Below, piece by piece: positions 1 through 36,300 of a stretch of 36,300 nt of DNA. This stretch comes from Clostridia bacterium (GTDB lineage: Bacteria > Bacillota > Clostridia > Christensenellales > Aristaeellaceae): assembly GCA_017545905.1 (NCBI GenBank), contig JAFWXL010000079.1, forward strand, positions 1 to 36,300, given 5' to 3'. A model generated the notes under the pieces. That model had not been told where the DNA came from and did not search any database. It saw only the letters and a program-made list of their open reading frames with translations. Numbering within the stretch: position 1 is the stretch's first letter; each line of letters begins with the position of its first letter. The translations under genes were made by a program, and so were the position numbers.

Positions 1-845
1 GCGTCAGAGTTCTGGTCGATCAGCTGATCGTTGTACTCGCCCATCGCGGTCGCGCACTCGGTCAGGATGGTCTGGAACTCGACCGGCAGGCTGTTCCACC
101 ACTCGGCATTGACATAGAACGGATCCGGATGGAACTGATAGTTCACCTCGGTGAAGTACTTCTGAACCTCGTAGAACTTCATGCCCTCGACGTTAACCCA
201 CGGATTCTCCTGGCCGTCAGCGATGGCGGTCTTCAGGCCCATGTACAGGTCGGCGTACGGAACGGACACGGTGTTGGCGCCCATGGCCTGGAAGGTCAGG
301 TCGATGGTCTTCATGCCGTTGGTGCGCATCTTCAGGCCCTTGAGATCCTCCGGCTTGGTCAGCGGGCGGGTGTTGTTGGAGAACTGACGGAAGCCGCCGG
401 CGTCGCACAGGTTGATGATGACGGTACCGGTGGTCTCAGCAGCCTCGGCAGAAACCTTCTTGGCCAGGTCGCTCTGCAGCAGAGCGGTGACCTCTTCACG
501 GTTGTTGGCCAGGAACGGCAGGGTGAACATCAGCAGACGCGGGCTGAAGTCATACTGACCGCCGCGCATGCCCTGGGTCACACCAGCGACGACCTGCTCG
601 AGCATTTCCTTTTCGGTGCCCAGCTGGCCATTGCCAAAGACGTCAACGGTCACGTGGCCATTGGTCTTCTCAGCGACGTCAGCCGCGAACTTCTCCATGG
701 AGATGTAGCGCGGGTTGCTTTCCGGCTGCGCATGACCAACAGTCATGGTATAGTTGCCAAGACCAGCGAACTGATCCTCAGCCAGAACGCTCGCGCAGGA
801 CAGCGCAAGGATCGCGACGAGAAGGAGAGCAAAAAGCTTCTTCAT
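1..845 (-). CDS. TRAP transporter solute-binding protein, DctP family (3' end beyond window)
   Basis: Extracytoplasmic solute receptor of a tripartite ATP-independent periplasmic (TRAP) transporter; it would capture an organic acid and hand it to DctQ/DctM membrane partners, which would lie beyond the left edge. The reading frame starts at ATG 845 behind AGGAGG at good spacing and stays open to base 1 (281 codons seen). It begins with a hydrophobic signal peptide (MKKLFALLLVAILALSCASVLAED). The segment GHAQPESNPRY is typical of the DctP N-terminus, and LRMTNG-like (KMRTNGMKTID) and FHPDPFYVN-EWWNSLP segments are typical of the family's later part. Substrate cannot be read from sequence. It faces the GntR regulator gene and has its own operator at 892-905, so it is probably the regulator's target. 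Confidence 0.9.
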   Translation of the reverse strand, partial: MKKLFALLLVAILALSCASVLAEDQFAGLGNYTMTVGHAQPESNPRYISMEKFAADVAEKTNGHVTVDVFGNGQLGTEKEMLEQVVAGVTQGMRGGQYDFSPRLLMFTLPFLANNREEVTALLQSDLAKKVSAEAAETTGTVIINLCDAGGFRQFSNNTRPLTKPEDLKGLKMRTNGMKTIDLTFQAMGANTVSVPYADLYMGLKTAIADGQENPWVNVEGMKFYEVQKYFTEVNYQFHPDPFYVNAEWWNSLPVEFQTILTECATAMGEYNDQLIDQNSD

Positions 846-891
846 GGTGGAGTACCTCCTATTGATTTTGTGACGACGCGACCACGCGCGC

Positions 892-905
892 CCATCTTGT
901 ATACA
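892..905. promoter_or_regulatory. GntR-type operator 1 (TRAP side)
   Basis: CCATCTTGTATACA, identical over 14 bases to the left part of the perfect palindrome at 1057-1078. It sits directly downstream of the TRAP -10 box, where a bound repressor would block transcription. TTGTATACAA-like centres are common for FCD-subfamily GntR regulators. Confidence 0.65.
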
Positions 906-906
906 T

Positions 907-935
907 ATACTATCACAGTACGACGATAATTACAA
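907..935 (-). promoter_or_regulatory. Promoter of the TRAP gene
   Basis: Read on the minus strand: -35 TTGTAA (930-935), 17-base spacer, -10 TAGTAT (907-912). The start point would fall near 900, inside the operator at 892-905. Moderate match to consensus; position relative to the gene and operator supports it. Confidence 0.5.
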
Positions 936-1056
936 TATCTCTTTTGGATAATTTTTCATTTCCATCGTGATCTCAAACATATAAGCCAGATTATCCGCGG
1001 CAATTTTTCAGAATCTGCCCATTCCGCCTTATATCCGCCCGTTCGAATCTGCTCAC

Positions 1057-1078
1057 TCCATCTTGTATACAAGATGGA
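1057..1078. promoter_or_regulatory. GntR-type operator 2 (22-base perfect palindrome)
   Basis: A perfect palindrome with core ATCTTGTATACAAGAT, flanked by TCC and GGA arms, lies 30 bases upstream of the -35 box of the GntR gene. Its centre is 166 bases from the centre of operator 1 (about 16 helical turns), so one regulator could bridge both sites. Confidence 0.75.
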
Positions 1079-1108
1079 AATTCCCGACGCCCGTCTGGCC
1101 GAATTCTA

Positions 1109-1137
1109 TTGACACCCCTCTCACGCGCGATTATAAT
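1109..1137 (+). promoter_or_regulatory. Consensus sigma-A promoter of the GntR gene
   Basis: TTGACA (1109-1114), 17-base spacer, TATAAT (1132-1137): a full 12/12 consensus match. Predicted start near 1144, giving a leader of about 24 bases before ATG 1168. Confidence 0.85.
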
Positions 1138-1167
1138 AATACTATCATTTTTTGAGGATGAGAACGT

Positions 1168-1881
1168 ATGGCAGTCCAGACAACATGCGATCACGATCAG
1201 ATTTATCAGACGCTGGCGGCAGAGATTCTGCGGCTTGACCACAAGCCGGGCGACCTGCTCAGCGAGCATTACCTGTGCGAGCGCTTCTCGCTCTCGCGCA
1301 CGCCTGTGCGCAGCGTGCTTCAGCGCCTGCAGGAAAACGGTCTGGTTCAGATTCTCCCGCGCAAGGGCAGCATTGTAACCCGGCTCAATTACGACATCAT
1401 CAACCAGCTGATTTATGAGCGCGTCGCTGTGGAGAGCATGGTTCTGCGCGACTTCATTCTCACCTGTACCCCCGCAGACGCTGAGCGCGTACGCTTCGCC
1501 TTTTCCCGCCTGCAGGAGGTCGGACAGGTTTATCTGACTGATCCGAAGCGGTTTGCTGCAGACGTATTTCTGGATATCGACCTGTCCATGCATGAGATCT
1601 GGTTCCGAGCCACGGGCAATCTCTTCCTCTGGGAGCGCCTGAGCGGCCCTCAGTCCAGCTACACGCGCTTCTGCGCGCTGGATATCATTGAGGGCAGCAA
1701 CGTGCAGGACGTGCTGCGCGACCACGAAGAAATGCTGCGCCTGATCGATGAACGTGATATCAACGGCATCGAACCGCTCATGCGCCGGCATCTCTACGGC
1801 GGCATCCGCCGTCTGGGCGGTCTGGTTTTCACCAAATATGTCGACTATTTTGTACCCATGGAAAACAAGCCGGGCGCGTGA
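1168..1881 (+). CDS. GntR family transcriptional regulator with FCD domain
   Basis: A 237-residue DNA-binding regulator. The N-terminal winged helix (about residues 10-75) contains the family pattern LSEHYLCERFSLSRTPVRSVL followed by the GLVQILPRKGSIV wing. The C-terminal part (about 85-225) is all-helical with D, H and H residues in the arrangement of the FCD ligand domain, which usually binds a metal and an organic acid. The start is ATG 1168 behind GAGGA. It is divergent from the TRAP receptor gene, and both carry ATCTTGTATACA sites, so local repression of the TRAP operon and self-control are likely. The ligand is probably the acid carried by the TRAP system (inference). Confidence 0.88.
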   Translation: MAVQTTCDHDQIYQTLAAEILRLDHKPGDLLSEHYLCERFSLSRTPVRSVLQRLQENGLVQILPRKGSIVTRLNYDIINQLIYERVAVESMVLRDFILTCTPADAERVRFAFSRLQEVGQVYLTDPKRFAADVFLDIDLSMHEIWFRATGNLFLWERLSGPQSSYTRFCALDIIEGSNVQDVLRDHEEMLRLIDERDINGIEPLMRRHLYGGIRRLGGLVFTKYVDYFVPMENKPGA

Positions 1882-1914
1882 ACACCTTTTCAAAAGAGAC
1901 ACATAGCATAAAAA

Positions 1915-1940
1915 AACGGATTCCCGAATGGGAATCCGTT
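1915..1940. terminator. Bidirectional terminator between GntR gene and FMN-binding-type gene
   Basis: Perfect 11-base stem (AACGGATTCCC / GGGAATCCGTT) with loop GAAT. A-run on the left and a T-rich stretch on the right allow use from both strands; the two flanking genes converge here. Confidence 0.85.
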
Positions 1941-1964
1941 CTTTGTTTGACACTGCGTCTGAAA

Positions 1965-2477
1965 TCAGCGGGCGCTGGCAGCAGCCTTCTGCAGGGAGAC
2001 CAGCTGATCGTTGATATGCACGGTGCAGCCGGCAACCAGATCGGCGTCGGTCGGCACGCCCTTCTCATTGAGCGGGGTGGAGAGAACTTCCTCAACGGTC
2101 TTGCCGATGCACCAGTCCTCGAGCTTGTCCATCTGCTCGTACCACTCCAGGCCGATCGGGGAGATGGCCTTCATGCCGTAGCCTTCCTTGATCTCGTTCT
2201 TGGTCTGCGGAGCAGCGTTGAACTCGCCCGCAGCGCCGGTGGTATCGAAGGAGCCGGCCGGCTGAACAGCGTCAAAGTCCACGCCGGTGATGACGCCGTT
2301 GTCGTCCAGGGTCACGGCGCACAGGTAAACATATGCGCTCACAGAACCGGCCTTCTCGGCGGTCGCCGGGGTCACGGACACGGAGGTCACAGCGCCAACG
2401 CCGGTCGCAGCCATCGCAGAGGCAGCCAGGGTCAGCAGCAGGGCGGCGAGCAGCACCGCAGACAGGATCTTCTTCAT
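1965..2477 (-). CDS. Secreted FMN-binding-like small protein (PplA-type repeat unit), copy A
   Basis: A 170-residue exported protein. Residues 1-23 form a signal peptide ending SAMA, with no clear lipobox. Next comes a short beta-rich part (CAVTLDDNGVITGVDFD, about 53-69) and the block QTKNEIKEGYGMK...GLEWYEQ...LEDWCIGKTVEEV (about 91-131). This block resembles the repeat of FMN-binding lipoproteins such as Listeria PplA; that likeness is from memory and was not tested. The place where related proteins carry the flavin-accepting threonine reads DLVAGCTVHI (about 146-155). It is a close paralogue of the next gene and is followed by a strong terminator. An AGGAGA-type ribosome site precedes ATG 2477. 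Likely a surface electron carrier, but that is inference. Confidence 0.7.
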   Translation of the reverse strand: MKKILSAVLLAALLLTLAASAMAATGVGAVTSVSVTPATAEKAGSVSAYVYLCAVTLDDNGVITGVDFDAVQPAGSFDTTGAAGEFNAAPQTKNEIKEGYGMKAISPIGLEWYEQMDKLEDWCIGKTVEEVLSTPLNEKGVPTDADLVAGCTVHINDQLVSLQKAAASAR

Positions 2478-2557
2478 ATTTTTTCTCTCCTTGCGCTTTG
2501 CGCATTGTATTCCGGCACAGAATGCCGTTTTCTGATTTACAGATTAAAATGCGTTTA

Positions 2558-2578
2558 TGTCAAAAGTGTGGCTTTTTT
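2558..2578 (-). promoter_or_regulatory. Shared promoter element upstream of copy A
   Basis: On the minus strand this reads about ACTTTTGACA preceded by an A-rich run, nearly the same as the element at 3313-3333 before copy B (about 18 of 21 bases). TTGACA may be the -35 box of both genes or part of a shared activator site. Confidence 0.5.
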
Positions 2579-2638
2579 CAAAAAAACAGACATTTTGCCC
2601 ATCTTTTCATCACATTTATATTTATCTATTTGATAATA

Positions 2639-2674
2639 TGACAAAGGGGCTTCCTTGCGGACGCCCCTTTGTCA
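2639..2674. terminator. Hairpin between copies A and B
   Basis: Perfect 12-base stem TGACAAAGGGGC / GCCCCTTTGTCA with a 12-base loop, just downstream of copy B on the minus strand. The tail is AT-rich but not a clean T-run, so termination may be partial. Confidence 0.6.
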
Positions 2675-2714
2675 TAGAGAAAAATAAGAAGAAGGTAATA
2701 GGGAGAACTCGAAA

Positions 2715-3245
2715 TTACTTCGCAACCGCCGCAGCCTTCTGCAGAGCCGCCAGGTAGTCGCCAACGCTGACGGTGACGCTGGCCTTCAGGTCAGCCTCGT
2801 CCGGAACCATGGTGTGATGGCCGTCGCCGCGATCGAAGGTCTTCATCGCGCAGACTTCCTCGACGGTCTTGCCGACGCACCAGGCCTCCAGCGCCTCAGC
2901 CTGCTCATACCACTCCTTGCCGATGGCGGAAGCCGGCTTCATGCCGTAGCCTTCCTTCAGCTCCTTCTTGGTCTGCGGGGCGGCGTTGATGTCGCCAGCA
3001 GCAGCGCCGGTCGCGTCGAAGGCGGCCTTCGGCTGCACGACGTCGAACTGAACGGCCACGATCTTGCCCGCGTCATCCAGAGTGACGGCGCACATGGTGG
3101 TGTTGACGCTGACGGAGCCGTTGGAGGCGCCAGCCGGAGTCAGGGACACGGAGGTCACGGAGCCCAGGCCGGTAGCGGCCATGGCGGAGGTAGCGATAGC
3201 CAGCAGCAGGGCGGTCATCAGCGCAACAGTCAGGATCTTCTTCAT
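2715..3245 (-). CDS. Secreted FMN-binding-like small protein (PplA-type repeat unit), copy B
   Basis: A 176-residue exported protein, paralogous to the previous gene. ATG 3245 is chosen because GGAG precedes it and a classic signal peptide follows (MKKILTVALMTALLLAIATSAMA); the open frame runs further upstream without a ribosome site. The body has MCAVTLDDAGKIVAVQFD (about 51-68), then QTKKELKEGYGMK...GKEWYEQAEALEAWCVGKTVEEV (about 91-131), and ends with DLKASVTVSVGDYLAALQKA (about 152-171). In PplA-like proteins the DxxxSVT segment corresponds to the flavin attachment region. Role inferred: extracellular flavin-binding redox protein. Confidence 0.7.
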   Translation of the reverse strand: MKKILTVALMTALLLAIATSAMAATGLGSVTSVSLTPAGASNGSVSVNTTMCAVTLDDAGKIVAVQFDVVQPKAAFDATGAAAGDINAAPQTKKELKEGYGMKPASAIGKEWYEQAEALEAWCVGKTVEEVCAMKTFDRGDGHHTMVPDEADLKASVTVSVGDYLAALQKAAAVAK

Positions 3246-3312
3246 GTTGATGTCTCCTTTTTGATTTCGCTTTCGCGTGTTTATTGTTGGATTTAAATAT
3301 ATCAATTCTTTG

Positions 3313-3333
3313 TGTCAAAAGTATGTCTTTTTT
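3313..3333 (-). promoter_or_regulatory. Shared promoter element upstream of copy B
   Basis: Minus-strand ACTTTTGACA with an A-run before it. TTGACA is followed after 17 bases by TAAATC, a weak -10, which may mean an activator is needed. Matches the element before copy A. Confidence 0.5.
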
Positions 3334-3367
3334 GCCTTTTATTGAATATTTTAAATCTTTCAATTTA

Positions 3368-3403
3368 TCGTCAAAAAAACAGGCTTCCGAAAAACCGGAA
3401 GCC
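3368..3403 (-). terminator. Terminator of the tandem FMN-binding gene
   Basis: Stem GGCTTCCG (3382-3389) / CGGAAGCC (3396-3403), followed on the minus strand by seven T residues. It lies about 30 bases past the stop codon at 3431. Confidence 0.85.
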
Positions 3404-3430
3404 CGTCTGAATATGCCGTTTATCCTTTGC

Positions 3431-4246
3431 TCAGTCAAGCCGGTACGCATGCCGGCCCAGCCCGTCCCAGATCGCCGAAATCACCTTCGGCGCGCGCACC
3501 GTCGCTCCCGAGAACACGTCCGCATCCGGCACGATTTCGCCCGGACGGTACAGATCATTCACGCTGGCGACCGGCTTTCCGACCAGATGCTCGATCAGCG
3601 CCTGAAACTGCCCGGCGATATCCTGCGCATGCTTCGAGGCATCCGGCGCAAGATAGTCCTCACCCTTGTACTGCAGGGTGCGGTAGGCAATCTGCACAAA
3701 GCAATTGTCCCGGATGGTGAACTCGAGCACAACCTCCTCGCCGCCGCCTTCCATATAGGTTCCGTGATAGGTTCCGTCCTCATAGGGTTCGGCCATGGGC
3801 AGCTTGGTGGTATCCACCAGCTTGTACGGGCGGCGGTTGAGTCCGTCCCACAGCGCCGAAATCAGCTTGGAGGACTGCATCGTCGCCGTGGTGACCGCGT
3901 CCACATCGTCCACGATATCATACGGGCTGTACAGGTCGTCGATCGCGTCCACGCCCTTGCCGATGAGATAATCCGCCAGCTGCTGATACTGCCGGAGCGT
4001 CGCCTTCTGCGCATCGCTGGCGTCCTCGATCATGTAATCGCCGTCCTTGTACTTAACGCCGCGATAGACGATGGAATCAAACACGCCGTCTCTGAGTTCA
4101 AACTGTATGGCGATCTGCTCGATACCGCCGTCGTAATAGAATCCGCGGTAAATGCCGTCGGGATATGCCGCGCCCTGCGCAGCGGCAGTGCACAGGCAGA
4201 ACGCGCACGCGAGCAGAAGCAGCATCATGTATCTGAATCGGATCAT
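3431..4246 (-). CDS. Secreted protein with two FMN-binding domains
   Basis: A 271-residue exported protein of two tandem FMN_bind-type domains. The start is ATG 4246 behind AGGAGGA; residues 1-26 are a signal peptide. Each half begins DGIYRGFY / DGTYHGTY (about 30 and 158), continues with a beta-strand region carrying VYRGVKYKDGDY or YRTLQYKGEDY, and ends with a flavinylation-like motif: DAVTTATMQS (116-125) and DVFSGATVRA (243-252). The second matches the DxxSGAT pattern where ApbE attaches FMN to threonine (T249); the first is a variant (T122 candidate). It lies divergently from the two-component system with about 140 bases between. An extracellular electron carrier is the best guess; no ApbE gene is seen in the window. 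Confidence 0.8.
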   Translation of the reverse strand: MIRFRYMMLLLLACAFCLCTAAAQGAAYPDGIYRGFYYDGGIEQIAIQFELRDGVFDSIVYRGVKYKDGDYMIEDASDAQKATLRQYQQLADYLIGKGVDAIDDLYSPYDIVDDVDAVTTATMQSSKLISALWDGLNRRPYKLVDTTKLPMAEPYEDGTYHGTYMEGGGEEVVLEFTIRDNCFVQIAYRTLQYKGEDYLAPDASKHAQDIAGQFQALIEHLVGKPVASVNDLYRPGEIVPDADVFSGATVRAPKVISAIWDGLGRHAYRLD

Positions 4247-4303
4247 ATCGGGTATTCCTCCTTGCTCCTGAAGGATATTCCGTGAAAAACACGTTCGAAC
4301 AAA

Positions 4304-4332
4304 TTGACAATCATCACTGTATATTCTACAAT
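4304..4332 (+). promoter_or_regulatory. Promoter of the two-component operon
   Basis: TTGACA (4304-4309), 17-base spacer, TACAAT (4327-4332): 11 of 12 consensus bases. It lies in the gap shared with the divergent tandem FMN-binding gene. Confidence 0.8.
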
Positions 4333-4387
4333 AAAACAGTCTATATATCAACCATCTATCCGATGCAAGTGAAATGGAGGAATTTGC

Positions 4388-5071
4388 TTGAATCCTATCC
4401 TGATCGTTGATGACAACGAGCAAATCCTTAAAATACTGACGCAGTACATCGAGCGCGAGGGCTGGCCCTATCTGACCGCCCGCTCCGGCGAGGAGGCGCT
4501 CTCCCTGTTTGACGCCGCCTCTCCTTCCCTGATGCTGCTGGACATCATGCTCCCGGGCATCGACGGCCTTGAGGTATGCCGGCGCATCCGCAGCATGTCG
4601 AGCATCCCGATCCTGATGATCACCGCCAAGGACGAGGATGCAGACCGCATTCTGGGGCTGGACATCGGCGCGGACGACTACATCGTCAAGCCATTTTCCC
4701 CGGGCGAGGTCATGGCGCGCATCCGCGCCGTCATCCGCCGCTTGAACGAGCATGCGCCCAGCGAGACGCTGGTCATCGGCAGCCTGTCGATCCATCTGCC
4801 CTCGCTGAGCGTCTCTCTGGACGGGCACAAGCTCAGCCTCACGCGCAAGGAAACAGAGCTGCTCTACACGCTGGCCGCATCGCCAGGCCGCGTGTTCACG
4901 CGGGACAATCTGCTTACGCTGGTCTGGGGCTATGAGCATGTGGGCAATTACCGTGCGGTGGATTCCCACATCAAGCGCCTGCGCCAGAAGCTGGACGCCT
5001 ATCCGCACGACTTTTTCTCCATCGCCACTGTCTGGGGCACCGGCTACAAGTTTGAAAGGAAGCTGCCGTGA
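4388..5071 (+). CDS. Response regulator, OmpR/PhoB family
   Basis: A 227-residue regulator. Receiver domain about 1-115: acidic pair D8/D9, phospho-acceptor D52 (LDIMLPG), T79 and K101 (IVKPF). Winged-helix output domain about 128-225 with LTRKETELLYTLAASPGRVFTRDNLL and the recognition region DSHIKRLRQKL, ending in WGTGYKF. The start codon is TTG 4388, chosen because GGAGG lies 7 bases upstream. The stop overlaps the kinase start by four bases (GTGA), so the pair is translationally coupled. Its targets are probably the divergent flavin-binding genes (inference from position). Confidence 0.95.
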   Translation: MNPILIVDDNEQILKILTQYIEREGWPYLTARSGEEALSLFDAASPSLMLLDIMLPGIDGLEVCRRIRSMSSIPILMITAKDEDADRILGLDIGADDYIVKPFSPGEVMARIRAVIRRLNEHAPSETLVIGSLSIHLPSLSVSLDGHKLSLTRKETELLYTLAASPGRVFTRDNLLTLVWGYEHVGNYRAVDSHIKRLRQKLDAYPHDFFSIATVWGTGYKFERKLP

Positions 5072-6543
5072 GTATCCGAATCAAGCCCAGGCGCAGCATC
5101 ACCTTCCGGCTGATCCAGCTGTTCATCGTGCTGCTGGTGCTCTTTACGCTCATCGTCGGCATCCTTTACAATGGCCAGATGCGCCGCCAGACGATCGCCC
5201 ACTACAGTCAGACCATGCAGCGCGACGCGCATGCAATCGCGCAGAACCTCTCTGAGTGGATCGCCCCCTCTCATTACGAGTCGCTGGACGAAACGCGCTT
5301 TATCGTCAGCGACGATACGCTCACGCCCTATCTGGGCTTCATCGAGCAGCTGACCAACAGCACGGTGTATATCATGGATACCCGTCACAATGTGACCGGC
5401 TATTTCAGCGGCGTCGTGCAGACCATTGAAAATCCTCTCCTGCCCAGCTATCTGGAGCAGAGCATCGCGCTGGGATTCATGGGCAAGACGCCCTTTATTC
5501 AGGCGCAGGTCGGCGGTGAAACACACCTGACCACCTGCATGCCCGTGATGAATGTCCACAGTCAGGTGCTGGGCGTCGTTCTGCTGACCTCCACGCTGCG
5601 CGAGCAGGGCTATGCGCAGGTGCCCAGCGGCACCATCCTGATGCAGAGCCTGCTGATCTCCTTTCCGCTGGCCGTTCTGCTGGCCTTCTTCTTTTCCAGC
5701 ATGTTCACCCGGCCCATCGCCAAGCTGCAGCAGGTTGCCCTTTCGCTGGCCGGCGGCCGCTACGAAACGCGCACGAACATGAACAAGCCGGATGAAATCG
5801 GCTCTCTCGCCCATTCCATGGATATTCTGGCCGAGCGGCTGGAGCAGGCCCGGGCGCACGACGAGGAGCTGCGCATCCAGCAGCAGAATTTCTTTTCCAA
5901 TATCTCCCACGAGCTCAAGACGCCGGTCACGGTCATCCGCGGCTCTCTGGAGGCGCTCAGCGACGGCGTGATCCGCGGCGAGGCGAACATCCGCGCCTAT
6001 TACGATCAGATGATCAGCGAAAGCCGCTGGCTGCAGCGGCTGATTCAGGATCTGCTGGAGCTCTCCCGGCTGCAGAGCCTCGAGTTTTCGCTGAATACGG
6101 CGACCGTTGATCTCACCGAGCTGCTCGGTGACGTCGCTATGAGCGCCAATGCGCTGTGTGAACGCAAGGGCGTCCGCTTCGCCTGTGAGGAACCCAGCAC
6201 CGCTTTCACCCTTGAGGGCGATTACTCGCGCCTTCGCCAGATGCTGCTGGCTGTCATCGACAATTCTGTGAAATTCACACCGTCCGGACGGGCCATCCGC
6301 ATGAGCCTGAGCAGCGAAGCGCCTGTGATCACCATCTCCGACGAGGGCGTAGGCATCGCTAGGGACGAGATCGATCACATCTTCGACCGGTTCCGCCACA
6401 CGCACGACGCCTCGCGCGAGAGCACAGGTCTCGGCCTTGCAATTGTGCAGGAAATTGCCCGCAGACACGACGTCTCCATTCAGGTTGCCAGCCAGGAAGG
6501 CAAAGGCACAACGTTCACATTCTCGTTCCCCCATCACGCATAA
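5068..6543 (+). CDS. Sensor histidine kinase (HAMP-HisKA-HATPase)
   Basis: A 491-residue membrane kinase. TM1 about 12-33, extracellular sensor about 34-190, TM2 about 191-212, HAMP about 213-265. HisKA H-box NISHELKTPV has phospho-acceptor H281. The catalytic ATPase domain has N-box DNSVKFT (N399), G1 DEGVGI (D425) and G2 TGLGLAI (453-459). GTG start overlaps the response regulator stop. The sensor is a CACHE-sized domain of about 155 residues with no motif I can name, so the signal is unknown. Next to secreted flavin proteins, a redox or electron-acceptor cue is possible. Confidence 0.94.
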   Translation: MSIRIKPRRSITFRLIQLFIVLLVLFTLIVGILYNGQMRRQTIAHYSQTMQRDAHAIAQNLSEWIAPSHYESLDETRFIVSDDTLTPYLGFIEQLTNSTVYIMDTRHNVTGYFSGVVQTIENPLLPSYLEQSIALGFMGKTPFIQAQVGGETHLTTCMPVMNVHSQVLGVVLLTSTLREQGYAQVPSGTILMQSLLISFPLAVLLAFFFSSMFTRPIAKLQQVALSLAGGRYETRTNMNKPDEIGSLAHSMDILAERLEQARAHDEELRIQQQNFFSNISHELKTPVTVIRGSLEALSDGVIRGEANIRAYYDQMISESRWLQRLIQDLLELSRLQSLEFSLNTATVDLTELLGDVAMSANALCERKGVRFACEEPSTAFTLEGDYSRLRQMLLAVIDNSVKFTPSGRAIRMSLSSEAPVITISDEGVGIARDEIDHIFDRFRHTHDASRESTGLGLAIVQEIARRHDVSIQVASQEGKGTTFTFSFPHHA

Positions 6544-6565
6544 GAGCAGGGCAATCGCCCTGCTC
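6544..6565. terminator. Hairpin terminator between kinase and Lrp gene
   Basis: Nine-base perfect stem GAGCAGGGC / GCCCTGCTC with loop AATC, between converging genes. The T tail on the plus strand is short (CTTTG). Confidence 0.65.
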
Positions 6566-6585
6566 CTTTGATATATGTCCACGAT

Positions 6586-7047
6586 TTATGCCTTGCTTTC
6601 CGGCTCTTCATCCGCCATGGTCGGAATGCCGCGATGCTCCACCGGGGTGGAGAAGACGATCTGCGTGCGCGTGCGGCCGAACCTGTCGAGCTGATTGATG
6701 AACTGATCCAGCTCCTGCGTCGTACGGAAGCAGACCTTGAGCAGCATTGAGTAATCACCCGTCACGCAGTTGCATTCCATCACATTGGGGCAGCTTTCAA
6801 TATACGGATAGAATTCCGGCTTCTGTCTGGGCTCGACCTCCAGGCTGATGAACGCCTTAATCTGATAGCCCATTGCTGCACAGGAGAGCTGCGCCTGATA
6901 GCCCGTGATCAGGCCCGCACCCTCCAGACGCTCAATGCGCGCGCTGACCGCCGGCGAGGACAAAAACACCTGCTCGGCGATCACCTTCAGCGGCGTGCGC
7001 GCATTTTCCTGCAGAATTGTCAGAATCTTCTTATCGATATTATCCAT
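6586..7047 (-). CDS. Lrp/AsnC family transcriptional regulator
   Basis: A 153-residue regulator. ATG 7047 gives the usual family start MDNIDKKILTILQENARTP; the open frame upstream of it is not Lrp-like. The helix-turn-helix lies about 5-55 (VIAEQVFLSSPAVSARIERLEGAGLITGY). The RAM ligand domain lies about 65-140, with VMECNCVTGDYSMLLKV as the typical ligand-binding turn. Lrp proteins sense amino acids and act globally or locally; no partner gene is evident, since the neighbours are a kinase (converging) and a tRNA (divergent). Confidence 0.92.
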   Translation of the reverse strand: MDNIDKKILTILQENARTPLKVIAEQVFLSSPAVSARIERLEGAGLITGYQAQLSCAAMGYQIKAFISLEVEPRQKPEFYPYIESCPNVMECNCVTGDYSMLLKVCFRTTQELDQFINQLDRFGRTRTQIVFSTPVEHRGIPTMADEEPESKA

Positions 7048-7089
7048 GTCCACTTTCGTCTCTTTCGTCTTAAAGTTAATATGGTAAAG

Positions 7090-7118
7090 AGAATACCACG
7101 TTCCCCTGCATTTGGCAA
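7090..7118 (-). promoter_or_regulatory. Promoter of the Lrp/AsnC gene
   Basis: Minus strand: TTGCCA (7113-7118), 17-base spacer, TATTCT (7090-7095). About 43 bases upstream of ATG 7047. Confidence 0.55.
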
Positions 7119-7198
7119 GTCTGCTGGCAAAAGAAATGAAAGCGTGCACACGTTTTGTCTCCCGGCGCAAATTTTCTTAGAAAAAATGAAAAATAATG

Positions 7199-7227
7199 TT
7201 GACAAATTCGCGCCCACCTGCTATAAT
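7199..7227 (+). promoter_or_regulatory. Consensus promoter of tRNA-Arg
   Basis: TTGACA (7199-7204), 17-base spacer, TATAAT (7222-7227): perfect match, ending 22 bases before the tRNA, as expected of a stable RNA promoter. Confidence 0.9.
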
Positions 7228-7249
7228 AATCTTCGTTCCGAACGAACAA

Positions 7250-7326
7250 GCACCCATAGCTCAGCTGGATAGAGCGTTTGACTACGAATCAAAAGGCCAC
7301 AGGTTCGAATCCTGTTGGGTGCACCA
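7250..7326 (+). tRNA. tRNA-Arg (anticodon ACG)
   Basis: A complete cloverleaf: acceptor GCACCCA (7250-7256) with TGGGTGC (7316-7322), D-arm with GCTCAGCTGGATAGAGC, anticodon stem TTTGA/TCAAA with loop CTACGAA (anticodon ACG at 7284-7286), T-arm ACAGG-TTCGAAT-CCTGT, discriminator A and encoded CCA. Three stacked terminator hairpins follow. Its 3' half from the anticodon loop onward, plus those terminators, is duplicated at 11288, marking it as an integration site. Confidence 0.95.
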
Positions 7327-7328
7327 TG

Positions 7329-7367
7329 AACCGCCGACAAGCTTCGCGCTGTTGGCGGTTGTTTTTT
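7329..7367 (+). terminator. tRNA-Arg terminator 1
   Basis: Stem AACCGCC / GGCGGTT extended inward by ACA/TGT pairs, then six T residues. Confidence 0.9.
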
Positions 7368-7396
7368 CCTCAGCTCTGGCTGGGGATTTTTCTTTT
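7368..7396 (+). terminator. tRNA-Arg terminator 2
   Basis: Stem CCTCAGC (7368-7374) / GCTGGGG (7379-7385) with loop TCTG, then ATTTTTCTTTTT. Confidence 0.7.
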
Positions 7397-7430
7397 TATT
7401 CTTAGGTTTCTCAATCATCATATATCATCA

Positions 7431-7482
7431 AATCCCGCAGAGGCTTCTTATGCTTTAAGAAGTTCTTTGCGGGATTTTTTTG
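7431..7482 (+). terminator. tRNA-Arg terminator 3
   Basis: Two-part hairpin: outer AATCCCGCA / TGCGGGATT, inner CTTCTT / AAGAAG, then a run of T. Confidence 0.8.
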
Positions 7483-7521
7483 TTATTGAATTATAGTATA
7501 ATTTTCGACTCATCAGATCAA

Positions 7522-7620
7522 TTATCACAAAACTTATCACAATAGCATCTGTTCGACCCTTGATTTTTCCTGTTCTCATATGGATTTTTGAGCCTTCAAA
7601 TTATCACAAGTCTTATCACA
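7522..7620. repeat. Two paired TTATCACA repeats inside the element
   Basis: Copies at 7522-7529 and 7534-7541, then at 7601-7608 and 7613-7620. Each pair has the same 12-base period (TTATCACAAnnCTTATCACA), and the pairs lie 79 bases apart. They sit next to the left attachment region in the 250-base gene-free part of the island. They could be integrase arm-type sites or a replication/regulator binding array. Confidence 0.7.
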
Positions 7621-7735
7621 TCGACCTGAAAACGCTGCTGATGAGGCCTCCTGCCGCGATGATGTTACAACTTCGAACAACTTTTTACAACTATCAAGAA
7701 GTATGGTAGAAGTTTTACCTATTTTCTTTACCTTA

Positions 7736-8065
7736 TTACTTTTCCAACAGCGTTTTAATCATCAAGGCAATACATTGCTTTTCAGAACCCTTGAGCGCGC
7801 GATACTGCGTGATGACATCAGATTCATCCCTGTTGAGGTGGAAGGCTTCTGTGTTCTCAATGGGTCTGCGAATGTCCGTGCGGCCCACAATGAAGTCAAT
7901 AGAGGTGTTGAAATGGTCTGCCAATCGTGTTAGAATCGAAATATCCGGTTCAACACTGTGGTTTTCGTATTGGTTGATTGATTGTTGGCTCACGCCGATT
8001 GCATCCGCAAGGCGCTGCTGGCTGATACCATGCTCTTGCCGAAGTATTTTCAGATTTGGCAACAC
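7736..8065 (-). CDS. XRE/Cro-CI family repressor of the element
   Basis: A protein of about 109 residues. The HTH_3 domain covers about 3-58: NLKILRQEHGISQQRLADAIGVSQQSINQYENHSVEPDISILTRLADHF, then the common linker TSIDFIVGRTD. A short C-terminal helix follows, ending MIKTLLEK. I chose GTG 8065, since the strong ribosome site GGGAGG lies 8 bases before it; the longer frame from GTG 8074 would overlap the ribosome site itself. It is divergent from the secreted protein gene, with a palindrome (8097-8110) between them: the layout of a phage-like control switch. Confidence 0.88.
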   Translation of the reverse strand: MLPNLKILRQEHGISQQRLADAIGVSQQSINQYENHSVEPDISILTRLADHFNTSIDFIVGRTDIRRPIENTEAFHLNRDESDVITQYRALKGSEKQCIALMIKTLLEK

Positions 8066-8096
8066 ATTCTCCACCTCCCAACAGGATTAGTTTAAC

Positions 8097-8110
8097 AACC
8101 AACCTTGGTT
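8097..8110. promoter_or_regulatory. Candidate repressor operator
   Basis: Palindrome AACCAA-CC-TTGGTT in the gap between the XRE gene and the secreted protein gene. A related half (CCAAAGTTGGTTA) occurs near 11211 at the other end of the island. Confidence 0.55.
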
Positions 8111-8128
8111 AATGGAAAATATCATTCA

Positions 8129-8163
8129 TTGTCATTGACAACAATATGTGCTTGTCATAGAAT
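8129..8163 (+). promoter_or_regulatory. Promoter and overlapping inverted repeat of the secreted protein gene
   Basis: TTGACA (8135-8140), 17-base spacer, TAGAAT (8158-8163). The palindrome TTGTC-ATT-GACAA overlaps the -35 box and could be an operator. Confidence 0.7.
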
Positions 8164-8215
8164 TGGAATCAAATTATATTACTTTTCGGACATTGAAAAT
8201 AAGGAGGCACAGTTC

Positions 8216-10123
8216 ATGAAAAAGAAACTTGGCTTATCTCTACTGATCGTTTTACTTTTAGTGAGTGCTTTTTCACTTGCTCAAGCAAGCGATACCGAAA
8301 TGCGCTCGCTCACCGCAGAGGAAGAAGCTTTTTCCGTCTATTTGGATATCTCCTCTGCTTACAAAGAGGGCGTTCGCTATCTGGAGGAGCTTGATTATGT
8401 TTGGAGTCAGGTGAATTCTGTTGATTCTGTCAGTGCACTGGATGAGCATTGGTTCCTCGGTTATCTTATCAATACGCCTCAGGATAAAATCTATAACAAA
8501 TACTTCTATCTGGGAAATCTTGCCAGACAATTCGGCATGGATGCCGCCTCCGATTTATATGCTGTATTCCGCGATCAGATGCAGAGCCGCAGCAAAAAAA
8601 CCGATGCAATCTGGGTTATTCTGGATATGCTTGCGGAATCCGGATACATCCAGAACGCCAAAGACATTCTCGCTTCTATCGAATATGCAAAATCCGGTAT
8701 CCGCTCTGTAATGGCTCAGGACAAAGAATATCCCTTCCTTGAAGAGCTGAAGTCTTACTACAAGGATGCCGTTATTCTCCAGGAATACATCGATCCCTTT
8801 AACGACAGCTATATCAACTTCTGCCCCAAGCTGGATGAGTTTAAGAAGACAAAGACTTCTTGGGAAATCGAGTTTGAGTTCATCTTCGATCCCTCTTCGG
8901 ATGAGTACGATTATGTCTACACAGTCCGCGATGAGCGGGATTACCAGTTGGCTCTCGCCAAGGAAAGCGCCGGCGACTACCGTGGGGCTGCTGAAATCTA
9001 TATGGGTATTCGCCAGCATAAGGATAGTGATGCGAGATACAACATCTGCATGGCCACCATCGAAAGCACTAATAAGGCTGAAAAAGAAAACATCTATCTT
9101 CAGGCCATCGAACTGGAAAACAACGCAAAATATGATCAGGCACTTGCCCTGTATAAACAAATTGACAGCTATAAAGACAGTAATGAACGCGCAAAGATCT
9201 GTGAAGCGAATCTTATGAAAGCTTCGTACCATACGATCGTCAAAAATTTGTTCCCGGATGGAACTTCTTTTGAAACGCACAAAGATGATATTGCCGCCAG
9301 TTTGACTAAAAATAATATCGAAGCATCTATTTATCCTCAAATCATTCGGATAAACAATTATAAGCTTTCCGCTTCCCTGACCCCCAGACTTCTCTTCTGG
9401 TTCAATAACACTAACATACCGAACCAGGCAACGAAGATTACCTTCGAATTTTACGGCAATATCAGCTCGTCCGCAGCCGCTTCTGCCTATTCAAAAGCAC
9501 TTTCTCATTTTGAAAATATCTGCGGAACTCCTGCCAAGACAAATAAAGACCAGGCGAGACCGACCTATAATAAATTAAATGGAAATACAGCAGGCCTTAT
9601 CAGCGGTCCTGCGTATAAGGATTCTGATTTTGCCGGAAAGATTGATAGTTTTGCTGAATGGCTTGTTGACAGCGGAGAGTATTGGCTAAATATTATCGTA
9701 TACAACAAATACTATCCTGCTCATCGTTTTTACGAGGTAAGTGTTCTCTGTGAGCTCGTACCGTATGCAGGAAAAGAAATCCCTGTTCTCGTTACAGAAA
9801 GCCAGTTGCCTACAGAATCGATTGCTGAAGTAAGAATGACGGCCGAAAACACGAATAGCGGATTAGCGGCTCTTTCTGACAGTATCGATACAGTTGAAAC
9901 CACAGCCCCGCAATATAAAACGCTCAAGCCCGGCAGCAAAGGCCAGGCAGTTCTCGACGCGCGCATGAAGCTCTATGAGCTGGGCTACTTCAACAAGAAG
10001 CCCACACAGACCGAGTATACCAACAACATGAAGGATTACGTCAAGAAGTTTGAAAAGGACTACGGTCTAAAGCAAGATGGTATCCTTTCTCCCGAAGATC
10101 AGGAAGTTCTGTTCGGTCTGTAA
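8216..10123 (+). CDS. Secreted protein with TPR-like repeats and C-terminal peptidoglycan-binding domain
   Basis: A 635-residue exported protein. ATG 8216 follows AAGGAGG; residues 1-25 are a signal peptide (ends AQA-SD). The long middle part is not a family I recognise except for two TPR-like units near 240-330 (KESAGDYRGAAEIYMGIRQHKDSDARY and LENNAKYDQALALYKQIDSYKDSNERA), a pattern common in Clostridia surface proteins. Residues 567-635 form a PG_binding_1 domain (LKPGSKGQAVLDARMKLYELGYF...KKFEKDYGLKQDGILSPEDQEVLF). No catalytic domain is visible. It is the main cargo of the tRNA-linked island and is probably wall-attached. Base composition is lower in GC than the flanking chromosome, in keeping with transfer. 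Confidence 0.82.
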   Translation: MKKKLGLSLLIVLLLVSAFSLAQASDTEMRSLTAEEEAFSVYLDISSAYKEGVRYLEELDYVWSQVNSVDSVSALDEHWFLGYLINTPQDKIYNKYFYLGNLARQFGMDAASDLYAVFRDQMQSRSKKTDAIWVILDMLAESGYIQNAKDILASIEYAKSGIRSVMAQDKEYPFLEELKSYYKDAVILQEYIDPFNDSYINFCPKLDEFKKTKTSWEIEFEFIFDPSSDEYDYVYTVRDERDYQLALAKESAGDYRGAAEIYMGIRQHKDSDARYNICMATIESTNKAEKENIYLQAIELENNAKYDQALALYKQIDSYKDSNERAKICEANLMKASYHTIVKNLFPDGTSFETHKDDIAASLTKNNIEASIYPQIIRINNYKLSASLTPRLLFWFNNTNIPNQATKITFEFYGNISSSAAASAYSKALSHFENICGTPAKTNKDQARPTYNKLNGNTAGLISGPAYKDSDFAGKIDSFAEWLVDSGEYWLNIIVYNKYYPAHRFYEVSVLCELVPYAGKEIPVLVTESQLPTESIAEVRMTAENTNSGLAALSDSIDTVETTAPQYKTLKPGSKGQAVLDARMKLYELGYFNKKPTQTEYTNNMKDYVKKFEKDYGLKQDGILSPEDQEVLFGL

Positions 10124-10134
10124 ACCCATGAATA

Positions 10135-10173
10135 AAGCCTCCCTCTTTCCGATAATAGGAAAGAGAGAGGCTT
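10135..10173. terminator. Bidirectional terminator
   Basis: A 16-base stem with one mismatch (AAGCCTCCCTCTTTCC / GGAAAGAGAGAGGCTT) and loop GATAATA, between the converging secreted-protein gene and recombinase remnant. Confidence 0.8.
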
Positions 10174-10175
10174 CT

Positions 10176-10626
10176 TCATGCTATCAACTTCAAATACTTA
10201 TAAACCGTCGGCCTGCTCAGATCGCACACCCTTGCCAGTTCTGACAGGTTCATCTTGCCGGCAGAGAAAGCAGGATAGTGCTTGTAGAACACGGCAGGAA
10301 TGTCATCCTTCGTTGTGGGTCTGCGCCCGACCTTTACGCCCTTGCTCTTGGCGTTCTGCATTCCACTGCGCACTCTGGCTCTAATGATTGCCAACTCAAG
10401 TTCTGCAAAGACAGCGCTCATCTGGATGAACGCCTGACTCATGGGGTCTATCTGCCCGTTTCGGCAATCAACCGTGATACTGCCTACGATGATGAGTCTG
10501 AGCTTCTTGCTCTTGATGATCTCCACAACCTCACAGAGCTACTGTGTGCTTCTGGTCAAGCGGCTGACCTCAAGCGTGATGATCGTGTCGCCCTCAGTCG
10601 CCGCATCCAAGAGCATATTTGGATAT
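10176..10626 (-). pseudogene. Serine recombinase (resolvase/invertase) remnant
   Basis: On the minus strand, translation from about 10626 gives MLLDAATEGDTIITLEVSRLTRSTQ, then an in-frame TAG (10541-10539), then LCEVVEIIKSKKLRLIIVGSITVDC...AELELAIIRARVRSGMQNAKSKGVKVGRRP and a C-terminal helix-turn-helix (LSELARVCDLSRPTVYKYLKLI). This is the latter two-thirds of a small serine recombinase: end of the catalytic domain, E-helix and DNA-binding tail. The N-terminal part with the catalytic serine is missing, and the TAG breaks what is left. The break lies where the AT-rich ORF 10619-11110 begins, suggesting a deletion or recombination joint. Not functional. Confidence 0.85.
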
Positions 10627-11110
10627 CGCAATAAAAATAACCAAAGACTTTGATAAAGTAGCTCCTTATGAGAAATACAGCGGAGGTAATGAACTAGAAT
10701 TTTCCTTTATGATGCAAGACATTCGAAATGAAATCAATACAACCAATATTGAGGAAGAACTTTTCAGTTTAGTCGATATGTTTGGAGATTCCAACGACGC
10801 TTATATCAATTATTTGGTTGAAAATGCGAGAGATCTTTCTAGGGATCACGCAAAAGCGTTTGTCGGAGTATTAATCACCGAAGAAAGACACGGAAAAGAA
10901 GAAGCTCTTCGACGTTTCAACTTATATGCTGATTACTTAATAAGCACAACAGGTGAAAATTTTAGTCGCAAATTTCAAGTTTTAGGAATAGTTTCAGTCT
11001 TGTGTGGTCTACTTGCTGCAAATAAAATTCTCACTAATGATGAATCGGATGCTCTATCAAATCATTACTTTGCTCGCTTCTCAGATGATGTCCTTAAAAT
11101 AAAAAAATGA
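10619..11110 (+). CDS. Hypothetical protein, probably truncated at the 5' end
   Basis: A 163-residue open frame, AT-rich and codon-like, that I do not recognise. The only start near the 5' end is TTG 10619 with no ribosome site, and it falls on the joint with the recombinase remnant. Internal ATGs near 10709 are also poorly served. The protein is soluble and acidic up front (MQDIRNEINTTNIEEELFSLVDMFGDSNDAY), with one hydrophobic stretch near 125-140 (VLGIVSVLCGLLAANKIL). Most likely the surviving 3' part of a larger element gene. Confidence 0.45.
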   Translation: MDIAIKITKDFDKVAPYEKYSGGNELEFSFMMQDIRNEINTTNIEEELFSLVDMFGDSNDAYINYLVENARDLSRDHAKAFVGVLITEERHGKEEALRRFNLYADYLISTTGENFSRKFQVLGIVSVLCGLLAANKILTNDESDALSNHYFARFSDDVLKIKK

Positions 11111-11170
11111 TTTCTTATGTTTAAACAACGAAAGTATGAAGAATGATACAATCGTAAATGTAAAAGAAAA

Positions 11171-11186
11171 GACCCCAATCAGGGTC
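11171..11186 (-). terminator. Weak hairpin near the right end of the element
   Basis: GACCC / GGGTC with a six-base loop; on the minus strand it is followed by TTTTCTTTT. Short stem, so uncertain. Confidence 0.35.
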
Positions 11187-11263
11187 AAATAAGAACCTTA
11201 CACAGCAAAGCCAAAGTTGGTTATTAGTTATTTGTACATATTAGAAAATCCTTGATTTTACTC

Positions 11264-11286
11264 GCCTCGAAGGTCTCCTTCGAGGC
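11264..11286. repeat. Perfect hairpin directly before the tRNA remnant
   Basis: GCCTCGAAGG / CCTTCGAGGC, a 10-base perfect stem with loop TCT, ending one base before the repeated TCTACGAATC. No T-run follows. Its position at the repeat edge suggests a role in, or a scar of, recombination. Confidence 0.6.
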
Positions 11287-11287
11287 T

Positions 11288-11485
11288 CTACGAATCAAAA
11301 AAGCCACAGGTTCGAATCCTGCCTTGTGCACCATGAACCGCTGACAAGCTTCGCGCTGTTGGCGGTTGTTTTTTCCTCAGCTCTGGCTGGGGATTTTTCT
11401 TTTTGGTTTCTCAATTATCATATATCATCAAACCCTGCGAAGACTTCTTATGATCAAGGAAGCGTTTCGCAAGGTTTTTTGTTAT
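11288..11485 (+). repeat. Right copy of the direct repeat with degenerate tRNA-Arg 3' half
   Basis: Begins CTACGAATCAAAA as in the anticodon loop of tRNA-Arg; keeps the T-arm (ACAGG-TTCGAAT-CCTG) and CCA, but the acceptor strand reads CCTTGTGC instead of TTGGGTGC. The three terminators follow in the same order. No 5' tRNA half precedes it, so it is not a tRNA gene. It marks the right end of the island. Confidence 0.85.
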
Positions 11486-11939
11486 GTGATCAGAATCCAA
11501 ATCCGGCAGTTTTGTTTTGTAGGAGGTCTTTTTTCCGTAAATCACTTCAAACAACACCAGCTTAATCCATGCAGCATATCGTTTTTTGAACCTTTGCTTT
11601 ACCACAAACCTTACCGCATGGCCCCCCCAAACGACGTCAATGCCTCTTGCAAAAAAGCCAAACTTAAACCACAGGTTTAGTGACGGCCGAATTCCGCTGT
11701 GCTATCATATAGCCATCGACAGGGACGAACAATCCCGCAGTCGAAGAAGTCGCAGCAGACGACAGGCTTCGGACAGACGACATCGTTTAACAGAATCGGC
11801 GCATACAGCAGAGAGATTCCCTCGGATCAAACGAGCAGAACTCAAATTCTGTGAGGTTGCATTCACCATCGACAAACCGTTCCTCAAGGGAGGTCAGGAT
11901 GGAGTTGGATCTCTAGCCAAACTGCACGAGATTTGACGT
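11486..11939. other. Gene-free stretch right of the island
   Basis: I find no convincing gene. Short open frames on either strand lack ribosome sites and protein-like composition. It holds one clear inverted repeat, TAAACC-ACA-GGTTTA (11665-11679), and a possible -10 (TATCAT near 11702). It may carry the promoter for the structured RNA and the DUF2828 gene downstream. Confidence 0.5.
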
Positions 11940-12179
11940 AATGATAATCAAATTCGCGTCGAGATCATTCTGGGTTTTCTGGTCGGATGTTCATTGGGCC
12001 CGCGCTCACAGACGGGTCGGAAGGGCGGCTTGCTTACGGACGGACAGAGGAAAACTGAAGACAATATGCCATGGAACGGAACGGGACATGGCTGCGTCGG
12101 GTAAGACCCAATTCGGCTTCCGATGAAAGCGAGGACGGCAAACCAAACGGAAACGGCTGCTGAGGAACCCTCAATCGGT

Positions 12180-12438
12180 CATTTTCCCGAAACGGGGGAA
12201 AATGGAAGGAAGAAAGAACCGAACAGGATGCAGGAGCGATAAAGGCTCTTCGCAGACAGCGGAAGCAGGCTGTACGGCGTGAAACTCGCGGGACAGCCTG
12301 CGCTTCTCTCTCTGGCATGAGGAGAGAGGCGCTGCTGGCTGCCGGCGGATATGCGAAAGGCATGATGGCGCATACCGCTGACCCTGATCCGCCGGCGTGC
12401 CCCGGACGAAAAACGGTTTGGACAGACGCCCATTTTCC
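12180..12438 (+). ncRNA. Candidate structured RNA upstream of the DUF2828 gene
   Basis: A dense array of helices without coding potential. Seen: 12232-12237 with 12245-12250; GCAGGCTGT (12265-12273) with ACAGCCTGC (12293-12301); 12302-12310 with 12322-12330 (TCTCTC/GAGAGA arm); GCCGGCGGAT (12341-12350) with ATCCGCCGGC (12387-12396), enclosing ATGCG (12351-12355) with CGCAT (12369-12373), leaving a 13-base bulge. GGAAAATGG (12197-12205) can close the whole domain with CCATTTTCC (12430-12438), or form a local hairpin with CATTTTCCC (12180-12188). It ends about 50 bases before the start of a Ro60-like vWA gene. It could be a regulatory leader or a separate small RNA; no known class was recognised. 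Confidence 0.45.
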
Positions 12439-12486
12439 GCAGCGGCTGAGATGCCGCCAGCATGAAAGAAAGGAGAAAAACAGCAT

Positions 12487-13983
12487 ATGAGCTTTATTGA
12501 TCAGATGAAGACTGAATTCAATCTGACTTCGACGCTCAACGGCGCAGTGACGCATGCCACCTCCGGCGACGCCTGTCTGGATCTGTTTGCCGTGGCCGGC
12601 GGTATGCGATACCGCAAAAAGCAGGATCAGATCCGCCTGTTTGACAGAGCCTATATCGAGAATCCCGAGCTGGCCATGAAGCTGCTGTTCCATCTGCGGG
12701 ATATCCGCGGCGGCATGGGCGAAAGGACGCTCTTTCGCACGCTGCTTCGGCACGTGGCCAGCGTGTGGCCCGAATCCGCCAGGAAGAACGTGCGCTACAT
12801 CGCTAAATACGGCCGATGGGACGACGTGCTCTGCCTGATGGATACGCCTGCGCAGGAAGAAGCCATCCGGGTCATCCGCGATCAGCTGGACAAGGATATG
12901 GAAAGCCTTCGCCGCCGCGAAGCCGGCGAAAAGGACGCGCCCATTTCCCTGCTGGCCAAGTGGCTGCCCTCGATCAACACCTCCAGCCGGAAGACGCGCG
13001 CTCAGGCACAGAAGCTGGTATCTGCGCTGGGCATGGAAGCAAAGCCCTATCGCCAGATGCTTTCCGCGCTGCGCGCCCATATCGCCCTGACCGAGCGATA
13101 CCTGACGAAGAAGCAGGCCGGAAAGATCAGCTACGAGGCGGTGCCCGCCGGTGCGATGCTCAAGTACCGCGCCGCGTTCAACCGTCAGGACGGCGGACGT
13201 TACAGGCGGTATCTCAAAGACGTCTTGCAGAGCAAAACGAAGATGCATGCTGACACCCTGTTCCCCTACGAAATCCTGCGCCCCTACTTCAAGGGCTGGT
13301 CCTGGTCTCCCGAGAACATCCCGGGTGAAAAGACGCTGGAAGCCCTGTGGGCAAGCATGAGCTGCGAAATCGGCAGCCAGAACGCGCTCAGCGTGATTGA
13401 CACCTCCGGCTCCATGTATTGCGGCAATGGGATCAAACCTGCGCTGATTTCTCAGGCCATGGGACTTTACTGCGCAGAGCGGTGCAAGGGGCCATTCCAC
13501 AACCTGTTCATCACCTTCAGTTCCTGGCCCACGCTGATGGAGATCAAGGGCAAAACCCTTGCCAAAAAGCTGCGCTATCTGAGCACAGCGCCGTGGGGTG
13601 GCAGCACGGATCTAGAGAAGGTATTTGACCTGATTCTGCAGACCGCTGTCAAGGCCAATGCCGCGCAGGACGAGATGCCGCAGGTGCTCTACATCTTCTC
13701 GGATATGGAGTTCAATTGTGCCATACAAAGGCCGGATGAAACCATCTACGAGAATGCACGCCTCAGTTTTGAGCGCGCAGGCTATCAGCTGCCCGCCGTC
13801 GTGTTCCACAATGTGAACAGCTGGCAGATGCAGACGCCGGTGCAGGCCCACACAAAGGGTGCAGCCCTGACCAGCGGCGCAAGCGTCCAATCGCTGAAGG
13901 AGCCGTTTGACGGCAACATTACGCCGATGAGCCACATGCTTCGGGTCCTGAACGGGAAGCGCTACGAGGTCATTCATGCCTAG
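12487..13983 (+). CDS. DUF2828 / TROVE-like protein with von Willebrand A domain
   Basis: A 498-residue cytoplasmic protein. Residues 1-290 are helical and repeat-like (FDRAYIENPELAMKLLFHLRDIRGGMGER, then KNVRYIAKYGRWDDVLCL), as in DUF2828 and the HEAT-like ring of Ro60/TROVE proteins. Residues 300-480 form a von Willebrand A domain with a complete metal site: DTSGS (D305, S307, S309), T374 (GGSTDL) and D406 (FSDMEF). Ro60 orthologues bind Y RNAs and misfolded RNA; whether DUF2828 proteins bind RNA is not known to me. AGGAG lies 11 bases before ATG 12487, and a long structured leader precedes it. No RtcB or other RNA-repair gene is adjacent. Confidence 0.85.
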   Translation: MSFIDQMKTEFNLTSTLNGAVTHATSGDACLDLFAVAGGMRYRKKQDQIRLFDRAYIENPELAMKLLFHLRDIRGGMGERTLFRTLLRHVASVWPESARKNVRYIAKYGRWDDVLCLMDTPAQEEAIRVIRDQLDKDMESLRRREAGEKDAPISLLAKWLPSINTSSRKTRAQAQKLVSALGMEAKPYRQMLSALRAHIALTERYLTKKQAGKISYEAVPAGAMLKYRAAFNRQDGGRYRRYLKDVLQSKTKMHADTLFPYEILRPYFKGWSWSPENIPGEKTLEALWASMSCEIGSQNALSVIDTSGSMYCGNGIKPALISQAMGLYCAERCKGPFHNLFITFSSWPTLMEIKGKTLAKKLRYLSTAPWGGSTDLEKVFDLILQTAVKANAAQDEMPQVLYIFSDMEFNCAIQRPDETIYENARLSFERAGYQLPAVVFHNVNSWQMQTPVQAHTKGAALTSGASVQSLKEPFDGNITPMSHMLRVLNGKRYEVIHA

Positions 13984-14000
13984 TTACCAACTGAATAGCA

Positions 14001-14351
14001 TTAAGACCGACCATTCAGTCTTCCGCTGGTAACGGAAGCTTTTTTTTTGCAAAAAATTGTCCCCCAAAAAAGAAAAAGGCCGCTGCAAGCCGCCAAAAAA
14101 TACGAGACCTCCCGGTCCTCATAGACCAGAAGGTCTTCCATCGGCACCCTCAGCAGATGCGAGAGCGCCAGCAGATTGTCTACCGACGGCAGACAATCTC
14201 CATGCTGCCATTTATAGACAGCCTGCGGGTATTCAAACCCGAAATAGGTCTGAACATCCCGCACAGACAGCCCGGCTGCCTTTCGGCGCCGCTCGATCGA
14301 GCGGCCGGTAGCCGCCAGATCAATCACCGGGAACGCAATACACTTGCTCAT
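14001..14351 (-). CDS. Small XRE-type helix-turn-helix protein
   Basis: A 116-residue protein starting at ATG 14351 behind GAGGAGG. The helix-turn-helix spans about 13-76 (ATGRSIERRRKAAGLSVRDVQ...YPQAVYKWQHGDCLPSVDNLLALSHLLRVPMEDLLV). Relatives I recall end soon after this segment, at about 75-80 residues. Here the frame continues for 36 residues (from about 81) through the terminator hairpin of the opposing gene, with an unusual hydrophobic and then basic tail. The tail may be real, or a lost stop codon or frameshift may have extended it. Target genes unknown. Confidence 0.8.
   Translation of the reverse strand: MSKCIAFPVIDLAATGRSIERRRKAAGLSVRDVQTYFGFEYPQAVYKWQHGDCLPSVDNLLALSHLLRVPMEDLLVYEDREVSYFLAACSGLFLFWGTIFCKKKASVTSGRLNGRS
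14020..14048 (+). terminator. Terminator of the DUF2828 gene
   Basis: Stem CTTCCG / CGGAAG with a seven-base loop, then CTTTTTTTT. It lies inside the 3' end of the opposing XRE open frame. Confidence 0.85.
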
Positions 14352-14462
14352 AAAAAACGCCTCCTCACAAACGAAACCAAGAGTCAGTCGGTCTTCATGG
14401 GCTTTCACTCAGCAAGAATCCTATATTGGCAGAGTATTCTGCAATTCCCTTTCCCTCTGCAC

Positions 14463-14490
14463 ATTATAACACATATTCTAACACCGTCAA
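14463..14490 (-). promoter_or_regulatory. Promoter of the small XRE gene
   Basis: Minus strand: TTGACG (14485-14490), 16-base spacer, TATAAT (14463-14468). The leader to ATG 14351 is about 105 bases. Confidence 0.65.
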
Positions 14491-14752
14491 GATGTTTTGC
14501 AGAAACGACGCACGCGAAGGGTCTGGATAGAATTGAAACGGTATCAAATAACAGACTCCCGTGAAGCGTTTTCCGAATCTGAGAGCATTTCGCGGGATTC
14601 TTTATATTCTGCCATAAAGCATCCGCGTCCATATGCTCCGCCTTTCTCTGCGGATTCGGGAAGTTCTCCTTGTCTTTCTCTGCATCAGGGTTTACAATAA
14701 TATATATTAAACTCCTTTTAATAATACGCAGAAAACGGAGGCACGTCGTCAC
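14491..14752. other. Intergenic region before the glycoside hydrolase operon
   Basis: No gene. It contains an imperfect hairpin, TCCCGTGAA (14557-14565) with TTTCGCGGGA (14588-14597), followed by a T-rich stretch, and an AT-rich run (14691-14725) with TTTACA that probably holds the promoter of the operon, though no well-spaced -10 stands out. Confidence 0.45.
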
Positions 14753-15958
14753 ATGGCTGTATCAGGCGTATGGATGTGGCCGCAGAGCGTCCGGCTCCGG
14801 GGCGCGAAGGCCGTCGTTTCGCGCTGTGCCCGGGCGGGGATCACGGATATTTATTTCCTGACCAAAGGGCTCGCCGGCACTTCGTCCTTTCCCGGCAAGC
14901 AGGTTCCCTGCAATGAAGAGCGCGACCTGCTCTCAGAGCTGCTCGCTGCCGCACATGCAAAAGACATCCGCGTTCATGCATGGCTGACCTCCGCCAGCGA
15001 CGAGCATTACAAAAGGCTCCATCCCGAAAGCGGCCGGTGTCATTTCACCCGCGGAAGGGACAAGGGACTGATCTCCCTGACAGATGAAGGATACCTGCGC
15101 TATATGGAATGCTACGTGCGCGAGCTGTGCCGCAGCCATGATATCGACGGGCTCCATCTGGATTATGTCCGCTATAACCACCTGCTCTACGGCTGGGGCG
15201 AGGCGGATGTCGCGCGCTGCGCCGCCGCGGGCGCAGACCCTGCGCACCTGCGCCGCCTGATGGAAGAGACATTCTGCCGGGGCGAAAAGAGCAATCCGGA
15301 TTGTATTTTCGACGCTCTGCGCGCCAAAGATCCGCACGTGCTCGCCCTTTCCAATACCCGCCGGGCGGACGTCGTGCATTTTGCCTCGGCGCTCACCAGC
15401 GCTGCGCGGGAAGAAAAGCCTGCGCTTCTCCTCAGCGCAGCGCTGATGCCCGAAGGCGCATATGACGATACGACATTTGCCGATCTGCATTACGGCCAGA
15501 ATTACGAGGATGCAGCGGCGCTTTACGACCATGTTCTTCCTATGGCATATTCAAAAGCCTATGAGCAGGAGGCTCGCTGGGTCAAAGCCGTGGCTGAAGG
15601 AACGATGAAACGGGGGCTGAAGACCATCGTGGGCCTGCACGCCTACGACGGCGGTACCGGCCCTTCCCTTCAGGCGGATCTTGCCGCGCTCAGTCAGACC
15701 CATGCGGAAGGCGTCTGCCTGTTCCGCGAAGGCGCGTTTGCGCTGGCCTTCCCGGATGGCAGGCGCGTCACGCTGGTCAACGCGCTCGATCAGCCGATCA
15801 CAGCCATTCACCCCGGACCGGGAGAAGCCCTCGTCACACTGGAGAGGGCCATTCTCCCCGGCGAAGAACGCAGCATTGCGCTTGCATGCGCGCCCGACGC
15901 GCTGCGCATATTCACAGGGAATAGCGAAGCCTGCGTCTATACGCCCCGAAATATATAG
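14753..15958 (+). CDS. Putative glycoside hydrolase, GHL10-like (YngK type)
   Basis: A 401-residue protein without signal peptide, so cytoplasmic. The first 320 residues look like a TIM barrel: GVWMWPQS start, AGITDIYFLTKG (29-40), IRVHAWLTS (72-80), and the family hallmark DGLHLDYVRYN (132-142), whose D137 is in the position of the catalytic-site acid in GHL10 proteins. A later strand reads VLPMAYSK. The last 80 residues look like a beta-sandwich add-on. Specific substrate unknown. First gene of an operon with the LOR/SDH enzyme (48 bases) and GH20 enzyme. Confidence 0.72.
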   Translation: MAVSGVWMWPQSVRLRGAKAVVSRCARAGITDIYFLTKGLAGTSSFPGKQVPCNEERDLLSELLAAAHAKDIRVHAWLTSASDEHYKRLHPESGRCHFTRGRDKGLISLTDEGYLRYMECYVRELCRSHDIDGLHLDYVRYNHLLYGWGEADVARCAAAGADPAHLRRLMEETFCRGEKSNPDCIFDALRAKDPHVLALSNTRRADVVHFASALTSAAREEKPALLLSAALMPEGAYDDTTFADLHYGQNYEDAAALYDHVLPMAYSKAYEQEARWVKAVAEGTMKRGLKTIVGLHAYDGGTGPSLQADLAALSQTHAEGVCLFREGAFALAFPDGRRVTLVNALDQPITAIHPGPGEALVTLERAILPGEERSIALACAPDALRIFTGNSEACVYTPRNI

Positions 15959-16006
15959 AGAAACCCGTTTCCCATCCTACAGCCGATGCATAAGGAGGCC
16001 TTTTCC

Positions 16007-17095
16007 ATGTTCAAGCTGCGCAGCTATGTCGCACCGGACTTCGCTGAGGAACGCTTTGTCCGCGCCCCTGACGCCGTCTTTCTCCCCGCGCCTGCCGACG
16101 GCGTCGCACCGGATGGCTTTCACGCCATGAGCATCTATCCGGAATACATGAAGGTCAGCGGATCATGGCTGCTTGCCGAGGAAAGCCGCATGGACTGTGT
16201 CGCCGTGCTCGAGCACGGGCGCATCATCGTGCGCGAATTCCGCCTGCTGAAAAAGGGCGAAATGGTGCTCGTCGGACGCACAGAGAACTGCGAGGAAGGC
16301 ATCTACCTGCATGCGGACGGTTTCCCGGAAAACAGGACCGCGCAGGATGCATTCTCCTTCCGCCGCAGCCGCAGCCGTGAAACCGCCTATTCGCAGGACT
16401 ATACGGAGCTGTACGATCTCCTTCGCCACGACCGTGAACATGGTCGCATCGTATGGGTGATGGGCCCTGCGTTCGCCTTTGACCGCGACGCGCGCGAGGC
16501 CATGAGCTGGCTGATCGAAGCCGGCTACGTGCATGCCATTCTGGCTGGCAATGCGCTGGCGACGCACGACCTTGAAGGCGCTTATCTGGGCACGGCGCTC
16601 GGACAGGATATCTACACCCATATCTCCCAGCCCAACGGCCATTACAACCACCTGGAGACCATCAACCGCGTGCGTCTGCACGGAAGCATCCGCGCATTCA
16701 TCGAGGCGGAGGGCATCGACAATGGCATCATGTACAGCTGCGAGAAATGCGGCGTTCCCTATGTGCTGGGCGGCTCCATCCGCGACGACGGCCCGCTGCC
16801 GCCGGTGCATGCCGACGTATACGCCGCACAGGACGCCATGCGCGATCAGCTGCGCAGCGCGACGACGGTCATCTGCATGGCCACGATGCTGCACACCATC
16901 GCTGCAGGCAATATGACGCCGTCCTATCGCGTCACAGCCGACGGAAGCATCCGTCAGGTGTATTTCTACTGCGTGGACGTCAGCGAGTTCGCCGTCAACA
17001 AGCTCGGCGACCGCGGCAGCCTGAGCGCGCGCGGCATCGTCACCAACGTGCAGGACTTTGTGGTGCTGCTTCACAAGAACCTGAGCGCCTGCTGA
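16007..17095 (+). CDS. Ornithine cyclodeaminase-like LOR/SDH-domain enzyme (TIGR00300 family)
   Basis: A 362-residue cytoplasmic enzyme. ATG 16007 is chosen because AAGGAGG lies 9 bases upstream; an earlier in-frame ATG (15986) lacks a site. Family hallmarks are strong: AGNALATHDLE (180-190), GHYNHLETINRVR (211-223), PYVLGGSIRDDGPLPPV (251-267), ATMLHTIAAGNMTPS (292-306), NKLGDRGS (331-338) and GIVTNVQDF (343-351). Related archaeal proteins convert ornithine to proline and ammonia using NAD. The N-terminal about 90 residues are unlike the usual family N-domain. Its place between two glycoside hydrolases is unusual, and the true substrate might be an amino-sugar-linked amino acid (speculation). 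Confidence 0.82.
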   Translation: MFKLRSYVAPDFAEERFVRAPDAVFLPAPADGVAPDGFHAMSIYPEYMKVSGSWLLAEESRMDCVAVLEHGRIIVREFRLLKKGEMVLVGRTENCEEGIYLHADGFPENRTAQDAFSFRRSRSRETAYSQDYTELYDLLRHDREHGRIVWVMGPAFAFDRDAREAMSWLIEAGYVHAILAGNALATHDLEGAYLGTALGQDIYTHISQPNGHYNHLETINRVRLHGSIRAFIEAEGIDNGIMYSCEKCGVPYVLGGSIRDDGPLPPVHADVYAAQDAMRDQLRSATTVICMATMLHTIAAGNMTPSYRVTADGSIRQVYFYCVDVSEFAVNKLGDRGSLSARGIVTNVQDFVVLLHKNLSAC

Positions 17096-17134
17096 CAGGG
17101 CGGTCACACAGATTGGCTATGAGGAGGATACGCT

Positions 17135-18910
17135 ATGATTCTGTTTCCGCAGCCGCGTCATCTTGAGCTTCTGGGCGGCGCCTTCGATATGCCGCTTGAA
17201 TACCGGGAGCTTACCGCTTTCTATCATGCCCTGAAGACAGGCGCCGCAGGCGTCGCCGTCACAACCTCCTGCATGCTCGGCAAGGAGGAATACCACCTGC
17301 AGATCGGCGAATCCGGCGTCGTCATCACCGTCTCCTGCGACGAGGGTCTCTTCCGCGCGGCAACCTCGCTGCACCAGATGATCCTGCGCACGGACGGTCA
17401 TCTCCCCTGTGCAGAGATTCAGGATAAGCCCGACCTGCCCCGCCGCGGCTATATGCTTGATATCAGCCGCTGCAGAAAGCCTAAGGTCGAGACCATCAAG
17501 ATGATGATCGACTTTCTTGCTGCCCTGAAGTACAACGAATTCCAGCTGTACATGGAAGGCGACTGCTTCAAATACGCCGCCTATCCCAAGGAAACGGCGC
17601 ATTTTGACTGTCTGACGCCCGAGGATATCCGCGAACTGGACCGCTACTGCAGGGAGCGCTTCATCGATCTGGTGCCCAACCAGAACTCCTTCGGGCATAT
17701 GTACACATGGCTTAAAAAGCCGGATTTCCACCATCTCGGCCTGTTCGAGCGCGAGGATCAGGTGCCCTCCACGCTCAATCCGCTGCTCCCGGAGAGCTTT
17801 GAATTTGTCTGCAATCTCTACGCCTCCCTGCTTCCGCACTTTACCAGCGAATACGTGAACATCGGCCTTGACGAGGCATACGGCCTCGGGCGCTACCAGA
17901 TCGAGGAATACTGCCGCGAAAAGGGCAAGGACGTCGTGTTCATGGAATGGCTGAACAAGCTGAACGACCACATCAAGGCCACCTACGGCAAGAAGGTCAT
18001 GTTCTGGGCGGACATGATTTACAATTATCCCCAGAGCTACCACATGGTGCCCAAAGACGCCATCGCGCTGGAATGGGGCTACGAGCTGATCCAGTCCCAG
18101 CGGATGACGGATCACTGCATCGCCTACCGGAACGCCGGCGTGCGCTACTATGTCTGCCCCTCGGTCAATACGCATGGCAGCCTCACCAGCCGCATGGATG
18201 TGACCACATTCAACATCCGCACCAGCGCAGAACTGGCCGTGGAATACGGCGCCGAAGGCCTGCTGCTCACCGACTGGGGCGACGGCGGCCACCCGCAGAG
18301 CTGGGTATGGAGCATGACTCCCATTGCGTTGGCCGGCCAGTACGGCTGGAACACGGGCAAGCCGCAGGACGGCGAATCCTTCAAGGCGGACTTTATCCGC
18401 AATGCGGAGGTCTTTGTCGATGAAATGTTCTTCGGCGGCGCTGCCGTTTCCCGCCTCATGTACAGGATGGCCAATTACTACCTGCTTGAGCCCGAGCGCG
18501 TGCATGTATGCACGATGAGCGCCAAACAGCTCATCCTGCCCATGAACGAGACGCGCTTTGCACATCTGTTTGACATGAAGGACAGCGGCGACGATTTCTA
18601 CTTTGACAATGTGACCGACTACGTCCGCCGCGTGATGGCAGACATCGAAAAGCTTTCCTTCGACGCGCTGCTCAAGCGCGAAATCCGCCTGACAGCGCAG
18701 CTGATTGAGCTGGGCAGCGAGATCTGCAAGGTGAAGCTGCATCCGCAGCAGTCCGTCGGGAAGGCGCAGGAGCTGGCCGATATGATCGACCGCATCCTGC
18801 CCGAGTACATCGAAATCTGGAACATCCGCAACTACGAGATGGGCATCGAGCGTTTCGTTGGTCACCTCAAAGCCCGGCGCGACGAAATGCGCGCGCTGAA
18901 AGCCATGTAA
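17135..18910 (+). CDS. GH20-family beta-N-acetylhexosaminidase-like enzyme
   Basis: A 591-residue enzyme without signal peptide. An N-terminal alpha-beta domain (about 1-98) of the GH20b type ends in RAATSLHQMI. The catalytic barrel begins DKPDLPRRGYMLDISRCRKP (98-116). The general acid pair is D246-E247 in NIGLDEAYGLG, matching the GH20 H/N-x-G-x-DE signature. Later barrel strands include VMFWADM, ALEWGYE and LLLTDWGDGGH, where W and D line the sugar pocket. An additional helical C-terminal region (about 440-591) follows. It would release terminal GlcNAc or GalNAc from imported oligosaccharides. Third gene of the operon, 39 bases after the LOR/SDH gene. Confidence 0.88.
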   Translation: MILFPQPRHLELLGGAFDMPLEYRELTAFYHALKTGAAGVAVTTSCMLGKEEYHLQIGESGVVITVSCDEGLFRAATSLHQMILRTDGHLPCAEIQDKPDLPRRGYMLDISRCRKPKVETIKMMIDFLAALKYNEFQLYMEGDCFKYAAYPKETAHFDCLTPEDIRELDRYCRERFIDLVPNQNSFGHMYTWLKKPDFHHLGLFEREDQVPSTLNPLLPESFEFVCNLYASLLPHFTSEYVNIGLDEAYGLGRYQIEEYCREKGKDVVFMEWLNKLNDHIKATYGKKVMFWADMIYNYPQSYHMVPKDAIALEWGYELIQSQRMTDHCIAYRNAGVRYYVCPSVNTHGSLTSRMDVTTFNIRTSAELAVEYGAEGLLLTDWGDGGHPQSWVWSMTPIALAGQYGWNTGKPQDGESFKADFIRNAEVFVDEMFFGGAAVSRLMYRMANYYLLEPERVHVCTMSAKQLILPMNETRFAHLFDMKDSGDDFYFDNVTDYVRRVMADIEKLSFDALLKREIRLTAQLIELGSEICKVKLHPQQSVGKAQELADMIDRILPEYIEIWNIRNYEMGIERFVGHLKARRDEMRALKAM

Positions 18911-18923
18911 ATCTCAGCAAAAC

Positions 18924-18953
18924 AGCGCCGGACAGATAACGTCCGGCGCTTTT
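18924..18953. terminator. Bidirectional terminator after the GH20 gene
   Basis: Perfect 10-base stem AGCGCCGGAC / GTCCGGCGCT with loop AGATAAC, T-run on the plus strand and A-run on the other side, between converging operons. Confidence 0.85.
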
Positions 18954-18960
18954 GATTGGC

Positions 18961-19245
18961 TCAGTTTTTGTTCATCTGGTCAAGGCGGTAATTGCGCACA
19001 TACATGGCCACATCCAGCAGCACCATGCACAGGTTAAGCACGTAGAAGAACATGACGTACCACTTATACGCCCCGCCGATGATCTTCGAGGCGATGCCGC
19101 ACACATAGCCGATGCAGATCATCACCAGAAAGCCCAGGCTCTTGCCCTTCGTCGTGCGCGCCTTGTAGGACTTCATCACATTCATCGGCCAGGAAAAGCC
19201 GAAGCATACCACCATCAGAATCTCCAGAATCTCAGCAGCGTTCAT
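18961..19245 (-). CDS. Small membrane protein, PQ-loop/SemiSWEET-like
   Basis: A 94-residue protein with three predicted membrane helices (about 8-22, 38-56, 62-84). SWPMNVMKSYKARTTKGKSLGFLVMICIGY resembles the proline and K-S-x-x-L pattern of SemiSWEET/PQ-loop half-transporters. It is last in the ABC transporter-hydrolase run on the minus strand, 37 bases after the C39-like gene. It may move a sugar or amino acid product across the membrane. Family assignment rests on this short pattern only. Confidence 0.55.
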   Translation of the reverse strand: MNAAEILEILMVVCFGFSWPMNVMKSYKARTTKGKSLGFLVMICIGYVCGIASKIIGGAYKWYVMFFYVLNLCMVLLDVAMYVRNYRLDQMNKN

Positions 19246-19282
19246 GGGAAACCCATCCTCCTTTGCTTACGCGTCCGCCTGT

Positions 19283-19864
19283 TCATGCCTTCCAGAACAG
19301 GAAATACGGCCGCTCGAAGCAGTCCTTTTCAATCTCGGAAAAATCGGCATACGCGTCCGTCCCGTCAAGGCGGACCTTTTCCTTCCTTCCCGGCTTTTCA
19401 AAGCGGTCGCTGCCCGGCTTGTACATCGGATCCCAGACGCGGATCTGTGTTCCCTGCGCCCCGGCGAGCACGATGTAGTGGCCCGAATCGGAAAACACGC
19501 CGATATGCCCCTCCCGGTCTCCGCGGGTATTGGCGATGATCATGCCCCGGCCTTCCTGAAGAAAGCGCAGCGCTTCCTGCGCATCCTCGGTATCGCGCAC
19601 GCAAAGGCCGACATGCTCTGCAAACACCGGCGCGTAGATATACAGATTCGTACCGAATCCCTCTCTCGCTCCGCAGGCCTTCGCCAGCCTGGCGCTCTCC
19701 TCCGGCGGAAAAGAAATGCCGAGCATATTTTCCGCAACCATCGACGCAGAACACACGCCGCAGCCGTTGTTGGCGATGTTGCCGTTCTTCACGCCCACCG
19801 GCGAAGGATACGGCACATGCTCATAATCCAGCTGGCAGTAAAATACAGGCTTCTTATTCTCCAT
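19283..19864 (-). CDS. C39-like papain-fold cysteine protein
   Basis: A 193-residue protein without signal peptide. The N-terminal NNGCGVCSASMV carries the candidate catalytic C35 (GCGxxS context, though the usual Pro-Thr is replaced by Val-Cys). SGHYIVLAG supplies H129, and VWDP supplies D145, completing a Cys-His-Asp triad as in Peptidase_C39_2. Its start overlaps the end of the amidohydrolase gene by 11 bases, implying coupling. Papain-fold members outside ABC exporters often act as peptidases or transglutaminase-like enzymes; being cytosolic and next to an M20 hydrolase, peptide or amide turnover is possible. Confidence 0.68.
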   Translation of the reverse strand: MENKKPVFYCQLDYEHVPYPSPVGVKNGNIANNGCGVCSASMVAENMLGISFPPEESARLAKACGAREGFGTNLYIYAPVFAEHVGLCVRDTEDAQEALRFLQEGRGMIIANTRGDREGHIGVFSDSGHYIVLAGAQGTQIRVWDPMYKPGSDRFEKPGRKEKVRLDGTDAYADFSEIEKDCFERPYFLFWKA

Positions 19865-21080
19865 GGCGCTGCACCCCTTCCGGATAAACCATGCCTTCGA
19901 TACCGTTCATATGGTCAAGCACAAACTGCACAAAAACCTTCACGCCGGTTTCCAGCGCGTCCTCGTCAATATCCCAGTCCTTGTTGTGCGCGGGATGGCA
20001 GCAGCCCTTTTCCTCGCTGCGCATGCCAAGGCCGTACAGCAAGCCCGGACGTTCCTTTTCATAATAGGCGAAATCCTCCGCGCCGGGAGAGGGCGCGAGC
20101 ACGATCACGCGCTTCGCTCCTACAACCTTGCGTGCCGAGGAGACAAACGCCTCGTACATCGCCGGGTCGTTGTGCGCGCTGGGCAGCGGCTCGCCGGACC
20201 ATTCCACGGACCATGTCGTCCTTGACTGCTCCGCTGTCAGGCGCACAAGCTCCGTCAGCCTCTCCCGCGCCCATGCCATCGTCCTGTCTTGCAGACAGCG
20301 GATGGAGCCCTTGAGCACGCATTTGTCGGCGTTTGCAGCCACAGTCTCGCCCGCCTGCATGCAGGTGACACTCATGACGCAGGTATCAAACGGATCAACC
20401 TCGCGGGATACGAGCATCTGAATGCCATTGTAGATCTTCACGCCGGCAGCCAGCGCGTCGACGCCCGCGTGCGGCGAGGCCACATGCACAGCCTTGCCGC
20501 CGAGCGTCACCGTGAAGGCCACGGAGGAGGAATTGGTCACGCCGGGATTGGAGGAGATCACATGCGTTTCATCCACGCAGTTGACATGGCACATGATGAT
20601 GCAGTCAATATCCTTCATCACGCCGTGCTCGCACATCGTGCGCGCGCCGCTTGGGCGGCTCTCCTCGCAGGGCTGGAACAGCAGCTTCACCCGGCAGCCG
20701 ACTTTGTCGCGGATGGCATGGAGCGCCTTCGCCGTGCCGATGAGCATCGCCGTGTGCGCGTCATGCCCGCAGGCATGCATTGCGCCGTCGATTCGCGAGC
20801 GATAGGGCTTGTCGTGGTTGTTTTCCTGAATCGGCAGCGCATCCATATCGGCGCGGATGCCGATGGTAAAGCCCGCTTTTTCCGGATTGATCGTCGCTAC
20901 GACGGTGTTTTTTCCATATGCATCCGCCTCGTACGCGATGCCGGCCGCGTCCAGTTCGCGCCTGACCAGCGCAGCCGTGCGCTCCAGATCCCAGCGCAGC
21001 TCGGGATACATATGCAGTTCACGGCGGATGCGTACAAGCTCGCTTTGATCAATGGGCGCGATGCTGTAATCCATGTTCAT
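19854..21080 (-). CDS. M20 family amidohydrolase (N-acyl amino acid / indole-acetyl type)
   Basis: A 408-residue cytoplasmic metal hydrolase. RADMDALPIQE (about 76-86) and MHACGHDAHTA (101-111) give metal ligands including C104 and H106; EESRPSGAR provides the general-base glutamate, and GAEDFAYY near the C-terminus the last ligand region. These are hallmarks of the M20D group, which cleaves N-acyl amino acids, hippurate and related amides. Start ATG 21080; ATG 21074, two codons in, is equally served by the purine-rich site. Downstream of the ABC solute-binding gene but separated by a hairpin; overlaps the C39-like gene. Confidence 0.92.
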   Translation of the reverse strand: MNMDYSIAPIDQSELVRIRRELHMYPELRWDLERTAALVRRELDAAGIAYEADAYGKNTVVATINPEKAGFTIGIRADMDALPIQENNHDKPYRSRIDGAMHACGHDAHTAMLIGTAKALHAIRDKVGCRVKLLFQPCEESRPSGARTMCEHGVMKDIDCIIMCHVNCVDETHVISSNPGVTNSSSVAFTVTLGGKAVHVASPHAGVDALAAGVKIYNGIQMLVSREVDPFDTCVMSVTCMQAGETVAANADKCVLKGSIRCLQDRTMAWARERLTELVRLTAEQSRTTWSVEWSGEPLPSAHNDPAMYEAFVSSARKVVGAKRVIVLAPSPGAEDFAYYEKERPGLLYGLGMRSEEKGCCHPAHNKDWDIDEDALETGVKVFVQFVLDHMNGIEGMVYPEGVQRHGE

Positions 21081-21123
21081 TCCTTCCCTTCTCTATGGAA
21101 TCCGTTACCACAGATGTAAAGAA

Positions 21124-21146
21124 GGGCGAAGGCAGAGCCTTCGCCC
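21124..21146 (-). terminator. Hairpin between solute-binding and amidohydrolase genes
   Basis: Perfect 10-base stem GGGCGAAGGC / GCCTTCGCCC with loop AGA; on the minus strand TTCTTTAC follows. Probably partial termination, keeping the downstream genes at lower expression. Confidence 0.7.
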
Positions 21147-21181
21147 GGTCGGGTTGCTTGTGCCGAATCAGACGGATCTGA

Positions 21182-22618
21182 TTACTGCGCCAGATAAGCA
21201 TCCAGCTGCGCCTGAGCCTCAGCCTGAATGGCCTCGATGCCGGCAGCCTTCAGCTCTTCCTTGATGGTTTCGAGCTTCGCGTCGACGTCCAGCGTACCGG
21301 TCAGCAGTTCAGCGGTGTACTTCTCCATGACCGCGGAGCAGGCCGCACACTCGGCTTCCACGTTGGTCTTGTCAAAGGTGAAGGTGCCCAGGGTGGAGAC
21401 GATCGCATTCTCATAATCCGCGAAGATCTCTTCCCAGTCGTAGTAGGAATCGGTGGTGCAGGAAGCATTCACGACAGAACCGGTGACGAAGCCGTCCATG
21501 GACCAGTTGTTGTTGCCCTGCTCGGTGCGCTCAACGACCTTATTGCCATTGACTTCGGTGTAGTTGAAGTGGGTGCCCTCAACGCCGTAGCGGAGGATGT
21601 CGCGGAAGGTGCGGTCGGTGTTGAGCAGCTCGAGGTACTTCAGGCAGGCGATGGCCTGCTCCTCAGAAGCAGCAGCATTGATCGCGTTCATCGCGCCGCG
21701 CATGGTGGCGGTGGACATGAACGGACCGGCGTAGCTCGCGCCGTGGACCACGATACCCGCCCAGCTGGAGTAACCGGAGTAGTAGCCCTTCCAGGCAGAG
21801 CCGGAACGGATGGCCGCGCGGATATCAGAACCGATGGATTCGATGGTGGCGGCGTCCGGGTTGATGTAGCCCAGCTCATACCACTTGTGCAGCAGCTGAT
21901 AGCGCTCCATCAGAACCTCATCCTCCCAGAACGGGATGATCTTGTTCTCACGGTCGGTGCCTGCGAGGTGATACGGAGAGCAGAGGTAGTTGCCCGCGAT
22001 CCACTGCGCGCTGTTGGTCATGCCGGTCAGGCCGCCCTTGCCCATCATCAGCGGATACAGGTCGGTGTAGTTTTCCTTGTAAGCCTTGAGCAGCGGCTCA
22101 AGCTCAGCAAAGGTCATTTCGTCCGGAAGCTCGCAGCCGATGGCTTCGAAGCGTTCCTTGTCCAGGCGGAAGAACTGCTGGCTGGCCATGTCCTTGAGGG
22201 TCGGCACAGCGTAGATCTTGCCGTTCAGGGAGCCGGCGACGTCCCAGTACTTCTGATCGATGGCCTCATACAGCGCCGGCGTGGCGGTCTTGACCAGATC
22301 GGTGATGTCGTAGAACATCTCATTGTAAGCATTGGACGCAAAGTCGTTCGCCCAGTCGCAGGTGAACGTCATGTCGTAGGGCTCGCCGGTCTGCATGCCC
22401 AGACCAAACTGCTCTTCGTTCTTGAAGATGAGTTCGACTTCCACGCCGATCTTCTCGGCAGAGTAAGCATTGGCAGCATCGACGACCATCTGCGTGTCGA
22501 TCGGGGCGTCGCCGCTGGCGTAGACCCACCAGATGATCTTCTGGGGTTCAGCGGAGGCGGTGCAGGCGATGGCGAGCACCAGCATCAGCGCAAGCGCGAG
22601 AGACAGGAACTTCTTCAT
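21182..22618 (-). CDS. Sugar ABC transporter solute-binding protein
   Basis: A 478-residue exported family-1 solute-binding protein. The leader MKKFLSLALALMLVLAIACTASA allows either a weak lipobox (AIAC) or signal peptidase I cleavage after TASA. The mature start KIIWWVYASGDAPIDTQMVV and DMTFTCDWANDF are typical of the group that works with LplB/LplC-type permeases; the C-terminal third resembles the DUF3502 region of such proteins. Coupled with two permeases directly upstream. No ATPase gene is present here, so a shared MsmK-like ATPase elsewhere is likely. Given the neighbours, a GlcNAc-containing oligosaccharide is the likely ligand. Confidence 0.88.
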   Translation of the reverse strand: MKKFLSLALALMLVLAIACTASAEPQKIIWWVYASGDAPIDTQMVVDAANAYSAEKIGVEVELIFKNEEQFGLGMQTGEPYDMTFTCDWANDFASNAYNEMFYDITDLVKTATPALYEAIDQKYWDVAGSLNGKIYAVPTLKDMASQQFFRLDKERFEAIGCELPDEMTFAELEPLLKAYKENYTDLYPLMMGKGGLTGMTNSAQWIAGNYLCSPYHLAGTDRENKIIPFWEDEVLMERYQLLHKWYELGYINPDAATIESIGSDIRAAIRSGSAWKGYYSGYSSWAGIVVHGASYAGPFMSTATMRGAMNAINAAASEEQAIACLKYLELLNTDRTFRDILRYGVEGTHFNYTEVNGNKVVERTEQGNNNWSMDGFVTGSVVNASCTTDSYYDWEEIFADYENAIVSTLGTFTFDKTNVEAECAACSAVMEKYTAELLTGTLDVDAKLETIKEELKAAGIEAIQAEAQAQLDAYLAQ

Positions 22619-22678
22619 GAGAAAACCTCCTTTATGTTCAACTAACCGGCGCTTCGGCCGTTTGTTGCCGGAAAACGA

Positions 22679-23611
22679 TCAGCCCTTGACGGCGCCAATG
22701 GTCAGGCCGCCGACAAAGTAACGCTGGAAGAAGGGATACGAGCAGGCAATGGGGATGACGACGACCATGACGATGGCCATGCGCATCGTTTCCGAAGGTA
22801 GGCTGCGCATCGATTCCTCCCGGAAATAATCCTCATTGCGCGCCATGAAGGAAATATTCTTTTCAATCGAAATCAGAACATACTGCAGTGGATACAATTC
22901 GCGGTGATTGCTGTCGATGTAGAGCATCGCGCCGTACCACATGTTCCAGTAGTTAAAGGTGAGGAACAGGCCGATCGTTGCGATCACCGGCAGGGAGATG
23001 GGCAGCACCAGCTGGGTAAAAATCCTCAGCTGGCTGGCGCCGTCGATCTTGCCCGATTCGATGATGCCGTCCGGCAGCGTCGTCTGGAAGAACGTACGCA
23101 TGACGATCACATAGAACGTCGAGCACGCGCCCGGCAGGATCATCGCCCAGTACGTATTCTTCAGGTGATAGATCTGGGTATTGACCATATAGCGCGCCAC
23201 AAGGCCGCCCGAAAACAGCATCGGAATGATCAGCATCCATGTGTACAGGCCCTTCATGTAGTAATTCGGGCGGGAGAGCACATAGCCCAGCGTCGATGTG
23301 AGCACAAGGCCGATCAGCGTGCCGACCAGCGTGATGCCGACAGAATTGATGAACGATCTGCCGATATAATCCTTGGACTGCCACAGATACTTGTAGGATT
23401 CCAGCGAGAATTCCGCCGGGAAAAAGCTGTAGCCGTTCTGCGCGATGGACGCCTCGGAGGAGATCGAGATGATGAACACGAACACCACCGGCAGGAACGT
23501 CATAATCGCCAGCAGAACAAAAATCAGCGTAAAGAGCGCATTGGTCGCAGGCTTAATGCGGTTAAAGCGGCTGAAGCCATCCTGATGAACCTGCTTCACC
23601 TTCTTTTTCAT
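22679..23611 (-). CDS. Sugar ABC transporter permease, LplC/YtcP type
   Basis: A 310-residue integral membrane protein of the MalG class. Six membrane helices, the first about 27-50. The EAA loop reads SGKIDGASQLRIFTQLVLPISLP (about 200-222), the contact for the ATPase. The C-terminus (FQRYFVGGLTIGAVKG) is the signature ending of this family. ATG 23611 follows GGGGAG; the open frame further upstream is not protein-like. 25 bases after the LplB-type gene. Confidence 0.93.
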   Translation of the reverse strand: MKKKVKQVHQDGFSRFNRIKPATNALFTLIFVLLAIMTFLPVVFVFIISISSEASIAQNGYSFFPAEFSLESYKYLWQSKDYIGRSFINSVGITLVGTLIGLVLTSTLGYVLSRPNYYMKGLYTWMLIIPMLFSGGLVARYMVNTQIYHLKNTYWAMILPGACSTFYVIVMRTFFQTTLPDGIIESGKIDGASQLRIFTQLVLPISLPVIATIGLFLTFNYWNMWYGAMLYIDSNHRELYPLQYVLISIEKNISFMARNEDYFREESMRSLPSETMRMAIVMVVVIPIACSYPFFQRYFVGGLTIGAVKG

Positions 23612-23636
23612 GGCTCTCTCCCCTTTCCTGACCGGA

Positions 23637-24617
23637 TCAGAACAGACCGCTTTCCGGATCAATCTTTTTGATAACGATATTCGAGATGATCAGCAGGATA
23701 CAGCCAAACACGCTCTGCATCAGCGCGACAGCAGAGGAATAATTGTAATTATTGCTCTGAATCAGCGCCTTGTGTACATACACGTCCAGCGTCTGCGTCA
23801 CATTGATGAGCGAGTTGGAATCGCGCGTGACCTGGAAAAACAGGCCGAAGTCCGTGGCAAAGATATTGCCCACGTTCATGATGAACATGATGGAGATCAC
23901 CGGACGCAGGAGCGGAATAGTGATGCCCCACGTCTGCTGCCATTTGCTTGCGCCGTCGATCACGGCGCTTTCATACAGGCTCTGGTCGATACCGGTGATG
24001 GTGGCCATGTATACGACCATGGAATAGCCGAAGGTTTTCCACGTGTTGATGAATACCAGCAGATACGGCCACGGCTTGGGATCCTGATACCACAGGATGG
24101 GATTGCCGCCCAGGGCGACGATCATCGAGTTGACAAGGCCCTTGTCCGTAGACAGAAATGCATAGACAAAGTAGCTGATGACGACCCATGACAGGAAATG
24201 CGGCAGGAATACGGCGGTCTGGCAGACCTTGGCCACCCTGCGCGAATGAAGCTGGGTGATCATGATAGCCAGCGCAACCGGCAGCGTGACGCCGATGAGC
24301 AGGAATACGGTATTGTAGCCGAGGGTATTGCGGAAAATATTGGCAATATCCGGCGAGCGGAACAGGAACTCAAAGTTCTTCATGCCCACCCATTTGCTCG
24401 AAACAAACAGGCTGTAGAGAAAACCCTTGCCGGGCTTGTATTTGTAATTCTTGAATGCAAAGACGATGCCGAACATCGGCACATAGCAAAACGCAATCAG
24501 CCATGCAATCGTAGGCAGTGACAGTATCGTGAGCTCCAGATCGTCCCATGTAAAGCGCTTGCGCTTATTCCTGACGACATGCCCGCCGTCCCTGACAGCC
24601 AGGTTGTCCTTCTTCAT
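23637..24617 (-). CDS. Sugar ABC transporter permease, LplB/YteP type
   Basis: A 326-residue integral membrane protein, partner of the next permease. First membrane helix about 29-50 (LTILSLPTIAWLIAFCYVPMFGIVFAF region), then the family's KNYKYKPG and WVGMKNFEFLF segments. The EAA loop is ESAVIDGASKWQQTWGITIPLLRP. Start ATG 24617 behind a G-rich site; a longer frame upstream crosses the promoter. First gene of the minus-strand operon. Confidence 0.93.
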   Translation of the reverse strand: MKKDNLAVRDGGHVVRNKRKRFTWDDLELTILSLPTIAWLIAFCYVPMFGIVFAFKNYKYKPGKGFLYSLFVSSKWVGMKNFEFLFRSPDIANIFRNTLGYNTVFLLIGVTLPVALAIMITQLHSRRVAKVCQTAVFLPHFLSWVVISYFVYAFLSTDKGLVNSMIVALGGNPILWYQDPKPWPYLLVFINTWKTFGYSMVVYMATITGIDQSLYESAVIDGASKWQQTWGITIPLLRPVISIMFIMNVGNIFATDFGLFFQVTRDSNSLINVTQTLDVYVHKALIQSNNYNYSSAVALMQSVFGCILLIISNIVIKKIDPESGLF

Positions 24618-24676
24618 CCGCCGCGCCCCCTTCTGAGCAAAATGCACATACAGCCCGATCACTATATGTACAATTC

Positions 24677-24705
24677 AGTATAGCACAGTCCTGATTCAAG
24701 AACAA
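24677..24705 (-). promoter_or_regulatory. Promoter of the LplB operon
   Basis: Minus strand: TTGTTC (24700-24705), 17-base spacer, TATACT (24677-24682). The gap to the divergent kinase operon also contains GAAG-TATACG-CTTC (24747-24760), a possible operator shared by both. Confidence 0.6.
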
Positions 24706-24848
24706 GTATTTTTCAACCCTTTTTATAAATGCATTTTTACCAGCAGGAAGTATACGCTTCATGTCGAATTAGTAATCAGTTATTATGCCCTGACGGGGAT
24801 ACTTCCCCGCAGCCATGGTTATTGCGCACAGGTGAGGAGGCAAAGCAT

Positions 24849-25814
24849 ATGAAATACGATCTGCTGATCGGCATAGACGGCGGCGGAACGCATTCCACGG
24901 CTGCCGCCGCATGGCCGGATGGCCGCATCGCCGCTGTCGCTTATGGCGGCGGCCTGAATTATCATCACGCCGGCATAGAAACGGTCCGCCTGCGCATGGA
25001 GGATATGGTTGCGCAGCTGTGCGAAAAGGCGGGCGCAGGGCGTCCGCTTGTCTGCGTGGGCATGTCTGCGCTGGACGCCCCTGCGGACGAAGCCACGCTC
25101 GCCCGGTTCACTGCCGGCCGCTTTGAATCCGGTCAGCTCGACCTTCAGTCCGACGCATACGCCGCGCTGATGGGCTTCACCTGCGGCGAGCCCGGCATGA
25201 TCGTCATCTGCGGCACAGGTTCCATGCTCCTTCTTCTGGATGAACAAGGCCGTCAGCACGTCAGCGGCGGCTGGGGCTATCTGCTTGCCGACGCGGGCAG
25301 CAGCTATACCCTCGCGCGCGAAGCGCTGCTTGCCGTGATCGACGAATACGAGGAAATGGGCGAAAAAACCGTGCTGACCAGGCATGCGCTCGATTATTTC
25401 GGCGTCAGCACGCCGCGCATGATCATCGACAAGGTATACGCGCCCGACTTTACGCCGGACAGGCTGGCCGGATTCGCGCGTCACGTACTGAAGGAAGCAG
25501 AAAGCGGCGAACGCGTCGCATGCTCCATCCTGCAGCGTACCATGCCCCGGCTGGCCGCGCAGGCTGCACAGCTGATGAAAAAATCGCCTTCTGCCCATCG
25601 GGTCGGTCTTTACGGCGGCGTGTTCATGCATAGTGCGGCAGCGCGCGCTTGCTTTACCGATACGCTGCGCCGGCTCGCGCCCAAGGCGCAGATCTGTCCG
25701 CTTGACTATCCGCCGGAGCTGGGCGCCATCATTCACCTGATGCGCAGAGAAGACATTCTGAGCGAAAGCGCCCTGCACAACCTCAAAACCACTTACAAGG
25801 AGGTTCATCCATGA
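24849..25814 (+). CDS. N-acetylglucosamine kinase-like protein (BadF/BadG/BcrA/BcrD ATPase family)
   Basis: A 321-residue cytoplasmic ATPase of the actin/hexokinase fold. Phosphate-binding loop 1 is LIGIDGGGTHSTAA (6-19); phosphate 2 region IVICGTGSMLLL (about 117-128), then SGGWGYLLADAGSSYTLAREAL, as in N-acetylglucosamine kinase of this family; adenosine region VGLYGGVF. ATG 24849 is preceded by GAGGAGG with 8-base spacing. It would phosphorylate GlcNAc or a related amino sugar released by the GH20 enzyme. Its stop overlaps the SIS gene (ATGA). Confidence 0.85.
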   Translation: MKYDLLIGIDGGGTHSTAAAAWPDGRIAAVAYGGGLNYHHAGIETVRLRMEDMVAQLCEKAGAGRPLVCVGMSALDAPADEATLARFTAGRFESGQLDLQSDAYAALMGFTCGEPGMIVICGTGSMLLLLDEQGRQHVSGGWGYLLADAGSSYTLAREALLAVIDEYEEMGEKTVLTRHALDYFGVSTPRMIIDKVYAPDFTPDRLAGFARHVLKEAESGERVACSILQRTMPRLAAQAAQLMKKSPSAHRVGLYGGVFMHSAAARACFTDTLRRLAPKAQICPLDYPPELGAIIHLMRREDILSESALHNLKTTYKEVHP

Positions 25815-26548
25815 ACGCCATCCATACATATTTCAACAATCTGAGCGCCCTGATCGCCCGCACGCAGGCGACACAGGCAGACGCCATGGAGCGCGCCGCC
25901 CGTCATATCGCCGACAGCCTGAAGGGCGGAGGCATGATCTACACATTCGGCACCGGCCACGGCCATCTGCTCGCGCTTGAGATCTTCTATCGGGCAGGCG
26001 GCATGGCGCGCATCTGTCCGATTATGGACGAAAAGCTGATGCTCCATGTCAGCGCTGCAGGCAGCACGCTTGAAGAGCGGAGCGAAGCATGGGTGCCTGC
26101 GCTGCTTGAGCGCTACCCCATCAAAGCGGGCGACGTGCTCATCTCCATCTCCAATTCGGGCAGAAATGCCGTGCCCGTGCTGCTGGCCCATGAAGCGCAG
26201 AAGCGCGGCGCATTCGTCATCGCGCTGACCAGCATGAACCATACCGGCGCCGTCACCTCCAGAAACAGCCTGAACCTCCGCCTGTTCGAGGCCGCCGATC
26301 TGGTGCTGGACAACGGCGGCGTGCTGGGCGACGCCTCCGTCTCCTTTGCAGACGGCGCCATGGTCGGCCCGACCTCTACCGCTGTGGGCGCAGCCATCCT
26401 GCAGGCGATCGTCTGCCGGGTCAAGGAGCTCTCCCTTGAAGAGGGCTTCGAGGCCGATTTCTTCAAATCCAGCAATATCGACGGCGGCGACGAATGGAAC
26501 GACCGCCTGATTGAGCGCTACAAGACGATCATCCCCGGACTGCTCTGA
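25811..26548 (+). CDS. SIS-domain sugar phosphate protein (UPF0309-like)
   Basis: A 245-residue cytoplasmic protein. SIS domain about 35-200: GGMIYTFGTGHGHLLALEIFYRAGG (phosphosugar-binding turn), then DVLISISNSGRNAVPVLLAHEAQKRGAFVIALTS, the serine-rich sugar-phosphate site. Resembles the SIS proteins near amino-sugar and MurNAc genes. It may isomerise, de-ether or sense the phosphorylated amino sugar made by the kinase whose stop codon it overlaps; the exact reaction is not visible. Confidence 0.85.
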   Translation: MNAIHTYFNNLSALIARTQATQADAMERAARHIADSLKGGGMIYTFGTGHGHLLALEIFYRAGGMARICPIMDEKLMLHVSAAGSTLEERSEAWVPALLERYPIKAGDVLISISNSGRNAVPVLLAHEAQKRGAFVIALTSMNHTGAVTSRNSLNLRLFEAADLVLDNGGVLGDASVSFADGAMVGPTSTAVGAAILQAIVCRVKELSLEEGFEADFFKSSNIDGGDEWNDRLIERYKTIIPGLL

Positions 26549-26561
26549 AGGAGGCTTCCCC

Positions 26562-27785
26562 ATGCGTGCAGGCTTTGGCAAATCCGATCTGACTCCGCCG
26601 ATGGGCGTAGAACTCGCAGGCTATGGCTATTACCTCGGCCGCAGCGCGCAGTCCGTGCGCGATCGGCTGTATGCCCGCGCGCTGCTGCTGGAAGACGGCG
26701 CGATGCGCACGCTGATCATCTGCTGCGATCTGCTGGGCCTGAGCCGCGCGGTCTGCGGCGCTGTCTTCGCGCATGCCAAAGCACTGGGCGTCCCGCAGGA
26801 GCACACCATCATCGTCAGCATTCACACGCACACAGGTCCCGCCATCAAGTATCATGAGGGATGCGGCTATACCGACGACAATTACGTCGCGACGGTTGCC
26901 CCTGCCATCTGCAAAGCCGTCGACGCCGCTGCCGCCGATCTTGACGAGGCAGCCGCGCTCACCTATATCTGCGCGCCCTTTGATGGCGATCACATCTATA
27001 ACCGCACCATCACAAACGGCCCCGTGGATCGCCATGTACGCGGATTCCGCCTGACGCGCGCTTCCAAAGCCGATATTGCCATTGTGAGCGCTGCCTGTCA
27101 CGGCGTTTTCCGCGGCCGCGTAACCGCCGTCTCCGCTGATTTTGCCGGCGAAATCTGCCGCCGGCTGGACAATCAGGGCTTGTGCAGCATATACCTCAAC
27201 GGCCTGTGCGGCGACATCGATCCGACGCGGCAGAATGACGAGCTGCTCGATTCCTTTGCGCAGCTCGTCGTATCCCGTTACAGCGAAGAAAAAACGGCGC
27301 TGCCCATGACCCTTGGCGCAGGCAGTTTTCCCTTTACGCTGAAGCTGATCCCTGTTGAAGCAGAGGACATTCGGGCCGCTGCCGCGCAGGCCGCCGCCCG
27401 CGCAGGCGGAGATGATATGCCTGCCGCGCGCGTCGCCCGCATATGGGAACGGGAGATGCTTGAAAAGCTCTCCCGGCTCAGCGGGCAGGAGGACATCGCC
27501 GTCAAGTACATCATGCTCGGCGGCATACCCGTCATGGCGCTCCCGTTCGAAGGCTTTACCCAGATCGGCATGGATATCCGCAGGATCTGCCATCGGGAAG
27601 ACGCGCTCATCCTCGGCTGCGCGGAAGAACTGCTGGGCTATCTGCCCACAAAGGACGATATCTCCCGCGGCACATACGCAGCCCTCGAATCCACGTTCCT
27701 TTATAAGCGGCTGCCCGTCGTTCCCGGAGAAGCGGAACGCCTCGGCGAAGAGATGGGCCTCGCACTTGAAAGGGTTTTATCATGA
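26562..27785 (+). CDS. Neutral ceramidase-like protein (N-terminal domain only)
   Basis: A 407-residue cytoplasmic protein. It opens with AGFGKSDLTPPMGVELAGYGYY, typical of neutral/alkaline non-lysosomal ceramidase N-domains, followed by LYARALLLEDG and LIICCDLLGLS. The zinc site pattern SIHTHTGP (H88, H90) and a later ACHGVF and NGLCGDIDP are present. It lacks a signal peptide and the C-terminal immunoglobulin-like domain of true ceramidases. In bacterial sugar loci such proteins may cleave other amides; deacylation of an amino sugar fits the neighbours. AAGGAGG precedes ATG 26562; the stop overlaps the ROK gene start. Confidence 0.78.
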   Translation: MRAGFGKSDLTPPMGVELAGYGYYLGRSAQSVRDRLYARALLLEDGAMRTLIICCDLLGLSRAVCGAVFAHAKALGVPQEHTIIVSIHTHTGPAIKYHEGCGYTDDNYVATVAPAICKAVDAAAADLDEAAALTYICAPFDGDHIYNRTITNGPVDRHVRGFRLTRASKADIAIVSAACHGVFRGRVTAVSADFAGEICRRLDNQGLCSIYLNGLCGDIDPTRQNDELLDSFAQLVVSRYSEEKTALPMTLGAGSFPFTLKLIPVEAEDIRAAAAQAAARAGGDDMPAARVARIWEREMLEKLSRLSGQEDIAVKYIMLGGIPVMALPFEGFTQIGMDIRRICHREDALILGCAEELLGYLPTKDDISRGTYAALESTFLYKRLPVVPGEAERLGEEMGLALERVLS

Positions 27786-28933
27786 AGTCATTTGATCAAT
27801 CCTCCATCAGAAAGCAGAATGTCCGCAGTATTCTGGATCTTCTGACACTGCAGTCGCCCAGAACGCGGCAATCCCTGGCCGAAGCGACCGGCCTGAGCCT
27901 GATGACAGTGACCAATCTCATCGATCAGCTCAAGGAGCAGCAGGTGCTTGAGCTTGTTCCTGTGGCCCGCAGCAGCGTAAGCAGGCACGCTACCGGCCGG
28001 AAAGCAGAAAATATCTCCCTGTGCGGCGCGCGCCACGCCTGGCTGATCGTCGATCTGTCCGGAATCCATTTCCGTTATACGCTGCTGGGATTTGATCTTT
28101 CTGTCATTCAGGAAAAGAGCTTCCATACAGAGGGCGCATATCTGGCGCGTCTGGAGAGCTTCCTTTGCGGCCTGCGCGAGGAAATCGTCCGGCCGCTGCA
28201 GGGCCGCATGCTGCTTGGCGTTGCGGTCGTCACGCCCGGCCCGTATGAAATCAGCAGCGACACGGTATACAACCAGCGCCTGCCGGAACTCAACAGCATC
28301 CGGATCAAGGCCATGATGCAGCGCTGTCTGGGCGATTATGATTATTACGTGGACGAGGACGTCAAATTCGCCGTGCGCGCATTCTCACCCCTCATTGAAA
28401 AAGAGCCCTGTGAGCTGTTATATTATCTGTTCATCGGCGAAGGCGTCGGCGGCGCTGCCGTGCACAGCGGCGATATGCTTCGCGGACTCAACGCAACTGC
28501 CGGCGATGCCGGCCAGCTGACCACGCCATGCGGCGCCACATACGAAAGCCTGCTCTCGCTCTCCGCCTTTGCCGCTTCGCTCGGCTGTCCGCCCGGCGAT
28601 ATCCGCCAGCAGACCGAAAGCCTCCAGCGCATCGCTATGGAGGACCCACAAGCCTATCTGAACGCACTAAAAAAAGCCGCAGGAACCGTCGGCGATATGC
28701 TCTACAGCGTACTCTGGGTGCTGGATCCCAGCCATATCATCATCGACTGCCGCTACGCTTTCTCTTTGGGAGAGGATTTTGTCCGGATGATCAGCGATTC
28801 GCTCTGCGGACGGCTCTCCGGCTCCGGAAGGCGTTTCCCCGCCATTTCTCCTGCGCCGCAGGACATGAGCAGCGTGATCCGCGGCGCCGTGCAGGTGCTG
28901 CAGCGTGAATGGATCGCACGGATTCTGACGTGA
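27782..28933 (+). CDS. ROK family transcriptional regulator
   Basis: A 383-residue regulator. N-terminal winged helix about 10-75 (RKQNVRSILDLLTLQSPRTRQSLAEATGLSLMTVTNLIDQL), then a ROK ATPase/sugar-kinase fold from about 85. GVAVVTPGP and GEGVGGAAVHSGDMLRGLNATAGDAGQL are ROK motifs. The usual zinc motif CxCGxxGCxE is reduced to TPCGATYESLLS, and the catalytic Asp region reads DEDVKFAVRAF, so it is a sensor rather than a kinase. Last gene of the amino-sugar operon (ATGA overlap); probably the local repressor or activator responding to a sugar. Confidence 0.88.
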   Translation: MKSFDQSSIRKQNVRSILDLLTLQSPRTRQSLAEATGLSLMTVTNLIDQLKEQQVLELVPVARSSVSRHATGRKAENISLCGARHAWLIVDLSGIHFRYTLLGFDLSVIQEKSFHTEGAYLARLESFLCGLREEIVRPLQGRMLLGVAVVTPGPYEISSDTVYNQRLPELNSIRIKAMMQRCLGDYDYYVDEDVKFAVRAFSPLIEKEPCELLYYLFIGEGVGGAAVHSGDMLRGLNATAGDAGQLTTPCGATYESLLSLSAFAASLGCPPGDIRQQTESLQRIAMEDPQAYLNALKKAAGTVGDMLYSVLWVLDPSHIIIDCRYAFSLGEDFVRMISDSLCGRLSGSGRRFPAISPAPQDMSSVIRGAVQVLQREWIARILT

Positions 28934-29001
28934 TTCATGCGGCATGCAATCGGGTTTCTGTTCATCTGCCTGACGCGGCCATACCGGGCAGATAATTCCT
29001 T

Positions 29002-29055
29002 CACCATCGCTCAGCGAACCAGAAGCCGCAGGTTCGGATTCTGCCATGCGCATCA
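29002..29055 (+). pseudogene. tRNA remnant (deleted D/anticodon region)
   Basis: CACCATCGCTCAG resembles the 5' end of the tRNA-Arg at 7250 (CACCCATAGCTCAG); after a gap of about 24 bases it continues CGAACCAGAAGCC, then a T-arm GCAGG-TTCGGAT-TCTGC and ends CATGCGCATCA. A cloverleaf cannot form because the D-arm and most of the anticodon stem are missing. A terminator follows just as it does after the real tRNA. Confidence 0.55.
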
Positions 29056-29057
29056 CA

Positions 29058-29095
29058 AGCCGCCGACATGCTTTCCATCTGTCGGCGGCTTTTTC
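29058..29095 (+). terminator. Terminator after the tRNA remnant and ROK operon
   Basis: Perfect 10-base stem AGCCGCCGAC / GTCGGCGGCT with a 13-base loop, then TTTTCTGTTT. Same arrangement as the GGCGGTT terminator after tRNA-Arg. Confidence 0.88.
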
Positions 29096-29169
29096 TGTTT
29101 GCTCTCAGGCTGCTGCATCCTCACGCGGAACCAAAGCCCGTGCGCAATTCCCTATAAAATCGTCAAATA

Positions 29170-29200
29170 AGCTAGCAGCGGCAAACAGCCGCTGCTAGCT
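29170..29200. repeat. Perfect 13-base inverted repeat
   Basis: AGCTAGCAGCGGC / GCCGCTGCTAGCT with loop AAACA. On the minus strand TATTTGACG follows, so it may end the LPxTG gene transcript; without a real T-run it is not a clear terminator. Confidence 0.65.
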
Positions 29201-29282
29201 GAAAACAGATTCGGTTGTTTCATTGTCTTCGCGATTGGATACGGCTTATCGTCCGGCTTTCCCGTTTTCGCACATCTGCGCT

Positions 29283-30581
29283 TTATCTGCGCTTTCTGCA
29301 CAGTCCCATGGCGCTGACGCCAAGCAGGACCGCCCAGCCAAGCAGGCTGGAAGAATCTCCGGTCACCGGCAGATCCGCCACGATTTCCTCAGGCGGCGCC
29401 GGCTCGTCGTTCTGCGTATCATCGTCAGTATGCTTGAGGAATTCCACCGCGATCGGAGCATCGCCGCCGGAGAACTGATCATTGCCAATCTCGCTTCCCC
29501 AGAACTGCGAATCCTCTCCGGCCTCAGCGACGCCGCTCATGCCGTTCTGCCCATACGTACCGCCGTCGCCGTCTGCGCCGCCATTGCCGCCGCTCGATTT
29601 CAGCATGCCGCCCTCATTGCGCACGCTTCCGGCAAGAATACCGACGCCGCCTCTGCCGCCTGCGCCGCCCTCAATGACAAACGGACCATACGCTTGAGAT
29701 TTGCCGCCTGCGCCGCCGCTTCCGCCGATTGACCTCAGCCTGCCGCTCTGTTTCACGATCACGGAGCCTGCCAGAATGCCGGCGCCGCCGTTTCCGCCGC
29801 GGCCGCTCCATGGCTCCATGGATCCCATACCGCTTTTTTCACCGATTCCGCCGACGCCGCCTCCGGTCACCACCTTGCCGTCAACCGTCAGTGTGCCGCC
29901 CACATAGATACCCGGCGCGCCGTCACCGCCGTTGACAGTTGATCTGTCCCGGCCATCTGCGCCGTTCGCGCCCCTTGCCGTCACGCCGCCGCCCGCGGTC
30001 AGATTGCCGGAAGCATAAATACCTCTGCCGCCTTCGGTCTTTCCGACCGCTTCGATCCGTCCCCGGATCACGGCGCTGCCGTCATGCACACGAATGCCGT
30101 CGCCGCCCGGCGTACAGATATACTGGTAAATGCCGCCTGCTCCGCCGATTGCAGCAACCGTACCCCGGATGGTTACCGGACCGCTTTTCACCTCGATGGC
30201 ATGACCGCCCGGCTGTGCGCCGGTATCACGGTCAGAGCTTCCATTTCCGCCCTGAAGCGTGTTGCTGTCTCCCGCGAAGATCAGCTCTGCGCCGACCGCT
30301 TCAACCAGCAGCGCGCTCAGACCGGCGCCATAGCTGTTCCTGTCCGCCGTCACGCTTACACCGTCGAACGTCGCTTTCGTCACGCCGCTTTTCACAATGA
30401 TTCTGCTGTATGTGCCTGAGACGATCAGACCGCTCTTCATTACGGTAAGCACGCCGCTCTCAAGCGTATAGTCCGTCCCGTCCTCCGCGGGCTCGCCGTA
30501 AGCATTGAGCACGTCCGCTGCCGCAAAACCTGCACACATCGTCATGCACAGCGCCAGCATAATCACAAGCATCTTTTTCAT
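29283..30581 (-). CDS. LPxTG cell-wall-anchored glycine-rich repeat protein
   Basis: A 432-residue surface protein. Signal peptide 1-22 (MKKMLVIMLALCMTMCAGFAAA). The body is a chain of short beta-strand units of the form TVRGTVxAxGGxGG or GIYVGGTLTVDGKVVTGGG, glycine making up a large share, suggesting a stacked beta-helix. A sorting signal closes the protein: LPVTG (404-408), a hydrophobic span and RKRR. Sortase would link it to the wall; no sortase lies in the window. ATG 30581 follows GGAGG. Function (adhesin, glycan contact) unknown. Confidence 0.85.
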   Translation of the reverse strand: MKKMLVIMLALCMTMCAGFAAADVLNAYGEPAEDGTDYTLESGVLTVMKSGLIVSGTYSRIIVKSGVTKATFDGVSVTADRNSYGAGLSALLVEAVGAELIFAGDSNTLQGGNGSSDRDTGAQPGGHAIEVKSGPVTIRGTVAAIGGAGGIYQYICTPGGDGIRVHDGSAVIRGRIEAVGKTEGGRGIYASGNLTAGGGVTARGANGADGRDRSTVNGGDGAPGIYVGGTLTVDGKVVTGGGVGGIGEKSGMGSMEPWSGRGGNGGAGILAGSVIVKQSGRLRSIGGSGGAGGKSQAYGPFVIEGGAGGRGGVGILAGSVRNEGGMLKSSGGNGGADGDGGTYGQNGMSGVAEAGEDSQFWGSEIGNDQFSGGDAPIAVEFLKHTDDDTQNDEPAPPEEIVADLPVTGDSSSLLGWAVLLGVSAMGLCRKRR

Positions 30582-30623
30582 TCATTTATCCTCCAAACGT
30601 CCGTCGGGCAAAACTCTCTTTAT

Positions 30624-30652
30624 ATTATAGCGTATGAGCAACCTCTGCACAA
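30624..30652 (-). promoter_or_regulatory. Promoter of the LPxTG gene
   Basis: Minus strand: TTGTGC (30647-30652), 17-base spacer, TATAAT (30624-30629), about 43 bases before ATG 30581. Confidence 0.7.
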
Positions 30653-30720
30653 GAAATTCATCGCGACTGAATCCGCTATTATCCATTCCGCTTCAAATGT
30701 TCACCCGTCTTCCGGCGTTA

Positions 30721-30749
30721 TTGATTCGCAGCCACCGCCATGGTATAAT
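30721..30749 (+). promoter_or_regulatory. Promoter of the DUF2752 gene
   Basis: TTGATT (30721-30726), 17-base spacer, TATAAT (30744-30749). It sets the start point near 30756, ruling out any start codon upstream of that. Confidence 0.75.
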
Positions 30750-30873
30750 CAGATGTGCCCCGAATACGGGAATCATGGAAGAAGCCTCTATGCACATCAT
30801 CTCGCTTCGCCTGTCCCCGTATGATCCGGGCAGATCAATCTGTCTCCCCCTGTTTTGTCTCAAAGAGAAGCGT

Positions 30874-31269
30874 ATGATTTGCAGATTCCTTAAATCCGCC
30901 GCATCGTATTGCGCGCTCAGGCCGCTGCCCGCCGGCGCAAAAAGAAGCCGGATGCTCTTTGCCGCGCTCTGCATCGGCCTGTATGCCGGCGTCATGTTCG
31001 CACTGGATTTGCCATGCCCCATTCTGGCCCTGCTGCATATTCCCTGCTTCGGCTGCGGCATGACCCGGGCGCTGATTGCCGCCGCGCAGCTTCGTTTCGG
31101 CGAGGCCTTTTCCTGTCACCGCATGTTCTGGTCCGTGCCGCTGCTGATTGTGCTGCTCCTGTATGAAGGCGCGCCTTTCCGCCGGCGATGGCTGAATGCC
31201 GCGCTGCTTGCATGCCTGCTGCTGGGATTTTTCCTGAACTGGCTCCTGAATTCCGGCGTCATGCATTGA
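30874..31269 (+). CDS. DUF2752 small membrane protein
   Basis: A 131-residue membrane protein. The DUF2752 hallmark is clear: LDLPCPILALLHIPCFGCGMTRALIAAAQLRFGEAFSCH (about 48-86), a cysteine pair with GCGMTRA. Three hydrophobic spans (about 27-47, 87-103, 108-125). ATG 30874 is chosen because it gives the usual family size; in-frame ATGs at 30775 and 30790 lie after the promoter and cannot be excluded, and none has a strong ribosome site. Function of the family is unknown; members often lie near TM2-domain genes, as here. Confidence 0.75.
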   Translation: MICRFLKSAASYCALRPLPAGAKRSRMLFAALCIGLYAGVMFALDLPCPILALLHIPCFGCGMTRALIAAAQLRFGEAFSCHRMFWSVPLLIVLLLYEGAPFRRRWLNAALLACLLLGFFLNWLLNSGVMH

Positions 31270-31356
31270 CCGCTTTGCCATGCGCCGCCTCTCTTTGGAT
31301 GGCATCTCCATATGCTTCTTTCAATTCTGTGCCGGGCTATAATTGACCGAAACAGG

Positions 31357-31385
31357 TTGACACAAGAGATTCACTGTGTTATTAT
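31357..31385 (+). promoter_or_regulatory. Promoter of the TM2 gene
   Basis: TTGACA (31357-31362), 17-base spacer, TATTAT (31380-31385). Confidence 0.8.
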
Positions 31386-31428
31386 CGAACAAAACCCGAT
31401 AAATGAATCTTTACAGGAGGATATACAA

Positions 31429-31815
31429 ATGTATTGCAGGAATTGTGGAGAACAGATGAATGAGAATCAGGCCATTTGCCTGAAGTGCGGCGTCAAGACC
31501 GGCGTCGGCGAGCGCTACTGCCCGAACTGCGGCAGCAAGACCGACCCCAATGCCGCTGTGTGCATGAGCTGCGGCGTTGCCATCAAGAAGACCGGCGAGT
31601 CCGATCTGAATGGAAAAGACAAGATGACCATCGCGCTGGTGTGCTTCTTCCTCGGCGGTCTGGGCATCCATAACTTCATGATGGGCGAGACCAAGAAGGG
31701 CATCGTGAAGATCGTCTGCTCTTTCCTGTGCGGTCTGGGCGGCATCCTTGCGCTGATCGATTTCATCAGGATCCTCACCGACAAGTATGTCTACGATCCG
31801 GAAAAGCTCATCTGA
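31429..31815 (+). CDS. Double zinc-ribbon TM2-domain membrane protein
   Basis: A 128-residue protein. Two zinc ribbons come first: CxxC pairs at MYCRNCGEQ...CLKCG (3-20) and YCPNCGSK...CMSCG (30-49). The TM2 domain follows (about 63-120): KMTIALVCFFLGGLGIHNFMMG, then GIVKIVCSFLCGLGGILALIDFIRIL, two helices joined by a short turn. ATG 31429 follows AGGAGG with 8-base spacing. Role unknown; the family sits in the membrane and is often linked with DUF2752 proteins. Confidence 0.92.
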   Translation: MYCRNCGEQMNENQAICLKCGVKTGVGERYCPNCGSKTDPNAAVCMSCGVAIKKTGESDLNGKDKMTIALVCFFLGGLGIHNFMMGETKKGIVKIVCSFLCGLGGILALIDFIRILTDKYVYDPEKLI

Positions 31816-31829
31816 TTCCGTGTATTGCA

Positions 31830-31860
31830 AACCGCCGGCACGCTGCCGGCGGTTGTTTTA
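31830..31860 (+). terminator. Terminator of the TM2 gene
   Basis: Perfect 10-base stem AACCGCCGGC / GCCGGCGGTT, loop ACGCT, then GTTTTA. Confidence 0.88.
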
Positions 31861-31892
31861 TATCCATGCTTCTGTGGTAAATCGTGTATATC

Positions 31893-31940
31893 AAAAAAAC
31901 GCGCCGCTTCCTCTCTTTCAGAAGAAGACGGCGCGGTTTT
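31893..31940 (-). terminator. Terminator of the DUF805 gene
   Basis: CGCGCCG (31900-31906) with CGGCGCG (31929-31935), extended by flanking A/T pairs; a run of seven T follows on the minus strand. Confidence 0.75.
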
Positions 31941-31980
31941 CATATGATCTGAATCAGTTCTGCGCGATGCGGCCGCAGGC

Positions 31981-32325
31981 TCAGCCCTTCGGGTTGGGAC
32001 CGTAGGCATTCGTGCCGGGCTCGCTGTCCCTGCAGTACCAGATGATGGCCAGAATCCAGCCAACCACCGGAACGAAAGCAATGAAATACCAGCCGCCGGC
32101 CTTGCCGATATCATGCAGGCGGCGCCAGCACACCGCCAGACCGGGAACCAGCGTGGCCAGCGCGTAAATGCTGGAGATAAAGTTGCCTTCGCCCAGAATA
32201 AGGCTCAGCACAAAGGATACAGCAAAGTTAAACAGAGTAAAATACCAGTACTCCGAACGGCGTGCGCGACCGGAAAAATCCGCATACTTCGCAAAGCACG
32301 TCGTAACCGCTTCCATGAAACTCAT
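31981..32325 (-). CDS. DUF805 membrane protein
   Basis: A 114-residue protein with the DUF805 layout: KYADFSGRARRSEYWYFTLFNF at the N-terminus (about 13-34), helices about 29-48 and 52-64, then CWRRLHDIGKAGGWYFIAFVPVVGWILAIIWYC (65-97) and a short polar tail GPNPKG. All members sit in the membrane; function unknown. Single gene with its own promoter and terminator. Confidence 0.93.
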   Translation of the reverse strand: MSFMEAVTTCFAKYADFSGRARRSEYWYFTLFNFAVSFVLSLILGEGNFISSIYALATLVPGLAVCWRRLHDIGKAGGWYFIAFVPVVGWILAIIWYCRDSEPGTNAYGPNPKG

Positions 32326-32382
32326 TTGTCATCCGCCTTTCTCTTTTCATCTCTCCAAAGCTGTACATCGGGGCATATCCAT

Positions 32383-32411
32383 ATTATATCCTGTCTGTGA
32401 TTTCATGTCAA
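32383..32411 (-). promoter_or_regulatory. Consensus promoter of the DUF805 gene
   Basis: Minus strand: TTGACA (32406-32411), 17-base spacer, TATAAT (32383-32388); full consensus match. Confidence 0.85.
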
Positions 32412-32450
32412 GAACATGCATCTGCCCATACACCGGCTGCGCCGGACGCA

Positions 32451-33506
32451 TCAATTCGCAGACAGCATGCTGCCGTAATACGCCTCGATCAGGCTGCGGC
32501 AGCTCCTCGCAATTTTCTCTTTATCCGGCTTGCCGCCGTACACGTCGCTCTTATCCAGCGCATTGCGCGAAACCGAATTCGGCGGCTCGGAGCCATAGAC
32601 GACCGCCGAGTCCAGCGTCCGACCGGTTGCGCAGTCATACAGCGTGATCCACGCATAATACTGCATGGCATCGACGCCGTTGTCGTACCAGCCTACCTTT
32701 TCCGCATCGATGCCGACTTTCAGCACGCCCGCCACCTCGGCGGATTTTCTGGCAAGCATCTCTTCCGGCAGATAGCCATTGTTGACATATTTGCCCTTAT
32801 CCTCATCGTATACAGCAAAGCGGGTGCCCGTGCTGCCGGTCGTCTGCAGCGGATCATACTGGCTGACGATGCCCTTGTGATAATTCGAAGCGCTGACGCC
32901 GGAGCCGATCAGATAGCAGGAAACGCCGCCAACGCTCAGCACAAATACCAGCACAAATACAGCAAGCTGAACCGGCACATGCTTCTTCATATAGGCGACC
33001 TTCGTCAGGCCCTGAATCTCGTAAATAGCATCCAGCTTCTGCGCCGTCGACAGCTGCCACTTTCTGAGAACGGCCTTCTCTGCATCGCTTTGCGGATTCC
33101 AGAATATCCAGAACAGGAAGAAGGCGAACAGGAATACAGGCAGCAGCGTCCATACCGGCAGTCCGCCGGCTGCAACAATGAACGCATACAGTACCGAGAG
33201 GCCAATCGGAAGCAGCTTCAATGCGATCGGCGTACTCGGCGCATTTTCATTTCCCTTCAGGCCGCTTCTGCGGATCACATCTGCGCGGAGCTGCATTTCC
33301 TGATCTCTGGTCTGATTGATCAGGCTCACAGCCGCATCCGCACTCATGCCCTTGCTCACCAGATACTCGAGAATGGCAACGAGATCCTCCTGCTGCATAT
33401 TGAACCTCAGTGTCGCCCGTCCGCCGCCAGCATTTTCTGCCGTAACAGCATTCTGAATCATCGGACCGATGGTTCTGCGAAGTCGGCTGCGCTCCATATC
33501 GTTCAT
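32451..33506 (-). CDS. Membrane protein of unknown function
   Basis: A 351-residue protein not recognised. Cytosolic N-terminal part (1-95) has a helical segment EDLVAILEYLVSKGMSADAAVSLINQ that resembles short UBA-like or sHOCT-type helices. Two close membrane helices follow (about 97-113 and 117-136), a cytosolic linker, a third helix (about 178-201), and an extracellular C-terminal domain of 150 residues with no motif. ATG 33506 follows AGGGGA. It stands alone with its own promoter, between the DUF805 gene and the ABC operon. Confidence 0.75.
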   Translation of the reverse strand: MNDMERSRLRRTIGPMIQNAVTAENAGGGRATLRFNMQQEDLVAILEYLVSKGMSADAAVSLINQTRDQEMQLRADVIRRSGLKGNENAPSTPIALKLLPIGLSVLYAFIVAAGGLPVWTLLPVFLFAFFLFWIFWNPQSDAEKAVLRKWQLSTAQKLDAIYEIQGLTKVAYMKKHVPVQLAVFVLVFVLSVGGVSCYLIGSGVSASNYHKGIVSQYDPLQTTGSTGTRFAVYDEDKGKYVNNGYLPEEMLARKSAEVAGVLKVGIDAEKVGWYDNGVDAMQYYAWITLYDCATGRTLDSAVVYGSEPPNSVSRNALDKSDVYGGKPDKEKIARSCRSLIEAYYGSMLSAN

Positions 33507-33558
33507 CGTTTGAATCCCCTTTCGTATCCATACATGCTCTGTATGTCTGTGTTTTCAT

Positions 33559-33587
33559 ATTATACCATCTGTATTTCTTTGATTCAA
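33559..33587 (-). promoter_or_regulatory. Promoter of the unknown membrane protein gene
   Basis: Minus strand: TTGAAT (33582-33587), 17-base spacer, TATAAT (33559-33564). Confidence 0.7.
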
Positions 33588-33615
33588 CCCCGGATGCATA
33601 TTCCGGCATATACGC

Positions 33616-33647
33616 AGAGCCCTGCGGGAAAAATCCCGCAGGGCTCT
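33616..33647. terminator. Strong hairpin after the second ABC operon
   Basis: Perfect 14-base stem AGAGCCCTGCGGGA / TCCCGCAGGGCTCT with loop AAAA, 17 bases past the permease stop. A T-run is lacking on the minus strand, but stem strength and place fit transcript end or 3' protection. Confidence 0.7.
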
Positions 33648-33664
33648 GATATGCTGCGAAGGAA

Positions 33665-35266
33665 TCAGCCCTTGACGCCGCCGGAGGTCAGGCCGGCAGC
33701 CAGGTGCTTCTCGATGCACATGAACAGGATGACAACCGGAATCGTCGCCAGCAGCGCGGAGGCGAACAGGTACTGCCACTCGATCATGTTGAACGAGCTG
33801 AACTGCGTGATGCCCACGGTGATCGGCTTGTTGATCGGCGTGGAGATCAGGACGGTGGAAATCGTATACTCGTTCCACGCGTTGATGAACACGAAGATCA
33901 GCGTCGTCACGATGCCCGGAGCCGCCATCGGCAGCAGGATGCGGATGAGCGCCTCAACCGTGTTGCAGCCGTCGATGCAGGCCGCCTGCTCCATCTCCGA
34001 GGAGATCGACAGGAACGTGCCGCGCAGCAGCCAGATCGCAAATGCCTGATTGAACGCCGCATTGATGAGCATCAGACCGATGATGGAGTCGTTGAGCTTG
34101 AGGGTATTCATCAGCTGAGAAATACCGACCAGCAGAACGACCGGTGAGAACATCTGGCTCATGATAACAAATCCGAGGAAGACGTTCTTGCCCTTGAACT
34201 TCATGCGCGCCATCGCGTAAGCCGCCGGAATGCCGCAGATCATGGCAATCGTCGTTGCGCCGACGGACAGGATGATGGAGTTCATCAGATAGCGCAGCAC
34301 ACCGCGGCCGACGATGTCCTTCATATTGCTCCAGATCCACTGGGTCGGCAGCATATGCAGGAAGTACATATCCGTCGTCTCGGTATTGGAGCGGAAGCCC
34401 GTGATGAACATCACGTAGAACGGATACAGGATCAGGATGCTCATCGCAATGATGAACAGATACATCGCACCGCGGGAGAGCACGGCATACAGTTCGCCCT
34501 TGAGCAGCACAATCAGGCTGCACAGCATCACAAAGAGCACCGGCATCAGCGCCCAGAGCGACCACGTGGTATTGTATGCCACGCTGCTGAGCAGCTCGCC
34601 CAGATCGCCGCTGACCGCATCGCCGTAGAGGAACGCGCCGATCCTGCCCATCAGCTCATCGGCGCCCTCAGCAGCCATGCCGCTGGCAAAGAGCGTCACC
34701 TGACGGGAGAAGCTGTACGTGTTCACCATCACAAACACCGGCACGAGCATGAGCGCGATAAACGCCAGCCAGCAGGCCGCGCAGCGCAGGTTCTTCGCCT
34801 TGCCGGTCAGGGAATAATGCTGCACATCCATCGTGCCGCGCGCGCCCAGCAGCGCCAGCACGGCAGAACCTGCAATACATACAAGGATCGCCATGAGCAC
34901 CCTGGAGGAAGGCAGACCCGCGCCAAGGAAGCGCCACGCGCTGAAGCTGTTCGTGCTGCTGACGGTGAAGGCGACCATCGACGTGGTCTCGCCCTTGGAA
35001 TTGACGCGCTCGGTCACCTGCTCGGAGATGGTGACGTCAAAGCCCTGCTGCCTGTATTCATCAGCAGCCGCTTCCACCTCGCTCATCGCCTTCACATAGC
35101 GCTCATCGCCCACAAACGTATTGCCGGAGCGCTTGGTGAACAGCGTCGCGCTGAACTCGTAGGCCGGCAGGCTCAGCAGCACAATCGCAAGCACGAGCAT
35201 CACCGCAGCAAGGATCAGCGCCTTGCGGTTTTTGCCCATCACTTCCGCAGAGGATACCTTTTTCAT
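33665..35266 (-). CDS. MalG-type sugar ABC permease with large N-terminal membrane extension
   Basis: A 533-residue permease, nearly twice the usual length of about 280. The conserved permease core starts near 266 (AMYLFIIAMSILILYPFYVMFITGFRSNTE) and includes the EAA loop EQAACIDGCNTVEALIRILLPMAAPG and the family ending HLAAGLTSGGVKG. The first 265 residues hold TM about 15-34, an extracytoplasmic domain of about 80 residues (36-115), TMs at about 122-142, 163-182 and 235-256, and another outside loop. ATG 35266 follows AAGGAGG, and the upstream gene's TAA shares one base (TAATG), so the start is secure and the extension is genuine. Confidence 0.9.
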   Translation of the reverse strand: MKKVSSAEVMGKNRKALILAAVMLVLAIVLLSLPAYEFSATLFTKRSGNTFVGDERYVKAMSEVEAAADEYRQQGFDVTISEQVTERVNSKGETTSMVAFTVSSTNSFSAWRFLGAGLPSSRVLMAILVCIAGSAVLALLGARGTMDVQHYSLTGKAKNLRCAACWLAFIALMLVPVFVMVNTYSFSRQVTLFASGMAAEGADELMGRIGAFLYGDAVSGDLGELLSSVAYNTTWSLWALMPVLFVMLCSLIVLLKGELYAVLSRGAMYLFIIAMSILILYPFYVMFITGFRSNTETTDMYFLHMLPTQWIWSNMKDIVGRGVLRYLMNSIILSVGATTIAMICGIPAAYAMARMKFKGKNVFLGFVIMSQMFSPVVLLVGISQLMNTLKLNDSIIGLMLINAAFNQAFAIWLLRGTFLSISSEMEQAACIDGCNTVEALIRILLPMAAPGIVTTLIFVFINAWNEYTISTVLISTPINKPITVGITQFSSFNMIEWQYLFASALLATIPVVILFMCIEKHLAAGLTSGGVKG

Positions 35267-36150
35267 TACGCATCCTCCTTCTTCATGGTCATCATCATGT
35301 AAATGCCGGAAACGATGCACAGAATCGTGAAACCGATGACGGACAGCGCCGTCGCCGGGCCCTTCTTCTGGTCATAGAATGCCAGCATATACAGATAGGT
35401 GATGAGCGTATCGGTCTTATTGGCCGGCGCGCCCTTGGTGATGGTATAGATGATCGGGAAGGAGTTGAAAACGTAAATGATATTCAGGACGGTAGAAACC
35501 GTCAGGGAAGGCATAACCAGCGGAATGGTCACGTTGCGCAGCTTCTGCCAGAAGTTGGCGCCGTCCACGGTCGCCGCCTCGTAATACGCAGCGTCGATAG
35601 ACTGCAGGCCGGAGAGCACGCAGAACGTGACGAACGGAATCGTGACGAAGATACCGACGCCGCACTCCCACATGAACTCGATCTGGTAGGTTGCGCGCCA
35701 GTTGATCGCCTCTTTGATGATGCCCAGATTGAGCAGAACATTGTTGAGGTTGCCGTATTCAAACTTGATGATGTAATTCCAGATGGAGGCCTGGATGACC
35801 AGGGACGTCGCCCACGGGAAGACCACGATGGAGCGCGCGATCTTGCGGCCGCGGAAGTCCTGATTGAGCACCATCGCCATGATGAAGCCGATGAGCGTGG
35901 ACAGGCCCACGACGGAAACGACCCAGATGAACGTATTGATCATCACCGGGCCGAAGGCAGGCGCCTTCACCGCATCGATAAAGTTCTGCAGGCCCACAAA
36001 GCCGCCGACGATACCCGCCTTGGAGATCTCGCTGAAGGCGAGCTTGAAGACGATCATGATCGGGAAGATGACGAACGTCGTCATCAGCACGATGCTCGGC
36101 AGCAGCCATACATAGGGTTCCCACTTGTGACGGACCAGAATAGAATCCAC
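35266..36150 (-). CDS. MalF-type sugar ABC permease
   Basis: A 294-residue integral membrane protein with six helices, first about 15-36 (LLPSIVLMTTFVIFPIMIVFKLAF). The EAA loop is YEAATVDGANFWQKLRNVTIPLVMP. GTG 36150 is chosen since AGGAGGG lies 7 bases upstream; the frame extends further but past the ribosome site. It overlaps the next permease by one base. It forms the membrane channel with that permease; the ATPase is not in the window. Confidence 0.92.
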   Translation of the reverse strand: MDSILVRHKWEPYVWLLPSIVLMTTFVIFPIMIVFKLAFSEISKAGIVGGFVGLQNFIDAVKAPAFGPVMINTFIWVVSVVGLSTLIGFIMAMVLNQDFRGRKIARSIVVFPWATSLVIQASIWNYIIKFEYGNLNNVLLNLGIIKEAINWRATYQIEFMWECGVGIFVTIPFVTFCVLSGLQSIDAAYYEAATVDGANFWQKLRNVTIPLVMPSLTVSTVLNIIYVFNSFPIIYTITKGAPANKTDTLITYLYMLAFYDQKKGPATALSVIGFTILCIVSGIYMMMTMKKEDA

Positions 36151-36180
36151 TTCTATCCCTCCTTGCAATCTTGACTAAGG

Positions 36181-36213
36181 AAAAAAGAGGGGACGGCTTA
36201 TAACCGCCCCCTC
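36181..36213 (-). terminator. Attenuator between solute-binding and permease genes
   Basis: Minus strand: GAGGGGGCGG, loop TTATAA, then CCGTCCCCTC (one-base offset) followed by six T. In such operons this raises binding protein over permease levels by partial termination. Confidence 0.75.
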
Positions 36214-36225
36214 GTCAGGTCGGAA

Positions 36226-36300
36226 TTACTTGGTGATCTGCGCCTGCAGCTCGTCAAGCAGCGCCTTGACGTTGCCGCCGGTCAGAGCGCTCTGCTCGAC
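36226..36300 (-). CDS. C-terminal end of a sugar ABC solute-binding protein (partial)
   Basis: Only the last 24 residues are in the window: VEQSALTGGNVKALLDELQAQITK, ending at TAA 36226. The pattern of an aliphatic helix ending in LDELQAQI is usual for the C-terminus of family-1 solute-binding proteins, and the place before two permease genes supports this. The rest lies beyond the right edge. Confidence 0.6.
   Translation of the reverse strand, partial: VEQSALTGGNVKALLDELQAQITK

Follow-up and report, generated by a model that had tools for sequence, protein, structure and literature searches.

Ro60/Rsr docks on Y RNA, and the role of Ro60 and Y RNAs in bacteria is an open question, few systems having been studied. 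GOLLD and ROOL, in turn, are large ornate RNAs of bacteria or phages found near tRNA genes. The closest described gene arrangement is the operon rsr-yrlBA-rtcBA, in which, according to the excerpted account, the Rsr and Y RNA genes are joined by RtcB (PMC7790460). For phages, the excerpt of the 2025 paper on Listeria phage CKA15 that deals with CKA15_055 suggests that this is an Rsr protein, with Rsr of D. radiodurans as its best HHpred match, and reports it from purified particles (PMC12282133). Three strongly transcribed, unannotated regions lie within 2 kb of its gene, and the authors propose that they may be Y RNAs (PMC12282133).

Here we describe a DUF2828 gene preceded by two conserved structured RNAs, RNA A and RNA B, in a stretch of 36,300 nt (the window) from contig JAFWXL010000079.1 of a Clostridia bacterium of the family Aristaeellaceae. 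As in rsr-yrlBA-rtcBA, a vWA-containing protein of RNA-binding type has dedicated RNAs beside its gene, several RNAs of the relatives contain tRNA-like modules, and RtcB occurs near small-RNA loci (compared with the excerpted account of PMC7790460). Unlike Ro60/Rsr systems, DUF2828 gives no TROVE match and no Rfam model recognizes the RNAs; RNA A is several times the size of a Y RNA, RtcB was not matched in the window's genome, and regulators at DUF2828 loci are of the WYL or XRE type, whereas the excerpt names RtcR for the known operon. Drawing on the parallel between that operon (PMC7790460, as excerpted) and a vWA protein with dedicated RNAs, tRNA-like modules and RtcB in relatives, we consider it likely, at a probability of about 0.68, that a Ro-type ribonucleoprotein system is represented in the window by one member; the Y-RNA-like partner would be RNA A, with RNA B probably a leader.

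CKA15_055 (23695-25215) proved to be a DUF2828 homologue (37.6% identity). The preliminary description had taken the pairing of such a protein with an RNA to be undescribed, which does not wholly hold, as the CKA15 excerpt suggests Rsr together with Y RNAs; the same excerpt mentions neither a conserved structure or motif nor a counterpart in bacteria (PMC12282133). Apart from this suggestion, the literature searched on Ro and Y RNA, ornate RNAs, YrlA, RtcB/WYL and Ro-like phage proteins does not describe these RNAs, and papers that name DUF2828 appear to concern plants.

The DUF2828 protein

The gene (12487-13983, forward strand) encodes a DUF2828/DUF7788 protein of 498 aa (Pfam E 1.1e-34 and 1.7e-42). 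A vWA domain with a MIDAS motif, a feature of Ro60/TROVE proteins, is present as DTSGSM, and VWA_2 is matched by 17 of 26 homologues (best E 2.6e-5). The likeness to Ro60/TROVE that had been proposed for this gene is echoed by phage DUF2828 homologues annotated as Ro-like, but the window protein itself has no TROVE match: Pfam searches at E up to 1 found TROVE (PF05731) neither in it nor in 26 homologues, and a profile search of the PDB gave no Ro60 match. With two TROVE proteins, hhalign aligned 229 columns of DUF2828, among them the vWA domain and some of the helical region, at E 3.7e-4 and a weak probability of 36%, compared with 0.2-0.3% for RtcB and WYL controls; the global mode returned nothing (0.2%).

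On the 3' side of the gene, a hairpin with a T run that resembles an intrinsic terminator can be read directly (14020-14049, forward strand). An XRE-type helix-turn-helix regulator is encoded on the reverse strand (14004-14408; HTH_3 at E 4.6e-4, below Pfam's cut-off) and is a candidate reader of the operator described below.

RNA B, a conserved structure before the ribosome-binding site

Dense structured RNA had been noted just 5' of the DUF2828 gene, and both shuffling and covariation confirm it. The forward strand of 12180-12486 folds at -129 kcal/mol, against -102.6 +/- 5.0 kcal/mol for 100 dinucleotide shuffles (z -5.3, none as good), with weaker folding of the opposite strand (z -3.7). 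The structure is also larger than noted: since the conserved structured region starts about 465 nt further 5' (promoter at 11664, RNA A from about 11715), 12180-12486 is only its 3' part.

A protein search of genome contigs yielded 36 loci, and in the alignment of their upstream sequences the conserved block ends just before the ribosome-binding site (AAAGGAG, 12469-12475, forward strand). RNA B was found by motif search at 32 places in 29 sequences, 31 of which were aligned (alignment A1). RNAalifold proposes 49 pairs, in 34 of which both sides have changed, a number not reached in any of 500 shuffles; 92.5% of the alignment cells are paired, against 44-49% for slid structures. The helices thus keep compensatory changes while the protein is conserved, an outcome in favour of the preliminary description.

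RNA B extends on the forward strand from UUUUCCCGAAACGGGG to a hairpin before the ribosome-binding site (12182-12461). Its closing helix (12197-12205 with 12430-12438) stacks between a 5' hairpin and this 3' hairpin; all nine of its pairs are formed in the window, and eight of the nine are changed on both sides in relatives. Two further helices, 12232-12237 with 12245-12250 and 12252-12255 with 12339-12342, are conserved in relatives. The 3' hairpin (12439-12461; 99.6% of cells paired) has the loop UGAGAU in the window and UGAAAU in the consensus (UGARAU). When the window is folded as a single sequence, the GGAAAATG strand can pair with 12180-12187 instead, an alternative that is window-specific as far as the alignment shows. 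The same applies to a bulged helix that had been compared to Y RNAs. It is present in the letters, where 12341-12355 (GCCGGCGGATATGCG) pairs with CGCAT (12369-12373) and ATCCGCCGGC (12387-12396) and the 13 bases 12374-12386 bulge out, but it is not conserved; by eye, the alignment of 31 relatives has other hairpins there, and the bulge was rejected as a conserved Y-RNA-like feature.

RNA B is also found 5' of an unrelated zinc-ribbon gene and of a second DUF2828 paralogue (L036, L002). With up to one mismatch, its 3' hairpin has 28 matches in 23 of 308 family genomes, compared with 1 for the reversed pattern; 13 of the 16 exact matches lie directly 5' of a DUF2828 match, and two precede the zinc-ribbon gene. 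Such a fixed position before the start codon, in front of more than one kind of gene, is as expected of a cis-acting leader. Because its 3' end lies about 25 nt before start codons and it also precedes the zinc-ribbon gene, RNA B is more likely the leader of the DUF2828 gene than a Y-RNA-like partner.

RNA A and its dedicated promoter

The all-against-all comparison of upstream sequences revealed a palindrome, TTAAACCACAGGTTTAATGACA, followed by an extended -10 and then about 450 conserved nucleotides. In the window, the palindromic operator TTAAACCACAGGTTTA with a -35-like TGACG occupies 11664-11685 and aligns in relatives, and the extended -10 TGTGCTATCAT (11698-11708), seen directly and likewise conserved, follows 17 nt after the -35, both on the forward strand. 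The operator is conserved 5' of RNA A, of a small basic ORF and, in L008 and L011, of RNA B, and this is its only match at three or fewer mismatches in the window's genome. At L029, L036, L067 and L107 the palindromic operator is absent, and an alternative element, TTCGCANCTTTTTTTCC, is seen about 40 nt 5' of a -10-like box.

RNA A spans about 11715-12165 of the forward strand (alignment A2, 32 copies), its probable ends being set by the promoter and the last conserved pairing. The loop of its first hairpin (11753-11758) pairs with the 3' end (12157-12162) in a terminal pseudoknot that covaries in the alignment. Long-range helices join 11848-11853 with 12007-12012 (P5) and 11877-11883 with 12078-12084 (P6, with 6/6 scored pairs formed); in a further helix, P7, three of five pairs are formed in the window. 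The pseudoknot, P6 and P7 are found by RNAalifold unaided. With four more helices, some of them picked by eye on the alignment that scored them, 21 of 40 pairs are changed on both sides and 90.3% of cells are paired, compared with 28-42% for slid structures; no shuffle out of 500 has as many doubly changed pairs and cells as the alignment. Relatedness alone can lift sequences above shuffles, and the helices were drawn from the scoring alignment; most weight therefore falls on the slid control and on the helices found automatically.

Within RNA A lies a docking-type element, whose 5' side (11796-11810) consists of the stem TCGGCGC followed by ATACAGCA and whose 3' side, GCGTCGA (11956-11962), forms 7 bp with 11796-11802, one of them G-T; the same element occurs in the arrays of distant relatives. 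A tRNA search of the window found none in RNA A or RNA B and no tRNA-like module. RNA A stands without RNA B at L016, L017, L022 and L023. At L003, L004, L005 and L033 it is repeated in two or three tandem copies with a promoter each, and three or four such promoters are present, each 5' of an RNA A unit or of the small basic ORF.

Several features accompany RNA A in relatives. A long near-perfect hairpin that lacks a T run follows an RNA A unit directly before the next promoter (L003, 1955-2020), and similar hairpins follow other units. Tandem repeats 3' of RNA A hold copies of the pseudoknot loop sequence GGCAGAGAAC in L019 (2560-2640). The small basic ORF (about 60-80 aa, K/R-rich, with a VW..SPxT motif and no Pfam match) is found behind the same operator or directly 3' of DUF2828, for example at L003 472-717 and L001 1997-2203.

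A docking-type element shared with arrays of small RNAs

The element can be written AAAG-stem-NNCAGCAA-loop-stem'-CUUG and was first spotted 5' of distant DUF2828 genes of the family (42-47% identity). A strict scan of these distant loci found 32 elements in 13 of 15, with none antisense, none in 30 shuffle sets and none in the 44.3 kb that cover the genes and their downstream flanks. As the pattern had been drawn from those 15 loci, it was tested on others, namely 31 further regions of which six repeat training loci, leaving 25 new ones that include other families of the order (L093, L096-L101). Elements were present in 16 of the 25 fresh loci (31 in all, with none antisense in 109.8 kb) and in five of six phylum-level loci. 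A gapped pattern gave 27 matches in 18 of the 308 family genomes, and the reversed pattern none; of these 18 genomes, 17 belong to the 45 that have DUF2828. Matches away from a DUF2828 gene occur in genomes G168, G197 and G292, and in G168, where DUF2828 was not found, four elements lie between WYL genes and RtcB (L186, 1661-2082).

These small RNAs (RNA C) are varied in content and position. ARAGORN and the Rfam tRNA model recognize tRNA-like folds inside several elements, other elements being plain hairpins, and at L107 tRNA genes and elements alternate. Some small RNAs lie 1-2.5 kb from the gene, and at L108, L109 and L213 they are found 3' of it as well. RNA A carries the element as AGGCGC-AYACAGCA with GCGUCU-G, in the window as TCGGCGC with GCGTCGA, and RNA A of L030 has exactly the small-RNA form. 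The strict scan of the window found no small-RNA element, and a relaxed scan of 15 loci that lack strict matches gained little. By computation, RNAs A, B and C are conserved and covarying, with a shared element and linkage to the gene. The loci point to an undescribed family of protein-RNA machines, with small RNAs bearing what looks like the same docking motif.

Comparison with described RNAs set these molecules apart. In the Rfam scan of the window, neither RNA A nor RNA B matched any model, Y RNA, ROOL and GOLLD included, and the GOLLD and ROOL models matched none of RNAs A, B and C. At gathering score, YrlA (RF02553) was found neither in the window nor in seven related loci; of two sub-threshold matches (L043, L066), the one in L066 was rejected, as it spans two neighbouring tRNA genes. 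The docking-type element does have a conserved helix, with CAGCAA along one strand and CUUG at its end, but in the YrlA consensus the single-stranded motifs lie within the end stem and not at its outer end. As neither the YrlA model nor TROVE is matched, we do not claim membership of the Y RNA or TROVE family.

Neighbouring genes

Distinct DUF2828 genes with 400 nt or more of upstream sequence, 87 in number, were sorted by crude motif tests over a distance of up to 1 kb, which assigned 26 to loci with both A and B, 31 to small RNAs, eight to A, five to B and 17 to none of the motifs, the last group containing L013, a known miss. Three loci labelled A (L061, L120, L128) are better read as small-RNA loci, because strict small RNAs are present and identity is 40-45%. 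At small-RNA loci two WYL-type genes often lie upstream and RtcB adjoins; RtcB was counted at 13 of the 31 and WYL at 12 of the 31, which are lower bounds because the flanks are short. The RtcB gene of an rsr-yrl-rtcBA-type RNA repair operon adjoins 13/31 small-RNA relatives and is missing from the window, as from all 26 loci with both A and B within their short flanks (0/26), and none was found in the window's genome (78% complete). Within the flanks covered, loci with both A and B have an XRE gene in 17 of 26 cases and the small basic ORF in nine of 26.

Viruses, phages and plasmids

A search of viral sequences by pattern alone gave at least 120 stretches, of which 80 matches were listed. 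Among the 80 listed viral loci, stems reach 7 bp or more in 83 of 87 elements, and at three pattern-free stem positions pairing is seen in 82-84 of the 85 unique listed viral elements, where 66-71 would be expected, a level that none of 1000 shuffles reached. The 76 listed viral loci concerned include 28 with DUF2828 by profile search, 55 with at least one tRNA and 42 with at least three; a single-sequence search of the same 76 found no RtcB.

By comparison with those 28 of 76 viral loci, DUF2828 homologues occur in 680 of 50,697 phage records, and phage DUF2828 genes are located at tRNA arrays. Among the 60 phage homologues listed, most are named hypothetical or RNA-binding protein and some 'Ro-like RNA binding protein'. 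Elements adjoin DUF2828 in a plasmid of Subdoligranulum variabile (OY725878.1), a plasmid of Bacillus amyloliquefaciens (NZ_CP076118.1) and Staphylococcus phage S-CoN_Ph12. No element lies on the gene's strand in Mycobacterium phage LeBron, Listeria phage LP-124, Escherichia phage REP12 or a Jeotgalibacillus plasmid (L211). LeBron gp53, a 'Ro-like RNA binding protein' by record annotation only, is a full-length homologue (37% identity to the window protein) with no element nearby, and LP-124, in which no strict element was found, is related to CKA15. Close relatives in viral contigs were limited to two loci (L072, L073), both without elements. One viral stretch with a small-RNA element and DUF2828 also contains a GOLLD RNA (L249, 5821-6266).

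A proposed mechanism and its alternatives

The preliminary description had envisaged either a dedicated RNA partner or an RNA leader for the DUF2828 protein. DUF2828 genes do have dedicated structured RNAs near them, from the family through the order to the phylum and in some phages, but RNA B, the RNA it pointed to, fits the leader better, and the better candidate for a partner is RNA A, which lies upstream of 12180-12486. In the mechanism we propose, the XRE-type regulator probably controls the dedicated promoter, from which RNA A would be transcribed as about 450 nt with its ends joined by the pseudoknot, displaying a short helix flanked by AYACAGCA. By analogy with Ro60/Rsr on Y RNA, that helix is the probable docking site of the DUF2828 protein, which has a helical part and a vWA domain with MIDAS-like motif. 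Immediately 5' of the ribosome-binding site, RNA B would probably act in cis as a leader that tunes protein synthesis, perhaps by binding the protein. In related loci, small-RNA arrays that share the element take the place of RNA A, and several of the small RNAs enclose tRNA-like folds; because such arrays often lie beside RtcB and WYL-domain genes, the system would likely handle or repair tRNA and other RNAs that have been damaged.

This scheme competes with simpler ones. RNA A and RNA B may together form one long 5' leader, whether riboswitch, attenuator or autoregulatory, that controls the DUF2828 gene in cis while nothing acts in trans. The two do share a strand and lie upstream of the gene; RNA B, which also precedes the zinc-ribbon gene, extends to the ribosome-binding site, and most exact matches of its 3' hairpin in the 308 genomes (13/16) directly precede a DUF2828 match. 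A single leader does not account for tandem copies of RNA A that have their own promoters (L003, L004, L005, L033), nor for small RNAs that lie 3' of the gene (L108, L109, L213), 1-2.5 kb away or in a genome without it (L186), which makes this explanation unlikely. That G+C-rich sequence merely folds strongly by chance, or that the stretch is coding, might be suggested by its composition and by the ORFs of 94 aa and 61 aa that cross it; covariation with slid controls refutes this, the shuffles also speak against it and Pfam finds nothing in the 94-aa antisense ORF, so that we give it next to no weight.

The RNAs could also be tRNA-like decoys or substitutes directed against tRNA-cutting defence enzymes and carried or protected by DUF2828, the resemblance to Ro and Y RNA then being functional convergence without quality control. 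The tRNA-like folds in several elements, their alternation with tRNA genes at L107, the phage genes at tRNA arrays and the CKA15 homologue in purified particles (PMC12282133, as excerpted) would suit such a role. RNA A has no tRNA match, however, and among the viral elements listed (14 of 85) most are short AU-rich hairpins without a tRNA-like part; we regard decoys as quite improbable. Returning to the Ro-type system, in which RNA A would be the partner and RNA B the leader, a broader proposal seems to us slightly better than an even bet: that DUF2828 is a second, widespread Ro-type superfamily in bacteria and phages, in which the gene clusters come with RNAs of their own, recognizable by a single docking code (stem, CAGCA, CUUG). 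RNA A, RNA B and the small RNAs would then be three undescribed RNA classes, and RNA A an ornate derivative, a pseudoknotted scaffold of about 450 nt grown around the docking helix. If so, the bacterial role of Ro60 and Y RNAs would become testable in many hosts; the code would predict the RNAs bound, the arrays would offer natural variants, and the linkage to RtcB and tRNA would suggest the substrate. A function could likewise be proposed for the proteins in those 680 of 50,697 phage records and for unannotated stretches in phage tRNA arrays.

Other features of the window

Upstream of the operator, the window contains a tRNA 3' fragment with a T-arm and acceptor-like part (GGTTCGAATCCTGCC..GCACCA, 11303-11332), about 100 nt after CACAGCAA. 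The strict scan finds nothing in 11185-11345, which includes both, that would mark a degenerate small RNA; the fragment is possibly the scar of an attachment site or a decayed small RNA. Further upstream, on the minus strand, an ORF at 10176-10650 combines the end of a resolvase N-terminal domain with a helix-turn-helix, and resolvase-like sequence continues in another frame; it looks like a decayed recombinase.
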